Origin: a virus | Direction: 5' to 3' (one strand) | Virus record (IMG/VR): IMGVR_UViG_3300009149_000093 | Span: 1-41,189 of that record | DNA length: 41,189 nt | Shown: piece by piece, positions 1 to 41,189 of the stretch | How the letters are laid out: the number at the start of each line of letters is the position of its first letter | Numbering within the stretch: position 1 is the first letter of the stretch | Translations under genes and position numbers: made by a program | The notes under the pieces: model-generated | The model's input: only the letters and a program-made list of their open reading frames with translations | Databases searched by the model: none | Told to the model about the DNA's origin: nothing

Positions 1-139
1 CGTCATGACACTCCTCGAGGCTCTGCTGAAGAACGACGTAGAAGAAGGCCAGGTGGTCGAGGCCGAAGTGCGGCTGGGTCAGGGCCTCTACTGGGAGAGG
101 GCCACCGAGGCTAGAGGGCTTGCGACGAATCGCCGGCAT
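1..139 (-). CDS. Partial unknown protein running off the left edge
   Basis: A minus-strand frame opens with ATG at 137-139, six bases after the stop of the next upstream gene, and stays open to the window edge (46 codons). The tight head-to-tail spacing matches the other minus-strand genes, which is the main reason for calling it. The visible product is leucine- and phenylalanine-rich and resembles no family I know. The SD is weak: AGGA directly abuts the ATG. A plus-strand frame with exactly opposed codons (5-184) is also open and has similar third-position GC, so the strand is not certain. Confidence 0.35.
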   Translation of the reverse strand, partial: MPAIRRKPSSLGGPLPVEALTQPHFGLDHLAFFYVVLQQSLEECHD

Positions 140-144
140 TCCTG

Positions 145-378
145 TCAGCGGGAGTCAGGGAGTGCGTCCGTACCCGGGGAGTAGGGGCCCAGGCTATTGA
201 GGACCCGGCGCAATGCGTTGCGTTTTTGCAGCGCAGCGACCGTGTGGGCCTGACACTCCATGAGCTTGGCGAACGTGGGATCGACCACGCTCTCCAACGC
301 GACGAATAGCCAGGTCACACCTGGGTCGCCTGAGCGTACGTTGTCAAGATGGCGGTGGATTCTGTCGGCAGTGTTCAT
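145..378 (-). CDS. Small hypothetical protein, 77 aa
   Basis: The start is ATG at 376-378, preceded by an AGAGGG sequence about nine bases upstream. The same frame stays open further upstream to 504, but that extension is proline- and arginine-rich with no ribosome site and looks spurious. The product is mostly predicted helix with mixed charge and no transmembrane segment. No family is recognised. It is the last complete gene of the minus-strand series on this side and is divergent from the lipoprotein gene at 612. The antisense 60-codon frame at 260-442 lacks an SD and was not preferred. Confidence 0.5.
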   Translation of the reverse strand: MNTADRIHRHLDNVRSGDPGVTWLFVALESVVDPTFAKLMECQAHTVAALQKRNALRRVLNSLGPYSPGTDALPDSR

Positions 379-611
379 GGCTGTGCCCTCTACATCCACA
401 GCGAACGAGACGCCAGGGGGTGACACCCGACTCGGGAAGTAGATCCGTACCCGTGGGGGGTGAGGGTCATCCCCCACGCGCCCGATCTTTCGACCGGGGC
501 CCACTGGAAGGAGGCGGGAGGGCTCATGATCGCCTGGAAAGGCACCCTGGGCACTTCTACCTGGGTCCGCTCGAGGGGGTCTGGCTACACTGGGGAGGTC
601 CGGGAGCCCAA
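379..611. other. Divergent intergenic region
   Basis: These 233 bases separate a minus-strand gene from the divergent plus-strand lipoprotein gene, so promoters in both directions are expected. No good -35/-10 pair was found. TACACT at 586-591 could be a weak -10 for the plus gene. A perfect 8-bp stem (452-459 with 471-478) would sit in the leader of the minus-strand gene. Confidence 0.4.
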
Positions 612-893
612 ATGAACTCGTTCCGTCTGACCCTGATCGCCTTCTTCTTGCTGTTCTTCTTGGGAGGCTGTGTCTCCTCGCCGAGGCCGTCCCTTGTGAC
701 GCACCAGCAGGTCTATCAGAACGGTGGTCCCGAGGGAAAGATCCTGGCCATGGCGGTCACCTTCGGTCTGCCGATCACGTTCTGCCTGGACTGCGTGATT
801 GTGCTGGTGACCGTGTGGGACGACGAGCTCCCGGAGCCATTCTTCATGACGCGGGAACTCATGGAGATCATTCGCGAACTCATGAAGGGGTGA
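612..893 (+). CDS. Small membrane-anchored lipoprotein
   Basis: The 93-aa product starts with a textbook lipoprotein signal: a short polar N-terminus, a phenylalanine/leucine-rich hydrophobic core, then lipobox LGGC with the acceptor Cys at about residue 20. The rest is short, with a second hydrophobic stretch around residues 50-65 and a charged helical C-terminus. Shape and size recall YceK/YidQ-type small lipoproteins, but that is only a resemblance. The start at 612 is preferred over the longer open frame from 420 because GGGAG sits five bases upstream and the signal peptide begins exactly there. It is one of two convincing plus-strand genes and is followed by its own terminator. A phage lipoprotein may act at the host envelope, for example in superinfection exclusion or lysis; this is inference. 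Confidence 0.75.
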   Translation: MNSFRLTLIAFFLLFFLGGCVSSPRPSLVTHQQVYQNGGPEGKILAMAVTFGLPITFCLDCVIVLVTVWDDELPEPFFMTRELMEIIRELMKG

Positions 894-1268
894 CCGTACA
901 GGCAAAGAGCCCTGGGCTGTTTGCCCAAGGCTCTTTACGGTATCGCGGGTCAAGGACTTGCACCTCGGCTTCCACCCTTATGGGGCAGACATGCGTCTGG
1001 CGACGTTCGCTCTGCTTCACCGACCTCCCGCCTTCTTATGGCGGCGTCCAGCTACTTCACAGGGCTCCGGTCTCTGACACTCACCCGACCTTGGTACCAA
1101 TAACGAGCTCGGGGTCGGCTGGAGGGGTTTATCCCTCGGTGGCGTGCAGTCTGATCAACACCCACCCGCGGTGTGTGAGAAGGACGTAGGGCAGGACCTC
1201 GACTGTCTGGATTTTCTTCTGAGGTGATGATTTTCAGTTCGGTATGACCTCGGTAGAGGAGGTCCACC
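894..1268. other. Non-coding stretch between two plus-strand genes
   Basis: Apart from the terminator, these 375 bases hold no frame with an SD and protein-like composition. A small hairpin, CCGCC/GGCGG (1028-1044), is visible. A segment near 938-1010 resembles the 3' half of a tRNA on the minus strand but has no matching 5' half (see rejected items). The last 20 bases carry the strong SD of the next gene. Confidence 0.5.
904..936 (+). terminator. Terminator-like hairpin after the lipoprotein gene
   Basis: AAAGAGCC pairs with GGCTCTTT, and TGGGC pairs with GCCCA inside it, with one mismatch and a five-base loop. It begins 11 bases after the plus-strand stop codon at 891-893. The uridine tract is short (TTT). 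Confidence 0.7.
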
Positions 1269-1547
1269 ATGACCCAATTCGTGACCCTGAAGCTGTTCAC
1301 CCACTACGCAGACGGCGAGGCTGATCCGACCACCGGAGGCGACATTGGGACCACCCTGCATACGCTGCACGAGGTTCCTCGGGAGGCTCTCTATCCGATC
1401 GTCGAGCGGTTCGACAAGTGCCCCTACACTGGGGTCCACAAGGACACGCTAGCCCTGCTGACCGACGAAGAGCGAGCTGCTCTGACGGCAGGAGAGGTCA
1501 AGCAGCAGAAGGGTGGCCCTTCGGGTAGATCAGGCCCGACCAGGTGA
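1269..1547 (+). CDS. Hypothetical protein, 92 aa, with disturbed C-terminus
   Basis: The ATG is preceded by GAGGAGGT at ideal spacing, one of the best ribosome sites in the window. The first 70 residues look like a genuine small soluble protein. From about 1480 the frame leaves the region that is duplicated downstream and runs antisense into the end of the 2OG oxygenase gene, ending in a glycine/arginine-rich tail. Residues 43-70 are repeated in the gene fragment at 2079-2174, which ends in a normal stop soon after the shared segment. The original C-terminus was therefore probably replaced when the oxygenase cassette arrived. The function is unknown. Confidence 0.65.
   Translation: MTQFVTLKLFTHYADGEADPTTGGDIGTTLHTLHEVPREALYPIVERFDKCPYTGVHKDTLALLTDEERAALTAGEVKQQKGGPSGRSGPTR
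1398..1478 (+). repeat. 81-bp direct repeat, copy 1
   Basis: It is about 85% identical (69 of 81 positions counted by eye) to 2079-2159 in the same orientation. It lies inside the 1269-1547 gene, left of the oxygenase gene. Confidence 0.85.
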
Positions 1548-2070
1548 CGACCATGTAACGCTTGGTGTCGGCGGGCAGCGTCTTGTGGGGGTGGGTCATG
1601 TGCGGTGGCCAGACGGCGACAGTTCCGGCTTTGGGCACAACCTCGATACCTTGGCGGGGGAAGACGACCTTCCCCTCCTCACAGTCGTTGAGGTACATGG
1701 CCAACGCCCAGAGACGGGCACTCCTGTTCGCGAGGGCCGTGCCGTCGCAGTGCTCCACACAGATCTGCCCGGGCTCGTAGCAGCAGACCTCATAGCCCTC
1801 GTCAGAGAATGGAAGCGCTACCCCGTACTCTGAGTAGTGCTTGGTGAGAATACTGCCGACCACAGCCTCTAGCTGGGCGTCGAGGATCTTCCAGTCGAGG
1901 ATCTTTGACGCCTCGACCGTTTCGCACTGACGGTTGTCGTAGAGTCCGCCGGGCTGACGCCTGTTCTCCGACTGGTCGTACTTCTCAATGATTTGACGGC
2001 ACAAGTCTGCGCCGACAGCGTCGTGGTACACCCAGATATCGCCTCCAAGGTGCTCGGCTCGAACACTCAC
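1498..2070 (-). CDS. 2OG-Fe(II) oxygenase (prolyl-4-hydroxylase-like)
   Basis: The product (about 190 aa) has the signature of the 2-oxoglutarate/Fe(II) dioxygenase fold. An HxD metal motif (His-Cys-Asp) sits in the middle, and the distal His and the Arg that binds 2-oxoglutarate lie near the C-terminus, in a T-H-P-H segment and a K-R-Y segment about 10 residues on. Such enzymes hydroxylate protein or small-molecule substrates; phages, notably cyanophages, often carry them and their substrate is usually unknown. The open frame extends to 2136, but that part is antisense to a duplicated gene fragment and is not credible. GTG at 2070 is the likeliest start. A GTG at 2031, ten bases after GGAGG, is an alternative. 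The gene lies between two direct repeats, which suggests a mobile cassette. Confidence 0.8.
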   Translation of the reverse strand: MSVRAEHLGGDIWVYHDAVGADLCRQIIEKYDQSENRRQPGGLYDNRQCETVEASKILDWKILDAQLEAVVGSILTKHYSEYGVALPFSDEGYEVCCYEPGQICVEHCDGTALANRSARLWALAMYLNDCEEGKVVFPRQGIEVVPKAGTVAVWPPHMTHPHKTLPADTKRYMVVTWSGLIYPKGHPSAA

Positions 2071-2315
2071 GGACCGCAATCGTCGAGCGGCTCTACAGGT
2101 GCCCCTACCTCGGGGCCCACAAGGACACGCTCGCACTCCTGACCGACGAGCAGCGAGCTACGCTCCTGGACTGACCGTCGTCGAACCTGAGATCTTGATC
2201 CCACCACGGCGATCATGAACAAGGCCAGTCCCATGCCCGGCTGTAGGTCATGGATCGTGAGCACCGCAACGAGGGCCACCAGGAGAAGGTCATGTTCGAG
2301 GAGTGCGTCAACCAC
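2067..2315 (-). CDS. Possible small membrane protein, 82 aa
   Basis: GTG at 2313-2315 overlaps the end of the upstream gene by eight bases, with AAGG just before it. The first 45 residues contain two hydrophobic stretches separated by a short polar turn, which would suit a small two-helix membrane protein such as a holin or an inner-membrane peptide. The C-terminal half is antisense to the gene fragment at 2079-2174 and is arginine-rich, so either only the N-terminal part is meaningful or the frame is spurious. No family is recognised. Confidence 0.3.
   Translation of the reverse strand: MVDALLEHDLLLVALVAVLTIHDLQPGMGLALFMIAVVGSRSQVRRRSVQERSSLLVGQECERVLVGPEVGAPVEPLDDCGP
2079..2159 (+). repeat. 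81-bp direct repeat, copy 2
   Basis: This is the second copy of the segment at 1398-1478, in the same orientation, immediately right of the oxygenase gene start. Confidence 0.85.
2079..2174 (+). pseudogene. C-terminal fragment of a paralogue of the 1269-1547 gene
   Basis: Translated in the matching frame, 31 codons closely match residues 44-70 of the 92-aa plus-strand protein (for example the shared HKDTLALLTDE stretch), then end at TGA 2172-2174. There is no start codon or SD in front, because the frame is interrupted by the oxygenase gene. This is a remnant of a duplicated or split gene. Confidence 0.75.
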
Positions 2316-2595
2316 AGACCTTCCCGTTCTTCGTGCAGGACTGGTTGCCTTGGATCGTGACCGGCTCCAGGGTGGACTCGAGCCAGCGCAGGGATAGCCC
2401 GTTGTCCACGTCGTTTCTCGCTACCGCGGTCTTGTGGTGAGCAGCCGACTGGGTGGTGGGGTTTGGATCCCACCGAATGGCGTAGATCGCCTCTCCTGTG
2501 GAGGTGACGGTGCCTCGGTAAGTGATCCGACCTGTAGGGCTGCTCTCGGAGATCTGCTTGACAGTGTCTCCGACGAAGAACCTGCCGTCGCTCAT
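2308..2595 (-). CDS. Small beta-rich hypothetical protein, 95 aa
   Basis: The ATG at 2593-2595 overlaps the previous stop as ATGA, with GGAGG upstream inside the preceding gene. The product begins with a glycine/valine pattern (VGDTV, then GRITYRGTV, then AIYAIRWD) typical of a small SH3- or KOW-like beta barrel, which often binds nucleic acid or protein tails. This fold reading is inference from the alternation pattern. A C-terminal pair of cysteines is present. It is probably co-translated with the 2592-2888 gene. Confidence 0.65.
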   Translation of the reverse strand: MSDGRFFVGDTVKQISESSPTGRITYRGTVTSTGEAIYAIRWDPNPTTQSAAHHKTAVARNDVDNGLSLRWLESTLEPVTIQGNQSCTKNGKVCG

Positions 2596-2888
2596 GCGAC
2601 AGGGGCCTCCGCCACCGGGTCCTTGCTGGCCAGGCCGAGCTGCTCAAGGGCGTAGAACATGAGCTGGTCGTTGATCGGCATGGAGGGGAGCTCGACGAGG
2701 ATCCCCCTTGCTACGAGACCACGGATCGCCCGCAGGTCGTTGAGCGAGATCACCTCCATGGCTTTCGGCTCCATGGAAACGTCGCCTGCGTCCTGGCCAG
2801 GTAGGGAGAGTTGGCTCACCTTCGGCTTGAGGACGAGGACCTTGGTCGGGGTCTTGAGATTGAGGACGAACTTGTTGGGGTCGGACAC
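2592..2888 (-). CDS. Hypothetical protein, 98 aa
   Basis: GTG start at 2886-2888, with AGGTG about ten bases upstream in a GTGTAGTC box that recurs before other starts here. The N-terminal third is lysine/valine/proline-rich and extended; residues 45-80 are a predicted helical segment; the tail is alanine/valine-rich. No recognisable motif. It overlaps the next gene by four bases. Confidence 0.65.
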   Translation of the reverse strand: MSDPNKFVLNLKTPTKVLVLKPKVSQLSLPGQDAGDVSMEPKAMEVISLNDLRAIRGLVARGILVELPSMPINDQLMFYALEQLGLASKDPVAEAPVA

Positions 2889-2912
2889 TGGACTACACCT
2901 GTCGTTGAGGGA

Positions 2913-3287
2913 TCACTCCCTGAAGCGCTCCGGCAGACCCATGCGGTCCGCCAGGGCATGGAACTTCTCTCCGTGGTGATTGGTGTCCTTGACACCGCTA
3001 CACGGGCTGTTGAGCACCACGTGGATCGCCTCATGGACGAGGGCCACGTAGGGCTCGTGGAACCCAGGGTCCAGGCGGACCTCTTCTGAGTTCCAGGCAG
3101 AAGCAGGCTCCCACCAGGCGGCTTTGCCTTCGGGAATCCCTTCTCTGCTGTAGAGGAACCTGACCTTGCTAGGGCAGGAGCTCTCGTAGCCGAACTCCTC
3201 ATAGAACGCGTCCCGAGCAGCCTCGAGAATGACCTCAAGGGCTGCTCGGAGCTCGAGCTCTACGTCCTGAACAAGGGGTGGGGGCAC
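2913..3287 (-). CDS. SprT-like zinc metallopeptidase
   Basis: The 124-aa product carries HEAIH (His85, Glu86, His89), the HExxH zinc-peptidase motif. A further His cluster (about 104-110) sits roughly 20 residues downstream, as in SprT/Spartan-type or minimal zincin domains, where the third zinc ligand lies at that distance. The short length means it is a bare catalytic domain. In the family, SprT-like proteins cut DNA-crosslinked or other proteins; the substrate here is unknown. The GTG start lies directly after the TAG stop of the upstream gene, with GGGGGA as the ribosome site. Confidence 0.7.
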   Translation of the reverse strand: MPPPLVQDVELELRAALEVILEAARDAFYEEFGYESSCPSKVRFLYSREGIPEGKAAWWEPASAWNSEEVRLDPGFHEPYVALVHEAIHVVLNSPCSGVKDTNHHGEKFHALADRMGLPERFRE

Positions 3288-3599
3288 CTAGTCCCCCGCG
3301 ATCAGCGAGCCCAGCTTCTTACGAATCGCTCGGAAGCAGAGCCCCCGCAGGCTGTTGGCCTGGACCACCATGCCACCGTCCGTATAGAGGACGTACTTGC
3401 CGGTGATCTCGATCCACTCGTCGCCTGGAGGGCTGGCCTGACGACGCTGCGCACGAGGATCGGGATCCTCTGCTACCTCTTCCTCAGGAGCGTCTGCGAA
3501 AGCCTCCTCGACGAACTCCTCACCGAGGGGCTGCTCTTTGCCTTCGAGCTCTCGACGAACGTGCTTGTGGTATGCCCCGTCTCCGTTGAGACCGAGCAT
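3288..3599 (-). CDS. Acidic hypothetical protein, 103 aa
   Basis: The start is set at ATG 3597-3599. The frame is open to 3701, but the extra 34 residues overlap the upstream gene by about 60 bases and are arginine/proline-rich. The product has a glutamate-rich middle (about residues 12-45) and a C-terminal beta-rich, basic segment. No family is recognised. A strong GGAGGAGG lies about 30 bases upstream, too far for this start, so the start is not settled. Confidence 0.55.
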   Translation of the reverse strand: MLGLNGDGAYHKHVRRELEGKEQPLGEEFVEEAFADAPEEEVAEDPDPRAQRRQASPPGDEWIEITGKYVLYTDGGMVVQANSLRGLCFRAIRKKLGSLIAGD

Positions 3600-3640
3600 G
3601 TCACTCGCGGAGGGCTGGTCTCCAGACCTCCTCCGACCCG

Positions 3641-3925
3641 CTACGCCCTCATGTGTCGGGAATCGACGGTTGCGATCAGGGCCTCTGCCAGTTTCACGCA
3701 TTCGAGTGCTTCCTCCTTACGGTCGTCGTCCCCGTTTTCCGAGAACTCGTCCCCACCAAGAGTCTTGACGTAGTGGAGCATGAACATACGAGCCGTGTCC
3801 AGGACCTCGTTCCGCCTGTTGTAGCGCCACCCTTCGTCGTCGCTCTTGGGGAGACCCCATAGCCAACTCCGTGGGTCGGGCATGGAGTCGGGGACCGAGG
3901 GCTTACTGTTCGGAGCCACGCTCAC
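3641..3925 (-). CDS. Hypothetical protein, 94 aa
   Basis: GTG start two bases after the TAA of the upstream gene. The product has a proline/serine-rich first 30 residues, then a long helical region with several acidic residues (GDDDRKEEALE). No motif assignable. It is part of the tightly packed series 2.3-5 kb, probably one transcription unit. Confidence 0.6.
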   Translation of the reverse strand: MSVAPNSKPSVPDSMPDPRSWLWGLPKSDDEGWRYNRRNEVLDTARMFMLHYVKTLGGDEFSENGDDDRKEEALECVKLAEALIATVDSRHMRA

Positions 3926-3927
3926 GC

Positions 3928-4383
3928 TTAGCGGCCAGCCTTGGCAGCCAGAGCGGCCTCGGCCTGAGAACGCTGGTCCGCGGGCATGGCGTCGAGCTCC
4001 TTGCGGATCGCGCTCTCACGCTCACGACGCGCAGCCTGCTCACGCTCCTGGGTGGCCAGGAGCTCCTCGGTCTTTCGGCTGTCCACGTTGGCCTGGCGGA
4101 AGACCTCACCGAGCCAGGCGTCGACGACCGGGTCCGGGACCGGGGTGTCGAAGGCTGCCTTGGTGGCCTCTGGGTTCTGGTACTTGTTCAGCAGGACCGG
4201 CTTGAGCTCTCGCTCCAGTCGGATCACCCGGCTGGCGAGTGCCCGAATGAACGGGTGCTGCGACAGCATGGCCACCGGGAGGTACTCCACGGCGTCCTGA
4301 CGCTGCTTGTGGAGACGCTCCTCGGCGGTGAGCTCATGTTCCTTGTCCGGGAGGGACTCGATCTTGGTATCCGTGTTCGACAT
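3928..4383 (-). CDS. Hypothetical helical protein, 151 aa
   Basis: ATG preceded by AGGAG at good spacing. It is highly charged and almost entirely helical, with a glutamate/arginine/alanine-rich C-terminal third (about residues 105-150) that should form a coiled coil. It lies just downstream of the HTH protein at 4388-4990, with four bases between them. No family is recognised. Confidence 0.65.
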   Translation of the reverse strand: MSNTDTKIESLPDKEHELTAEERLHKQRQDAVEYLPVAMLSQHPFIRALASRVIRLERELKPVLLNKYQNPEATKAAFDTPVPDPVVDAWLGEVFRQANVDSRKTEELLATQEREQAARRERESAIRKELDAMPADQRSQAEAALAAKAGR

Positions 4384-4387
4384 TCAA

Positions 4388-4990
4388 CTACTCCTGTGGG
4401 CCCGAATCTGGGCTGGGGGATTCTACAACACGGCTCTCTGCGTCAATCGTGAGGGAGCCTGCACCTATCTTTAGTTTCTCGAGGAACGAGAGCACCTGGG
4501 TTCGCTGAACGGGATCGTTGATCACCTCAGCGAGCTGCTCGTCGCCCACGTCCTTGGCCTCAATGTCCTGGCGGATCTCGAGGTCAATCTGCTGCTTCTT
4601 GCTCGGGAAGAAGCCAATGTTGATCAGGAAGTTCGCTTCTTGGTTCGTGGCCTTCAGCGCCATGAGCAAGAAGCCGACCTTGTCTTTGGACTCCTCGCAA
4701 CGGCTGAACTCCACCATGGCGTCACGGCGAATCTGACCGTAGTAGCTCTTCTGGAGAGCCACCTCCTCGACCACGTCCGCAACCCGCAGGGTGTCCGCCA
4801 GGTTCTCTTTGATAGCCCGGACGTCGCTGTAGACCGTGGCGTCGCTTACGCCCTGAATGCCGCTGATCGCCGACACGGAGAGGCCCCTAACGAAGTGGAG
4901 CTCGTAGGTCTCCTCCCGCCTGTTGGCGATCTCGGAGGCGCTCTTCTTCCTTGGAATGGACGGGTCCGGTGTCTTGAAAGGAGAGGTCAT
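4388..4990 (-). CDS. HTH protein, possibly terminase small-subunit-like
   Basis: This 200-aa protein has a clear N-terminal helix-turn-helix (about residues 22-62): a helix, a short turn around GLSVSAIS, and a recognition helix around SDATVYSDV. It is followed by a long helical region and an acidic tail. Sigma-region-4-like HTH followed by a helical oligomerisation domain is the architecture of many phage small terminase subunits, but transcription factors share it, and no large terminase is in the window. Five bases separate it from the ParB-like gene upstream. DNA binding is likely; the role is open. Confidence 0.6.
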   Translation of the reverse strand: MTSPFKTPDPSIPRKKSASEIANRREETYELHFVRGLSVSAISGIQGVSDATVYSDVRAIKENLADTLRVADVVEEVALQKSYYGQIRRDAMVEFSRCEESKDKVGFLLMALKATNQEANFLINIGFFPSKKQQIDLEIRQDIEAKDVGDEQLAEVINDPVQRTQVLSFLEKLKIGAGSLTIDAESRVVESPSPDSGPQE

Positions 4991-4995
4991 GTCAG

Positions 4996-5937
4996 CTACT
5001 CAGTGGCCGAAGCGGCCTCCTCGGTGGCCGCCTCAGCCTCGTCACCCGTCTCCTCAATCCTCTTGAGAACGCCTGAGGCGACGCTGGTGGAGAGCATTTT
5101 CTGCTCGAGAGCCTCGGCCAAGAAGGTGCAGATATCACCCTTGCTCAGGCGAATGAACTCGTCCAGCCCGTCCACGATCCGCTTGAGCTTGCCGTCCATG
5201 TTGACGGTCATGTGGACCTCGCCCTTGTAGGCGAAGCAGACGTATCCGTGCTGAACAGTCTCACCGTGCTCGCTGAAGATCTGGTGCAGGTGGGCGGTCA
5301 CGTTCTCGACCGCGACCGTGGCCTTCTTCTGCTTCCGCTTCTTGTCGCTACCTGCCTTCCGGGACCTCTTCTTGGCCAGGTACCACTTGCCGAACTCCTT
5401 CTGGTCGAAGACGCCCATTTTCTTGGCGGCAGCCTCCGCACCAATGCCGAGACGACCGGCAATGTCCTCGAGCAGGTCAGTGAACCGACGTGGGTTGACC
5501 TCCCCGCGGAGCATGTTCCGTCGGACGGTCTGGATCTTCTGGTCCCGCTCGTCCCAGTGCGCCTTGATCACGCAGGGGATCAGCTCCATGTCCAGGACAC
5601 GGGCTGCCTTCCAGCGGTGCTCACCGTTGACGATCTTGTAGCGGCGGGTGCCGGTCTCTACGAGCCAGCCAGTATCCGGGTCCCGAATGATCTTCGAGAA
5701 CAACAATTCGTCCTCGATCGGAACGGTGGCGATCGGTTCGTCGAATCCCTCCTTCTCGATCTCCTCAACGAGCAGATTGAAGGTCTCGTCCGGCTCCTCG
5801 AATGGATTCCACTCGTTGGGCTGGATCTGGCCGACGGGAACGAGCACAGGCTCAATGATTTGAGGGGGGCCTACGTCTTCGGATTCGTCGTCCATGACAA
5901 CGTCCGATACCCCGCCCACAGCTTCTTCTTCCGACAT
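4996..5937 (-). CDS. ParB/Srx-fold protein (ParB-like N-terminal domain)
   Basis: In the 313-aa product, residues about 30-140 form a ParB N-terminal domain. A proximal segment (VPVGQIQPNEWNP, then LVEEIEKEGF) leads to the signature box NGEHRWKAARV, the counterpart of the GERRWRA motif that binds CTP in ParB and ATP in sulfiredoxin-like nucleases. A helical, possibly HTH, middle (about 155-215) and an acidic tail follow. Phage homologues include partition proteins and DNA nucleases. No ParA is seen in the window, so segregation is not proven. The start at 5935-5937 is chosen because AAGGAG lies in the end of the upstream gene. The dispersed 17-bp palindromes could be its sites (hypothesis). 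Confidence 0.8.
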   Translation of the reverse strand: MSEEEAVGGVSDVVMDDESEDVGPPQIIEPVLVPVGQIQPNEWNPFEEPDETFNLLVEEIEKEGFDEPIATVPIEDELLFSKIIRDPDTGWLVETGTRRYKIVNGEHRWKAARVLDMELIPCVIKAHWDERDQKIQTVRRNMLRGEVNPRRFTDLLEDIAGRLGIGAEAAAKKMGVFDQKEFGKWYLAKKRSRKAGSDKKRKQKKATVAVENVTAHLHQIFSEHGETVQHGYVCFAYKGEVHMTVNMDGKLKRIVDGLDEFIRLSKGDICTFLAEALEQKMLSTSVASGVLKRIEETGDEAEAATEEAASATE

Positions 5938-5942
5938 TGCGA

Positions 5943-7352
5943 CTACTCCTTGGCCATGACCGGATCCGGCCCACCACCGTCTACATACCCTAGTTCGGCG
6001 AGAATAGCATACCACTCGCCACTATCCGCTTGACTACGACCCCTGAAACCCTTGGCGATCCCTCCTTTTCTGGCCTCACCCAAAAACCATGAGAACTTGA
6101 ACGTATCCTTGCCCGACAGCAGGGATTTCGCCCTCGCTACAAACTTGGATCCAGCCACGCTAGAGGGGTCGGCGACGACTGCGCTCTCGGACCTGTTGAG
6201 CTCGACAACGTGATCCACCAACGGCGTGGACCCGAACACCTCCTTAGCCCACCCGGGTAGTTCCTCGCTGAAGGACTGACCGGGGTGGAGGGCAAGCTCG
6301 GCCTTCTCCACTGCGTCGTCTATATCGAAAGGCGTGTAGAGCAACGGGTAGCTCTCAGGGAAGAGGGCCTGCGCCCACCTCAACCGGGGAGCCACGACGG
6401 GGACACCAAGCGCACATGCTTCAGCCACGTAGAGCCTGTGGTCGAAGTTCCTCTCACCGAGGATCAGGACCTTGCTCTGGGCTAGGTGGGTTCTCCTACT
6501 CTCAGTCGGGGAGGTGACGAAGTCCTCGAAGGTGCTTGGGACCTCACCGAACCCGATCACGGACTTGAGGTGTGCGCTCTGGTAGAGAGCCTTGAACGTC
6601 TTGGCCACGAAGTCGTTGTTGCCGCCTATCTCCTCACCCCAAAGGAACAATCCCTGATCCTGGCGGTCCTGCCAGGGGACGATCTGGTCGGACAGGTCCT
6701 GGATAGCCAAGGGCTGCTTGATCGAGTTCGCGCGGAACTGGTTCGTAGTGATCCCTCCGCACGACCTCTTGACCAGACGACCCAAGAGCTCGAGCTGCCC
6801 GTCGTGGCTGTAGACGAAGTGAGCGCTAGCGAGACTTCCATCCCGCGCAGCCACCATGAGCTTGTTGTCGTTCTCCCACGGACAGAACAGCTTCTTGCGA
6901 CCGGACTTCTGGGACTCTACTCCCCCGCCCCGCCACCAGAACAAGCCTGGCAGGAGTCTGGTCGGGCTACTCAGGGACCACGCCGTGTTGAACACGCACG
7001 GGGTGACCAGGTCGAGGTATCCGTGGAGGACGTAGGATCCAATCGACTGACTGAACGCTCTGACCAAGTCCGGGGAGGTGAACGGGATCGCTTGCTCTCG
7101 GAGGGCCTGCACGCCCGGCACCTTCTGCACCACAAACGCGAAACGACCTCCGTCCGGGTCTGGGATCACCTTGATACCGCCGAAAGTCTCGTCGGTGACC
7201 ACGCTAATCAGGAAGTAGACGAACAGGTCCTCACGCATGCGGAGGATCTCGAAGATCTCCTCGTGCCCTGGGGACATGATCGACTTGTAGTCAGCAGACA
7301 GCGCGGACATTCTCCCGCGGCCCGCATGGACCATGATTCTGGTTAGTCCCAT
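5943..7352 (-). CDS. Glycosyltransferase-like protein (GT-B type)
   Basis: The 469-aa product has the C-terminal hallmark of GT-B group 1 enzymes: a stretch reading YVAEACALGVPVVAP, in which the Glu and the GxPVVAP turn contact the sugar nucleotide. N-terminal Rossmann-like signals are weaker. Phage glycosyltransferases modify phage DNA bases or host surface glycans; the acceptor cannot be read from sequence. A second large glycosyltransferase-like gene lies at 10170-11762. The start at 7350-7352 overlaps the preceding gene, with AGGAAG upstream; a longer frame to 7427 has no such support. Confidence 0.65.
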   Translation of the reverse strand: MGLTRIMVHAGRGRMSALSADYKSIMSPGHEEIFEILRMREDLFVYFLISVVTDETFGGIKVIPDPDGGRFAFVVQKVPGVQALREQAIPFTSPDLVRAFSQSIGSYVLHGYLDLVTPCVFNTAWSLSSPTRLLPGLFWWRGGGVESQKSGRKKLFCPWENDNKLMVAARDGSLASAHFVYSHDGQLELLGRLVKRSCGGITTNQFRANSIKQPLAIQDLSDQIVPWQDRQDQGLFLWGEEIGGNNDFVAKTFKALYQSAHLKSVIGFGEVPSTFEDFVTSPTESRRTHLAQSKVLILGERNFDHRLYVAEACALGVPVVAPRLRWAQALFPESYPLLYTPFDIDDAVEKAELALHPGQSFSEELPGWAKEVFGSTPLVDHVVELNRSESAVVADPSSVAGSKFVARAKSLLSGKDTFKFSWFLGEARKGGIAKGFRGRSQADSGEWYAILAELGYVDGGGPDPVMAKE

Positions 7353-7564
7353 TCGTCTTCCTGGCTGTAGTAGTCCTCGAAGATCTCGTAGCGCTCGAGG
7401 CTCTTCACTCCGCCCGTCTTCCCGCACGTGAGGCAGAAACGCTCAGTCTTCTCGGAGATCTTGGTCATAAGGAGCCCGTCGTCGCTAGCGATCGGCTCCT
7501 TCACGATCGTGCTGTTCTCTTCCCACTGGTGCATGCCCGAGAGGCATAGCAATCGGGCGATCAT
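7343..7564 (-). CDS. Small zinc-binding protein, 73 aa
   Basis: Cys7 and His12 pair with a CLTC knuckle at Cys44/Cys47, giving a likely single zinc site. The ATG at 7562-7564 follows AGGTG by a few bases inside the end of the upstream gene; upstream in-frame codons to 7624 are antisense-like filler. The tail is acidic. It is one of several tiny zinc-knuckle proteins in this genome; such phage proteins often bind host proteins, but no function is assigned. Confidence 0.65.
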   Translation of the reverse strand: MIARLLCLSGMHQWEENSTIVKEPIASDDGLLMTKISEKTERFCLTCGKTGGVKSLERYEIFEDYYSQEDEWD

Positions 7565-7566
7565 GG

Positions 7567-7944
7567 CTACACCTGCTGGAGGCTGGTTCGGAGGGCGCCC
7601 TGAAGCTCTTCGATCGGGATCCACTCAAGGTCACCGCTGGGACGCAGGATCTGGATCTTGCACCCGAGCAAGCTGCTCGGTTCCCACTCGTACTCGATCG
7701 TGATCGAGCCCGCCTCCGTAGGAGGGGTCCTGAACGCCAGTGAGATCGTCCCGTCGGCGTAGACGTACGAGTGGGATTCGGGCTCCAGGAACTGCCCGAT
7801 CAGCCGGGAGTTCCCTTCGTGGGTACGAGCGACCTTGCCCTGGTAGTGAACCCGGACGGTGTCCGTCTTCACCGTGTTCCTGGGAAGGATCGTGGAGACG
7901 ATCCCATACCCAGGTTGGAAATCGACTTCGATCTTCTCTCGCAT
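7567..7944 (-). CDS. Beta-rich hypothetical protein, 125 aa
   Basis: ATG at 7942-7944 with GAAGG in a GTGTAGTC box just upstream. The residue pattern alternates strongly (VRVHYQGKVAR, ITIEYEWE), indicating a beta-sandwich or barrel without cysteine motifs, signal peptide or membrane segment. No family recognised. Two bases separate it from the gene on either side. Confidence 0.65.
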   Translation of the reverse strand: MREKIEVDFQPGYGIVSTILPRNTVKTDTVRVHYQGKVARTHEGNSRLIGQFLEPESHSYVYADGTISLAFRTPPTEAGSITIEYEWEPSSLLGCKIQILRPSGDLEWIPIEELQGALRTSLQQV

Positions 7945-7946
7945 GA

Positions 7947-8207
7947 CTACACCTTCTTTCTTGAGTCGGACCGAATCCCACCCGTTGCAACCTTGACCGC
8001 CTCCGTGAACGGGATCCCGCACCCCACCAACATGACGATCGTCTTCTCCTCGTGGATAGCCTTGAGGAGAAGTCCGACGGCCTCCCAGCCATGAACGGTG
8101 ACAAGCTGCTCGAGAGCAGCCTCCGTAGGCACGTTGATTCGACTGACCTGCTCAGAGGAGCCGACCTCACCAACCATGAACGCGCGGAGCTTGGCCCAGT
8201 TAGCCAC
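7947..8207 (-). CDS. Hypothetical protein, 86 aa
   Basis: GTG at 8205-8207 shares its first base with the TAG stop of the deformylase gene, and GGGA lies upstream. This start is preferred to the TTG at 8231 that opens the longer frame. The product is helical with a hydrophobic centre (about residues 48-66: VGLLLKAIHEEKTIVMLVG) and a basic end. It could be a small ankyrin-like or four-helix protein; nothing definite. It is translationally coupled to peptide deformylase. Confidence 0.6.
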   Translation of the reverse strand: MANWAKLRAFMVGEVGSSEQVSRINVPTEAALEQLVTVHGWEAVGLLLKAIHEEKTIVMLVGCGIPFTEAVKVATGGIRSDSRKKV

Positions 8208-9046
8208 TACGTCCCTGCCTGTTCCGTGCAATCAGATTGCACGCTGGCCGCTGCTGCGGCAGCCTCGGTGATCCTCAGGGGCAGGCCCCTCTTCTCGGCC
8301 TCCTGCTCCTTCTGACGCTCACGGAAGCGCTTGAGCTGCTTCAGCTTGCCCTTGATCGTGGCCTGACCTACCGGGGAGGCGTAGGCCGTGAAGAGCTTTC
8401 CGTTGAGGTGATCGACCTCATGCTGGACCACCTTGGCCAGTAGCCCGCTGATCTCGAGCTCCGCTGCCTCACCGTCCATGGTGTGTGCGGTGATCTTGAC
8501 GGTGGCTGACCGGGAGACCTTGAACCTGATCGTTGGGAAGGACAAGCAGCCCTCGATCCCGGAGTCCTTCTTCTTGCTGGACTCGGTGATCACAGGGTTG
8601 CAGAGAACCGTAGGAGCACCGCGGCCGGGAGCCACGTCCACCACGATCACTCGCTTGTTCCAACCCACCTGCGGGGCTGCGAGACCTACGCCGCCGTACT
8701 TGTACATGACGGCCAGGAGACGGGCAGCACAACGCTCCAGGTCCTCGTCGAAGACCGTCACGTCCTCCATACGCTCGGTGTTCTTGAGGATTGGATCCGG
8801 GTAGAGCTTGATATCCCAATCGTCGCTGTAGTGGGGCGGGAGCTCCTCTCCGTCCTTGTCCACCAGACCGTTCGGGCTCTCGTCGAGTGCCTTGTCGATC
8901 ACAGCCTGCTTGTCGATCGCAGCCTTCATGGGCTCGTCGTTGAGCTGGGACATGACCCGATCCATGGCCGCGGGGTCCACCCCCAAGCCCATGTCCTCGA
9001 GTGCCTGTGCGGGGAGCTTGACGATCTCTTCGCTCACTTCGACCAC
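8207..9046 (-). CDS. def: Peptide deformylase with N-terminal extension
   Basis: It removes the formyl group from the N-terminal methionine of new proteins, using a metal held by one Cys and two His. All three motifs are intact: GVGLAAPQ (119-126), EGCLS (165-169, metal Cys167) and HEVDH (209-213, catalytic Glu210). At 279 aa it is far longer than the usual 150-180: the normal fold begins near residue 76, so about 75 helical residues precede it, and an alanine-rich tail follows that is partly encoded by a 17-bp palindrome (8226-8242). Phage deformylases are known, especially in cyanophages. The GTG start has AAGGAG upstream and overlaps the MazG-like gene by 13 bases. Confidence 0.95.
   Translation of the reverse strand: MVEVSEEIVKLPAQALEDMGLGVDPAAMDRVMSQLNDEPMKAAIDKQAVIDKALDESPNGLVDKDGEELPPHYSDDWDIKLYPDPILKNTERMEDVTVFDEDLERCAARLLAVMYKYGGVGLAAPQVGWNKRVIVVDVAPGRGAPTVLCNPVITESSKKKDSGIEGCLSFPTIRFKVSRSATVKITAHTMDGEAAELEISGLLAKVVQHEVDHLNGKLFTAYASPVGQATIKGKLKQLKRFRERQKEQEAEKRGLPLRITEAAAAAASVQSDCTEQAGT
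8226..8242. repeat. 17-bp palindrome, perfect copy
   Basis: GTGCAATC-A-GATTGCAC. It lies in the last codons of the deformylase gene, about 20 bases upstream of the next gene's start. Confidence 0.85.
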
Positions 9047-9597
9047 CCTTGCTCCTTGAGGAGCTTCTCGATCTCAGGAGGCTGGTGACCTGGAGGCTTG
9101 GTGAGCTTGCCGTGCTCGTCCACGGTGCCCTTCTCCAGCTTCGTGAGGTTGTTCTTGTCGACCTCCACGATCAGAGCGTCGTCCGCGATCCCGCAGGCAC
9201 TCAGGGTGCCGTAGGTGACCACGCTGATATCCGCGCAGCCGTCGGCGATCTCCACGAGATTTGGAGTGACCGACGGATCAAACCACAGGTCCTCCATGTC
9301 GATCTCGTCTCCAGCCTGATAGGCAGGTTCGTGAGACGGTTCCCCGCTCAGACGTAGGCGAATCCCGAGGGCCAGCACTGTCTCCAGTGCCTCCTCGAGG
9401 ATCAGCCGGGCCCGTAGGAGCCTGGTCTTCTCGTCAGGAACACAGGGAACGAGCGGGACCTGCTGCTTGCAGCCGGTCATGAACGACTCGATCCGCTGCT
9501 GGTGCCCACTCTTGTCCCGACAGTGAGGCTCCGGGTAGCGGACCTCCACGTTCTGTACCTCCAGAACGGTGCCGCTGGGTGTTTCCTGCTCACCCAT
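9034..9597 (-). CDS. MazG/PRA-PH-like NTP pyrophosphohydrolase
   Basis: The 187-aa product shows the all-alpha NTP pyrophosphohydrolase signature: an EExxE-type helix (ILEEALETVLALG) and, about 55 residues later, a second metal-binding helix (EIADGCADISVVTYGTL), followed by an EVDKNNLTKL segment typical of the phage phosphoribosyl-ATP-pyrophosphohydrolase-like branch. Such enzymes hydrolyse NTPs or dNTPs to monophosphates and may adjust nucleotide pools or alarmones during infection. The ATG at 9595-9597 overlaps the preceding stop, with GGAGG upstream. The longer frame to 9714 is not supported. Confidence 0.85.
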   Translation of the reverse strand: MGEQETPSGTVLEVQNVEVRYPEPHCRDKSGHQQRIESFMTGCKQQVPLVPCVPDEKTRLLRARLILEEALETVLALGIRLRLSGEPSHEPAYQAGDEIDMEDLWFDPSVTPNLVEIADGCADISVVTYGTLSACGIADDALIVEVDKNNLTKLEKGTVDEHGKLTKPPGHQPPEIEKLLKEQGWSK

Positions 9598-9784
9598 TGA
9601 GCACCTCCGGCTCTTCGGTCGTCCCAAGCACGTAGACGCTCTCGGGGTCGTGGGCACGCCAGAGGAGGGCCTCCTCCAGCTTGGTACGGACGATCGAGCC
9701 ACGTCGGCTACCACCGTCCCTGGACTGCTCCGCCGTGAGCTCGTTGAGAGCCTGTCGGATCAGCTTCTGAACCTTGTCTCCCAC
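9590..9784 (-). CDS. Small helical protein, possible Acb2/Tad1-like anti-CBASS protein
   Basis: The 64-aa product has one N-terminal helix, a short polar turn, and a helix reading IVRTKLEEALLW. The end of this resembles the (I/L)ARTxLxxxFMW helix of Acb2/Tad1-type cyclic-nucleotide sponges, small helical-hairpin proteins that bind CBASS or Thoeris signals. The resemblance is short and seen only by eye. Overlap with the MazG-like gene is eight bases. Alternative: an unrelated helical hairpin protein. Confidence 0.5.
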   Translation of the reverse strand: MGDKVQKLIRQALNELTAEQSRDGGSRRGSIVRTKLEEALLWRAHDPESVYVLGTTEEPEVLNG

Positions 9785-9786
9785 GG

Positions 9787-10167
9787 CTACGCCTCCGCTT
9801 CCACAGTTTCGGGCACCGCCACCTCGGGCTCCTCGGAGGTCGTCTCGCCGCTGGCTGGGTAAACGCAGAGGACCTCGGCCCAGTTCATGAGGAGCAGATC
9901 CTCCTCGTTGTGCTTGATCTCCGTCCCGGCGTACTCGCCGAAGCTCACCAGGTCACCGACCTCACAGGACGTTGGCACGTACTTGTGATTGATCAGGCGC
10001 CCGGGCCCTTTGGCCAGGACGGTGCCTCGTCCTGCGCTGATCCTCCGGTCCGCCTTGGAGCGTGGAATGTAGATCCCGCCCTTACTGATCTCGCTGATAT
10101 CTTCCGGCTTGACCAAGAGCCTGTCCTCGGTGGGGTGCAGGTTCTTGTAGTGCCTGTTCTCGTTCAT
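9787..10167 (-). CDS. groES: GroES-like co-chaperonin
   Basis: Residues about 10-105 match the GroES fold: the opening LHPTEDRLLVKPE, the mobile-loop region (SKGGIYIPR, ending in the Ile-rich tip that docks on GroEL), and the roof and end strands including the E-E-D-L-L-L-M and E-V-L-C-V segments. A 20-residue acidic tail follows. Phage GroES proteins (T4 gp31 and others) replace host GroES so that GroEL can fold the large capsid protein. No GroEL is in the window, so it probably works with the host's. The ATG at 10165-10167 follows GAGGAG, which is formed by the end of the upstream gene. Confidence 0.93.
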   Translation of the reverse strand: MNENRHYKNLHPTEDRLLVKPEDISEISKGGIYIPRSKADRRISAGRGTVLAKGPGRLINHKYVPTSCEVGDLVSFGEYAGTEIKHNEEDLLLMNWAEVLCVYPASGETTSEEPEVAVPETVEAEA

Positions 10168-10169
10168 AA

Positions 10170-11762
10170 CTACTCCTCGACTACAGATTGTGGTTGTTGT
10201 TGTTCCTGGACGACAAGCTCGGCGATTTCCCACTGAGCTACGTCTTCTGGGTCTCTCTTCTTGGCTCTCTCGGCTTGAGATCTGGCCTTCTCAAGGAACT
10301 GTGGGCGTGCCTTCTCAGGCTCCCTGTGAAATAGAGGCTCCAGGTGCTGACAATCGTCGATCCAGCCAATGTCCTCCATGGCGAATCGAAGGTGATCGTT
10401 CCCCACCTTGTAACCGCCGAACCCCGAAGACGCGTCTCCCACGATCAGCTTCTTGCTGTAGGGCCGGCTGTGCAGCCAGGTCTTGATCTCCTGCCACCGG
10501 ATCACGTCCGGGGTATACCGCTCGAGGATCGAGAAGATCAGATCATGCAGCCACCTACGGCTGTCCTGCTCGCACTCCTTCTTGGTTGAGCTGATCTCGA
10601 AGATCTTGGAGGCCAGGGCCGCGGCGTCCCGCTTGCCGCTGTAGAGATCGGCAACCTTCTGCTGGAGGTTCTTGACGAGCCTACGAACCCAGGGCTCGTT
10701 GTACTTGTCCATGGCGTCCTTGAGGACATGGGGGATATCCGAGGCCGTGTGGAACAGGAACGGGTACTGATCGTTGATCCACGGGGGCTTGTTGACGTAG
10801 TGGTAAATCCCGAGGAGCCCGAAGGCCGTCTGCTCTAGGGGACTCCCGCAAAACCCTCTGGTGATCGGCCAGTAGACGAACAGATGGGCCGTGTTCAGCC
10901 GACGGTAGAAGTCACCACGAGGAAGGGCGTAGTGGTCCAACAGGAACGGGCCCCACTCCTCCTTGCTGACCTGATCGTGGAAGTTCCCTGGGTTCTTGGA
11001 CGGGGTGGTCAGCAGAAACCGAAGGTCATAGCCCGAGTGGCAGAGCTCTCTGTAGGCGCTGACTATTTCGACCACGTGGTTGCTGGTGGTGAACGCGTAG
11101 GCGAAATTCGCCACGAAGGGGGGAGGCACGGCGCGCACCTCTGGGTCCACCCCCTTCCCGAACATATCGTCGTCGAAGGTGTAGCCACCGATCCACTTGT
11201 TGTCCAGGAGCCTGGCAGCCCGCTTCGAGGAGACGTGCTTGCGGGCCGTAGTGAACACCTGATCGAAGACCCGCTCGTCCCGGCAGATCACCATGTCCGC
11301 GTCGGTTGTGGCTACCGCCTGAATGGCCTCCACGTTGGGGCTGACCTCGTGGAGCTCCTTGGTGAAGTCGAACTGCATGTTCAACACGTAGGTCCGACGG
11401 TTGTAGATCGTCGGGTACTCCGTGCTGAGACGAAGTCCGGGCATGCAGGCATGCTTGTCGGTGATCAGAACGTCCAAGGGCGACGTGCCGGCAAAGGCAC
11501 CGAATCTGTCCCGCACCACAGACGGGAGGTTGAAGCTCTCCGTGTATTGGCTGTCGTTGGGAGTGAACTCAATGAGTTCTACGCGGGGGTGGTCGAGCCA
11601 CTCCGGGTGAATGTCCGCGCAGGTCGGCCACATGAAGTGCAGGAACACGTCTTCGTAGGAGTCCAGCAGGTGCTGGAAGAAGACGTTCGCCCACGCGAAG
11701 GTGCTGCACGTCTTCAGATTCTCAGGCGACGAGTACATCGGGACGTACAGGACACGCGGCAT
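10170..11762 (-). CDS. Large glycosyltransferase-like protein, 530 aa
   Basis: The N-terminus (MPRVLYVPMYSSPENL) begins with a first beta strand typical of GT-B Rossmann folds. Later a segment reading HLFVYWPITRGFCGSPLEQTAFG and then LLGIYHYVNKPPW resembles the nucleotide-sugar-binding half (acidic residue, then small-residue turn). No classical EX7E motif is clear, so the assignment rests on overall pattern. It sits between GroES and a SAM methyltransferase. Together with the second glycosyltransferase-like gene at 5943-7352 it suggests glycosylation of a phage or host polymer. The ATG has GGAG about 12 bases upstream. Confidence 0.6.
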   Translation of the reverse strand: MPRVLYVPMYSSPENLKTCSTFAWANVFFQHLLDSYEDVFLHFMWPTCADIHPEWLDHPRVELIEFTPNDSQYTESFNLPSVVRDRFGAFAGTSPLDVLITDKHACMPGLRLSTEYPTIYNRRTYVLNMQFDFTKELHEVSPNVEAIQAVATTDADMVICRDERVFDQVFTTARKHVSSKRAARLLDNKWIGGYTFDDDMFGKGVDPEVRAVPPPFVANFAYAFTTSNHVVEIVSAYRELCHSGYDLRFLLTTPSKNPGNFHDQVSKEEWGPFLLDHYALPRGDFYRRLNTAHLFVYWPITRGFCGSPLEQTAFGLLGIYHYVNKPPWINDQYPFLFHTASDIPHVLKDAMDKYNEPWVRRLVKNLQQKVADLYSGKRDAAALASKIFEISSTKKECEQDSRRWLHDLIFSILERYTPDVIRWQEIKTWLHSRPYSKKLIVGDASSGFGGYKVGNDHLRFAMEDIGWIDDCQHLEPLFHREPEKARPQFLEKARSQAERAKKRDPEDVAQWEIAELVVQEQQQPQSVVEE

Positions 11763-11796
11763 GGGGACAACACTCCAACTACACTTGGCAGCCGGG

Positions 11797-11805
11797 AGTA
11801 TAGCA
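11797..11805 (-). promoter_or_regulatory. Possible extended -10 element
   Basis: On the minus strand the short gap 11763-11810 contains TGCTATACT, an extended -10 (TGnTATAAT-like). No -35 is recognisable at the right distance. It would start transcription of the glycosyltransferase/GroES/deformylase group. Confidence 0.3.
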
Positions 11806-11810
11806 GGAGT

Positions 11811-12458
11811 TCAAGCCTGCTTCGCGGAGACTCCCAGCATGCTCTCGACCTCGAAGACCTTTGACTCGGGGGCCGGCTTGCCTTGCGGGTTCTTGCCCTT
11901 CAGGACGGCGAGCAAACAGTTGTCGACCTTCCAGAGTTGCTCCAGCCGATCACCCCACCTGTCGAAGAAGTCCTCGTGGAGGGTGAACTGGTGACGCTCG
12001 TGCTCGTTACCGAGGACCGTCTCCTGTAGGTGCTTCCCGTAAGGGGTGGCGATCACGACGTACTGATCGGCGCAGGTGAGCATTCTGTTGATTGCCTGGA
12101 TCGCGTCCGTCTCCGGGACGTGCTCGATCATGTCCATGCAGAGCACTACGTCCCACGACCGGCGAGCCTGGACCACGGCCTTGAGGAAGTCCCGCGCGTC
12201 TTCGTTGTGGGTCCGGTCGTAGTAGTGGTCGTACAGCGGACTCTTGAAGTACGGCTTGTGGATCTCGACGCCCTCGAGGAAGACGTGCCAGGTCTCCGGC
12301 CTGGTGGGGTCAGCGCCCCAGCACAGGTAGTCCACGAAGTCGCGGATCGCTACGCCGTAACGGCCTGTGCCTACTCCGAGCTCGAGGACGGTCTTGGGCT
12401 TGCACTCGATCAGACGTTTGACCGCAGGCCAGTGGGTTCCGAGGGCGCTGATTGGCAT
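11811..12458 (-). CDS. SAM-dependent methyltransferase (class I)
   Basis: The 215-aa product has motif I VLELGVGTGRYG near residues 24-35, the glycine loop that binds S-adenosylmethionine, and a motif IV-like WDVVLCMDMIEHVPE around residue 103, as in UbiE/COQ5-like small-molecule or Methyltransf_11/23 enzymes. It lacks the SPPY or DPPY motif of amino-methylating DNA enzymes, so the substrate is more likely a sugar, lipid or peptide. Its position between a radical SAM gene and a glycosyltransferase supports a shared modification pathway, which is inference. The ATG follows the upstream TAA by two bases. Confidence 0.8.
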   Translation of the reverse strand: MPISALGTHWPAVKRLIECKPKTVLELGVGTGRYGVAIRDFVDYLCWGADPTRPETWHVFLEGVEIHKPYFKSPLYDHYYDRTHNEDARDFLKAVVQARRSWDVVLCMDMIEHVPETDAIQAINRMLTCADQYVVIATPYGKHLQETVLGNEHERHQFTLHEDFFDRWGDRLEQLWKVDNCLLAVLKGKNPQGKPAPESKVFEVESMLGVSAKQA

Positions 12459-12460
12459 GA

Positions 12461-12934
12461 TTATCGCGCAGGCTTCGGAAGAGTCTTGGAGAACCGCTTC
12501 CAGAGAGTCTGGAGCTTCGCGAAGGCGCTCTTGGCTAGAGCCTCGTCTTCTTCGGTAGACCAGAGCTCGAGGGGGCGCTGCTTCACGGACACCAGGGCCA
12601 TTTCCTCACCGTCGTAGGTGAACGGAGCCATGGCTACGTCGTGACCTCCTGGGCGAATCAGCTTGAGACCCAGCCCGGTCACGAACTCCTCGCCTCCGTC
12701 GAAGGTGTAGAAGGTGGGGCGAAGAGTCCCGACCTTGAGCTCGAGTTCCTGGGTCAGCTTCCAAGCCCGCTTGTGGAACTCGGCAGCCGCTGCGCCGCGT
12801 AGGGGCTTCAGCTTGAGGCCCTTGAGCTGCGTCAGGACCTTCGCCTTGGAGGCTGCCTTCTTCGAGGAGCTGGCCTGCCTGATCTCGGACATATTGCGAC
12901 GCTCGCACAGAAGTCCTGGAGGGGTGCGGTGCAT
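12461..12934 (-). CDS. Hypothetical basic protein, about 157 aa
   Basis: A lysine/alanine-rich N-terminal stretch (about residues 20-50) is followed by a mixed alpha/beta region. No family recognised. Two starts are possible: ATG 12934 with GAGGA at good spacing, or ATG 12892, which gives the more natural N-terminus MSEIRQ but has no SD. The ribosome site decides for 12934. The 17-bp palindrome variant at 12946-12962 sits just upstream. Confidence 0.6.
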   Translation of the reverse strand: MHRTPPGLLCERRNMSEIRQASSSKKAASKAKVLTQLKGLKLKPLRGAAAAEFHKRAWKLTQELELKVGTLRPTFYTFDGGEEFVTGLGLKLIRPGGHDVAMAPFTYDGEEMALVSVKQRPLELWSTEEDEALAKSAFAKLQTLWKRFSKTLPKPAR

Positions 12935-12945
12935 GGGATTCCTCG

Positions 12946-12962
12946 GTGCAATCGGGTTGCAG
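12946..12962. repeat. 17-bp palindrome, degenerate right arm
   Basis: Left arm GTGCAATC is perfect; the right arm reads GGTTGCAG, two changes from GATTGCAC. It lies in the 29-base gap between two genes, just upstream of the start at 12934. Confidence 0.65.
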
Positions 12963-12963
12963 G

Positions 12964-14028
12964 CTAGACGAAGGACAGACTAGCAAGATCCTCGGGAGTG
13001 ACGCCAGCGATCGACTTGTTGAACTTGGTCATCCAGCACTCGGGGCACTTGGCCGTGTTCGCAGGGTCGAGCAGGGCATTGGCCTTGTCGACTACGAACT
13101 GACTGGTCCAGAGATCGCGGAAGCTGGTCTCCGAGAGGTCACCCAGGAAGGCTTCCTCGTATTGGCCCGTGTTCACCAGGCGGCAGCAGACGTGCAGCTT
13201 GCCGTCCGCACTGATCGTGGCATTCATACGGCTGGCCCAGCAGGGTAGTCCGGCGTTGCCGACCCCCTCACTGACCACGTCGTGCTTGTAGACGCTCATG
13301 CCGTTCACCGACTCGGGGAGGTCCAGGTTGACGTGCTGCATGTGCTCGGTGCTGAACCAGTCAAAGGCCACAGGCACCTTCACCAGCGCGTAGGTGGCTC
13401 CCATGCGGGAGAGCTTCTCCAAGAAACCTGGCAGGACCTCGAGGCTCTCAGCCGTAGCGATCAGGAACTGGACCCCGATCACGAGATCGGGCCTGGCCCG
13501 GCGGAGGGCCCGAATGTTCGACAGCACCTTGTCGAACTCGTCCAGGTCAACCCGCCGGATCTTGCTGTAGAGCTCGGGGGTCCCGCCGTCCATGCTGACG
13601 CGGACCCAACTGTAGTGCTCGGCGGCTTCAATCATGGACGCTCGGCTGCCGTTGGTGACCAGTCCGACCTGTAGGCCGTTATCGGCCGCCGACTGAACGA
13701 TCAGCGGGTAGTCCTTGTGGAGCGTGGGCTCGCCGCCGCCAATGAAAACGACGCTCTTGGTACCGACCTCCGCGAGCTCGCCCATGAGCCGCACGGCGAG
13801 GTGGGTCCGCATTTTCGCCGGGTACTCTTTCCGGTAGTCGATCTCGCTGCAATACGAGCAGTCGTGGTTGCAGGAGTTCGTCAGGTAGAAGTGGGCGGAC
13901 ACCGGAAACACCCGGTCGGGCCTGCCAGCTATCAGTTGGCGGACCCGATCCGGGTGCGTGAGGATCTTGTCCCCGCCGCTCAAGATTGAGGGCGAGGGTT
14001 GTTTGGCTGTGGGTAGCGGTCTGGGCAT
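12964..14028 (-). CDS. Radical SAM enzyme with SPASM-like C-terminal cysteines
   Basis: Cys53, Cys57 and Cys60 form the CX3CX2C cluster motif of radical SAM enzymes. A GGGEPTLH segment follows (SAM-binding GGE motif), then the barrel. A C-terminal set of cysteines (around PCWAS, VCCRL and CPEC) looks like a SPASM/twitch domain that binds extra iron-sulfur clusters and is typical of peptide-modifying or anaerobic maturase enzymes. The substrate is unknown. In this gene neighbourhood (methyltransferase, glycosyltransferase) a modification of a peptide or cell-wall component is plausible. Length (354 aa) suits the family. No precursor peptide gene was recognised next to it. Confidence 0.9.
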   Translation of the reverse strand: MPRPLPTAKQPSPSILSGGDKILTHPDRVRQLIAGRPDRVFPVSAHFYLTNSCNHDCSYCSEIDYRKEYPAKMRTHLAVRLMGELAEVGTKSVVFIGGGEPTLHKDYPLIVQSAADNGLQVGLVTNGSRASMIEAAEHYSWVRVSMDGGTPELYSKIRRVDLDEFDKVLSNIRALRRARPDLVIGVQFLIATAESLEVLPGFLEKLSRMGATYALVKVPVAFDWFSTEHMQHVNLDLPESVNGMSVYKHDVVSEGVGNAGLPCWASRMNATISADGKLHVCCRLVNTGQYEEAFLGDLSETSFRDLWTSQFVVDKANALLDPANTAKCPECWMTKFNKSIAGVTPEDLASLSFV

Positions 14029-14038
14029 GGGCCCCAGT

Positions 14039-15190
14039 CTAACCTGCGGCCTCCGCCTTGGCTCTGCCCCGCCACATGCGGTAGAGCCCTCCGGTCTTAC
14101 GCCAGAAACGGTCAGCGCTCATGGCCCACTCCCACTCCTCAGGGGCGAGGGTCACGTCCTCCCAGGCAGCCTCTCGATAAGGCATGCCCAGATCACGGAA
14201 GCCCTGATAGCGCCACCAGACACCGAGAAGCTGACCGGACCAGCGCAGGTCCACCGGAAGCGGTGTGCCAGGTCCGGGGATAGGCTTCTTGTCGAGGGCC
14301 GCCCTGACCTTGGGCTTACCGCTCGACGTATGGTGGTCAAACGCGTAGGCCGGGAAAAGCTCGGCGTCAGGAATATCCTTCGGGACTGGAGCCTTGCTGA
14401 AGTCGTTCCCGCTCTCGTCCCACAACCCGCAGACCACCTCAATCAGAGCAGAGGCGGGGTTGTACTGGAGATACTTCTGCTCGTCGTGCCATTCGCAGAG
14501 CTTCAACGCCCCCTTGTGGTTGACCTCCTCGAGCTGCTTCCGCACGATCTTGGTGAATCGGGTGCAGAGCATTTTCATGTCGTCCACCGCCACCTTGTCC
14601 GTGAAGTTCCCGTATCGGTCCTTGTCCGAGCCAAGCTGGTGGCACCAGACGCGGAACAGGAGCTTGAACCAGCGGTAGAACTCGAACTCGTCCTTCTCCT
14701 GCTTCACCACCTCCTCCAAGGTGATCGTCGGCATGATAGTGGCGTCCACCGTGGCCTTGTTGTGGATCCTGGCGACCTCTACCGCCGCAGGGATCTCCCA
14801 CTTCTTCCGCGATCGAGCGAAGAGGATAGTCATTTCCCGAGCGCTCAACCGTGGGCCATGCGGCTTGATCTTCTCCCACAGGTCGAAGTTCCTGGTCTCC
14901 TCGAAGCAGATATCCCGCAGGTACTGCTTCATGCGAGCCTCGCCACGCATGTGAATGCACCAGCGCAACCACATGAGGGAACGTCCCATGTCCGAGCGCC
15001 GAAGCTCCTTGTGGAGAGACGAGGTCGCAGCAAACTTGGCCGTCAGGTCCTTGTCGAGCAGGTTACGGATCAGCTTGAAGTGCTCGCAGGTCATTCTCGA
15101 CGACTTGCAGGAACACAGACCGGAGACGATATCTACCTCGTAGATCTCACCTTCATCCCGAACGGTGAAAATCTTCTCAGCACTAGCCAT
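14039..15190 (-). CDS. SWIM zinc-finger protein with clamp-loader-like helical region
   Basis: Cys26, Cys28, Cys35 and His37 form a CxC...CxH SWIM zinc finger, a module found in recombination and helicase-associated proteins. From about residue 65 a segment starting at the LHKELRRSDMG stretch, with WLRW and an I-C-F-E-E helix after it, resembles the C-terminal collar domain of MgsA/RarA-type clamp-loader ATPases. No Walker motifs are present, so this would be a stand-alone helical partner. The rest of the 383-aa protein is tryptophan-rich and unassigned. A role at replication or repair is inference. The ATG at 15188-15190 has GGAGG; the upstream TTG start is rejected. Confidence 0.6.
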   Translation of the reverse strand: MASAEKIFTVRDEGEIYEVDIVSGLCSCKSSRMTCEHFKLIRNLLDKDLTAKFAATSSLHKELRRSDMGRSLMWLRWCIHMRGEARMKQYLRDICFEETRNFDLWEKIKPHGPRLSAREMTILFARSRKKWEIPAAVEVARIHNKATVDATIMPTITLEEVVKQEKDEFEFYRWFKLLFRVWCHQLGSDKDRYGNFTDKVAVDDMKMLCTRFTKIVRKQLEEVNHKGALKLCEWHDEQKYLQYNPASALIEVVCGLWDESGNDFSKAPVPKDIPDAELFPAYAFDHHTSSGKPKVRAALDKKPIPGPGTPLPVDLRWSGQLLGVWWRYQGFRDLGMPYREAAWEDVTLAPEEWEWAMSADRFWRKTGGLYRMWRGRAKAEAAG

Positions 15191-15201
15191 GCGTCCTCCG
15201 G

Positions 15202-15687
15202 TCAATCCGACTCGACGAAGAGTACTTCTTCGTCAGTCGAGTAAAGGTCTTCTTCGTCGCCCTCAAGCTCATAACCGGGATCCACGAGATCGTCGGTCGG
15301 GAACACCTGCTCCCCTCTATCGTGGGTGTAGGTCCCCTCTTCGGAGCCACGCTCGAAGTGTTCTTCGTCGGACTCCTCCTTGCGGGTCTTCCGCTTCTTC
15401 TCGGCCTCGTCAGTGAAAGAATAGGTGAACCCGAGTTCCTTCCATAGATCACGCGGAGACTTGCCCAGCTTGTTGGCGATCCCGGACAGTCGGGCCCACT
15501 TGACCTTCGCCTGTGACTCAAGCTCCGGCAGACCCGCTTCCTCCCGCTTCCGTTTGACCGTCGCCCGCAAACCGGCGTACTCGTCCCACATTTCCGAGAA
15601 CATTTCTTTCAGCTTGCCCTCGTCAGACGGCAGCTTTGGCGGAACCTTCGTCGGCCCCACCTTCCTGCTTATTTTCTTCTTAGACAT
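15202..15687 (-). CDS. Charged hypothetical protein with acidic tail, 161 aa
   Basis: A basic N-terminus of about 20 residues leads into helical segments (about 25-90) with an LSGIANKLGKSPRDLWKEL stretch that could be a short HTH. The last 50 residues are strongly acidic. ATG with GAGG upstream; the stop is just before the SD of the SWIM gene. No family is recognised. Confidence 0.6.
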   Translation of the reverse strand: MSKKKISRKVGPTKVPPKLPSDEGKLKEMFSEMWDEYAGLRATVKRKREEAGLPELESQAKVKWARLSGIANKLGKSPRDLWKELGFTYSFTDEAEKKRKTRKEESDEEHFERGSEEGTYTHDRGEQVFPTDDLVDPGYELEGDEEDLYSTDEEVLFVESD

Positions 15688-15717
15688 ATCGCTTACCTCA
15701 CTTGACTACACGTTGTT

Positions 15718-15740
15718 GCCTAGCCCGACGTGGACTAGGC
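15718..15740 (-). terminator. Stem-loop over a stop codon
   Basis: GCCTAG pairs with CTAGGC around an 11-base loop; the stop codon of the 15735-16223 gene is within the stem. No U-tract follows, so it may be an RNA-processing or attenuation structure rather than a true terminator. Confidence 0.4.
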
Positions 15741-16223
15741 GTTCTCCGGCCGGTCAAGGGCGACGAACTTCGTTCGCTTGCCCTCGAGCTGGTCCCAGTA
15801 CTTGTGCGCTTGCTCCTCACCGAAGTGGGACACCAGCGCACCCTTGGTGTTGGCGGCACTTGCCGTCCCGATCTTCTCGTCCACGGTCAGGGTGCTCCCG
15901 TCGGGGAGATCCAGACACCTGGTCTCAGGTTCTGCACCCTCGATCAGAGGCATGACCTCAGACTCCAGGCCCTTCATGCGGGCCTTGCCCTTCTTGAGGT
16001 CGTCGAGGATCTCCTGAAGCTGCACGCCGAGCTTGGTCGCCATGAGCTTCGCCCGCACGGCCTCCTCTTCGTCCTCCAGGGCAGCCAGGCCGTCCTCGAG
16101 AGTCACGATCGACTCACCGACGGCGATAGCACGCTCCCGATAGTCTTCGTTGGGCTCGGGCTTCTTAGGCCGACCCGTCTCCTTCGTCTTGTTGAGCGCC
16201 TTGCCCACTTTCCCTAAAGCCAT
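15735..16223 (-). CDS. Coiled-coil hypothetical protein, 162 aa
   Basis: A lysine-rich start (about residues 1-25) is followed by a long acidic helical region (30-90) with heptad-like leucine/valine spacing, then a C-terminal mixed region. ATG overlaps the sigma-factor gene by ten bases, so it is probably translated together with it. A sigma-factor neighbour with a coiled coil invites the idea of an anti-sigma or co-factor, but there is no motif evidence. Confidence 0.6.
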   Translation of the reverse strand: MALGKVGKALNKTKETGRPKKPEPNEDYRERAIAVGESIVTLEDGLAALEDEEEAVRAKLMATKLGVQLQEILDDLKKGKARMKGLESEVMPLIEGAEPETRCLDLPDGSTLTVDEKIGTASAANTKGALVSHFGEEQAHKYWDQLEGKRTKFVALDRPENA

Positions 16224-16948
16224 GTTTCAAATTCCTTTGCGGTCAGCATGCCCCGGAGTCTCCCCAGGGCGGTGTTTCGGACGTCGCCCACCTTGGACTT
16301 GCCGATAGGTTCCATACCCCACGTTGGGTCCTGCGAGAGATCAGCCACCTCTCGGAAGGTCTTGGTGTCCCAGAACGTGAACTGGAGGACGCGCTGCTCC
16401 GTGGTGTTCAGCTTGCGGATACAGACGAACAGCGCCTCCTGAACTTCCGATAGCTCACGCTCACGGTGGTCGACCATGCCCAGGTAACTGCGACGGCAGC
16501 AAGAAGCCGCGTCGAGTGGACGCACGGTGCCCTCGCTCCCGTCCCAGCCCCCGTCCAGGTCGGTCTTCTTTGTGACGATCGAGGGCTCTTGACCGCCCTG
16601 GCCGGTGTACCACACCTCGGACTCCGACCGCTCCTTGTCCTTGAGTCGCTTCTCCCGCTTGGCTTCCTTGCCCGCGCCGGACCTAGCCCACCACGCGGCG
16701 TACGTCGAGAAGCTGGATCGCCCTTCCTCCCACTTGGAGAGGGCGTGGACCCAAACGTCAATCCGTGCCGACTGCGCCATGTCCTCCGTCTGCGACGGTT
16801 GCCACGGCTTCTTACGCCTTGCGACGTGAGAAATGATTCCCTCACACGCGGTGAGGACCCTATTGATTGAACCCGGGTCGCCGGCTTGAGCCGCCAAAAC
16901 TGTATGGCGTTCCAAGCTAACGCGCCGGGTCTCTTGACCTGCGGTCAT
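16214..16948 (-). CDS. Sigma-70-family RNA polymerase sigma factor
   Basis: In this 244-aa product, region 2 spans about residues 48-97, with a conserved SFSTYAAWWARSG stretch, the counterpart of FSTYATWWIRQ in region 2.3/2.4 that melts and reads the -10 element. Region 4 (about 180-235: LNTTEQRVLQFTF, then a turn, then KSKVGDVRNTALGRLRGML) is the -35-binding HTH. Region 1 is missing and the linker is short, as in phage or group 4 sigma factors. It could direct the host polymerase to the five conserved promoters found in this window. The ATG has AGAGG upstream; its own promoter is a plain sigma-70-like one at 17023-17050. Confidence 0.85.
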   Translation of the reverse strand: MTAGQETRRVSLERHTVLAAQAGDPGSINRVLTACEGIISHVARRKKPWQPSQTEDMAQSARIDVWVHALSKWEEGRSSFSTYAAWWARSGAGKEAKREKRLKDKERSESEVWYTGQGGQEPSIVTKKTDLDGGWDGSEGTVRPLDAASCCRRSYLGMVDHRERELSEVQEALFVCIRKLNTTEQRVLQFTFWDTKTFREVADLSQDPTWGMEPIGKSKVGDVRNTALGRLRGMLTAKEFETWL

Positions 16949-16970
16949 GCTTTACCTCTTGAGTCATTGT

Positions 16971-16983
16971 GGGCGTTTCGCCC
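16971..16983 (-). promoter_or_regulatory. Leader hairpin GGGCG-TTT-CGCCC
   Basis: A 5-bp GC stem with a three-base loop, about 20 bases upstream of the sigma-factor start codon. The same 13-mer stands in the leader of the CobT-like gene (36393-36405). Confidence 0.5.
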
Positions 16984-16995
16984 CTGTCCGGTGGT

Positions 16996-17011
16996 GAGGG
17001 TACACACCCTC
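16996..17011 (-). promoter_or_regulatory. 5'-leader hairpin of the sigma-factor mRNA
   Basis: GAGGGT pairs perfectly with ACCCTC around a four-base loop, beginning about five bases after the predicted transcription start. Confidence 0.55.
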
Positions 17012-17022
17012 CCCACGGATTC

Positions 17023-17050
17023 ATTCTAACCCAAGAGACCGACAAATCAA
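17023..17050 (-). promoter_or_regulatory. Sigma-70-like promoter of the sigma-factor operon
   Basis: On the minus strand, TTGATT (17045-17050), a 16-bp spacer and TAGAAT (17023-17028, five of six bases of TATAAT). It is unlike the CGGACA/TATAAC promoters, so it may be read by the host sigma factor early in infection. The interval 16949-17115 has no gene. Confidence 0.55.
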
Positions 17051-17115
17051 TATGGCCGCGATCCCCTATGTGTGGGGCTTTACGCGCTCACCGACTGATG
17101 CCGGGCGGGGTGCAA

Positions 17116-18591
17116 TTAGCCCCCGCCGCGCACCTTCTCCCCAATGTGGGCGGCACCCATGGGGGACACTCTTCCGATCGCGTCGTTGAAGGGCTGCCAG
17201 AAGGCGAGTACGTCGCTGAGAAGGCTCTCGATCGCGTAGTCGCGAGTCTTCCCCTCGCTGACCTTCTCGAGCTTGCCCACGAGCTTCTGGAGGTTGTCGG
17301 CCGCGCGGCCCACGTCCTTGAGGAACGGCGAGACGTAATTCGTCGCCTTCTCCTCAAGCTCCTTCTTCGCCTCCGGCAGACGCTTCTTGGCGCCCTGCAT
17401 GCTAGTCAGGCTCGCCCTGACCAGGATGAGCTCGTCCTTGACGGCTAGCCAGTCGTGGGTCACCTCACGGTGAGCGGCCTTGGCCTTCTTGGCCTTCTCA
17501 CGCTTGGCGATAAAGGTCTTGGCCTTCTGGTTCTTGGGGATCGCAGCTTCCTGCTTCTTGGCGAGGTCCCCTGCCGTTTTCCGATCCGCCTTGAGCTTGC
17601 GCTCCTTCTGGATCAGCGTGGCACGCTTCTTCTTGAGGCCGGACAGCGCCTTCTTGTAGAGGGCTGGCTGTCCGATAAGCCGATCCAGTTCCTCGACCTC
17701 GTCAAGCAGATCGCGGTAGTCCTTACGCCGCATGGGGAGCTCGTCCAAGAACACGACAACGGCACTCGCCATGAACTTGGCGGCGTCGGAGAGCCCCTGG
17801 CCACCGTCCGCCTGCGAGGACACCAGGAAGCTGGCGAGCTCCTTGGAGACAGTCTCCTGACCCCCCTTGCTGAAGGATTGGGCGCTCTTCAGTCGCTTCT
17901 TGGTGGTCTGCCCGATACCCACGATCGCGCCGGAGATCTCGTCCTTCCTGAGGGTCAGGTGACCCTCCCGAACGAGGTACTCCACACGATCGAGCATTTC
18001 CTTCGTGTCGGGCTGCTTCCTGCCCGCGTCCTTGAGGTCGGACCCAGCCTTCCGAATGGCCACCCGCTTGATCGAAGAGACACTGGCTACGTCCACGTCC
18101 CCACGACGAAGCACAGTGCGGACAGCTTGGAGAATGGCCTTATCGAGAATAGGATCGCTGTGGATCAGTTTGGTCTTGTTCTTGTCGCCGTCTGGGCTCT
18201 CGACCTTCTTCCACTTGCGGGCTCCGGTAGCCTGCCGGCGCTCAATGGCCCCTCGGATACCCTCAAACGCAAGGTTCCCAGCCACGGATCGCATTTGGTT
18301 GATCGAAAGGGACACGAGGTCAGGCTTCTTGTCCTGCTCGCGGAGGAACGCCAGATACTCGTCCTGCAAGGAGGAAGGAATCTGAGCGTAGAGGTCCCTC
18401 TTGAGCTTCTGGGTAAGCTGCGGACCACCTCCAGCCCGACGGGCGCTACCCCCGACCCTGGCCTTCTGACGGACCACCCCCTTGGCGTTCACCGTGGGCT
18501 GAATCCCGTACAGGTCGGAAAGCTGCTTCTTGGTGAGCCGACGCTCGGTGAGCACGGCAAGACTCGACAGCGCCTCAGATACGTTGGTCAC
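17116..18591 (-). CDS. Large helical/coiled-coil hypothetical protein, 491 aa
   Basis: GTG start with GCAGGAGG at ideal spacing; its first bases overlap the preceding TGA as GTGA. The protein is basic and nearly all helical. The C-terminal half has a long lysine/alanine/glutamate coiled coil (about residues 300-440), including dense stretches of K, E and A. There is no ATPase or nuclease motif and no signal peptide. A scaffold, structural or nucleoid-associated role is possible but unsupported. It is the last gene of the run beginning near 20.5 kb. Confidence 0.65.
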   Translation of the reverse strand: MTNVSEALSSLAVLTERRLTKKQLSDLYGIQPTVNAKGVVRQKARVGGSARRAGGGPQLTQKLKRDLYAQIPSSLQDEYLAFLREQDKKPDLVSLSINQMRSVAGNLAFEGIRGAIERRQATGARKWKKVESPDGDKNKTKLIHSDPILDKAILQAVRTVLRRGDVDVASVSSIKRVAIRKAGSDLKDAGRKQPDTKEMLDRVEYLVREGHLTLRKDEISGAIVGIGQTTKKRLKSAQSFSKGGQETVSKELASFLVSSQADGGQGLSDAAKFMASAVVVFLDELPMRRKDYRDLLDEVEELDRLIGQPALYKKALSGLKKKRATLIQKERKLKADRKTAGDLAKKQEAAIPKNQKAKTFIAKREKAKKAKAAHREVTHDWLAVKDELILVRASLTSMQGAKKRLPEAKKELEEKATNYVSPFLKDVGRAADNLQKLVGKLEKVSEGKTRDYAIESLLSDVLAFWQPFNDAIGRVSPMGAAHIGEKVRGGG

Positions 18592-18752
18592 GGGGATTCC
18601 TCCTGCTCGCTGATCTTACCTCCGCACTCGGAGCAGGACCACGCTCCCTTCCCGTCTGCGACTGCAACCTGATTGCATGAAGGGCAGCGTAGGAGCAGGT
18701 GGAACTGACCTATCGGCGGGTGGAGCACCGGCTCCGGTTTCTTCTCGCTCAT
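18588..18752 (-). CDS. Zinc-ribbon protein, 54 aa
   Basis: A very short gene, easily missed: ATG at 18750-18752 two bases after the upstream TAG, and a stop that overlaps the next GTG start by four bases. It encodes two CxxC knuckles (CPSC and CSEC) about 15 residues apart, a classic rubredoxin-type zinc ribbon, followed by a short acidic tail. The overlap geometry on both sides strongly supports it as real. The first knuckle is partly encoded by a 17-bp palindrome variant. Function unknown; zinc ribbons this small usually mediate protein or nucleic-acid contacts. Confidence 0.75.
   Translation of the reverse strand: MSEKKPEPVLHPPIGQFHLLLRCPSCNQVAVADGKGAWSCSECGGKISEQEESP
18662..18678. repeat. 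17-bp palindrome, degenerate
   Basis: CTGCAACC-T-GATTGCAT: two changes in the left arm, one in the right. It lies inside the 54-aa zinc-ribbon gene. Confidence 0.55.
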
Positions 18753-18754
18753 GG

Positions 18755-19138
18755 CTACGTCTCCGTGGTCTCTAGTTCAAACGTCGCTTGGCCGATCCTC
18801 ACCGGGTCGAACTCCGTTCCGGTGGCCAGCACTCGCACGGTCAGCCTGCCCTCGTCCTGCAACTCGTGTTCCGTCACGATCCATACGTGACTTCCCGGTC
18901 TGACGCCCGCGTAGTTCCAGTCCACAGCTACAGCCCCCAACTGGCCTATGTCGCAGCCGCTGCACGAGATCAGCACCTCGACGGAGGTCAAGTTCTGCCT
19001 GAGGATCAACAAGTGAAGGTCTTGGTGCTCGCACTGGATCCCCGCCCTGGCCCTCTCACGCTCGAGAGCCTCCAGTGACTCTCGGTCTCCGTCCACCGCC
19101 GCTCGACGTTCTGCGGATCTGATTGTTGCGTCGCTCAT
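18755..19138 (-). CDS. Hypothetical protein with central CxxC, 127 aa
   Basis: The ATG at 19136-19138 overlaps the upstream stop as ATGA, with GAGGTC before it. A basic/acidic helical start (about 1-40) is followed by a beta-rich domain with an ISCSGCDIG knuckle and alternating strands (HVWIVTEHEL, LTVRVLATGTEF). No second zinc pair is seen. The much longer frame to 19510 is antisense-like filler and rejected. Confidence 0.6.
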   Translation of the reverse strand: MSDATIRSAERRAAVDGDRESLEALERERARAGIQCEHQDLHLLILRQNLTSVEVLISCSGCDIGQLGAVAVDWNYAGVRPGSHVWIVTEHELQDEGRLTVRVLATGTEFDPVRIGQATFELETTET

Positions 19139-19374
19139 GGCTGACCTCGACCTCTGTCGATAGCCAGCAGCTTGTCGTGAACGTCCTTCAGACGGTCGCC
19201 GAAGGCATAGAGGTTCTGGAGTGTCTGCTCCTCGGCAAGCTCCTTGGCCACGAACTCGCCGTCCGTGTTGGTCTGGCAGGCCAGGACCAGGATCCGCCTC
19301 GCCTCCTCCTCCGTGTCGACGCTGTATACGGGCAGGTGCCCCTCGGGGACGGTTCGACCGAACCGCACGATCAC
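19135..19374 (-). CDS. Hypothetical protein, 79 aa
   Basis: GTG start three bases after the stop of a 16-codon frame. The product is a mixed alpha/beta start (about 1-30) followed by a helical, acidic region. No motif. It overlaps the next gene by four bases (ATGA), so translation is probably coupled through 20.1-18.6 kb. Confidence 0.55.
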   Translation of the reverse strand: MIVRFGRTVPEGHLPVYSVDTEEEARRILVLACQTNTDGEFVAKELAEEQTLQNLYAFGDRLKDVHDKLLAIDRGRGQP

Positions 19375-19377
19375 TGC

Positions 19378-19428
19378 TCAGTAAATCTTGATCGGCTTGG
19401 CTAGGAAGCGGGAGGGTGTGGGTTTCAT
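19378..19428 (-). CDS. Possible 16-codon coupling ORF
   Basis: ATG at 19426-19428 overlaps the upstream TGA as ATGA; the frame gives a 16-residue basic peptide and stops three bases before the next GTG. It may keep ribosomes moving between two genes rather than make a working product. It could equally be chance. Confidence 0.35.
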   Translation of the reverse strand: MKPTPSRFLAKPIKIY

Positions 19429-20063
19429 GCGGTCTCTTCTTCTGCCATGAACGGCGAAACGATCTGAATGCAGTTGGGCCGCCCGTTCTCGTAACGAGCC
19501 TCCCAGCCACGAATGCTCGTGTCCTGGCCGGGCATGTATATGAACGCGTCGGCTAGGTCCTCGAAGGCCCAGGACCTCACGCGAATGATCATGTTCCAGT
19601 CGGCCACCGTCCGGTAATCCCGGTGCGACACCAGCACCTTGCGCATGACCCCGCCGGGCGGACCTCCGGCCCACTGGTCGGCGAGTAGGGTGAACCTCCA
19701 GTGCTCGTCAGGGGTGACGAAGTGGTGCTCGAAGTTCCCCTTGTCGAGGAGGGCCATGACCTCTGGCGTGTATCCCTTCATGCCGTCAGGCAGGTCAACC
19801 ATGCCGTCGGCCATGATCTTCATGATCTCGGGGTTGAGAGGGTTTGGGGGGTCCTTCAGCATGCGCTGCCGGAGTGCCTCGTAGAACTCAAGCTGGTGGG
19901 TAGCTGTGACCTCTCGCTCCCACTCGTAACGGCTCATGCCTGTCTCGGCTGTCCACTGGATCTTCGGCACCACCGTCCTCGGCATGTGGAAGGCGTTGAG
20001 CGACTGCTTCAACGGATTGCAGACCATGCGGTAGGTGCCGTCGGGCTGTTTCTCGCTCTTCAT
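19425..20063 (-). CDS. Hypothetical protein, 212 aa
   Basis: ATG at 20061-20063 overlapping the SWIM gene stop, with GAGGTG ten bases upstream. The protein is methionine- and tryptophan-rich with a central acidic/helical part and a beta-rich C-terminal half (VRSWAFEDLADAFIYMPGQ, RYENGRPNCIQIVSPF). It has no recognised active-site motif, membrane segment or signal. The longer frame upstream (to 20360) is rejected. Confidence 0.6.
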   Translation of the reverse strand: MKSEKQPDGTYRMVCNPLKQSLNAFHMPRTVVPKIQWTAETGMSRYEWEREVTATHQLEFYEALRQRMLKDPPNPLNPEIMKIMADGMVDLPDGMKGYTPEVMALLDKGNFEHHFVTPDEHWRFTLLADQWAGGPPGGVMRKVLVSHRDYRTVADWNMIIRVRSWAFEDLADAFIYMPGQDTSIRGWEARYENGRPNCIQIVSPFMAEEETA

Positions 20064-20482
20064 GAGACGTTCACCTCGAACGGAACCCCGTTCACGAAGA
20101 AGCGCACGCACTCCGGTTGGTCTGGCTCCTCTGTTAGCTCGGCCGTAATGGAGACAGCCAGGAACTCGCCAGCACTGTCCCGAAGCACTGTCGTCACGAA
20201 GGACCCAGTTACGCCGGCCAGGGCGCCCTCGACCTTCTTGGTCGCGACCTCCAGGTCGGTCTCCGACGGGGACAACGAGCCGCTTCGATCCTCGAGCAGG
20301 ACCGCCAAGAACTTGGTGTGGCGGCAGGACTTCCTGAACCTGAATCCAGGGCACTCGCACGCCCCGGTGCCGTCCACCGTGTATGTCTCTGTGGGTGTGG
20401 CGTCCGTGTCCTCGAACTTGGACACCTGGTAACCCTCGCTGTCCTTATCCGGGACAGCGACATACTTCTTCTCACGCGCCAT
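20060..20482 (-). CDS. SWIM zinc-finger protein, 140 aa
   Basis: Cys42, Cys44, Cys53 and His55 form a CxC...CxH SWIM finger (CECPGF...SCRH), the second in this genome after 14039-15190. SWIM modules bind DNA or protein in SWI2/SNF2 ATPases, MuDR transposases and Rad51-associated factors. The remainder is a beta-rich domain of about 80 residues with no known match. The ATG at 20480-20482 has GGAGGTG. The location in the recombination/replication part of the genome suits a recombination accessory role, an inference only. Confidence 0.7.
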   Translation of the reverse strand: MAREKKYVAVPDKDSEGYQVSKFEDTDATPTETYTVDGTGACECPGFRFRKSCRHTKFLAVLLEDRSGSLSPSETDLEVATKKVEGALAGVTGSFVTTVLRDSAGEFLAVSITAELTEEPDQPECVRFFVNGVPFEVNVS

Positions 20483-20501
20483 GATAGGCACCTCCGTACA
20501 T

Positions 20502-20537
20502 GCAGGCGGGGGCCAGGCTACCCCGACCCCCGCCTGC
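20502..20537 (-). terminator. Strong stem-loop between two genes
   Basis: A perfect 11-bp stem (GCAGGCGGGGG with CCCCCGCCTGC) around a 14-base loop fills most of the 20483-20549 gap. No U-tract follows, so termination may need Rho or the structure may protect or process the mRNA. Confidence 0.65.
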
Positions 20538-20549
20538 TGGTGTTTCGGA

Positions 20550-20819
20550 CTACTCCTCGCCGAAGTGGTCCTTGTGGTTGATCTGAATTTGGAGCAACGC
20601 AGCCACCCCCGCCATGAGGATAGCGTCGTTCTCCAGGACCCTCGTGTCCACCAGCCTCCGCTCCTGCCAAGTGATCGACTGCGCCTTGTCAGCCAAGATC
20701 TTGTGCAGCCTGCCGGTCTCGCCGCACTGAACCTGCATGTCGACCAGTAAGAGCTTCAGGTCCGTCTTGCTGACCCTGGCGATCTCGAGCTCTTCGATAG
20801 GAACGTGTTGGTGTTGCAT
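20550..20819 (-). CDS. Hypothetical helical protein, 89 aa
   Basis: ATG at 20817-20819 with CAGGAC upstream; it lies 20 bases after the acidic-protein gene. Mostly helical with a hydrophobic segment (about 65-78: ILMAGVAALLQIQI) that is too short and polar for a clear membrane span. No family recognised. Confidence 0.6.
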   Translation of the reverse strand: MQHQHVPIEELEIARVSKTDLKLLLVDMQVQCGETGRLHKILADKAQSITWQERRLVDTRVLENDAILMAGVAALLQIQINHKDHFGEE

Positions 20820-20839
20820 GTCGTCGTCCTGTTCTCCGC

Positions 20840-21442
20840 TCACGCGATCTCCGTCATGACCAGCTTGGTCACAACCTTGAGCGCTACGATCTGCTTGATC
20901 TGGTGGATCTCGATCTCCTTGCCTTCGAGCCGGTCGGCATGCTTGCGCATCCACGACTGGCACTTGGCGGTGCTGACAAGCCGCTCCGCTTCGTCGTCCG
21001 AGATCGAGAGGGGGACGAGCGCAGGTATTTCAACGATCACAGGCTCGCCACCCTCCTCAGCAGGTGCTCGCTTGGCCTTGAAGTTCTTCCGCTCGTAGAT
21101 CATGAACGGCGAGGAACGTCCCGAGGTCTTGGCCTTCGGCGCTTTGGCGGCCCTGGTCACGGTGACGTGGGCAGCAACCTCACGCGCAGGGGTAGCGGCT
21201 TCTTCTTCCGCTTCTTCCTCGTCCTCCGGCTCCTCCTCCTCGGACTCCTCCTCGTCGTCCTCCTCCTCAGAGTCGTCTTCTTCCCCGTCTTCTTCCTCGT
21301 CTTCTTCCTCGTCTTCTTCCTCTTCTTCGGAGTCGTCGTCCTCTTCGAGGCCCTCCTCCTCGTCGTCGGTCAGCGGCTCCTCCTCAGCAGGGCTGCTTCG
21401 GGCGGTCTTCTTCTTGACTGGCGTCAGCCGTTTACGGGCCAT
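20840..21442 (-). CDS. Highly acidic protein, 200 aa
   Basis: Residues about 18-85 are almost unbroken glutamate/aspartate, preceded by a short basic start and followed by an Ala/Lys-rich linker and a C-terminal helical domain (about 105-200). Such D/E tracts can mimic DNA or bind basic proteins. The acidic codons include a 12-bp tandem repeat (21274-21321). It has its own conserved promoter (21577-21606) with a hairpin leader and a 17-bp palindrome (21479-21495) in front, which implies regulated, probably high expression. ATG with AAGGAGG. Confidence 0.65.
   Translation of the reverse strand: MARKRLTPVKKKTARSSPAEEEPLTDDEEEGLEEDDDSEEEEEDEEEDEEEDGEEDDSEEEDDEEESEEEEPEDEEEAEEEAATPAREVAAHVTVTRAAKAPKAKTSGRSSPFMIYERKNFKAKRAPAEEGGEPVIVEIPALVPLSISDDEAERLVSTAKCQSWMRKHADRLEGKEIEIHQIKQIVALKVVTKLVMTEIA
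21274..21321 (-). repeat. 12-bp tandem repeat in an acidic tract
   Basis: Four units of CGTCTTCTTCCT (plus strand; the first unit has one change) encode part of the glutamate/aspartate run. This is a low-complexity coding repeat. Confidence 0.75.
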
Positions 21443-21478
21443 GTCGGCTCCTCCTTGGTGTCTTGGTGTCTTGGTGTC

Positions 21479-21495
21479 GTGCAATCCGATTGCAC
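21479..21495. repeat. 17-bp palindrome, perfect copy
   Basis: GTGCAATC-C-GATTGCAC in the leader between promoter 21577-21606 and the acidic-protein start at 21442, the clearest regulatory placement of any copy. Confidence 0.9.
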
Positions 21496-21552
21496 GGATC
21501 GTTAAATGGCTCAGGGGCCGACAGCAATGCGCTGACGACCCCTGAAAATGAG

Positions 21553-21572
21553 TGGGTGTCCGAAGACTCCCA
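21553..21572 (-). promoter_or_regulatory. 5'-leader hairpin with UUCG loop
   Basis: Minus-strand RNA UGGG-A-GUC, loop UUCG, GAC-A-CCCA: a stem with one internal mismatch closed by a stable cUUCGg tetraloop, at the predicted 5' end of the acidic-protein mRNA. Confidence 0.65.
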
Positions 21573-21576
21573 AGTG

Positions 21577-21606
21577 GTTATAGACCCCGGACGCGTGCTG
21601 TGTCCG
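21577..21606 (-). promoter_or_regulatory. Conserved phage promoter, copy 1
   Basis: Minus strand CGGACA, exactly 18 bp, TATAAC. The -10 flank GGTCTATAACC is nearly invariant across the five copies. It drives 20840-21442. Confidence 0.8.
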
Positions 21607-21619
21607 GTGAATGCAACCG

Positions 21620-22579
21620 CTAGGCGGTGGCTTCCGCGGTCTTCGCCCGACGACGCGTCGGAGCCTTCTTGACCTCGCCCGCAGCCTTGGTCCCCGTCTT
21701 CTTCTTCTTCTTGCGGCGCTTCTTCGGGAGACCGGCTCCGGCCTCCGCCGCCTCGGCAGGGGTCAGCTTCTCAGCGGACTTGTCCTCCGCAGCCTCAGCC
21801 TCCTCGGCCTCCGGCTCCTTCTTGGCGGGAGCCTTCTTGGCGGGCTCCTTCTTGGTGCCCTTGGAGTCGGACTGGAGTTCCTTCACGAAGGTGCGAACCT
21901 TCTTGAACATTTCCGGGTCCTTGAGGGCGACGACCTTGACACCGTAGACGCGCTGGACGGACTTGAGCACGGAGGGCAGCTTCTGGCTGGGGTCGAGGTG
22001 GCCCGCCATGAACTCGGTGCAGATCAGGTCGAGCAGGTGTCCCCGCTTGTCCGACCCAGCCTCAGCCTCGGCAATGGCCAGGGCAGCCTCGACGTTCTCA
22101 GACTGCGCCTTCGCCAACTTGAAGTTGATGTTGGTGTAGTCCTCGTCGGCGTCGGTGTCCCCCTTGAACCGCTTGACCTCCTTCTCCAGGTCGCTGACCT
22201 TGAGAGTCCGGGCCTTATCGAGCCACGTGTCGATCGTGTCCTCGTCCACGAGGTTGACGATCTTGCTGAGCTTCGTCCAGCCGATCCGCTCGAGCTTCTT
22301 CCGGGCCACGCCGAGGTCGACCACGAGCCGCTTCCAGATCGTGATCAGGTACTTGGCCTTCCGCTCGGCGAATCCGAGCTCGGAAACGCAGTACTCCTCG
22401 AAGTCCGCGAATCCCCACTCCTCGAAGTAGTCGCCGTAGTACACGTTGTACAGGTGGCGACCCATGTCGGTGTAGGTCTCGTCGACCTTCTTGGCCAGCT
22501 CCTTGAGAGCCTTGCGGGTCGAGTGCTTGGTCTCGCCCTTGTCGTTGAGGAGGACGACTCCCTCTTCTTCTTCGCTCAT
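21620..22579 (-). CDS. Helical protein with histone-H1-like basic tail, 319 aa
   Basis: Residues about 20-225 are a compact helical domain that includes an FEEYCVSELGFAERKAKYL helical stretch and a short WTKLSKIV turn. Residues about 240-319 are a lysine/alanine/proline tail with alternating acidic patches and a run of lysines, like eukaryotic H1 or bacterial HctB/AlgP tails. The tail should coat DNA or RNA. A nucleoid- or replication-associated protein is a reasonable guess, but the core fold is not recognised. The gene has its own promoter and hairpin leader; ATG with AAGGAG. Confidence 0.65.
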   Translation of the reverse strand: MSEEEEGVVLLNDKGETKHSTRKALKELAKKVDETYTDMGRHLYNVYYGDYFEEWGFADFEEYCVSELGFAERKAKYLITIWKRLVVDLGVARKKLERIGWTKLSKIVNLVDEDTIDTWLDKARTLKVSDLEKEVKRFKGDTDADEDYTNINFKLAKAQSENVEAALAIAEAEAGSDKRGHLLDLICTEFMAGHLDPSQKLPSVLKSVQRVYGVKVVALKDPEMFKKVRTFVKELQSDSKGTKKEPAKKAPAKKEPEAEEAEAAEDKSAEKLTPAEAAEAGAGLPKKRRKKKKKTGTKAAGEVKKAPTRRRAKTAEATA

Positions 22580-22603
22580 GACTACACGCTCCTTCAGCGT
22601 TCT

Positions 22604-22631
22604 TGGGTGTCAGGGTGTCCGCTGACACCCA
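22604..22631 (-). promoter_or_regulatory. 5'-leader hairpin, perfect 10-bp stem
   Basis: TGGGTGTCAG pairs with CTGACACCCA around an eight-base loop, directly after the predicted transcription start of promoter copy 2. Confidence 0.75.
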
Positions 22632-22635
22632 GAAG

Positions 22636-22665
22636 GTTATAGACCCGCTACGGCGAGTCTGTCCG
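22636..22665 (-). promoter_or_regulatory. Conserved phage promoter, copy 2
   Basis: Minus strand CGGACA-18 bp-TATAAC. Drives the basic-tail gene 21620-22579. Confidence 0.8.
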
Positions 22666-22683
22666 GTGGTTTGGGTGAGGATC

Positions 22684-22848
22684 TTACTTGGTCTTCTCAG
22701 CGAGGACGAGCACCAGGGACTCACGTCTCTGGCTCCAATACATGCGCTGACCGCACCCCGTGCAGCGAAGGATCACTTCACCACAACGGTAAGCGGCTTG
22801 CCACGCACCTCGAGGGATTTGGCGAGCACAGTAGAGGCAACAGAACAT
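22684..22848 (-). CDS. Zinc-ribbon protein, 54 aa
   Basis: Cys-Cys-Leu-Tyr-Cys near the start and CTGC about 28 residues on form a four-cysteine zinc ribbon, followed by a short basic/hydrophobic tail. ATG at 22846-22848 with AGGAAGG. It overlaps the 3' end of the nuclease gene by 76 bases in another frame; the motif quality and ribosome site favour it being real. A second tiny ribbon protein of the same length lies at 18588-18752. Confidence 0.6.
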   Translation of the reverse strand: MFCCLYCARQIPRGAWQAAYRCGEVILRCTGCGQRMYWSQRRESLVLVLAEKTK

Positions 22849-23828
22849 GACGACCCCTTCCTGTAGCCCTTGAGGGCCATGCAAGGCTCGGACTGGTGGC
22901 ACCAAAGGGCCCAGCGACTCGTCTCGCTGTAGCACAACCCTTTCGTCTGCCAGAGCCAGGACGGATCAGCCTTGCCTCCGTTGTCGCGAACCTTTCGGAG
23001 AAATCTCTGAATCGACCCGAGCTTGTTCTCGACGTCGTGCCAGTAGGACGGGTCATACTCGACCCGGTACTCCTTCACCGCGCCGCTGCTCTTGCAGAAG
23101 TAGAGGAAGATCCCTCGCTCCAGCTTCAGCAGGTGCATGTAGACGTTGAACTGGTGAAGGTGCGCAGGCAAAGGGGCCTTGAGAGGCTTGAAGTTCTCAG
23201 GCTTGATCGTCTTGGCCTCAAGACCCCACTCCGTCATGTCGCCTTCATGCCGACCCGGCACTACGATCCCGTCGCTGTGCCCCTTGATATTGAGCCCCTT
23301 GTGGCCGCAGCCCGGCTCCTTGTAGCGGAGCTTGGTCTGCTTGGCGGAGCATGATCCGCACTTCTCGGGCATGAAGCAGTCGTGGTGGACGTGCTCGCAG
23401 ATCGTGCAGATCCACCTACCCTTGAGCACCCCTGCGGGGCCGAGCCACTCCGTCTGTACGGCGTCGTGGGTCTTGTGCCCGATCTGAAACAAGCGGAGCA
23501 GGTCCCCGCTGAACGCCTCCTTCTTGTTCTCGGGGAAGAAGTGCTGAAGGATCCACTGCCTCGGACAGAGGTAGTAGAGCGAGGAGACGTGGAACGCCCC
23601 CTCCCTGCCTGCGCTGTCCCGGTGGTTGTTCTTCTCAATCTGGGCGTCCAGGTGGGGAACCAAGAGCCGCTTGGCCTTGGTGTGAACGACGAGCGGATCC
23701 TCTGGTTCCTCCTCGTCGTCTTCTGCCGGTGCTGGGGCCAGCGACAGGGTCGGGGCCTTCCGGGTGGTCCGTCGAGCGGAGGCTGGTGGGCCTCCTCCTA
23801 CGGTCGAGAGCAGATTCCTTAGGCCCAT
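22773..23828 (-). CDS. PD-(D/E)XK exonuclease (Cas4/RecB-like) with zinc insert
   Basis: The catalytic core is legible: His118/His121 in GHKTHD, Asp186 in GHSDG, then Glu204-x-Lys206 in LEAKTI, and Gln226 in HLHQFNVYM, the order of the RecB/lambda-exonuclease-like PD-(D/E)XK family. A Cys88 near the start and late cysteines (CYSET, CHQSEPC, SSCS) could bind an iron-sulfur cluster as in Cas4/AddB nucleases. An inserted four-Cys ribbon (141, 144, 157, 160) follows. It probably resects DNA ends for phage recombination together with the RecA-like protein downstream. ATG start; overlaps the next genes at both ends. Confidence 0.82.
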   Translation of the reverse strand: MGLRNLLSTVGGGPPASARRTTRKAPTLSLAPAPAEDDEEEPEDPLVVHTKAKRLLVPHLDAQIEKNNHRDSAGREGAFHVSSLYYLCPRQWILQHFFPENKKEAFSGDLLRLFQIGHKTHDAVQTEWLGPAGVLKGRWICTICEHVHHDCFMPEKCGSCSAKQTKLRYKEPGCGHKGLNIKGHSDGIVVPGRHEGDMTEWGLEAKTIKPENFKPLKAPLPAHLHQFNVYMHLLKLERGIFLYFCKSSGAVKEYRVEYDPSYWHDVENKLGSIQRFLRKVRDNGGKADPSWLWQTKGLCYSETSRWALWCHQSEPCMALKGYRKGSSCSVASTVLAKSLEVRGKPLTVVVK

Positions 23829-24247
23829 TTCTCGGCCTCCCCGCCTACGGCGTCCAGCATTGCGAAAAACACGTCCTCTGGAATCGTGATCCAGTTCTGC
23901 CGACCCTTCTTCTTGCCACCCAGCTCGTGGGCGATCCCGGGGACCATGGCCTTGCCTACGGCCTCGTCTTCGGCCTTGCCGAGCTTGACCTCAGACAAAT
24001 AAAGACCCGCGCTATCCGTCCGCTTGGCCTCGAGGAGGAACCTGAACACCTCTACGTCACCTGGCATGCCGGGGATCGCCCCGCTGGCCGGAACCCGTCG
24101 TCCTTGGGACTGGCGGGCACGAGCAGCGAGACGGTCCTCCTGGGCCATGCTCTTTTGACGCTTGGTGGGTTCCTTGTCCTCGAGGTTGAAGCCCTTGCTG
24201 GACTTTCGCGGGCTGTCTCCCCCGAGGGAGAAGCCACTGCGGGGCAC
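23819..24247 (-). CDS. PD-(D/E)XK Holliday-junction resolvase-like protein
   Basis: This 142-aa protein has a basic first 50 residues and then GDVEVFRFLLEAKRT, in which Asp, Glu and Lys sit in the D...ExK order of small resolvases, after an RRVPASGAIPG glycine-rich turn. Size and position next to an exonuclease and a RecA-like gene fit a junction resolvase or structure-specific endonuclease. The reading is by motif only; an archaeal-Hjc-like or VRR-type nuclease are alternatives. ATG overlaps the neighbouring stop. Confidence 0.65.
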   Translation of the reverse strand: MPRSGFSLGGDSPRKSSKGFNLEDKEPTKRQKSMAQEDRLAARARQSQGRRVPASGAIPGMPGDVEVFRFLLEAKRTDSAGLYLSEVKLGKAEDEAVGKAMVPGIAHELGGKKKGRQNWITIPEDVFFAMLDAVGGEAEKWA

Positions 24248-24690
24248 TAGGACCTCCGCTCGTTCCCGCTGCGAGGACGTGGCTTGTGGCGCCTACGTGC
24301 CTCCTCTTCGTCCTCAACCGGGCTTCCGGCTCGAACGAAGACCTCGCACCACATTGGACCCGGATCGGGGTAGTCCTCCACCATGGTCATGACCTCCTGA
24401 AGGCGGTCCTTGACCTCCTCCTTGGTCAAGACGTTGGCGAAGGCAACGACCGGCGGCTTACGCATGCCGGCCTTCTCGTCCCCGTCCTCGTCGGCCCACC
24501 CAATGAACATGAACAAGCCAATGTTCTTGAGGGCGCCGGGTCCGAACTTGTTGGTGACGGTTTCCCTGAGCCCCTCGGAGTTCTGGTCCGTGACCGCGTT
24601 GTTGGCCGTAGGGCGCTGATCCTTCCAACGGGTGACGAATCTCCCGGTGGGTAGCCACAGCGCGGTGGCCTCTCCTGGCTTCATGGTCAA
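24247..24690 (-). CDS. Hypothetical protein, about 147 aa
   Basis: It has a mixed alpha/beta body with a hydrophobic core segment (LKNIGLFMFIGWADED) and a basic arginine-rich tail. No family recognised. The start is either TTG at 24690 (five bases after GGAGG) or ATG at 24684 (11 bases after); the two differ by two residues. It lies between the RecA-like gene and the resolvase-like gene, so a recombination accessory role is plausible from position only. Confidence 0.6.
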   Translation of the reverse strand: MTMKPGEATALWLPTGRFVTRWKDQRPTANNAVTDQNSEGLRETVTNKFGPGALKNIGLFMFIGWADEDGDEKAGMRKPPVVAFANVLTKEEVKDRLQEVMTMVEDYPDPGPMWCEVFVRAGSPVEDEEEARRRHKPRPRSGNERRS

Positions 24691-24702
24691 GACAACCTCC
24701 GA

Positions 24703-25866
24703 CTACAGCAGGAGGGAGAGAAGAGCGTCACGGACACCCTCCTGCTCCTCCATTGACTCGAACAACGCCTGCCTGAGAGCCGGCTTACTCGTCTCGGTGA
24801 GCTTACCACAACGCCAGTTCTTACCGTCCCGCTCGACGAGGTTCTCCTTTTGGGCCATTGCCCAAACATACTCGAAGTCGCTGACAGTCCCCTTCTCCCA
24901 TGCAGGCTGTCCCGTCTTGGGGTTGATCGGGCCGTTGGTGACGTAGAGGCGGTAACCGCCCATGAGCCCAGCGCAGAAGACCCGGTTCTTGGTGCAAGTG
25001 AACTCGACCTCCACGTAGGCACAGGCCGTCCCTGCCTGCTTCGCCTTCGTGGGTGCAATCGGGTTGCATTCGTTGTCGAGGTAGAACTTCTTGGCCTTCT
25101 TGAAGCGCAGGTCCAGGCTGCTGGCGAAGTCCATGCCGACCCCTCCCGGCCTGGTCCTGGGGTCGCCGAACATGACCCCGATCTTGTAGCGGATCTGATT
25201 GATCAGCAGGACCGTGGGGGCGTCCTTGCCTCCCCCCTTGGTCTGCTTCGCTACGAGCTCGCGGAGCATTCGGTTGACCAAGCGCGCCTGACCTCCTGGC
25301 TGGACCTTCTCCATGCTGTCCCCGAGTTCCTTCTGCGGAGTCAGGTGGGCAATGGAGTCGATCACCAGGAGGTCGAACTCCCTGGTGCCCAGCAGGTGCC
25401 GACACACGTCAATCCCGTCCTCGGCAGCCTCCGTCCGAATGACGTGGATCAGGTCAAGGTCAACCCCGTGCTCGGAGGCCCAGGTGTTGGCCCAGATTCC
25501 CTCGGCGTCGTACCAGAGAATGCGCATGGGCTCGGGGGCCTTCTTGCAGCCGCAGGTGTACTTGCCCTCGGCTGCCGTCTCGTAGATCGGGTCCCCGCAG
25601 TTTCGACAGTGGCTCTGGAAGGCCACGACGATCTGCATGGCGGTGCTGCTCTTGCCTCCGCTGGCCTCGCCGTCGCAGATCATGATCTTGCCGCGAGGGA
25701 TCCCTCCCCCGGAGACGTAGTCGATCGAGAAGATCCCGGTTCGGACCCTAGGAATGTCCAGGGCCTCTCCTTCTGCGGCGAGGATCACCGCCCCCTCGCC
25801 GAACTGCTTGGTCACGGCCTTCATAGCCTCGGCGATTGCCGGGTTGACCTTGTGCTTCTTCGCCAC
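24703..25866 (-). CDS. recA: RecA-like recombinase with zinc-ribbon insert
   Basis: It catalyses ATP-dependent homologous pairing. Seen in sequence: Walker A GEASGGKSS (66-74), an inserted CxxC...CxC ribbon (Cys87, Cys90, Cys105, Cys107), the catalytic-glutamate region YDAEGIW (Glu122), Walker B LLVID (166-170), and loop 2 in the QIRYKIGVMFGDPRTRPGG region. Bacterial RecA lacks cysteines at the insert; the insert replaces part of the surface between Walker A and the catalytic strand. At 387 aa it is a bit longer than E. coli RecA. GTG start directly after the upstream TAG with GAAGGAG. A palindrome variant (25053-25069) lies in the coding region. Confidence 0.92.
   Translation of the reverse strand: MAKKHKVNPAIAEAMKAVTKQFGEGAVILAAEGEALDIPRVRTGIFSIDYVSGGGIPRGKIMICDGEASGGKSSTAMQIVVAFQSHCRNCGDPIYETAAEGKYTCGCKKAPEPMRILWYDAEGIWANTWASEHGVDLDLIHVIRTEAAEDGIDVCRHLLGTREFDLLVIDSIAHLTPQKELGDSMEKVQPGGQARLVNRMLRELVAKQTKGGGKDAPTVLLINQIRYKIGVMFGDPRTRPGGVGMDFASSLDLRFKKAKKFYLDNECNPIAPTKAKQAGTACAYVEVEFTCTKNRVFCAGLMGGYRLYVTNGPINPKTGQPAWEKGTVSDFEYVWAMAQKENLVERDGKNWRCGKLTETSKPALRQALFESMEEQEGVRDALLSLLL
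25053..25069. repeat. 17-bp palindrome, degenerate right arm
   Basis: Left arm GTGCAATC perfect; right arm GGTTGCAT has two changes. Inside the RecA-like gene. Confidence 0.6.
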
Positions 25867-26391
25867 CTAGCGTCTCCTTCGGCCTGGGGTACGCGACGAG
25901 GACGCCTTGGGCTTGCTACTGCCGCCTCCCTTGGCCTCCTCGATCTCCTTCTCCACCTGCTCGGTGACCCACTCCTTGAGGTGGCTGAAGGCTTCCTCCC
26001 GCTCCTCGAAGTAGCAGGGGACCACGCAGATCGCGCCGAACTTCACGCTGTTGAAGTCCCCCATGTTCACGGTCGCCGAGGCCCAGGCACCGACTCGGGT
26101 AGGTGGCTCCTCGAAGATCCTGGGCTCAATGGCGAGAGCTTCCCGCTCACCTGGGTCCAGGTCCTCGACCTCCTCGAGGGTCAGGACACCGCCCTCGGTG
26201 AACCGCCTGTAGATCTTGGCCATGCCCTTGTGGACGGTTCCCCCGTCGGTCTCCGCACGAGTAAGCCTCCTGGCGGAAGCCTTCTTCTTGAACTTCGCCT
26301 TCTTCTTGGCTCGCTCCTCGGGGACATAGTCCTCAGCGGCGGCCAACTCAATCTCGTCGTCGAGGATCTCGTCCTCTGGATCAACACTCAT
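25867..26391 (-). CDS. Hypothetical recombination-associated protein, 174 aa
   Basis: An acidic/basic N-terminus (about 1-50) is followed by a domain with a VNMGDFNSVKFG beta segment and an EREEAFSHLKEWVTEQVEKEI helix, then a glycine/serine/arginine tail. This arrangement recurs in phage proteins encoded next to recombinases, but its role is unknown to me. ATG at 26389-26391 with AGGAG; the RecA-like gene follows directly after its TAG. Confidence 0.65.
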   Translation of the reverse strand: MSVDPEDEILDDEIELAAAEDYVPEERAKKKAKFKKKASARRLTRAETDGGTVHKGMAKIYRRFTEGGVLTLEEVEDLDPGEREALAIEPRIFEEPPTRVGAWASATVNMGDFNSVKFGAICVVPCYFEEREEAFSHLKEWVTEQVEKEIEEAKGGGSSKPKASSSRTPGRRRR

Positions 26392-26419
26392 AACTACACT
26401 CCTGCCCATTGACGGGCGA

Positions 26420-27067
26420 CTACATATTTTTGAGAACCCCGCACAAGTCTGGGATCCCCCGTCTCTGATCGAAGAACTTGCCCCAGGCGATCTTCTTGAA
26501 GTGCGAGAGGAACCAGTTCTTCTCGCCTTCGAGCCTGAGGTCCTCGCGGAGGACCACCATGTCCTTCACGAATCGTATGTACTGGGTCGGATACCACCTG
26601 TGCTTCCGGTCGTCCACAACGACGCACGGGGGCAGCACCTGGTCTCGCAGCCACTTGTTGAGGGTCAGCTTGGTGAGTCCGCTCTCCTGTAGGAGCGTGC
26701 CGAAGCTCACCAACGCGATAGTGCTGTCTTCCCAGGTCATTGTGCGTGGACGTGGGAGCCTGCTTGAGGGCTGGCTCCGCTTCTCTCGCCTCTCGACGAC
26801 CTTCTTGCGCCTGTCCTTGGACCGCTTGACGGACTCCTTGATCCGCTCTCGGTAGTCCTCGTCGGTGGCGTAACGGGTCTTCCTCCCCTCGAGCACCGCC
26901 TCCTTGTTGGCGTCGTACCACTCCTTGTAGTAGTTCTGCTCGCCAATCTTCCGACGCTGCCGACGCTTCGCCTTTCGCGCAGCTTCGACCTTCCTGACGA
27001 CCTCTGCTCGCTCGGCGGCTCCACGCTTGGGTGCCTTCCTCGGACTCTTGGGGATACCTGTTGGCAT
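26420..27067 (-). CDS. MerR-like winged-helix DNA-binding protein, 215 aa
   Basis: A very basic helical N-terminal half (about 1-105) precedes a C-terminal domain beginning at GTLLQESGLTKLTLNKWL, an HTH with MerR/excisionase-like spacing, followed by a HRWYPTQYIRFV wing-like segment. It could be a transcription or excision factor. No ligand domain. The ATG lies in a GTAGTCATG context with a weak SD. Confidence 0.6.
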   Translation of the reverse strand: MPTGIPKSPRKAPKRGAAERAEVVRKVEAARKAKRRQRRKIGEQNYYKEWYDANKEAVLEGRKTRYATDEDYRERIKESVKRSKDRRKKVVERREKRSQPSSRLPRPRTMTWEDSTIALVSFGTLLQESGLTKLTLNKWLRDQVLPPCVVVDDRKHRWYPTQYIRFVKDMVVLREDLRLEGEKNWFLSHFKKIAWGKFFDQRRGIPDLCGVLKNM

Positions 27068-27096
27068 GACTACATTCTACCCTATCTCGCTGACAA

Positions 27097-28638
27097 TCAA
27101 TCTTCACTGAGATCCACCTCGACTACGGTCCAGCCGTGCCAGTGGTAGAGGTTCTCTCGCTTCTCTGCCATGCGGGCGCAGACACCGATCTCCGTGTCCA
27201 CGAAGTCCAGAACGATCGGGGCCTTCTTGTCGGCATGGACCCTGAGGATCCGTCCGACGCTCTGCTCGATATTGCTCCTCGGGCTGACCATGGCCAGGGT
27301 GTCGAGGTCGGGAATGTCCAGGCCCTCTGCTGCCAGGTGGTAGGTGGCGAAGATCCCGTCAGCGACGGCTGCCTTGTCCCGCCCGTCACGGTCCATTCCT
27401 CCGACGTACTTGGCGAGCTTCTTGCCCGTGACCGTGAGCATGAGGTGCGTCAGGTCCAGGAGATCGTCTAGCTGCTGAAGCCTCTCGGAGAGGACGAGCA
27501 CCTTCCGTCCGGCGTCGATTGCTTTGGCTATCTGTCCCGCGATCTTCCCGTTCCGGTCCCTGTCTGCGCAGATCTTGTTGATCAGGCGGGCCATGTTGAC
27601 CTGGCCTGTTGGCTTCCCTCCCTTCCACGAGTCGTAGCTCCTAGGGTTGATATCCGTGTAGAGAGGTATGACGTAAACCTCCGGGTGAACCTCGTAGTCC
27701 TCCGTCTTGGAAATGATCGGGCCCACGTGGTCGAAGATCACCTGCTCCATGTCGTCGGTACGATTGGGAGTAGCAGACAGGCCGAGCCTGTAGGCGGCGT
27801 TGAACTTTCCAACGGCCAGGTGCCAGGTGTCAGCGGCATGCCGGTGAACCTCGTCGAGCAGCAAGGTTCCTGCCCAGTCGTAGAAGCTCTGCGGGTAGTC
27901 CTTGCCCTTCCCTTGTGCCTTGGCCGCAATGCTCTCGACCATGATCAGGACGAGCTTCTTGCCCCGGTAGTCGCAGTTCGGTCCCTGGACCCTGCCGATC
28001 TCCTCAGGCTTCAGTTTGAGAAACTGGATCGCCGTCTCCTCCCACTGGTCGGCCAGGAACTCGGTGTGGACAAGCACCGCGGTGGTCTTCCCCCACTTGG
28101 CTGCGCAGTAGAGACCCATGACGGTCTTGCCTGTTCCGCAGGGAGCCTGGGCGATCCCTCCAATACCTGGCCTGATCGCTGACATGATCTCGCCGACGAT
28201 CCGCTCCTGCCCTTTGTCCTCTCGCAGGGAGCCGTTGAACGTCATGTCGACTGGAGATCCCCAGGCCATACCGTCAGCCCCAAAGAACTCCTCCCCGAAG
28301 GCGTTCACGGCGTAGGCGCGGGGAAGCTCAATCGCCATGTCGTGGGACCGGTAGAGGACGAGCTCGGTGTCCTTCTTCCGGTTGTAGATCGTGAGGTCCC
28401 TGGTGATCCGCTTCTTGCGCCCAATGGGCAGGCTCTCCCACGGGATCCAGCAGGTACCTGCGATCAGCCCTGGGTGCTCTTCAGTGGCGGGGTAGTCCTT
28501 GCCGGGCTGAAGGGGCGTTCCGTCTTTTCGGAGGGTGACGGGTCCGTAGACGGTGCCGATTCCGGGGACGCTGACGGGGCGGGTCTCTGGGACGGGAAGC
28601 TCGGCTGATTTGCCACCAGGATCTGGAGGTCCGGGCAC
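27097..28638 (-). CDS. UvsW-like SF2 DNA helicase
   Basis: It carries all main superfamily 2 motifs: I APCGTGKT, II DEVH, III SATP, and VI SNIEQSVGRILR with the arginine finger, plus an N-terminal beta-rich domain (CWIPWESLP, then PRAYAVNAFG) as in T4 UvsW and XPB-type helicases. UvsW unwinds branched and R-loop structures and drives late recombination-dependent replication. The start is unclear: the frame is open to 29061, but codon statistics show it is non-coding between about 28560 and 28830. GTG at 28638 is a provisional start without a good SD. The next gene overlaps this region in another frame. Confidence 0.88.
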   Translation of the reverse strand: MPGPPDPGGKSAELPVPETRPVSVPGIGTVYGPVTLRKDGTPLQPGKDYPATEEHPGLIAGTCWIPWESLPIGRKKRITRDLTIYNRKKDTELVLYRSHDMAIELPRAYAVNAFGEEFFGADGMAWGSPVDMTFNGSLREDKGQERIVGEIMSAIRPGIGGIAQAPCGTGKTVMGLYCAAKWGKTTAVLVHTEFLADQWEETAIQFLKLKPEEIGRVQGPNCDYRGKKLVLIMVESIAAKAQGKGKDYPQSFYDWAGTLLLDEVHRHAADTWHLAVGKFNAAYRLGLSATPNRTDDMEQVIFDHVGPIISKTEDYEVHPEVYVIPLYTDINPRSYDSWKGGKPTGQVNMARLINKICADRDRNGKIAGQIAKAIDAGRKVLVLSERLQQLDDLLDLTHLMLTVTGKKLAKYVGGMDRDGRDKAAVADGIFATYHLAAEGLDIPDLDTLAMVSPRSNIEQSVGRILRVHADKKAPIVLDFVDTEIGVCARMAEKRENLYHWHGWTVVEVDLSED

Positions 28639-29276
28639 ACTGACCGGAGTGCGTGCAACAGGTTCTCGAGGGGGACCTGGACGATCGGCCCTACGTCCCT
28701 TCGTGGGATCTCGATTTGTAGGTCCAACACAGGGCTCCCGTCCGTCGGACTCGAGGATCTTCGCAGTCGTAGCACGCCTGGACGCGGCTGACCGACGAGG
28801 TTCCAGGCTACTGGCAACTCGGCTTTTGCTTCCAACATTGATCGCTCCCTTTCGGCTAGAGACGCCGCTACGCTTTTTGCGTCCGCCGGGCACCCTAGCG
28901 GTGATCTTCTTCTTCTGGACGTTGGCGGGAACCACCTTGCCCTCACCACCACAGGTGGGGCAGTCGGGCTCTGCCCACGGGGCACGCAGTCGGCGAAGGT
29001 CCTGCCTACGGCGCAGAGACTCTTGTCCTTCCGCTTGAGCCCACGCTGGCACTTCTCGCACTCAGCCAGGTGCTTGTCGTGAGCACGCCAGGGTCGGCAG
29101 ATCGCGCACTCCTTGGTCTTGGCCGGCGCAGCCTTGCCCTTCTTCTTGCGCTTGGCTTTGGCCCTGTCGACCTGGATATCCAGGGACGAGCCCTTCTGGG
29201 GCTTGGGCGTGATCGGGGACACCCGGACCAGATCCAGGTCGTCGAAGTCGTCGACGAAGATTACGTCGTCACTCAT
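28464..29276 (-). CDS. Hypothetical protein with cysteine knuckles and mixed coding frames
   Basis: ATG with GAAGGTG in a GTGTAGTC box opens a 270-codon frame. The N-terminus is acidic, then basic, followed by CAIC and CEKC knuckles (about residues 57-77), a zinc-ribbon pair. Codon third-position GC and residue composition point to this frame for 29276-28990 and for 28838-28560, but to the -1/+1 shifted frame for 28985-28840, where a CPTCGG knuckle appears. An internal ATG at 28838 has GGGAG at ideal spacing and would give a separate 124-aa protein. So this may be one gene, two genes, or a gene with compensating indels. Confidence 0.5.
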   Translation of the reverse strand: MSDDVIFVDDFDDLDLVRVSPITPKPQKGSSLDIQVDRAKAKRKKKGKAAPAKTKECAICRPWRAHDKHLAECEKCQRGLKRKDKSLCAVGRTFADCVPRGQSPTAPPVVVRARWFPPTSRRRRSPLGCPADAKSVAASLAERERSMLEAKAELPVAWNLVGQPRPGVLRLRRSSSPTDGSPVLDLQIEIPRRDVGPIVQVPLENLLHALRSVCPDLQILVANQPSFPSQRPAPSASPESAPSTDPSPSEKTERPFSPARTTPPLKSTQG

Positions 29277-29339
29277 GGACTACACCTTCTAGTGGGCGTC
29301 GACCCACCGCTATACGTTCTTCCCGACTGAAAATATGGG

Positions 29340-32300
29340 TCAATGCGCATCAACCCACCTCTTCGCAACTCCTCCGTCGCTGGTGATTGGAACACTCAAG
29401 GCACCGCTGTCGGCGGTCTCCATGCACTCACCAAGGAAGTCGTAAACGTCATGGGCGATCGGGTCAGGAGCACGGGCCGTCACCTGGTCGTGGACCTGGC
29501 ACGTCATACGCACCTCGTCCCACCGAGGGTCAGACTCCGCACGCTCGAGGATCCCCTGGTGGAAGTTTCGCATGCCGATCTTGAGAAGGTCCTGCGAGCT
29601 CCCGCTGATAATGAACTGGATCCCCTGGGTGATCGCCCGGTAGTCGTTGATCTTCGACTCCTTCATGAGCCGGCGCAGACGACCAGTGATCGACCTCACC
29701 TTCCAGGCATTCCGTTTGAGTTCACGCTCGACCCACTGGTGGAAGTCGACCACGCCGTCGTAGGTGTCGTACCAGCCCTGTAGGAAGGTCCTGGCCTCCC
29801 CGGTCGTCGGAACGTCGGCGTAGGTCCGCAGACGCTTGGGGCCGATCCGGTAGCAGGCTCCGAAGTTAATGTTCTTCGCGATCTGACGCTGGATCCCGAT
29901 TGCGTCCGCGGTGGCCTGGTGAATGTCTACGTGCTGGCACTTGCCCTTCTTCACGAAGGTCTCGCATGCAGAGGGGCAGACCCCTCCGCTCTTGTAGACA
30001 CCCAGCATGATCGGGTCCTCCGACCAGTGGGCCATCATGCGTAGCTCAATCTGCGAGAGGTCACGGTCTACGATTGAGAAGCCCTCGTCCTCGACGAAGC
30101 AGCCACGAATGCTGTCGTGCAGGTTGTCGTAGTCGTCCGGCCTGGGCATGTTCTGCATGTTCGGCCTGGCGCTGTTGTGACTCATGAAACCGTGGGCCTC
30201 GTAGCTGTGGTCCTCCTCGACCTCGATATCCCAAACGTCCTCTACCTGCGCCGGAGCGATTCGGGCAATTCGTGCCCCAGAGCCTCCGCGATCCCCCTCA
30301 CCACGGTAGGCAGCCGCTTGTACACGTCCTCCGTCGTGAACCTGAGCACCCGGTAGCCAAGCTCCTTGGCCTTCTTCTCCTTGCGCTTGTCCCTGCCCTT
30401 GGTGGCCGCGTCCTTCCGGTGCCAGTCCCCGTCCACCTCGACCAACAGCTTCCCCTCCGGCCAGGCGAAGTCCGCCTGCCAGTTCTTGTAGAACGCCAGG
30501 AGACGCCTGTGCTGAATGCCTGCTGCGATCAGAGCACGCGACAGCCTCATTTCTGCCCTGTTGGTGGAGAACGTCAGGTGCCTCCTCTCGACACTTCCCT
30601 GCTCCACAGCGGACCGAAGGGCCGACTCGGCACGCTTCAACCTCGTGGAGAGTGAGATCACCCGCTGGTAGGTCTCTACAAGGACCCCGAAGGACTCCTG
30701 CTCGTCCTCCGGCAGGACACTGATCGCCGGATTGAGAACCTCGAGGGCCTTCATTTCCTCTCCCGAAAGGACCGTCAGCCAGGACAGCGATCCCACCGTG
30801 TTCCTCGCGATCCCGTGGTGGTGCAGATCCACGCTGACCACGGATTCTCCTACCCCCAGACGCGCTGCAATCTGATTGCACGAGAGACCGTCGTCCAGGA
30901 GACCTACGAGCGCCTCCTTCGGGAAGAAGGTCTCCGGCTTGCGCTTTCCCGCGCTGATATGCCGACCCTTCTTGACCGATAGCCGGTCGGAGAACTCCTC
31001 CCCGTAAGCCTGAACCGCTCGCACCATCACCTGGTGAGACACGCCATACACCTGTCGGGCCTCCGACCACGACAGGTTGCTGGCGACGTAGATCCCCTCG
31101 AACGACTCCTTCGAGAGCAGAAACCCCTTGGTCCCCTCTTGCCGAATCCACGTCGGGGAGGAGGGCAGGACCTCGTCCAGGTCCTCGAGCCTCTCCGGTG
31201 TGCCCCGAAACAGGCGCGGGAACTCCCAGCCGTAGATCGCCTTGCAGGTCAACGCAATCCCGTTCGAGAGCCCGTAGTCCGGGATCTTCCACCGAACCGC
31301 CCGCTCGTCCTCCACGAAGATCCGAAGGAACGAGGGCCTGTCGAGCACCCACCTTCGTCCTGGTGTCCCTACGGACTTCCTGAGTCTCACGAACCTCGGC
31401 TCGAATGACCCTGTCGCCGACCCGGAGGTCCTTGAGAGCACGCCACCCACGCTCGGTGAGGAACCTGTGGTCCTTGGTGCAGCGGATCTTGCAGCCATCT
31501 TCGGTCTCCACGTCGAACATGAAGCCCGGACCCTTGTTGGCGAGGTGCAGGATCCGACGCTCACGCCCCCTGTGGGTGACGATAGACACCTGGCGTCCGC
31601 TAAACAACCCGAGTTCTGAGATTCTGATTGAACGTCGATACTGATCGTTTCCTACGCGAACAGAGAGGATCGTCGAGCCGGAGACACAACTCAGCCTCCC
31701 GATCTTCGTCCCCGTCTGGTTGAAGCCCCCGTGGATCCGACCTGTGGGGTTCGTGTTCGCCATGTAGATCAGCTTGTCAATGAACGTGTTCATGGCGACA
31801 CCATGGTGCCGGTACTCGAGCATGTCCTTGATCAGCGGGAACTCATGCTTGAAGAGGGCGAGCACGTCCTTCTTCGTGGAGAGCTCGCCCGAAGCACCGC
31901 GAGGGATCTCACGGTCATTCGCTATGTCGTCGGTAGGGATCCGGCAACGCGCTGCCTCCTCCATGACCTCGTCAGAATCAGGGTCACGAGGCAGCCAGCC
32001 CTCGTCGTAGAGGATCCTCGCTACGTCCTTATCTGAGCCCAGCTTGATATGGCCCATTTGCTCGGTCAGCCTGCGCTCTAGCTTCCCCATGCTCTCGAGG
32101 ACGTTGTTCCGGTGGACCCTACCCAACTGAGGGTCGAACCTCATTCCGGTCAGTTCCATTTCGGCCAGGCAATGGACGAGCGGCATTTCGATCTTGTGGA
32201 ACACGTCGATCACTTCGTCGTCGATCAGGTCCTGCTCGTAGTGATCCCAGAGGGCCCTCGTCCACCGAACGTCCTCCTGCGCGTATTCACCGACAGGCGG

Positions 32301-32771
32301 ACCAAACAAGCCACCCGTCTCGCCGAAGGTGTCCATTTTGTGGCCGAAGTGCTCGAAGACGAGCTTCTTGAGGCCGTACTTGCCTCGGAAGCCCTTCCTC
32401 GGAGAACGGTCCTCATTGACCAGCCAGGACGCGACCATGGTGTCGATCAGCTTGTTCCTGACCCTGTAGCCGCCGTGCTGTCGTAGCCACTTCGTATCGA
32501 AGGACAGGTTGTGGCCGATCATGCTGATCTCGGGGTCCGAGAGTAGCGGCCTCAACTGCTTCATGGTGCGCTGAAAGCTGTGCTCACCGTCCTGTCCGAA
32601 CGCCCAGTACGCCGTCTCGCCGTCCACCTCTACGGCGATCCCTTGGATCTTCCCAGTGTGCGGGTCCAAACTGGCGGTCTTCTTCTGACCCCAGGGCGCG
32701 ATAGTCTCGATATCCAGGGTGAAGACCCCGGCGTCCCGAGCCTTCTTGACGAAGTCCTTTGGGTCAAGCAC
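29340..32771 (-). CDS. polA: Family A DNA polymerase with intein
   Basis: This 1143-codon frame encodes a polymerase split by a 505-residue intein (362-866). N-extein: 3'-5' exonuclease motifs DIE (Asp20, Glu22), GHNLSFD (Asp92) and YAQED (Tyr163, Asp167). C-extein: motif A DLSQIELR, motif B RQIAKNINFG, motif C VHDQV. The spliced product would be about 638 aa, normal for phage Pol I-type enzymes. The intein interrupts RLS/SARPNMQNMP, the conserved template-contact segment. Odd features are HDQ instead of HDE in motif C and Tyr-Arg instead of Tyr-Gly after the O-helix. GTG start with GGAGATC, overlapping the upstream stop by eight bases. Confidence 0.95.
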   Translation of the reverse strand: MLDPKDFVKKARDAGVFTLDIETIAPWGQKKTASLDPHTGKIQGIAVEVDGETAYWAFGQDGEHSFQRTMKQLRPLLSDPEISMIGHNLSFDTKWLRQHGGYRVRNKLIDTMVASWLVNEDRSPRKGFRGKYGLKKLVFEHFGHKMDTFGETGGLFGPPVGEYAQEDVRWTRALWDHYEQDLIDDEVIDVFHKIEMPLVHCLAEMELTGMRFDPQLGRVHRNNVLESMGKLERRLTEQMGHIKLGSDKDVARILYDEGWLPRDPDSDEVMEEAARCRIPTDDIANDREIPRGASGELSTKKDVLALFKHEFPLIKDMLEYRHHGVAMNTFIDKLIYMANTNPTGRIHGGFNQTGTKIGRLSCVSGSTILSVRVGNDQYRRSIRISELGLFSGRQVSIVTHRGRERRILHLANKGPGFMFDVETEDGCKIRCTKDHRFLTERGWRALKDLRVGDRVIRAEVRETQEVRRDTRTKVGARQALVPSDLRGGRAGGSVEDPGLRALERDCVDLQGDLRLGVPAPVSGHTGEARGPGRGPALLPDVDSARGDQGVSALEGVVRGDLRRQQPVVVGGPTGVWRVSPGDGASGSGLRGGVLRPAIGQEGSAYQRGKAQAGDLLPEGGARRSPGRRSLVQSDCSASGGRRIRGQRGSAPPRDREEHGGIAVLADGPFGRGNEGPRGSQSGDQCPAGGRAGVLRGPCRDLPAGDLTLHEVEACRVGPSVRCGAGKCREEAPDVLHQQGRNEAVACSDRSRHSAQASPGVLQELAGGLRLAGGEAVGRGGRGLAPEGRGHQGQGQAQGEEGQGAWLPGAQVHDGGRVQAAAYRGEGDRGGSGARIARIAPAQVEDVWDIEVEEDHSYEAHGFMSHNSARPNMQNMPRPDDYDNLHDSIRGCFVEDEGFSIVDRDLSQIELRMMAHWSEDPIMLGVYKSGGVCPSACETFVKKGKCQHVDIHQATADAIGIQRQIAKNINFGACYRIGPKRLRTYADVPTTGEARTFLQGWYDTYDGVVDFHQWVERELKRNAWKVRSITGRLRRLMKESKINDYRAITQGIQFIISGSSQDLLKIGMRNFHQGILERAESDPRWDEVRMTCQVHDQVTARAPDPIAHDVYDFLGECMETADSGALSVPITSDGGVAKRWVDAH
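30242..31390 (-). CDS. Vsr/DUF559-like homing endonuclease nested in the intein, out of frame
   Basis: This frame is offset by one base from the polymerase frame. The C-terminal 100 residues have the Vsr/DUF559 endonuclease pattern: a leading helix (EMRLSRALIAAGI), DFAWPEGKLLVEVDGDWH with the catalytic Asp and the E-V-D segment, a basic helix with R-D-K-R, and an RVLRFT strand. Upstream are two HTH-like DNA-binding modules (EARQVYGVSHQVMVRA; SCNQIAARLGVGESVVSVDL). The stop at 30242-30244 lies where the C-intein coding resumes. GTG 31390 (CCGAGG just upstream, short spacing) is a tentative start; frameshifting from the N-intein is an alternative. A palindrome (30865-30881) is inside. Confidence 0.82.
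   Translation of the reverse strand: MRLRKSVGTPGRRWVLDRPSFLRIFVEDERAVRWKIPDYGLSNGIALTCKAIYGWEFPRLFRGTPERLEDLDEVLPSSPTWIRQEGTKGFLLSKESFEGIYVASNLSWSEARQVYGVSHQVMVRAVQAYGEEFSDRLSVKKGRHISAGKRKPETFFPKEALVGLLDDGLSCNQIAARLGVGESVVSVDLHHHGIARNTVGSLSWLTVLSGEEMKALEVLNPAISVLPEDEQESFGVLVETYQRVISLSTRLKRAESALRSAVEQGSVERRHLTFSTNRAEMRLSRALIAAGIQHRRLLAFYKNWQADFAWPEGKLLVEVDGDWHRKDAATKGRDKRKEKKAKELGYRVLRFTTEDVYKRLPTVVRGIAEALGHELPESLRRR
30865..30881. repeat. 17-bp palindrome, one mismatch
   Basis: CTGCAATC-T-GATTGCAC; only the outermost left base differs. It lies in the nested endonuclease, at the start of the second HTH. Confidence 0.75.
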
Positions 32772-33195
32772 CTGCGATCTCCTCCACCAACGGCTGGACC
32801 ACGTTGATCGCCTTGCCGCCTTCGATCCAGATCTTCGAGTCGTTGAGGGGGTAGGGGAAGTCGAAGAAGGCCATGAGCAGTTCTACGAGCGACGGGTTGG
32901 GCAGCATGTCGTCCTCCTCCATTGTCGGCGACCAGACACTGACGGACAGGTGGAGGAACTTCCCGCCGGGCTGGTCCTCGATCGAGAGGACCATGCGAAC
33001 CACGTAGTCAGGTTCCGCCGGGCAGCACGCGAGTTCACGGCGGTAGGTAGGGATCTCTCCGACTGCCGGGTGCGCTCCGCTGGCCATGCGGAGAATGGTG
33101 CCGGTGTCCACAACGTGGGCATGGGCGTAGTCACGGAGGGAGGCTAGCTCTACTTGCTCCTCGGGACCAAACATGAAGGCTCTGATCTTGGGCAT
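32764..33195 (-). CDS. Hypothetical protein, about 143 aa
   Basis: A mixed alpha/beta protein with a central SVSVWSPTMEEDDM strand-turn and an acidic middle. No family recognised. ATG 33195 is chosen; a GTG at 33204 would add three residues, and neither has a strong SD. The stop overlaps the polymerase GTG by eight bases, so the two are probably translated together. Confidence 0.6.
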   Translation of the reverse strand: MPKIRAFMFGPEEQVELASLRDYAHAHVVDTGTILRMASGAHPAVGEIPTYRRELACCPAEPDYVVRMVLSIEDQPGGKFLHLSVSVWSPTMEEDDMLPNPSLVELLMAFFDFPYPLNDSKIWIEGGKAINVVQPLVEEIAGA

Positions 33196-33245
33196 TGGAC
33201 TCACTACAGGGTTGGCGGTTACCGAACGAAACCGGGCGAGCAGCC

Positions 33246-33262
33246 ATGCAATCCGATTGCAC
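33246..33262. repeat. 17-bp palindrome, one mismatch
   Basis: ATGCAATC-C-GATTGCAC in the 99-base gap between the gp32-like gene and the 32764-33195 gene. Confidence 0.75.
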
Positions 33263-33294
33263 GACCACTCGCCCGGCAGGAGAGACTGTTCTCG

Positions 33295-34071
33295 CTAGTA
33301 GCTGACGCCCTTCTTCTTAGAGCGGTGCCCACCCTTGCTGCTGCTGCTGCGACCCCGCTTCTTGTCCTTGCTGGGGGCGCCAAGGACCGAGCAGACGGCC
33401 TCCAACTCGTCGATCGTCTTGGGCGCGAAGATCTCCTCGTAAGGGAGCATTTCGAGGAGGTTCTCGGCCTCCTCCTCAGCCCCGTCCCAATCCTGCTCAG
33501 CCAGTTGCTCCATGACCTCGGCGAACTCCTCCTCGAGCTCTTCGCGGGTCCAGAGCTTCCGCTTCTTCCAGTCGTCGCCAATGTTGGCGGCGTCGCCGGA
33601 GGACCGGAGGATTCGATACTCGACTCCGTAGAGGTCACGGGGATCCTCCGCCTCGTCACCGTCTTCCTGCGCCCACAGCTCGAAACGCCCGAGCATTTCG
33701 TTCTTGGCGATCACGAGCTGTCGTCGTCCCTTGTTCGGTCCGTTCTTGGTGTTGAACGGGGTCGTGTTCAGCACGGTCATGGCGCCGGCCCAATAGGCCC
33801 GGTACTCACCGTGCTCGCACAGAGGGCAGCGGTCTTCGATCTCGTTGAGAGACAGGCAGGTGAACCAGTTCTTCCAGTCGTTGTTGATCTTGCACTGGTG
33901 CTCGTAGAACCCAACGGGCTCGCCTTGGTGAAGGACGATCACGTTGTTCGCGTCCTCCTTAGGGTCAGGCTTCTCGCCGTCAGGAGGGGCGGGGATCCAC
34001 AGGCGATTCTGGAAAGTCTTCTTGGGCAGATTCGGCTTGTCGCCGAAGCCCTTCTTCAAAAATGAACCCAT
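33295..34071 (-). CDS. Probable ssDNA-binding protein (gp32-like)
   Basis: This 258-aa protein has a basic N-terminus, a central domain with a probable zinc site (His58, Cys60, Cys72, Cys82, Cys85, His87, in CPLCEHG) and a C-terminal region rich in acidic residues and then Lys/Ser. This combination is seen in T4 gp32-type ssDNA-binding proteins, which coat ssDNA and recruit replication partners. The zinc spacing is not identical to gp32, so the call is moderate. It has its own strong promoter and leader hairpin, consistent with a protein needed in large amounts. ATG with GAAGGAG. Confidence 0.6.
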   Translation of the reverse strand: MGSFLKKGFGDKPNLPKKTFQNRLWIPAPPDGEKPDPKEDANNVIVLHQGEPVGFYEHQCKINNDWKNWFTCLSLNEIEDRCPLCEHGEYRAYWAGAMTVLNTTPFNTKNGPNKGRRQLVIAKNEMLGRFELWAQEDGDEAEDPRDLYGVEYRILRSSGDAANIGDDWKKRKLWTREELEEEFAEVMEQLAEQDWDGAEEEAENLLEMLPYEEIFAPKTIDELEAVCSVLGAPSKDKKRGRSSSSKGGHRSKKKGVSY

Positions 34072-34115
34072 AGCGGGATCTCCTTCAATGCTGCGCTCTT
34101 ACGCGCGAGGGGTTT

Positions 34116-34140
34116 TGGGCACGGTGTCCTACCGTGCCCA
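34116..34140 (-). promoter_or_regulatory. 5'-leader hairpin, perfect 10-bp stem
   Basis: TGGGCACGGT pairs with ACCGTGCCCA around a five-base loop, at the predicted 5' end of the gp32-like mRNA. Confidence 0.75.
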
Positions 34141-34144
34141 CGGG

Positions 34145-34174
34145 GTTATAGATCGACCACCCGGAGCCTGTCCG
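34145..34174 (-). promoter_or_regulatory. Conserved phage promoter, copy 3
   Basis: Minus strand CGGACA-18 bp-TATAAC upstream of the gp32-like gene. The base before TCTATAAC is A instead of G. Confidence 0.8.
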
Positions 34175-34204
34175 GGGAATCTTTTGGCGCTCTCCGACCG
34201 GTCC

Positions 34205-36352
34205 TTAGCGGGCCTTGACGGTGCGCTTCTTGAAGTAGCTGCTGACCTTGGCGTATCCGCCGGACACCAGGTCGTCCAAGCTGTGAAACACGGTGTTGTC
34301 GTCGTAGTACTGGGACACGGCGCTGCTCTGAATGCCGATCCCGACCGTCTGGATCCCGGCCTTCTCGGCCTTCTTCACCGCGAACTTGAGGTGACGACGG
34401 ATCTCGGACTGGTTGCACTCACAGGCTGCTGGGAACCCGTCGCTGAGCACGATCATGCGCAGGTCCTGCTCCCGACGAACTGCCAGACGACGCGCAGCCC
34501 ACATGACTGCCTCTCCGTCCACGTTCTGCGAGAGGCCCACCTCAGCCGCGCGCACGAAGCTGTGCTTGCACTGGGCGAACCGCTTGTCGAAGGGCTTGAT
34601 AATCACGTGCTTCAGCGGCTCCCACCGCGAGAACGTCCCGCGGAGGTCAATTCCCGACCCGGCTGCCCCGGTCGCATAGCCGGTGGTGAACCCGACCACC
34701 TCGTTGGGAATGTCCAGGAGCTCGCAGGCTTCGCTGAAAGCCATGGCAAGCTGGAGGGCCAGCTTGACCCTCGGCCCGCTCATGCTCCCCGAGAGATCCA
34801 CGACCATCATCATGGCGGTGTCGATCTTCGATTGGATCAGCTTCTTCCTGAAGATCGAGCCGACACCAACACCCACGCGGGACAACCTCGCCGGGTCAAC
34901 CCGACCGCTGTCCTGGAACCTGCGCCACCTCTTGCCTCGACCTTGCAGGTCCATCATGAGCTTGGTGCGCAAGAACGCCACGCGCTTGCGAACGTCCCCA
35001 TACCAGGAAGCCGTCATGTCGGAGGGGGTGTTCTCGACCTCAATGATCTCGTCGTTCTCCGTGAACGCCAGATAGGGGCGACCGGCCTTGCGGTGCAGCC
35101 CCTTCATGTTGACCTCGATCTTTCCCCCCATGGCCTCGGACATGCTGGCCTCTTTGGCCTTCTCCCCCGCCTTCCTCAGAAGCTCCTCGGCCTCCGACAC
35201 GCTCATGGCGTCAGGAGCTTCATACTGGTCGCCTTCCTCCTCAGCGTCCCAGGTCCCCTTGGTCTTAGCCCCTCCCTCCTTGGTCTCACGGCCTTCCTCG
35301 TCGGCGTCGAACTTCTTGCGCTTCTCCTTGCCGTGCTTGGTGCTGTCAGAGTCTTGCTCCCGCACCTCGTCAGAAGGATCGAAGTCGTCGTCCTCAGCAA
35401 AGACAGCGTCCTCCTCCTCGTCTTCCCCCTCCTCGTCTTCCCCCTCCTCGGAGTCTCCGTCTTCTCCGTCTTCTCCGTCTTCTCCGTCTTCTCCGTCTTC
35501 CTCCTCGTCGTCTTCGTCTTCTTCCTCGTCTTCCTCCTCGTCTCCAGAGCCGCCACCGCCGGAGCCGTCAGTCTCCGCGTCCTCAGACTCCTCGTCGTCA
35601 GGATCAGGAGGCGCTCCGCCCCCTCCCCCACCACCTTCCGGGTCGTCGTCTTCGTCCTCGTCGTCAGGTGGTTCACCACCACCGCCGGGAGAAGGCGGGG
35701 GAGTTGGTGGCTCGACCAGGTAGTCCTTCCAGACCTTGTAGATCTGTCCGGCCCGACTGACCGCGTCGACAGTGCTGGAGAGCTTGGTCAGGTCGCCAAG
35801 GTGCTTGTCCACCTCGTCAAGGAGATCGCCGACCTCCTTGTCACCTCGGACGAAGTCCAGGGCCTCGGTCTTGGTCTTGCCTTCGGAGAGTTGACCGATA
35901 GCAATGATCGCCTTTCCGATCTGACCAGCCTTGCCCTCCGCCTCCATGGCGGTGAGCCTGGCCTCAAACTCGTCACGAACAAGGTTCCGCGCCAGGTCCA
36001 TGTTGACCCGGCACCCGTGCAGAGCCTCGCCCATGAGCCTGTTGGTCCTGCCCTCCTCGAGGCTCTGTGCGATCACGAACTCCGCTGCGCTCTTGATCCC
36101 CTTCCCCGCTGACGGGTCGGTGTGGATCAACGTCCCGGTCTTGGAGTCGACATACCCTCGGACGATATCGAAAGTGTCCTTCGGTATCTCCTCAGGCATG
36201 GGCGGGAGGTGGATCACACCCCCCTCCAGGTCCACGCTCGGGCTCCCGCTGTCCCACACAATCTTCACGCTCTTGTCGGCAAGCCCGTAAGCCACCGACT
36301 CCTGCGCGGAAAGCAGCTCCATGCGCTGCCTTCCAACAATCTTGTCGCTCAT
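34205..36352 (-). CDS. CobT-like VWA protein
   Basis: Layout of the 715 aa: an N-terminal domain (1-210), a long acidic/glycine/proline linker (about 214-330), a middle domain, and a C-terminal von Willebrand A domain with MIDAS motif DLSGS (519-523) and a later LSDG loop. This matches the CobT/ChlD-type partner of a MoxR/CobS AAA+ ATPase, which is the gene directly upstream (36419-37786). In phages CobS/CobT pairs are common and their substrate is unknown; a cobaltochelatase role is unlikely here because no CobN is seen. The linker holds a 9-bp tandem repeat. ATG with GAGAGGAC about eight bases upstream. Confidence 0.85.
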   Translation of the reverse strand: MSDKIVGRQRMELLSAQESVAYGLADKSVKIVWDSGSPSVDLEGGVIHLPPMPEEIPKDTFDIVRGYVDSKTGTLIHTDPSAGKGIKSAAEFVIAQSLEEGRTNRLMGEALHGCRVNMDLARNLVRDEFEARLTAMEAEGKAGQIGKAIIAIGQLSEGKTKTEALDFVRGDKEVGDLLDEVDKHLGDLTKLSSTVDAVSRAGQIYKVWKDYLVEPPTPPPSPGGGGEPPDDEDEDDDPEGGGGGGGAPPDPDDEESEDAETDGSGGGGSGDEEEDEEEDEDDEEEDGEDGEDGEDGEDGDSEEGEDEEGEDEEEDAVFAEDDDFDPSDEVREQDSDSTKHGKEKRKKFDADEEGRETKEGGAKTKGTWDAEEEGDQYEAPDAMSVSEAEELLRKAGEKAKEASMSEAMGGKIEVNMKGLHRKAGRPYLAFTENDEIIEVENTPSDMTASWYGDVRKRVAFLRTKLMMDLQGRGKRWRRFQDSGRVDPARLSRVGVGVGSIFRKKLIQSKIDTAMMMVVDLSGSMSGPRVKLALQLAMAFSEACELLDIPNEVVGFTTGYATGAAGSGIDLRGTFSRWEPLKHVIIKPFDKRFAQCKHSFVRAAEVGLSQNVDGEAVMWAARRLAVRREQDLRMIVLSDGFPAACECNQSEIRRHLKFAVKKAEKAGIQTVGIGIQSSAVSQYYDDNTVFHSLDDLVSGGYAKVSSYFKKRTVKAR
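35457..35501 (-). repeat. 9-bp tandem repeat in the acidic linker
   Basis: Five units of CCGTCTTCT (plus strand; the last ends CC) encode a Gly-Glu-Asp run in the CobT-like protein. Confidence 0.8.
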
Positions 36353-36392
36353 ACCAATGTCCTCTCTGTGCCGGCGCTCTCCGGCCGTTGGT

Positions 36393-36405
36393 GGGCGTTT
36401 CGCCC
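36393..36405 (-). promoter_or_regulatory. Leader hairpin GGGCG-TTT-CGCCC
   Basis: The same 13-mer hairpin as in the sigma-factor leader, in the 66-base gap before the CobT-like start. It may stop read-through from the AAA+ gene or tune translation. Confidence 0.5.
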
Positions 36406-36418
36406 CCGTTGGTTGCGT

Positions 36419-37786
36419 CTAGTGCTTCAGCTTCTTGGTGTCGATCGTGGTTCCGTACACCCGCTGGTACATCTCAGCCAGTGCGATCCGATCCTCCTCA
36501 GGGACGCGGTTGAGAACGCAGTCAATGAAGCCGTCCTCAGCCTCGTCGCCGTCCACAATGGACAGCGCCCAGTTCATGGTCTTGCGCACGCTGAACGTGC
36601 TGTTCAGCTTCCGCTCGTCCGTGAACCCCTTGCGAGCCAGGTCAGCGACCTTGACGATCTTCTTGGCCTCCTCGAGGTTGATCCCCGTCCGCTTCTGGAG
36701 GATCTGGGCCTCGTAACGGGGCGGCGGGTAACCCAGGAAGTACACCCGGTCGAACCTGTCCAGGAAGGACTCGTTCAGAATGTTGGCCCCACGGTAAAGG
36801 CCCGTCTCGTCGCCACGTCCCAGGGTGTTCGCGGTGGCCACCACCAGGAACTTGCTCTCGAAGGTCTCCACGACCTCCACGACCTTGTCGCTGTCCTCCG
36901 GGTCGGCCTTCTTGACCGACCGCTCCTCGTCAGCCCAGGGCTTCAGGTGCAGCGGGTTACCCTCCTCGTCGTTGACCCCGTCGCAGACCACGTCCTTGGG
37001 GTAAGCAGGTGCGCCCTCAAGGGCACGCTGCAAGCAGGACAACACCTCAGGCGCTGCCATGTCCACCTCGTTAATGATCAACGGGATCTTCCGCAGCATG
37101 GCGTCACCGGCAGGTCCCCAGCGGAAGTAGGTGCTCCCGTCCTTCAGTTCCTTCGATCCCCAGAAGTCGTCCTTGCTCATGTCGCCGTTGAGGCTCATGA
37201 CCATGGGCTCGGTACCGAGTTCCTCTTGGATAAGGATCTCGGCCAGGGTGGTCTTGCCGGAGCCGGTCGGCCCCACAATCAGGATCTTCCTGCGGTGGGA
37301 GATTGACCTGCGGATCTTCGTGGCCTCCGGTGGCATCCAGTGGAAGGGCGTGCCGGAAGGCAGCAGGTGCTTAGGCTCGGCGGGCTCCGCCAGGGCCTTG
37401 GCACCTCCAGGGATCTCCACCGCGATAAACACCGTCTCCTTGCTCTTGGCGGTGATCATGAGGCCGTGGAGCGAACCGAGGTGCGCCACAATGAAGGGCT
37501 TTTTGAACTCCTTCGGCGTGACCCCCTTGGCGTCCAACTCAGCCTTGGACCACCTCTTCTGCGCCTTGAACAGCCCGGCGATCTTGTTCACCAGGTCGAT
37601 CTCAGCCTTCAATTTTGGACTCATAGTTGTCGTGCTCACTTCGTCAGTCTCCTCGGTCACCGTTTCGGTGCCGTCTTCGTCTTTGCTGCTCGGGGACTTC
37701 CCGACAGCCACCGGGACTTTTCCCGGCTCGACCAGGATTGCCTTACCGTCGGCGATCCCGGCCAATGCTAATGCGTACTCGTTCAC
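36419..37786 (-). CDS. MoxR/CobS-family AAA+ ATPase
   Basis: Walker A GPTGSGKTT (172-180), Walker B LIINEVD (236-242), sensor 1 VVATANT (about 315-321), then FLDRF with an arginine-finger context and a helical lid. The 150-residue N-terminal extension is acidic and unassigned. MoxR/CobS ATPases act as hexameric remodelling machines together with VWA partners; the partner is the next gene. GTG start with GGGAG. Two conserved promoters and an alternative hairpin that can pair with the start codon precede it. Confidence 0.88.
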   Translation of the reverse strand: MNEYALALAGIADGKAILVEPGKVPVAVGKSPSSKDEDGTETVTEETDEVSTTTMSPKLKAEIDLVNKIAGLFKAQKRWSKAELDAKGVTPKEFKKPFIVAHLGSLHGLMITAKSKETVFIAVEIPGGAKALAEPAEPKHLLPSGTPFHWMPPEATKIRRSISHRRKILIVGPTGSGKTTLAEILIQEELGTEPMVMSLNGDMSKDDFWGSKELKDGSTYFRWGPAGDAMLRKIPLIINEVDMAAPEVLSCLQRALEGAPAYPKDVVCDGVNDEEGNPLHLKPWADEERSVKKADPEDSDKVVEVVETFESKFLVVATANTLGRGDETGLYRGANILNESFLDRFDRVYFLGYPPPRYEAQILQKRTGINLEEAKKIVKVADLARKGFTDERKLNSTFSVRKTMNWALSIVDGDEAEDGFIDCVLNRVPEEDRIALAEMYQRVYGTTIDTKKLKH

Positions 37787-37819
37787 GGATTTCTCCCGCC
37801 CCTCCGTCCGTGAAGGGGC
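37782..37819 (-). promoter_or_regulatory. Mutually exclusive leader hairpins at the AAA+ start codon
   Basis: Structure 1 pairs GCCCCT (37798-37803) with AGGGGC (37814-37819). Structure 2 pairs 37782-37789, which includes the GTG start, with 37807-37814. They share bases and cannot form together, so translation may be gated. Confidence 0.45.
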
Positions 37820-37824
37820 ACAAG

Positions 37825-37854
37825 GTTATAGACCTCTGGGGCGTGCTGTGTCCG
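37825..37854 (-). promoter_or_regulatory. Conserved phage promoter, copy 4
   Basis: Minus strand CGGACA-18 bp-TATAAC, directly upstream of the AAA+ gene. Confidence 0.8.
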
Positions 37855-37945
37855 CCAATTCAGACTGCCTGGGCGCCGCCAAGTATCTATGGCAGGCGGC
37901 CTCCGACCGGTCTGTGTGGTGGGTTAGTCCACCGAACGCCAAAGG
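37855..37945 (-). ncRNA. Short untranslated segment between two promoters
   Basis: Promoter copy 5 would transcribe these 91 bases before reaching copy 4. They contain GGTGG/CCACC (37918-37933) and GCCGCC/GGCGGC-type pairings and no gene. It is a leader RNA or a small RNA. Confidence 0.35.
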
Positions 37946-37975
37946 GTTATAGACCCGATCCCTCGGCCGTGTCCG
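37946..37975 (-). promoter_or_regulatory. Conserved phage promoter, copy 5
   Basis: Minus strand CGGACA-18 bp-TATAAC. The TAA stop of the zinc-finger gene (37947-37949) lies inside the -10 element. Confidence 0.8.
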
Positions 37976-39056
37976 TGCCTTTTTCATGGTCTGCGTCCCC
38001 TCTGGTGACGTCTGCGGTAGAGGTTTCCTCTCCGCCTCGAACCTTACCCACCGGGGCAGACCTCTTCTCGTCGTAATCCCGTATTCGTCTGCTCATGGCA
38101 GCCTTCCTCCTTCTGGCGGAGAGGACGTGCCGCACGCGCCTGGTGATCTCCTTCCTGTCCATGATCCTGGTCGTCATATCCACGAGTCCAGCAAGGTCGT
38201 CAGGGTTCACCCATATCGCCAGGGACCTGGTCTGGTAATCCAGCTCGTCCTCCGGCCGACGGTCCTCGAGCCTCAATCCTGTGGCTCGCAGCTTCGACTT
38301 GAACCGCTCCCATGACCTCTCTGCGGCTTCCTTGGTGGCGTCCCTTCGGAACTTTCCGATCCACCACTCCTTGCGAACGGGGTTCTCCCGCTCTACCCGT
38401 ATGAAGTGAAGCAGGTCGGCCAGATCACTAGAAAATGGACCGGTGATCGAGTCAGCGAGCTCGACCCAGTCTGGCCAGTCTGGGAGCCCCTTCACCGCGA
38501 GGGGATTCTTGGTGAAGCTCGCCATGTAGTCGTTCACCTCGACCTGCATGACGATCTCGCCGCCGTTGACCTTGGTGTGGATCAGCGAGAACAGGTTGCG
38601 GAGATTTCCGCTGCCGTCTGGGTCTCGAAACTTACAGCCCCCGCTCTTGTAGACGGTCTTCTTCTCGCCGTCCCACAGCAAGGTGACCGGGAAGTATCCC
38701 TCGGGTGGAGCGAACCCGTCACAGTGCTCGCAGTAGCTGATCCCCCTCCCGTTGCCGAGCTTCCTCAGCGGGGAACTACAGTCCTGACAGCACCCGTTCT
38801 TCCGACCTCGGTTGTAGCAGGCCATGCAGCGCCTGGACCCGTGGAAAAGAGTGTCCTCGTCCGTCCTCAGGCACCAGACACAGATCCTCCCCTTCTCCTT
38901 CCTTGCGGCCCTACGGTTGAGAATCCGGTTGCGGTCACCGAACTCAATGCAGTCGGGGCACCACTTCTGCGCGAACGAGGTGGTCATGAACTCGATCTGG
39001 CACTCGTCGTTGACGCAGATCAGGCGAGCCGGGACGAAGTTAGGAAGACCACTCAT
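37947..39056 (-). CDS. Multi-zinc-finger hypothetical protein, 369 aa
   Basis: The first 115 residues contain 13 cysteines arranged as paired knuckles (Cys14/19, 33/36, 59/62, 77/80, 89/90/93, 109/112), which should hold about three zinc ions, as in HNH-like or transcription-related zinc modules. No HNH histidines are evident. The C-terminal 250 residues are charged and unassigned, ending in a disordered tail. It overlaps primase by four bases, suggesting a role near replication. ATG with a weak SD. Confidence 0.65.
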   Translation of the reverse strand: MSGLPNFVPARLICVNDECQIEFMTTSFAQKWCPDCIEFGDRNRILNRRAARKEKGRICVWCLRTDEDTLFHGSRRCMACYNRGRKNGCCQDCSSPLRKLGNGRGISYCEHCDGFAPPEGYFPVTLLWDGEKKTVYKSGGCKFRDPDGSGNLRNLFSLIHTKVNGGEIVMQVEVNDYMASFTKNPLAVKGLPDWPDWVELADSITGPFSSDLADLLHFIRVERENPVRKEWWIGKFRRDATKEAAERSWERFKSKLRATGLRLEDRRPEDELDYQTRSLAIWVNPDDLAGLVDMTTRIMDRKEITRRVRHVLSARRRKAAMSRRIRDYDEKRSAPVGKVRGGEETSTADVTRGDADHEKGTDTAEGSGL

Positions 39057-40126
39057 GCCGCGACCCCGGCCTCTGATTCGTCGAGTAGCCGGAGAATCTC
39101 GAGGTCCTCCTCGATAGCGCCCGGATCCATTCCTTCAGGAGTCGGCACCACGAACACCGGCACCCTTCCAGCGAGCAGGTTGATCGTCTTCCCAGCGCCG
39201 ATCTCCCCGGCACCTGCGTCGTCGTTGTCGGGGAACACGTAGACAGGCAAGCGCCACGAGAGAACCCGCTTGGCCTGGTCAACCTTCAGTTGGTCGCCGA
39301 GCCACGCCATGCAGACGAACTTCTCGAAGGGAGTGCCCTTCCCGTGCAATCGGATTGCACGGTTCACCCTGATCGCGTCGGTAGCACCCTCCACCAGAAT
39401 GAGGCCCTCTACGTCGGGGGTGAGCAGGTGCTCCCCGTATAGATACTGAGAGGCGGAGAAGTTCCAGTAGTTGTAGTACTTCCTGAAGGCGATATCCCGC
39501 TTGCGGGTGGCCCTCCCAATGCACCCGACCAGCTTCCCGCCCTGCTTGCGAACCGGGAAGGTGATCCTGCTCATGTCGGTGTCGAAGCCGATCTCCCAGA
39601 AGTCAGCGTCCTCCTTGGTGAACCCCCGGTCGAAGAACACCTGGGGCGGACCCTCCTTGAGGAAGTCCTCGATCTCCACGTCGTTGAACACGTCGTGGTC
39701 CACCGGGGGCTTGTCTGCCTTCTTTTTCTTGGCGGGCTGCCAGGGCTTGAACAGATCGGCTGTCTTCTCGATCTGTGCCTCGAGTGTGGCCTGATCCGTC
39801 TCTCGGACCCTCTCCACCCACTGAGCGATCTGCTTGTTCTCCTCCGGCGTCCTGTCCTCTTTCCCGTGCTTCCACCAGAGGAAGAGCAGGTGGGCGAGTG
39901 TCCCGTAGTGGCCACAGGAGCCACTCCAGCACCGGAAGACGCTACGCCCCTCCGGTTCGACCTTGATCGTGAAGCTCGGCTTGCCGTCGAAGCCCTTCGC
40001 GTGGGTCCACTGAGCCAACGGGCAGCGGATCATGATCTGCCTGCCCCTTGGGCTGTTGTGCTCTCGGATCTCTGTGTCGTCGACACCGATCCGTTCGAGC
40101 ACTTCTCGGATTTCGTCGCTGTCCAT
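39053..40126 (-). CDS. DnaG-type primase
   Basis: The N-terminal zinc-binding domain has Cys35, His42, Cys66 and Cys71 (CHC2 type). The TOPRIM catalytic core follows, with Glu246 in LVEGATD and FPDNDDAG (Asp300 and following) for metal binding. No helicase domain is attached, and no separate DnaB-type helicase is seen in the window. The enzyme makes RNA primers for lagging-strand synthesis. It ends as a 357-aa protein, shorter than bacterial DnaG because the C-terminal helicase-binding domain is absent. A perfect palindrome (39344-39360) lies between the TOPRIM motifs. ATG start; two bases after the methyltransferase stop. Confidence 0.92.
   Translation of the reverse strand: MDSDEIREVLERIGVDDTEIREHNSPRGRQIMIRCPLAQWTHAKGFDGKPSFTIKVEPEGRSVFRCWSGSCGHYGTLAHLLFLWWKHGKEDRTPEENKQIAQWVERVRETDQATLEAQIEKTADLFKPWQPAKKKKADKPPVDHDVFNDVEIEDFLKEGPPQVFFDRGFTKEDADFWEIGFDTDMSRITFPVRKQGGKLVGCIGRATRKRDIAFRKYYNYWNFSASQYLYGEHLLTPDVEGLILVEGATDAIRVNRAIRLHGKGTPFEKFVCMAWLGDQLKVDQAKRVLSWRLPVYVFPDNDDAGAGEIGAGKTINLLAGRVPVFVVPTPEGMDPGAIEEDLEILRLLDESEAGVAA
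39344..39360. repeat. 17-bp palindrome, perfect copy
   Basis: GTGCAATC-G-GATTGCAC in the primase gene, codons around residues 255-261. Confidence 0.85.
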
Positions 40127-40128
40127 TG

Positions 40129-41088
40129 CTACAGCTTGGCCCCGGCGAGGACCCAGCGCTTCTCCTTGTTCTCTTTGAACCGAAGCCTCGCGATCTCAAT
40201 GGTCATTGGGTTGAGCTCGTATCCGACACAGCTCATTCCACTCAGCCTCGACGCCACAGCCGTAGTGCCGCCGCCCAGGAAGGGGTCGAAGATCAGGCTG
40301 CCCTTCTCGAGCTGGTTGAGCACGATCAGCCTCCGGGCGAGCTCCATGGGGAACTGGTGGCGGTGGTGCTTCTTGTTCTTCCCGCCCTTGGTCTCGTAGG
40401 GGATGTACCACACGTCCCCAGCACAGTGGAGGTCGCCGTTCTTGCCTCTGCCGCCTCGGGTGAGGTTGCTCTTGTCGGCGAAGGGCACCCCGATCCCCAG
40501 CCGGTCCAGCGGACGCTCGGGGCCGGCCTTCCTGAAGCCAAAGATGTACTCGTAGCCGTAGTTGAGGATCGGAGACTCTGGGTTGAGGGGTTGGTAGTGA
40601 CCCCTCTGAAGGAGCGGCACCTCAGTCTTCTCCCCGCAGAGGCCGCACTTCTCGTTCCAGCCACCCATGGCCAGGCTCTTGGCCCAAACGATCGTCTGCA
40701 TGATCTCGAGTGGAGGGCACTTGGCCTTTACGGCTGCGTGGTGACTCCCGTCCTGAATCAGCTCGGCCGACTGCCAGGGACGGGAGAATCCCTCCTTGAG
40801 TTGGCCGAACACCATGTAGGCGCGGGCTCCGGGCTCGAGCACTCGGTAGAGCGTGTCGCCGAGGGCCCGCATGAGGTCCGGCGTCCAGCCGTCCTTGACC
40901 TTGTAGGGAGGGCTGAAGATAGACAGAGCCACGCTCTCGTCCTTGACCTCCTTACAGCCGTCCCCGCAAGACTTGTTGTGCGCCTTCAGTCTCGTGCTAT
41001 CGGACCTACGCCCCTTCTTCTTGCTCGGGGGAGGCACCCCCTTCTTCTTGGTTACACCGCGCTTCGACGGCTCCTTCTTCTGCGTCAT
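40129..41088 (-). CDS. DNA N4/N6-methyltransferase (beta class)
   Basis: Motif IV SPPY (59-62) precedes motif I-like DPFLGGGTT (268-276), the order of beta-class amino-methyltransferases that methylate adenine N6 or cytosine N4. An inserted CGLCGEK zinc-like knuckle and a following His (about 165-185) lie between them, and the N-terminus is lysine-rich. It could protect phage DNA from host restriction. No cognate restriction enzyme is visible, so it is probably an orphan. ATG overlaps the upstream stop as ATGA; 319 aa. Confidence 0.9.
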   Translation of the reverse strand: MTQKKEPSKRGVTKKKGVPPPSKKKGRRSDSTRLKAHNKSCGDGCKEVKDESVALSIFSPPYKVKDGWTPDLMRALGDTLYRVLEPGARAYMVFGQLKEGFSRPWQSAELIQDGSHHAAVKAKCPPLEIMQTIVWAKSLAMGGWNEKCGLCGEKTEVPLLQRGHYQPLNPESPILNYGYEYIFGFRKAGPERPLDRLGIGVPFADKSNLTRGGRGKNGDLHCAGDVWYIPYETKGGKNKKHHRHQFPMELARRLIVLNQLEKGSLIFDPFLGGGTTAVASRLSGMSCVGYELNPMTIEIARLRFKENKEKRWVLAGAKL

Positions 41089-41189
41089 GCTTCACCCTTT
41101 GTCTGGAGCCAATGCTCCCGCTGCCTCTGCCGTAGCAGGGCCATGAATAGTTTGTGCGTCATGCCCAAGGCACGCGCGTCTACGAACAG
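41085..41189 (-). CDS. C-terminal end of an unknown gene entering from the right
   Basis: An open frame from the window edge to TGA 41085-41087 (34 codons) overlaps the methyltransferase ATG by four bases. The visible end is helical and basic. The start lies outside the window. A weak similarity to phage HTH regulators of the Rha type is noted and not relied on. Confidence 0.55.
   Translation of the reverse strand: MFVDARALGMTHKLFMALLRQRQREHWLQTKGEA

What the first reader, a model, noticed from the sequence alone, without database searches (positions are those of the whole stretch)
30174..31688. Polymerase intein with its homing endonuclease in a different reading frame
Intein blocks A, B and F/G are intact and in frame with the polymerase, yet the region between them codes for a Vsr/DUF559-like endonuclease only in the +1 frame; the intein frame stays open without coding character. 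Classical inteins encode the endonuclease in frame. Related fractured-gene arrangements with a free-standing Vsr-like endonuclease between split-intein halves are known from environmental sequences, but here the intein frame is continuous, so an overprinted or transition form between cis and split intein is possible. Whether splicing is cis, trans, or needs frameshifting is unclear.
Basis: partly seen in the sequence, partly recalled or inferred. Interest (0 to 1): 0.9.

Follow-up and report, generated by a model that had tools for sequence, protein, structure and literature searches.

The report
Inteins with an overprinted endonuclease gene
A self-splicing protein insert (intein) in a phage DNA polymerase carries the gene for its DNA-cutting spreading enzyme on the same bases but in another reading frame, and the same layout recurs in at least eleven other phage sequences (three polymerases and eight helicases), so it is a conserved and apparently overlooked way of building mobile inteins rather than a sequencing error.

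Summary
The intein (30174-31688, minus strand) has intact splicing blocks in frame with a family-A polymerase. A DUF559/Vsr-like endonuclease is coded in the +1 frame between them, and the intein frame stays open for 385 codons. It is neither error nor chance: three IMG/VR relatives (endonucleases 57-73% identical) share the layout; endonuclease dN/dS is 0.20-0.45; the host frame has 0 stops in all four, where codon shuffles expect 7.3, 11.5, 2.6 and 13.4. The linker keeps only the no-stop condition. A related polymerase has a 134-aa mini-intein at this site; others are empty. A second family found on the way has the same design in helicase inteins of cultured Vibrio, Pseudomonas and Corynebacterium phages (0 stops against 5-14 expected in seven genomes). 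Best reading: a cis-splicing intein whose disordered linker is the overlapping frame of a nested, separately translated homing endonuclease gene, probably started at an internal Shine-Dalgarno/ATG. In +1 every host stop begins at an endonuclease wobble base and can be removed by a synonymous T-to-C change, which explains the frame. Splicing, start site and cleavage are inferred, not shown.

The parts
29340..32771 (-). DNA polymerase I-like (family A) gene interrupted by the intein; continuous 1143-aa ORF, GTG start
   Evidence: DNA_pol_A 6.8e-56, DNA_pol_A_exo1 6.1e-14
31689..32771 (-). N-extein (361 aa), ending ...GRLS
30174..31688 (-). Intein, 505 aa, inserted between RLS and S of the polymerase motif RLSS...PN.QN.P
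   Evidence: empty site in L023/L024
31401..31688 (-). N-terminal Hint half, 96 aa (blocks A and B; Cys1, CTKDH)
30246..31400 (-). Linker of 385 codons, open in the intein frame, amino-acid sequence not under selection; overlapped by the endonuclease gene
30174..30245 (-). C-terminal Hint half, 24 aa (blocks F and G, ending HN, then +1 Ser)
29340..30173 (-). C-extein (277 aa and stop)
30242..31498 (-). Nested DUF559 homing endonuclease ORF in the +1 frame; 418 aa from the first ATG (31498) to its own stop (30244-30242)
31506..31509 (-). GGAG, Shine-Dalgarno-like, 7 nt before the candidate ATG at 31498; a Shine-Dalgarno-like site precedes the first ATG in the three relatives too
   Evidence: duplex energy -6.4 to -8.6
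31388..31390 (-). Alternative start GTG (..FEPRF-V-RLRK), present in all four relatives but at most 3 nt after a GAGG
30278..30538 (-). DUF559 nuclease domain of the nested ORF
   Evidence: 8.3e-10; nearest solved structures 3hrl and 3r3p (I-Bth0305I)
30833..30907 (-). Weak helix-turn-helix (HTH_23) in the presumed DNA-binding part of the nested ORF
   Evidence: 0.0024

Best explanation
This is a cis-splicing mobile intein in which the homing endonuclease is not a domain of the intein but a separate gene nested in it, in the +1 frame. Ribosomes on the polymerase message read straight through: Hint N half, a long low-complexity linker, Hint C half. The Hint halves splice out the 505-aa intein and join the 638-aa polymerase. 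Other ribosomes start inside the message, most likely at the ATG at 31498 behind a Shine-Dalgarno-like sequence embedded in the Hint N half, and make the free DUF559 endonuclease. That enzyme cuts intein-less RLS/S alleles so that the whole element is copied in. Selection on the linker is only to contain no stop codon. In the +1 frame every host-frame stop (TAA/TAG/TGA) starts at the third base of an endonuclease codon, and NNT to NNC is always synonymous, so stops can be purged without changing the endonuclease; the other frame has unavoidable stops. Shown: both frames, purifying selection on the endonuclease, stop avoidance, conservation, recurrence, presence/absence at one site. Inferred: splicing, the start codon, endonuclease activity and homing.
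For: Hint blocks in frame and DUF559 in +1. Same layout in L001, L002, L009. Host-frame stops 0 against about 7.3, 11.5, 2.6 and 13.4 expected; the same test on other genes of these genomes gives observed/expected ratios 0.56-1.03. T-ending codons before AA/AG/GA codons are 0/76, 0/75, 0/62 and 0/84 against 9-23% elsewhere. Endonuclease dN/dS 0.20-0.45, linker-frame pN/pS 1.2-1.8. Third-position variability follows the endonuclease frame in the body and the Hint frame in the overlapped ends. Mini-intein of 134 aa at the same site in L028. Empty alleles L023/L024. Endonuclease 56-59% and Hint N 57-77% identical among window, L001 and L002 while N-exteins are 31-43% and C-exteins 33-54%, which fits transfer between polymerases. 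The nuclease resembles the homing endonuclease I-Bth0305I. Recurrence in helicase inteins: eight loci, all +1, host CDS without internal stops; seven of them shuffle-tested, 0 stops against 4.7-13.7 expected. Unavoidable stops: 0 in the host frame, 1-5 in the other.
Against: No expression, splicing or cleavage data. The start codon is not settled: a GTG is also conserved in all four, and Shine-Dalgarno strength at the ATG is only moderate in the window (29th percentile of background starts). The L002 openness alone is not significant (P = 0.05). AlphaFold models are poor (mean pLDDT 35 for the intein frame, 57 for the endonuclease), so the folds are not proven.
Confidence: 0.82

Rival explanations
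1. Programmed +1 frameshifting near the end of block B makes an N-extein/Hint-N/endonuclease fusion from some ribosomes, while the rest read through to the spliceable precursor.
For: The endonuclease frame is +1 in all loci, and nearly identical nucleotide stretches (GGGTGGCGTGMTCTCAAGGAC and TTCGAGCCGAG) lie at the junction in the four polymerase inteins.
Against: No recognised slippery sequence was seen by eye; Shine-Dalgarno-like plus ATG pairs precede the nested ORF in both families, clearest in CP-T1 and MR14; the endonuclease frame is open and partly conserved upstream of the junction from the ATG, which frameshifting would not need.
Confidence: 0.1
2. Split (trans-splicing) intein with a free-standing endonuclease between the halves, as in fractured genes, here with the stop codons between the halves lost.
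For: Same nuclease superfamily as reported for fractured genes, and real fractured forms exist in related inteins (terminases of Lactobacillus phage CL2 and Brochothrix phage BL3).
Against: Host frame without a single stop in twelve loci and shown to be selected for this; trans-splicing would not need an open linker; the endonuclease-less L028 form is a plain cis mini-intein.
Confidence: 0.03
3. The endonuclease region is removed as RNA (group I/II intron inside the intein) and the open frame is incidental.
For: Phage introns often carry such endonucleases.
Against: No Rfam intron match; an RNA intron would not select for an open frame, yet stops are avoided strongly.
Confidence: 0.01
4. Overprinted but decayed: the intein splices, and the endonuclease is a relic no longer expressed.
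For: Homing endonucleases commonly decay after fixation (general knowledge); no expression data.
Against: Endonuclease dN/dS 0.20-0.45 in all pairs and an intact ORF in all loci; D343, E354, D356 and H360 of the nuclease invariant.
Confidence: 0.04

Closest known systems
[quoted passage not shown]
   Same: Endonuclease in another frame of a phage gene, host frame without stops, internal start proposed, spread between phages
   Different: That paper finds no splicing domain and predicts that the insert stays in the protein; its nuclease is HNH. Here the insert has intact Hint intein halves and the nuclease is DUF559
Fractured genes: split inteins with a free-standing Vsr-like/EDxHD endonuclease between the halves (Dassa et al. 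2009; from own knowledge and its citation in PMC12350094; full text not held)
   Same: Endonuclease of a related superfamily is a separate gene between the two Hint halves
   Different: Here the intein frame is continuous and under selection to stay open, so the intein can splice in cis
Classical large inteins with an in-frame LAGLIDADG or HNH endonuclease domain (e.g. other inteins in L009, L029, L007)
   Same: Hint blocks A, B, F, G; endonuclease placed at the same point between B and F
   Different: Endonuclease is out of frame and presumably a separate protein
I-Bth0305I, EDxHD homing endonuclease (PDB 3r3p)
   Same: Best fold match of the nuclease domain (Foldseek prob 1.00, TM 0.72 by target length, E 0.02) and second sequence match in the PDB
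   Different: Our proteins score clearly only with DUF559 (8e-10); the sequence match to I-Bth0305I is weak
Helicase inteins of Vibrio phages CP-T1 and K391, Pseudomonas phage MR14, Corynebacterium phage phi673
   Same: Identical architecture: DUF559 endonuclease in +1 inside the intein, host frame open
   Different: Host gene is a ResIII/DEAD-type helicase and the DNA-binding part is Cys-rich; annotated in the records only as one helicase or other single CDS

Membership tests
Class 1 cis-splicing intein | Blocks A (Cys1), B (TxxH), F, G (HN) and +1 Ser/Thr/Cys in one frame with both exteins | tested here: met
   CVSG..., CTKDH...VWDIEV..., MSHN then S; Pfam Intein_splicing 37.1 bits against a cutoff of 35.8
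Class 1 cis-splicing intein | Splicing activity | not testable with these tools
   needs expression; supported only by the natural 134-aa mini-intein L028
Classical endonuclease-containing intein | Endonuclease in the intein reading frame | tested here: not met
   DUF559 only in +1
Fractured gene / split intein | Gene broken into two ORFs, intein halves on separate proteins | tested here: not met
   one 1143-aa ORF; no stop in the linker of the four polymerase inteins
DUF559 (PF04480) nuclease | Profile match above the gathering score and conserved D...ExD...H core | tested here: met
   39 bits against a cutoff of 20.6, 4 of 4 members match; D343, E354, D356, H360 invariant
EDxHD homing endonuclease (I-Bth0305I) | EDxHD catalytic motif | tested here: inconclusive
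   fold match, weak sequence match 0.013; catalytic residues not mapped one to one
Overlapping (overprinted) gene pair | Both frames under selection | tested here: met
   endonuclease frame: dN/dS 0.20-0.45; host frame: selection against stops only
Group I/II intron | Ribozyme core | tested here: not met
   no Rfam family at gathering threshold in the window
Mobile (homing) element | Presence/absence at one conserved site in related genes | tested here: met
   full form, mini-intein, unrelated inteins one residue upstream and empty alleles at RLS/S

The most novel reading that the evidence does not exclude
Overprinted-endonuclease inteins are a recurrent, stable architecture of phage inteins: an endonuclease gene enters an intein in the +1 frame, the only frame in which host stops can be purged by wobble changes alone, and thereafter the intein linker is just the overlapping frame of a separate gene. 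It would link free-standing endonuclease genes, fractured genes and classical inteins, and it is overlooked because annotators call one CDS.
Probability: 0.7. Interest if true: 0.9.

Novelty: new variant of a known kind. Interest (0 to 1): 0.86.

Why it matters
It separates the two jobs of a mobile intein into two frames of the same DNA, so that intein splicing and endonuclease evolution are uncoupled. It gives a concrete route by which a free endonuclease gene can enter an intein without being fused to it, which bears on how endonucleases and inteins came together. It suggests a simple rule for long same-strand gene overlaps (+1, stops cleared at the wobble base). It is directly testable in cultured phages such as phi673 of Corynebacterium glutamicum, and it indicates that about 40 deposited phage records miss a gene.

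Tried and rejected
Sequencing error: rejected by three independent relatives and by eight loci of cultured phages. Chance openness from high GC: rejected by codon shuffles, by control genes and by the AT-richer Vibrio phages. Group I/II intron: no Rfam hit. Structure prediction of the 505-aa intein frame gave pLDDT 35 and only shows strands at the two Hint ends; not used as proof of fold. A search for the endonuclease in bacterial genomes gave only weak, free-standing DUF559 genes, used as controls. A tblastn search of the window endonuclease against phages found nothing; the helicase family was found instead through Hint-half matches. The preprint of Gosselin et al. 2025 on actinobacteriophage inteins with non-canonical architecture and the Dassa 2009 paper could not be read. 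A search of prokaryote genomes by family name failed on tool syntax and was not repeated.

Full report
Observation. On the minus strand of the window, ORF 32771-29340 encodes a family-A DNA polymerase of 1143 aa. Residues 362-866 are an intein: it starts CVSG, has CTKDH in block B, VWDIEV in block F and MSHN followed by S, and Pfam Intein_splicing spans both halves. Its DNA is exactly 31688-30174. The two Hint halves are 96 and 24 aa; the 385 codons between them have no Pfam match of their own. In the +1 frame the same DNA codes for a protein whose C-terminal 100 residues match DUF559 (7.4e-10) and which has its own stop at 30242.

Is it real and more than chance? Scans of IMG/VR with the endonuclease found three relatives: L001 and L002 and L009. 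In each the polymerase-intein ORF runs straight through and the endonuclease is in +1. A sequencing error is therefore excluded. To test chance openness I shuffled the endonuclease codons among identical amino acids: 7.3, 11.5, 2.6 and 13.4 stops are expected in the intein frame, 0 are found in each. Other genes of the same genomes show the expected number or a mild deficit (ratios 0.80, 1.03, 0.56, 0.90). The signal lies where it should: codons ending in T are absent before codons starting AA, AG or GA (0 of 297 in the four together) but make up 9-23% elsewhere. Eight free-standing DUF559 genes do have stops in the corresponding frame.

What is selected? Endonuclease dN/dS is 0.20-0.45 with dS 0.8-1.7; in the linker frame pN/pS is 1.2-1.8. 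Variability is highest at endonuclease third positions in the body, but follows the Hint frame in the two ends where Hint and endonuclease overlap. So the endonuclease is kept as a protein, while the linker is kept only free of stops. That is what is expected if ribosomes must read through it to make polymerase. AlphaFold shows strands only at the Hint ends and nothing in the linker (low confidence).

The site. L028, whose polymerase resembles that of L002, carries a 134-aa mini-intein at the same position, with a short linker where the others have the endonuclease. L023 and L024 have an empty RLSS site; L029 and L083 have unrelated inteins one residue upstream. Among window, L001 and L002, Hint N (57-77%) and endonuclease (56-59%) are more alike than N-exteins (31-43%) and C-exteins (33-54%). 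This fits a mobile element.

A second family. Checking the nearest Hint halves in cultured phages for hidden ORFs turned up Vibrio phage Rostov M3/CP-T1: its annotated helicase has an intein, and a 249-aa ORF inside it in +1 is DUF559 (1.1e-11). tblastn with this protein gave 40 phage records, 37 from Vibrio, two of Corynebacterium phage phi673 and one of Pseudomonas phage MR14, with the match lying under one gene annotated as helicase or otherwise as a single CDS. In the eight loci I opened, the host CDS has no internal stop and the endonuclease is always +1; Pfam finds Hint/Intein_splicing and helicase domains in one frame and DUF559 in the other in the ones scanned. In seven shuffle-tested genomes 4.7-13.7 stops are expected and 0 found, while the helicase exteins of the same genes show no deficit. 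In CP-T1 and MR14 the ORF starts MKC.. behind GACGAGGTTTT, a Shine-Dalgarno-like sequence written in the block-B codons. The two families share the nuclease domain (hhalign probability 69, E 4.5e-5) but apparently not the DNA-binding part; whether they descend from one overprinted ancestor is open.

Why +1? With the endonuclease at +1, each host codon consists of an endonuclease third base followed by the first two bases of the next codon. A host stop needs T at the wobble base, and NNT to NNC is always synonymous, so host stops can be cleared at no cost. In the remaining frame 1-5 stops per protein cannot be avoided by any synonymous choice. This is inference from the code, and it agrees with 12 of 12 loci.

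How it most likely works. The polymerase message gives two products: the precursor that splices in cis, and a free endonuclease from an internal start. For the window the best start is ATG 31498, 7 nt after GGAG; a first ATG with a Shine-Dalgarno-like sequence lies within one codon of the same place in the relatives. Conserved nucleotide stretches between this ATG and the body fit double coding there. A GTG at 31390 is the alternative. The endonuclease then drives homing into the empty RLS/S site. Splicing, start site, activity and homing were not tested.

Known relatives. Out-of-frame endonucleases without an intein were described in mycobacteriophage methylases (PMC11855218). Free-standing Vsr-like endonucleases between split-intein halves are the fractured genes of Dassa et al. 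2009 (own knowledge). The present architecture, a continuous and stop-purged intein over a +1 endonuclease gene, was not found in the searchable literature, but two relevant papers could not be read, so priority is not certain. It is filed as a new variant of a known kind.

Noticed in passing
L009:2783-10177: Phage polymerase ORF of 2464 aa with four inteins: the overprinted one, one HNH and two with LAGLIDADG-type domains.
   Followed up: partly
L114:506-2771 (Lactobacillus phage CL2) and L115:709-2604 (Brochothrix phage BL3): Large terminase broken into an N part with a Hint N half and a separate C part with a Hint C half, with an intact HNH endonuclease gene (CL2, overlapping the C part) or an HNH-like remnant (BL3) between: fractured genes with HNH instead of a Vsr-like nuclease.
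   Followed up: partly
L029 and L083: Unrelated inteins inserted one residue upstream of the site used by the window intein in related polymerases.
   Followed up: no
L112:2302-5283 and related Vibrio, Pseudomonas, Corynebacterium phage records: About 40 public records carry an unannotated DUF559 endonuclease gene inside a helicase intein.
   Followed up: yes
window 34205-37786: CobT-like and CobS/porphyrin-biosynthesis-like phage genes next to the polymerase (PHROGs matches).
   Followed up: no
window 8207-9046 and 12964-14028: A peptide deformylase and a radical SAM/SPASM protein encoded by the phage.
   Followed up: no
window 31395-31448: Nearly identical nucleotide stretches GGGTGGCGTGMTCTCAAGGAC and TTCGAGCCGAG in all four polymerase inteins, more conserved than neighbouring codons; double coding is the likely cause but an RNA or DNA signal is possible.
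   Followed up: partly
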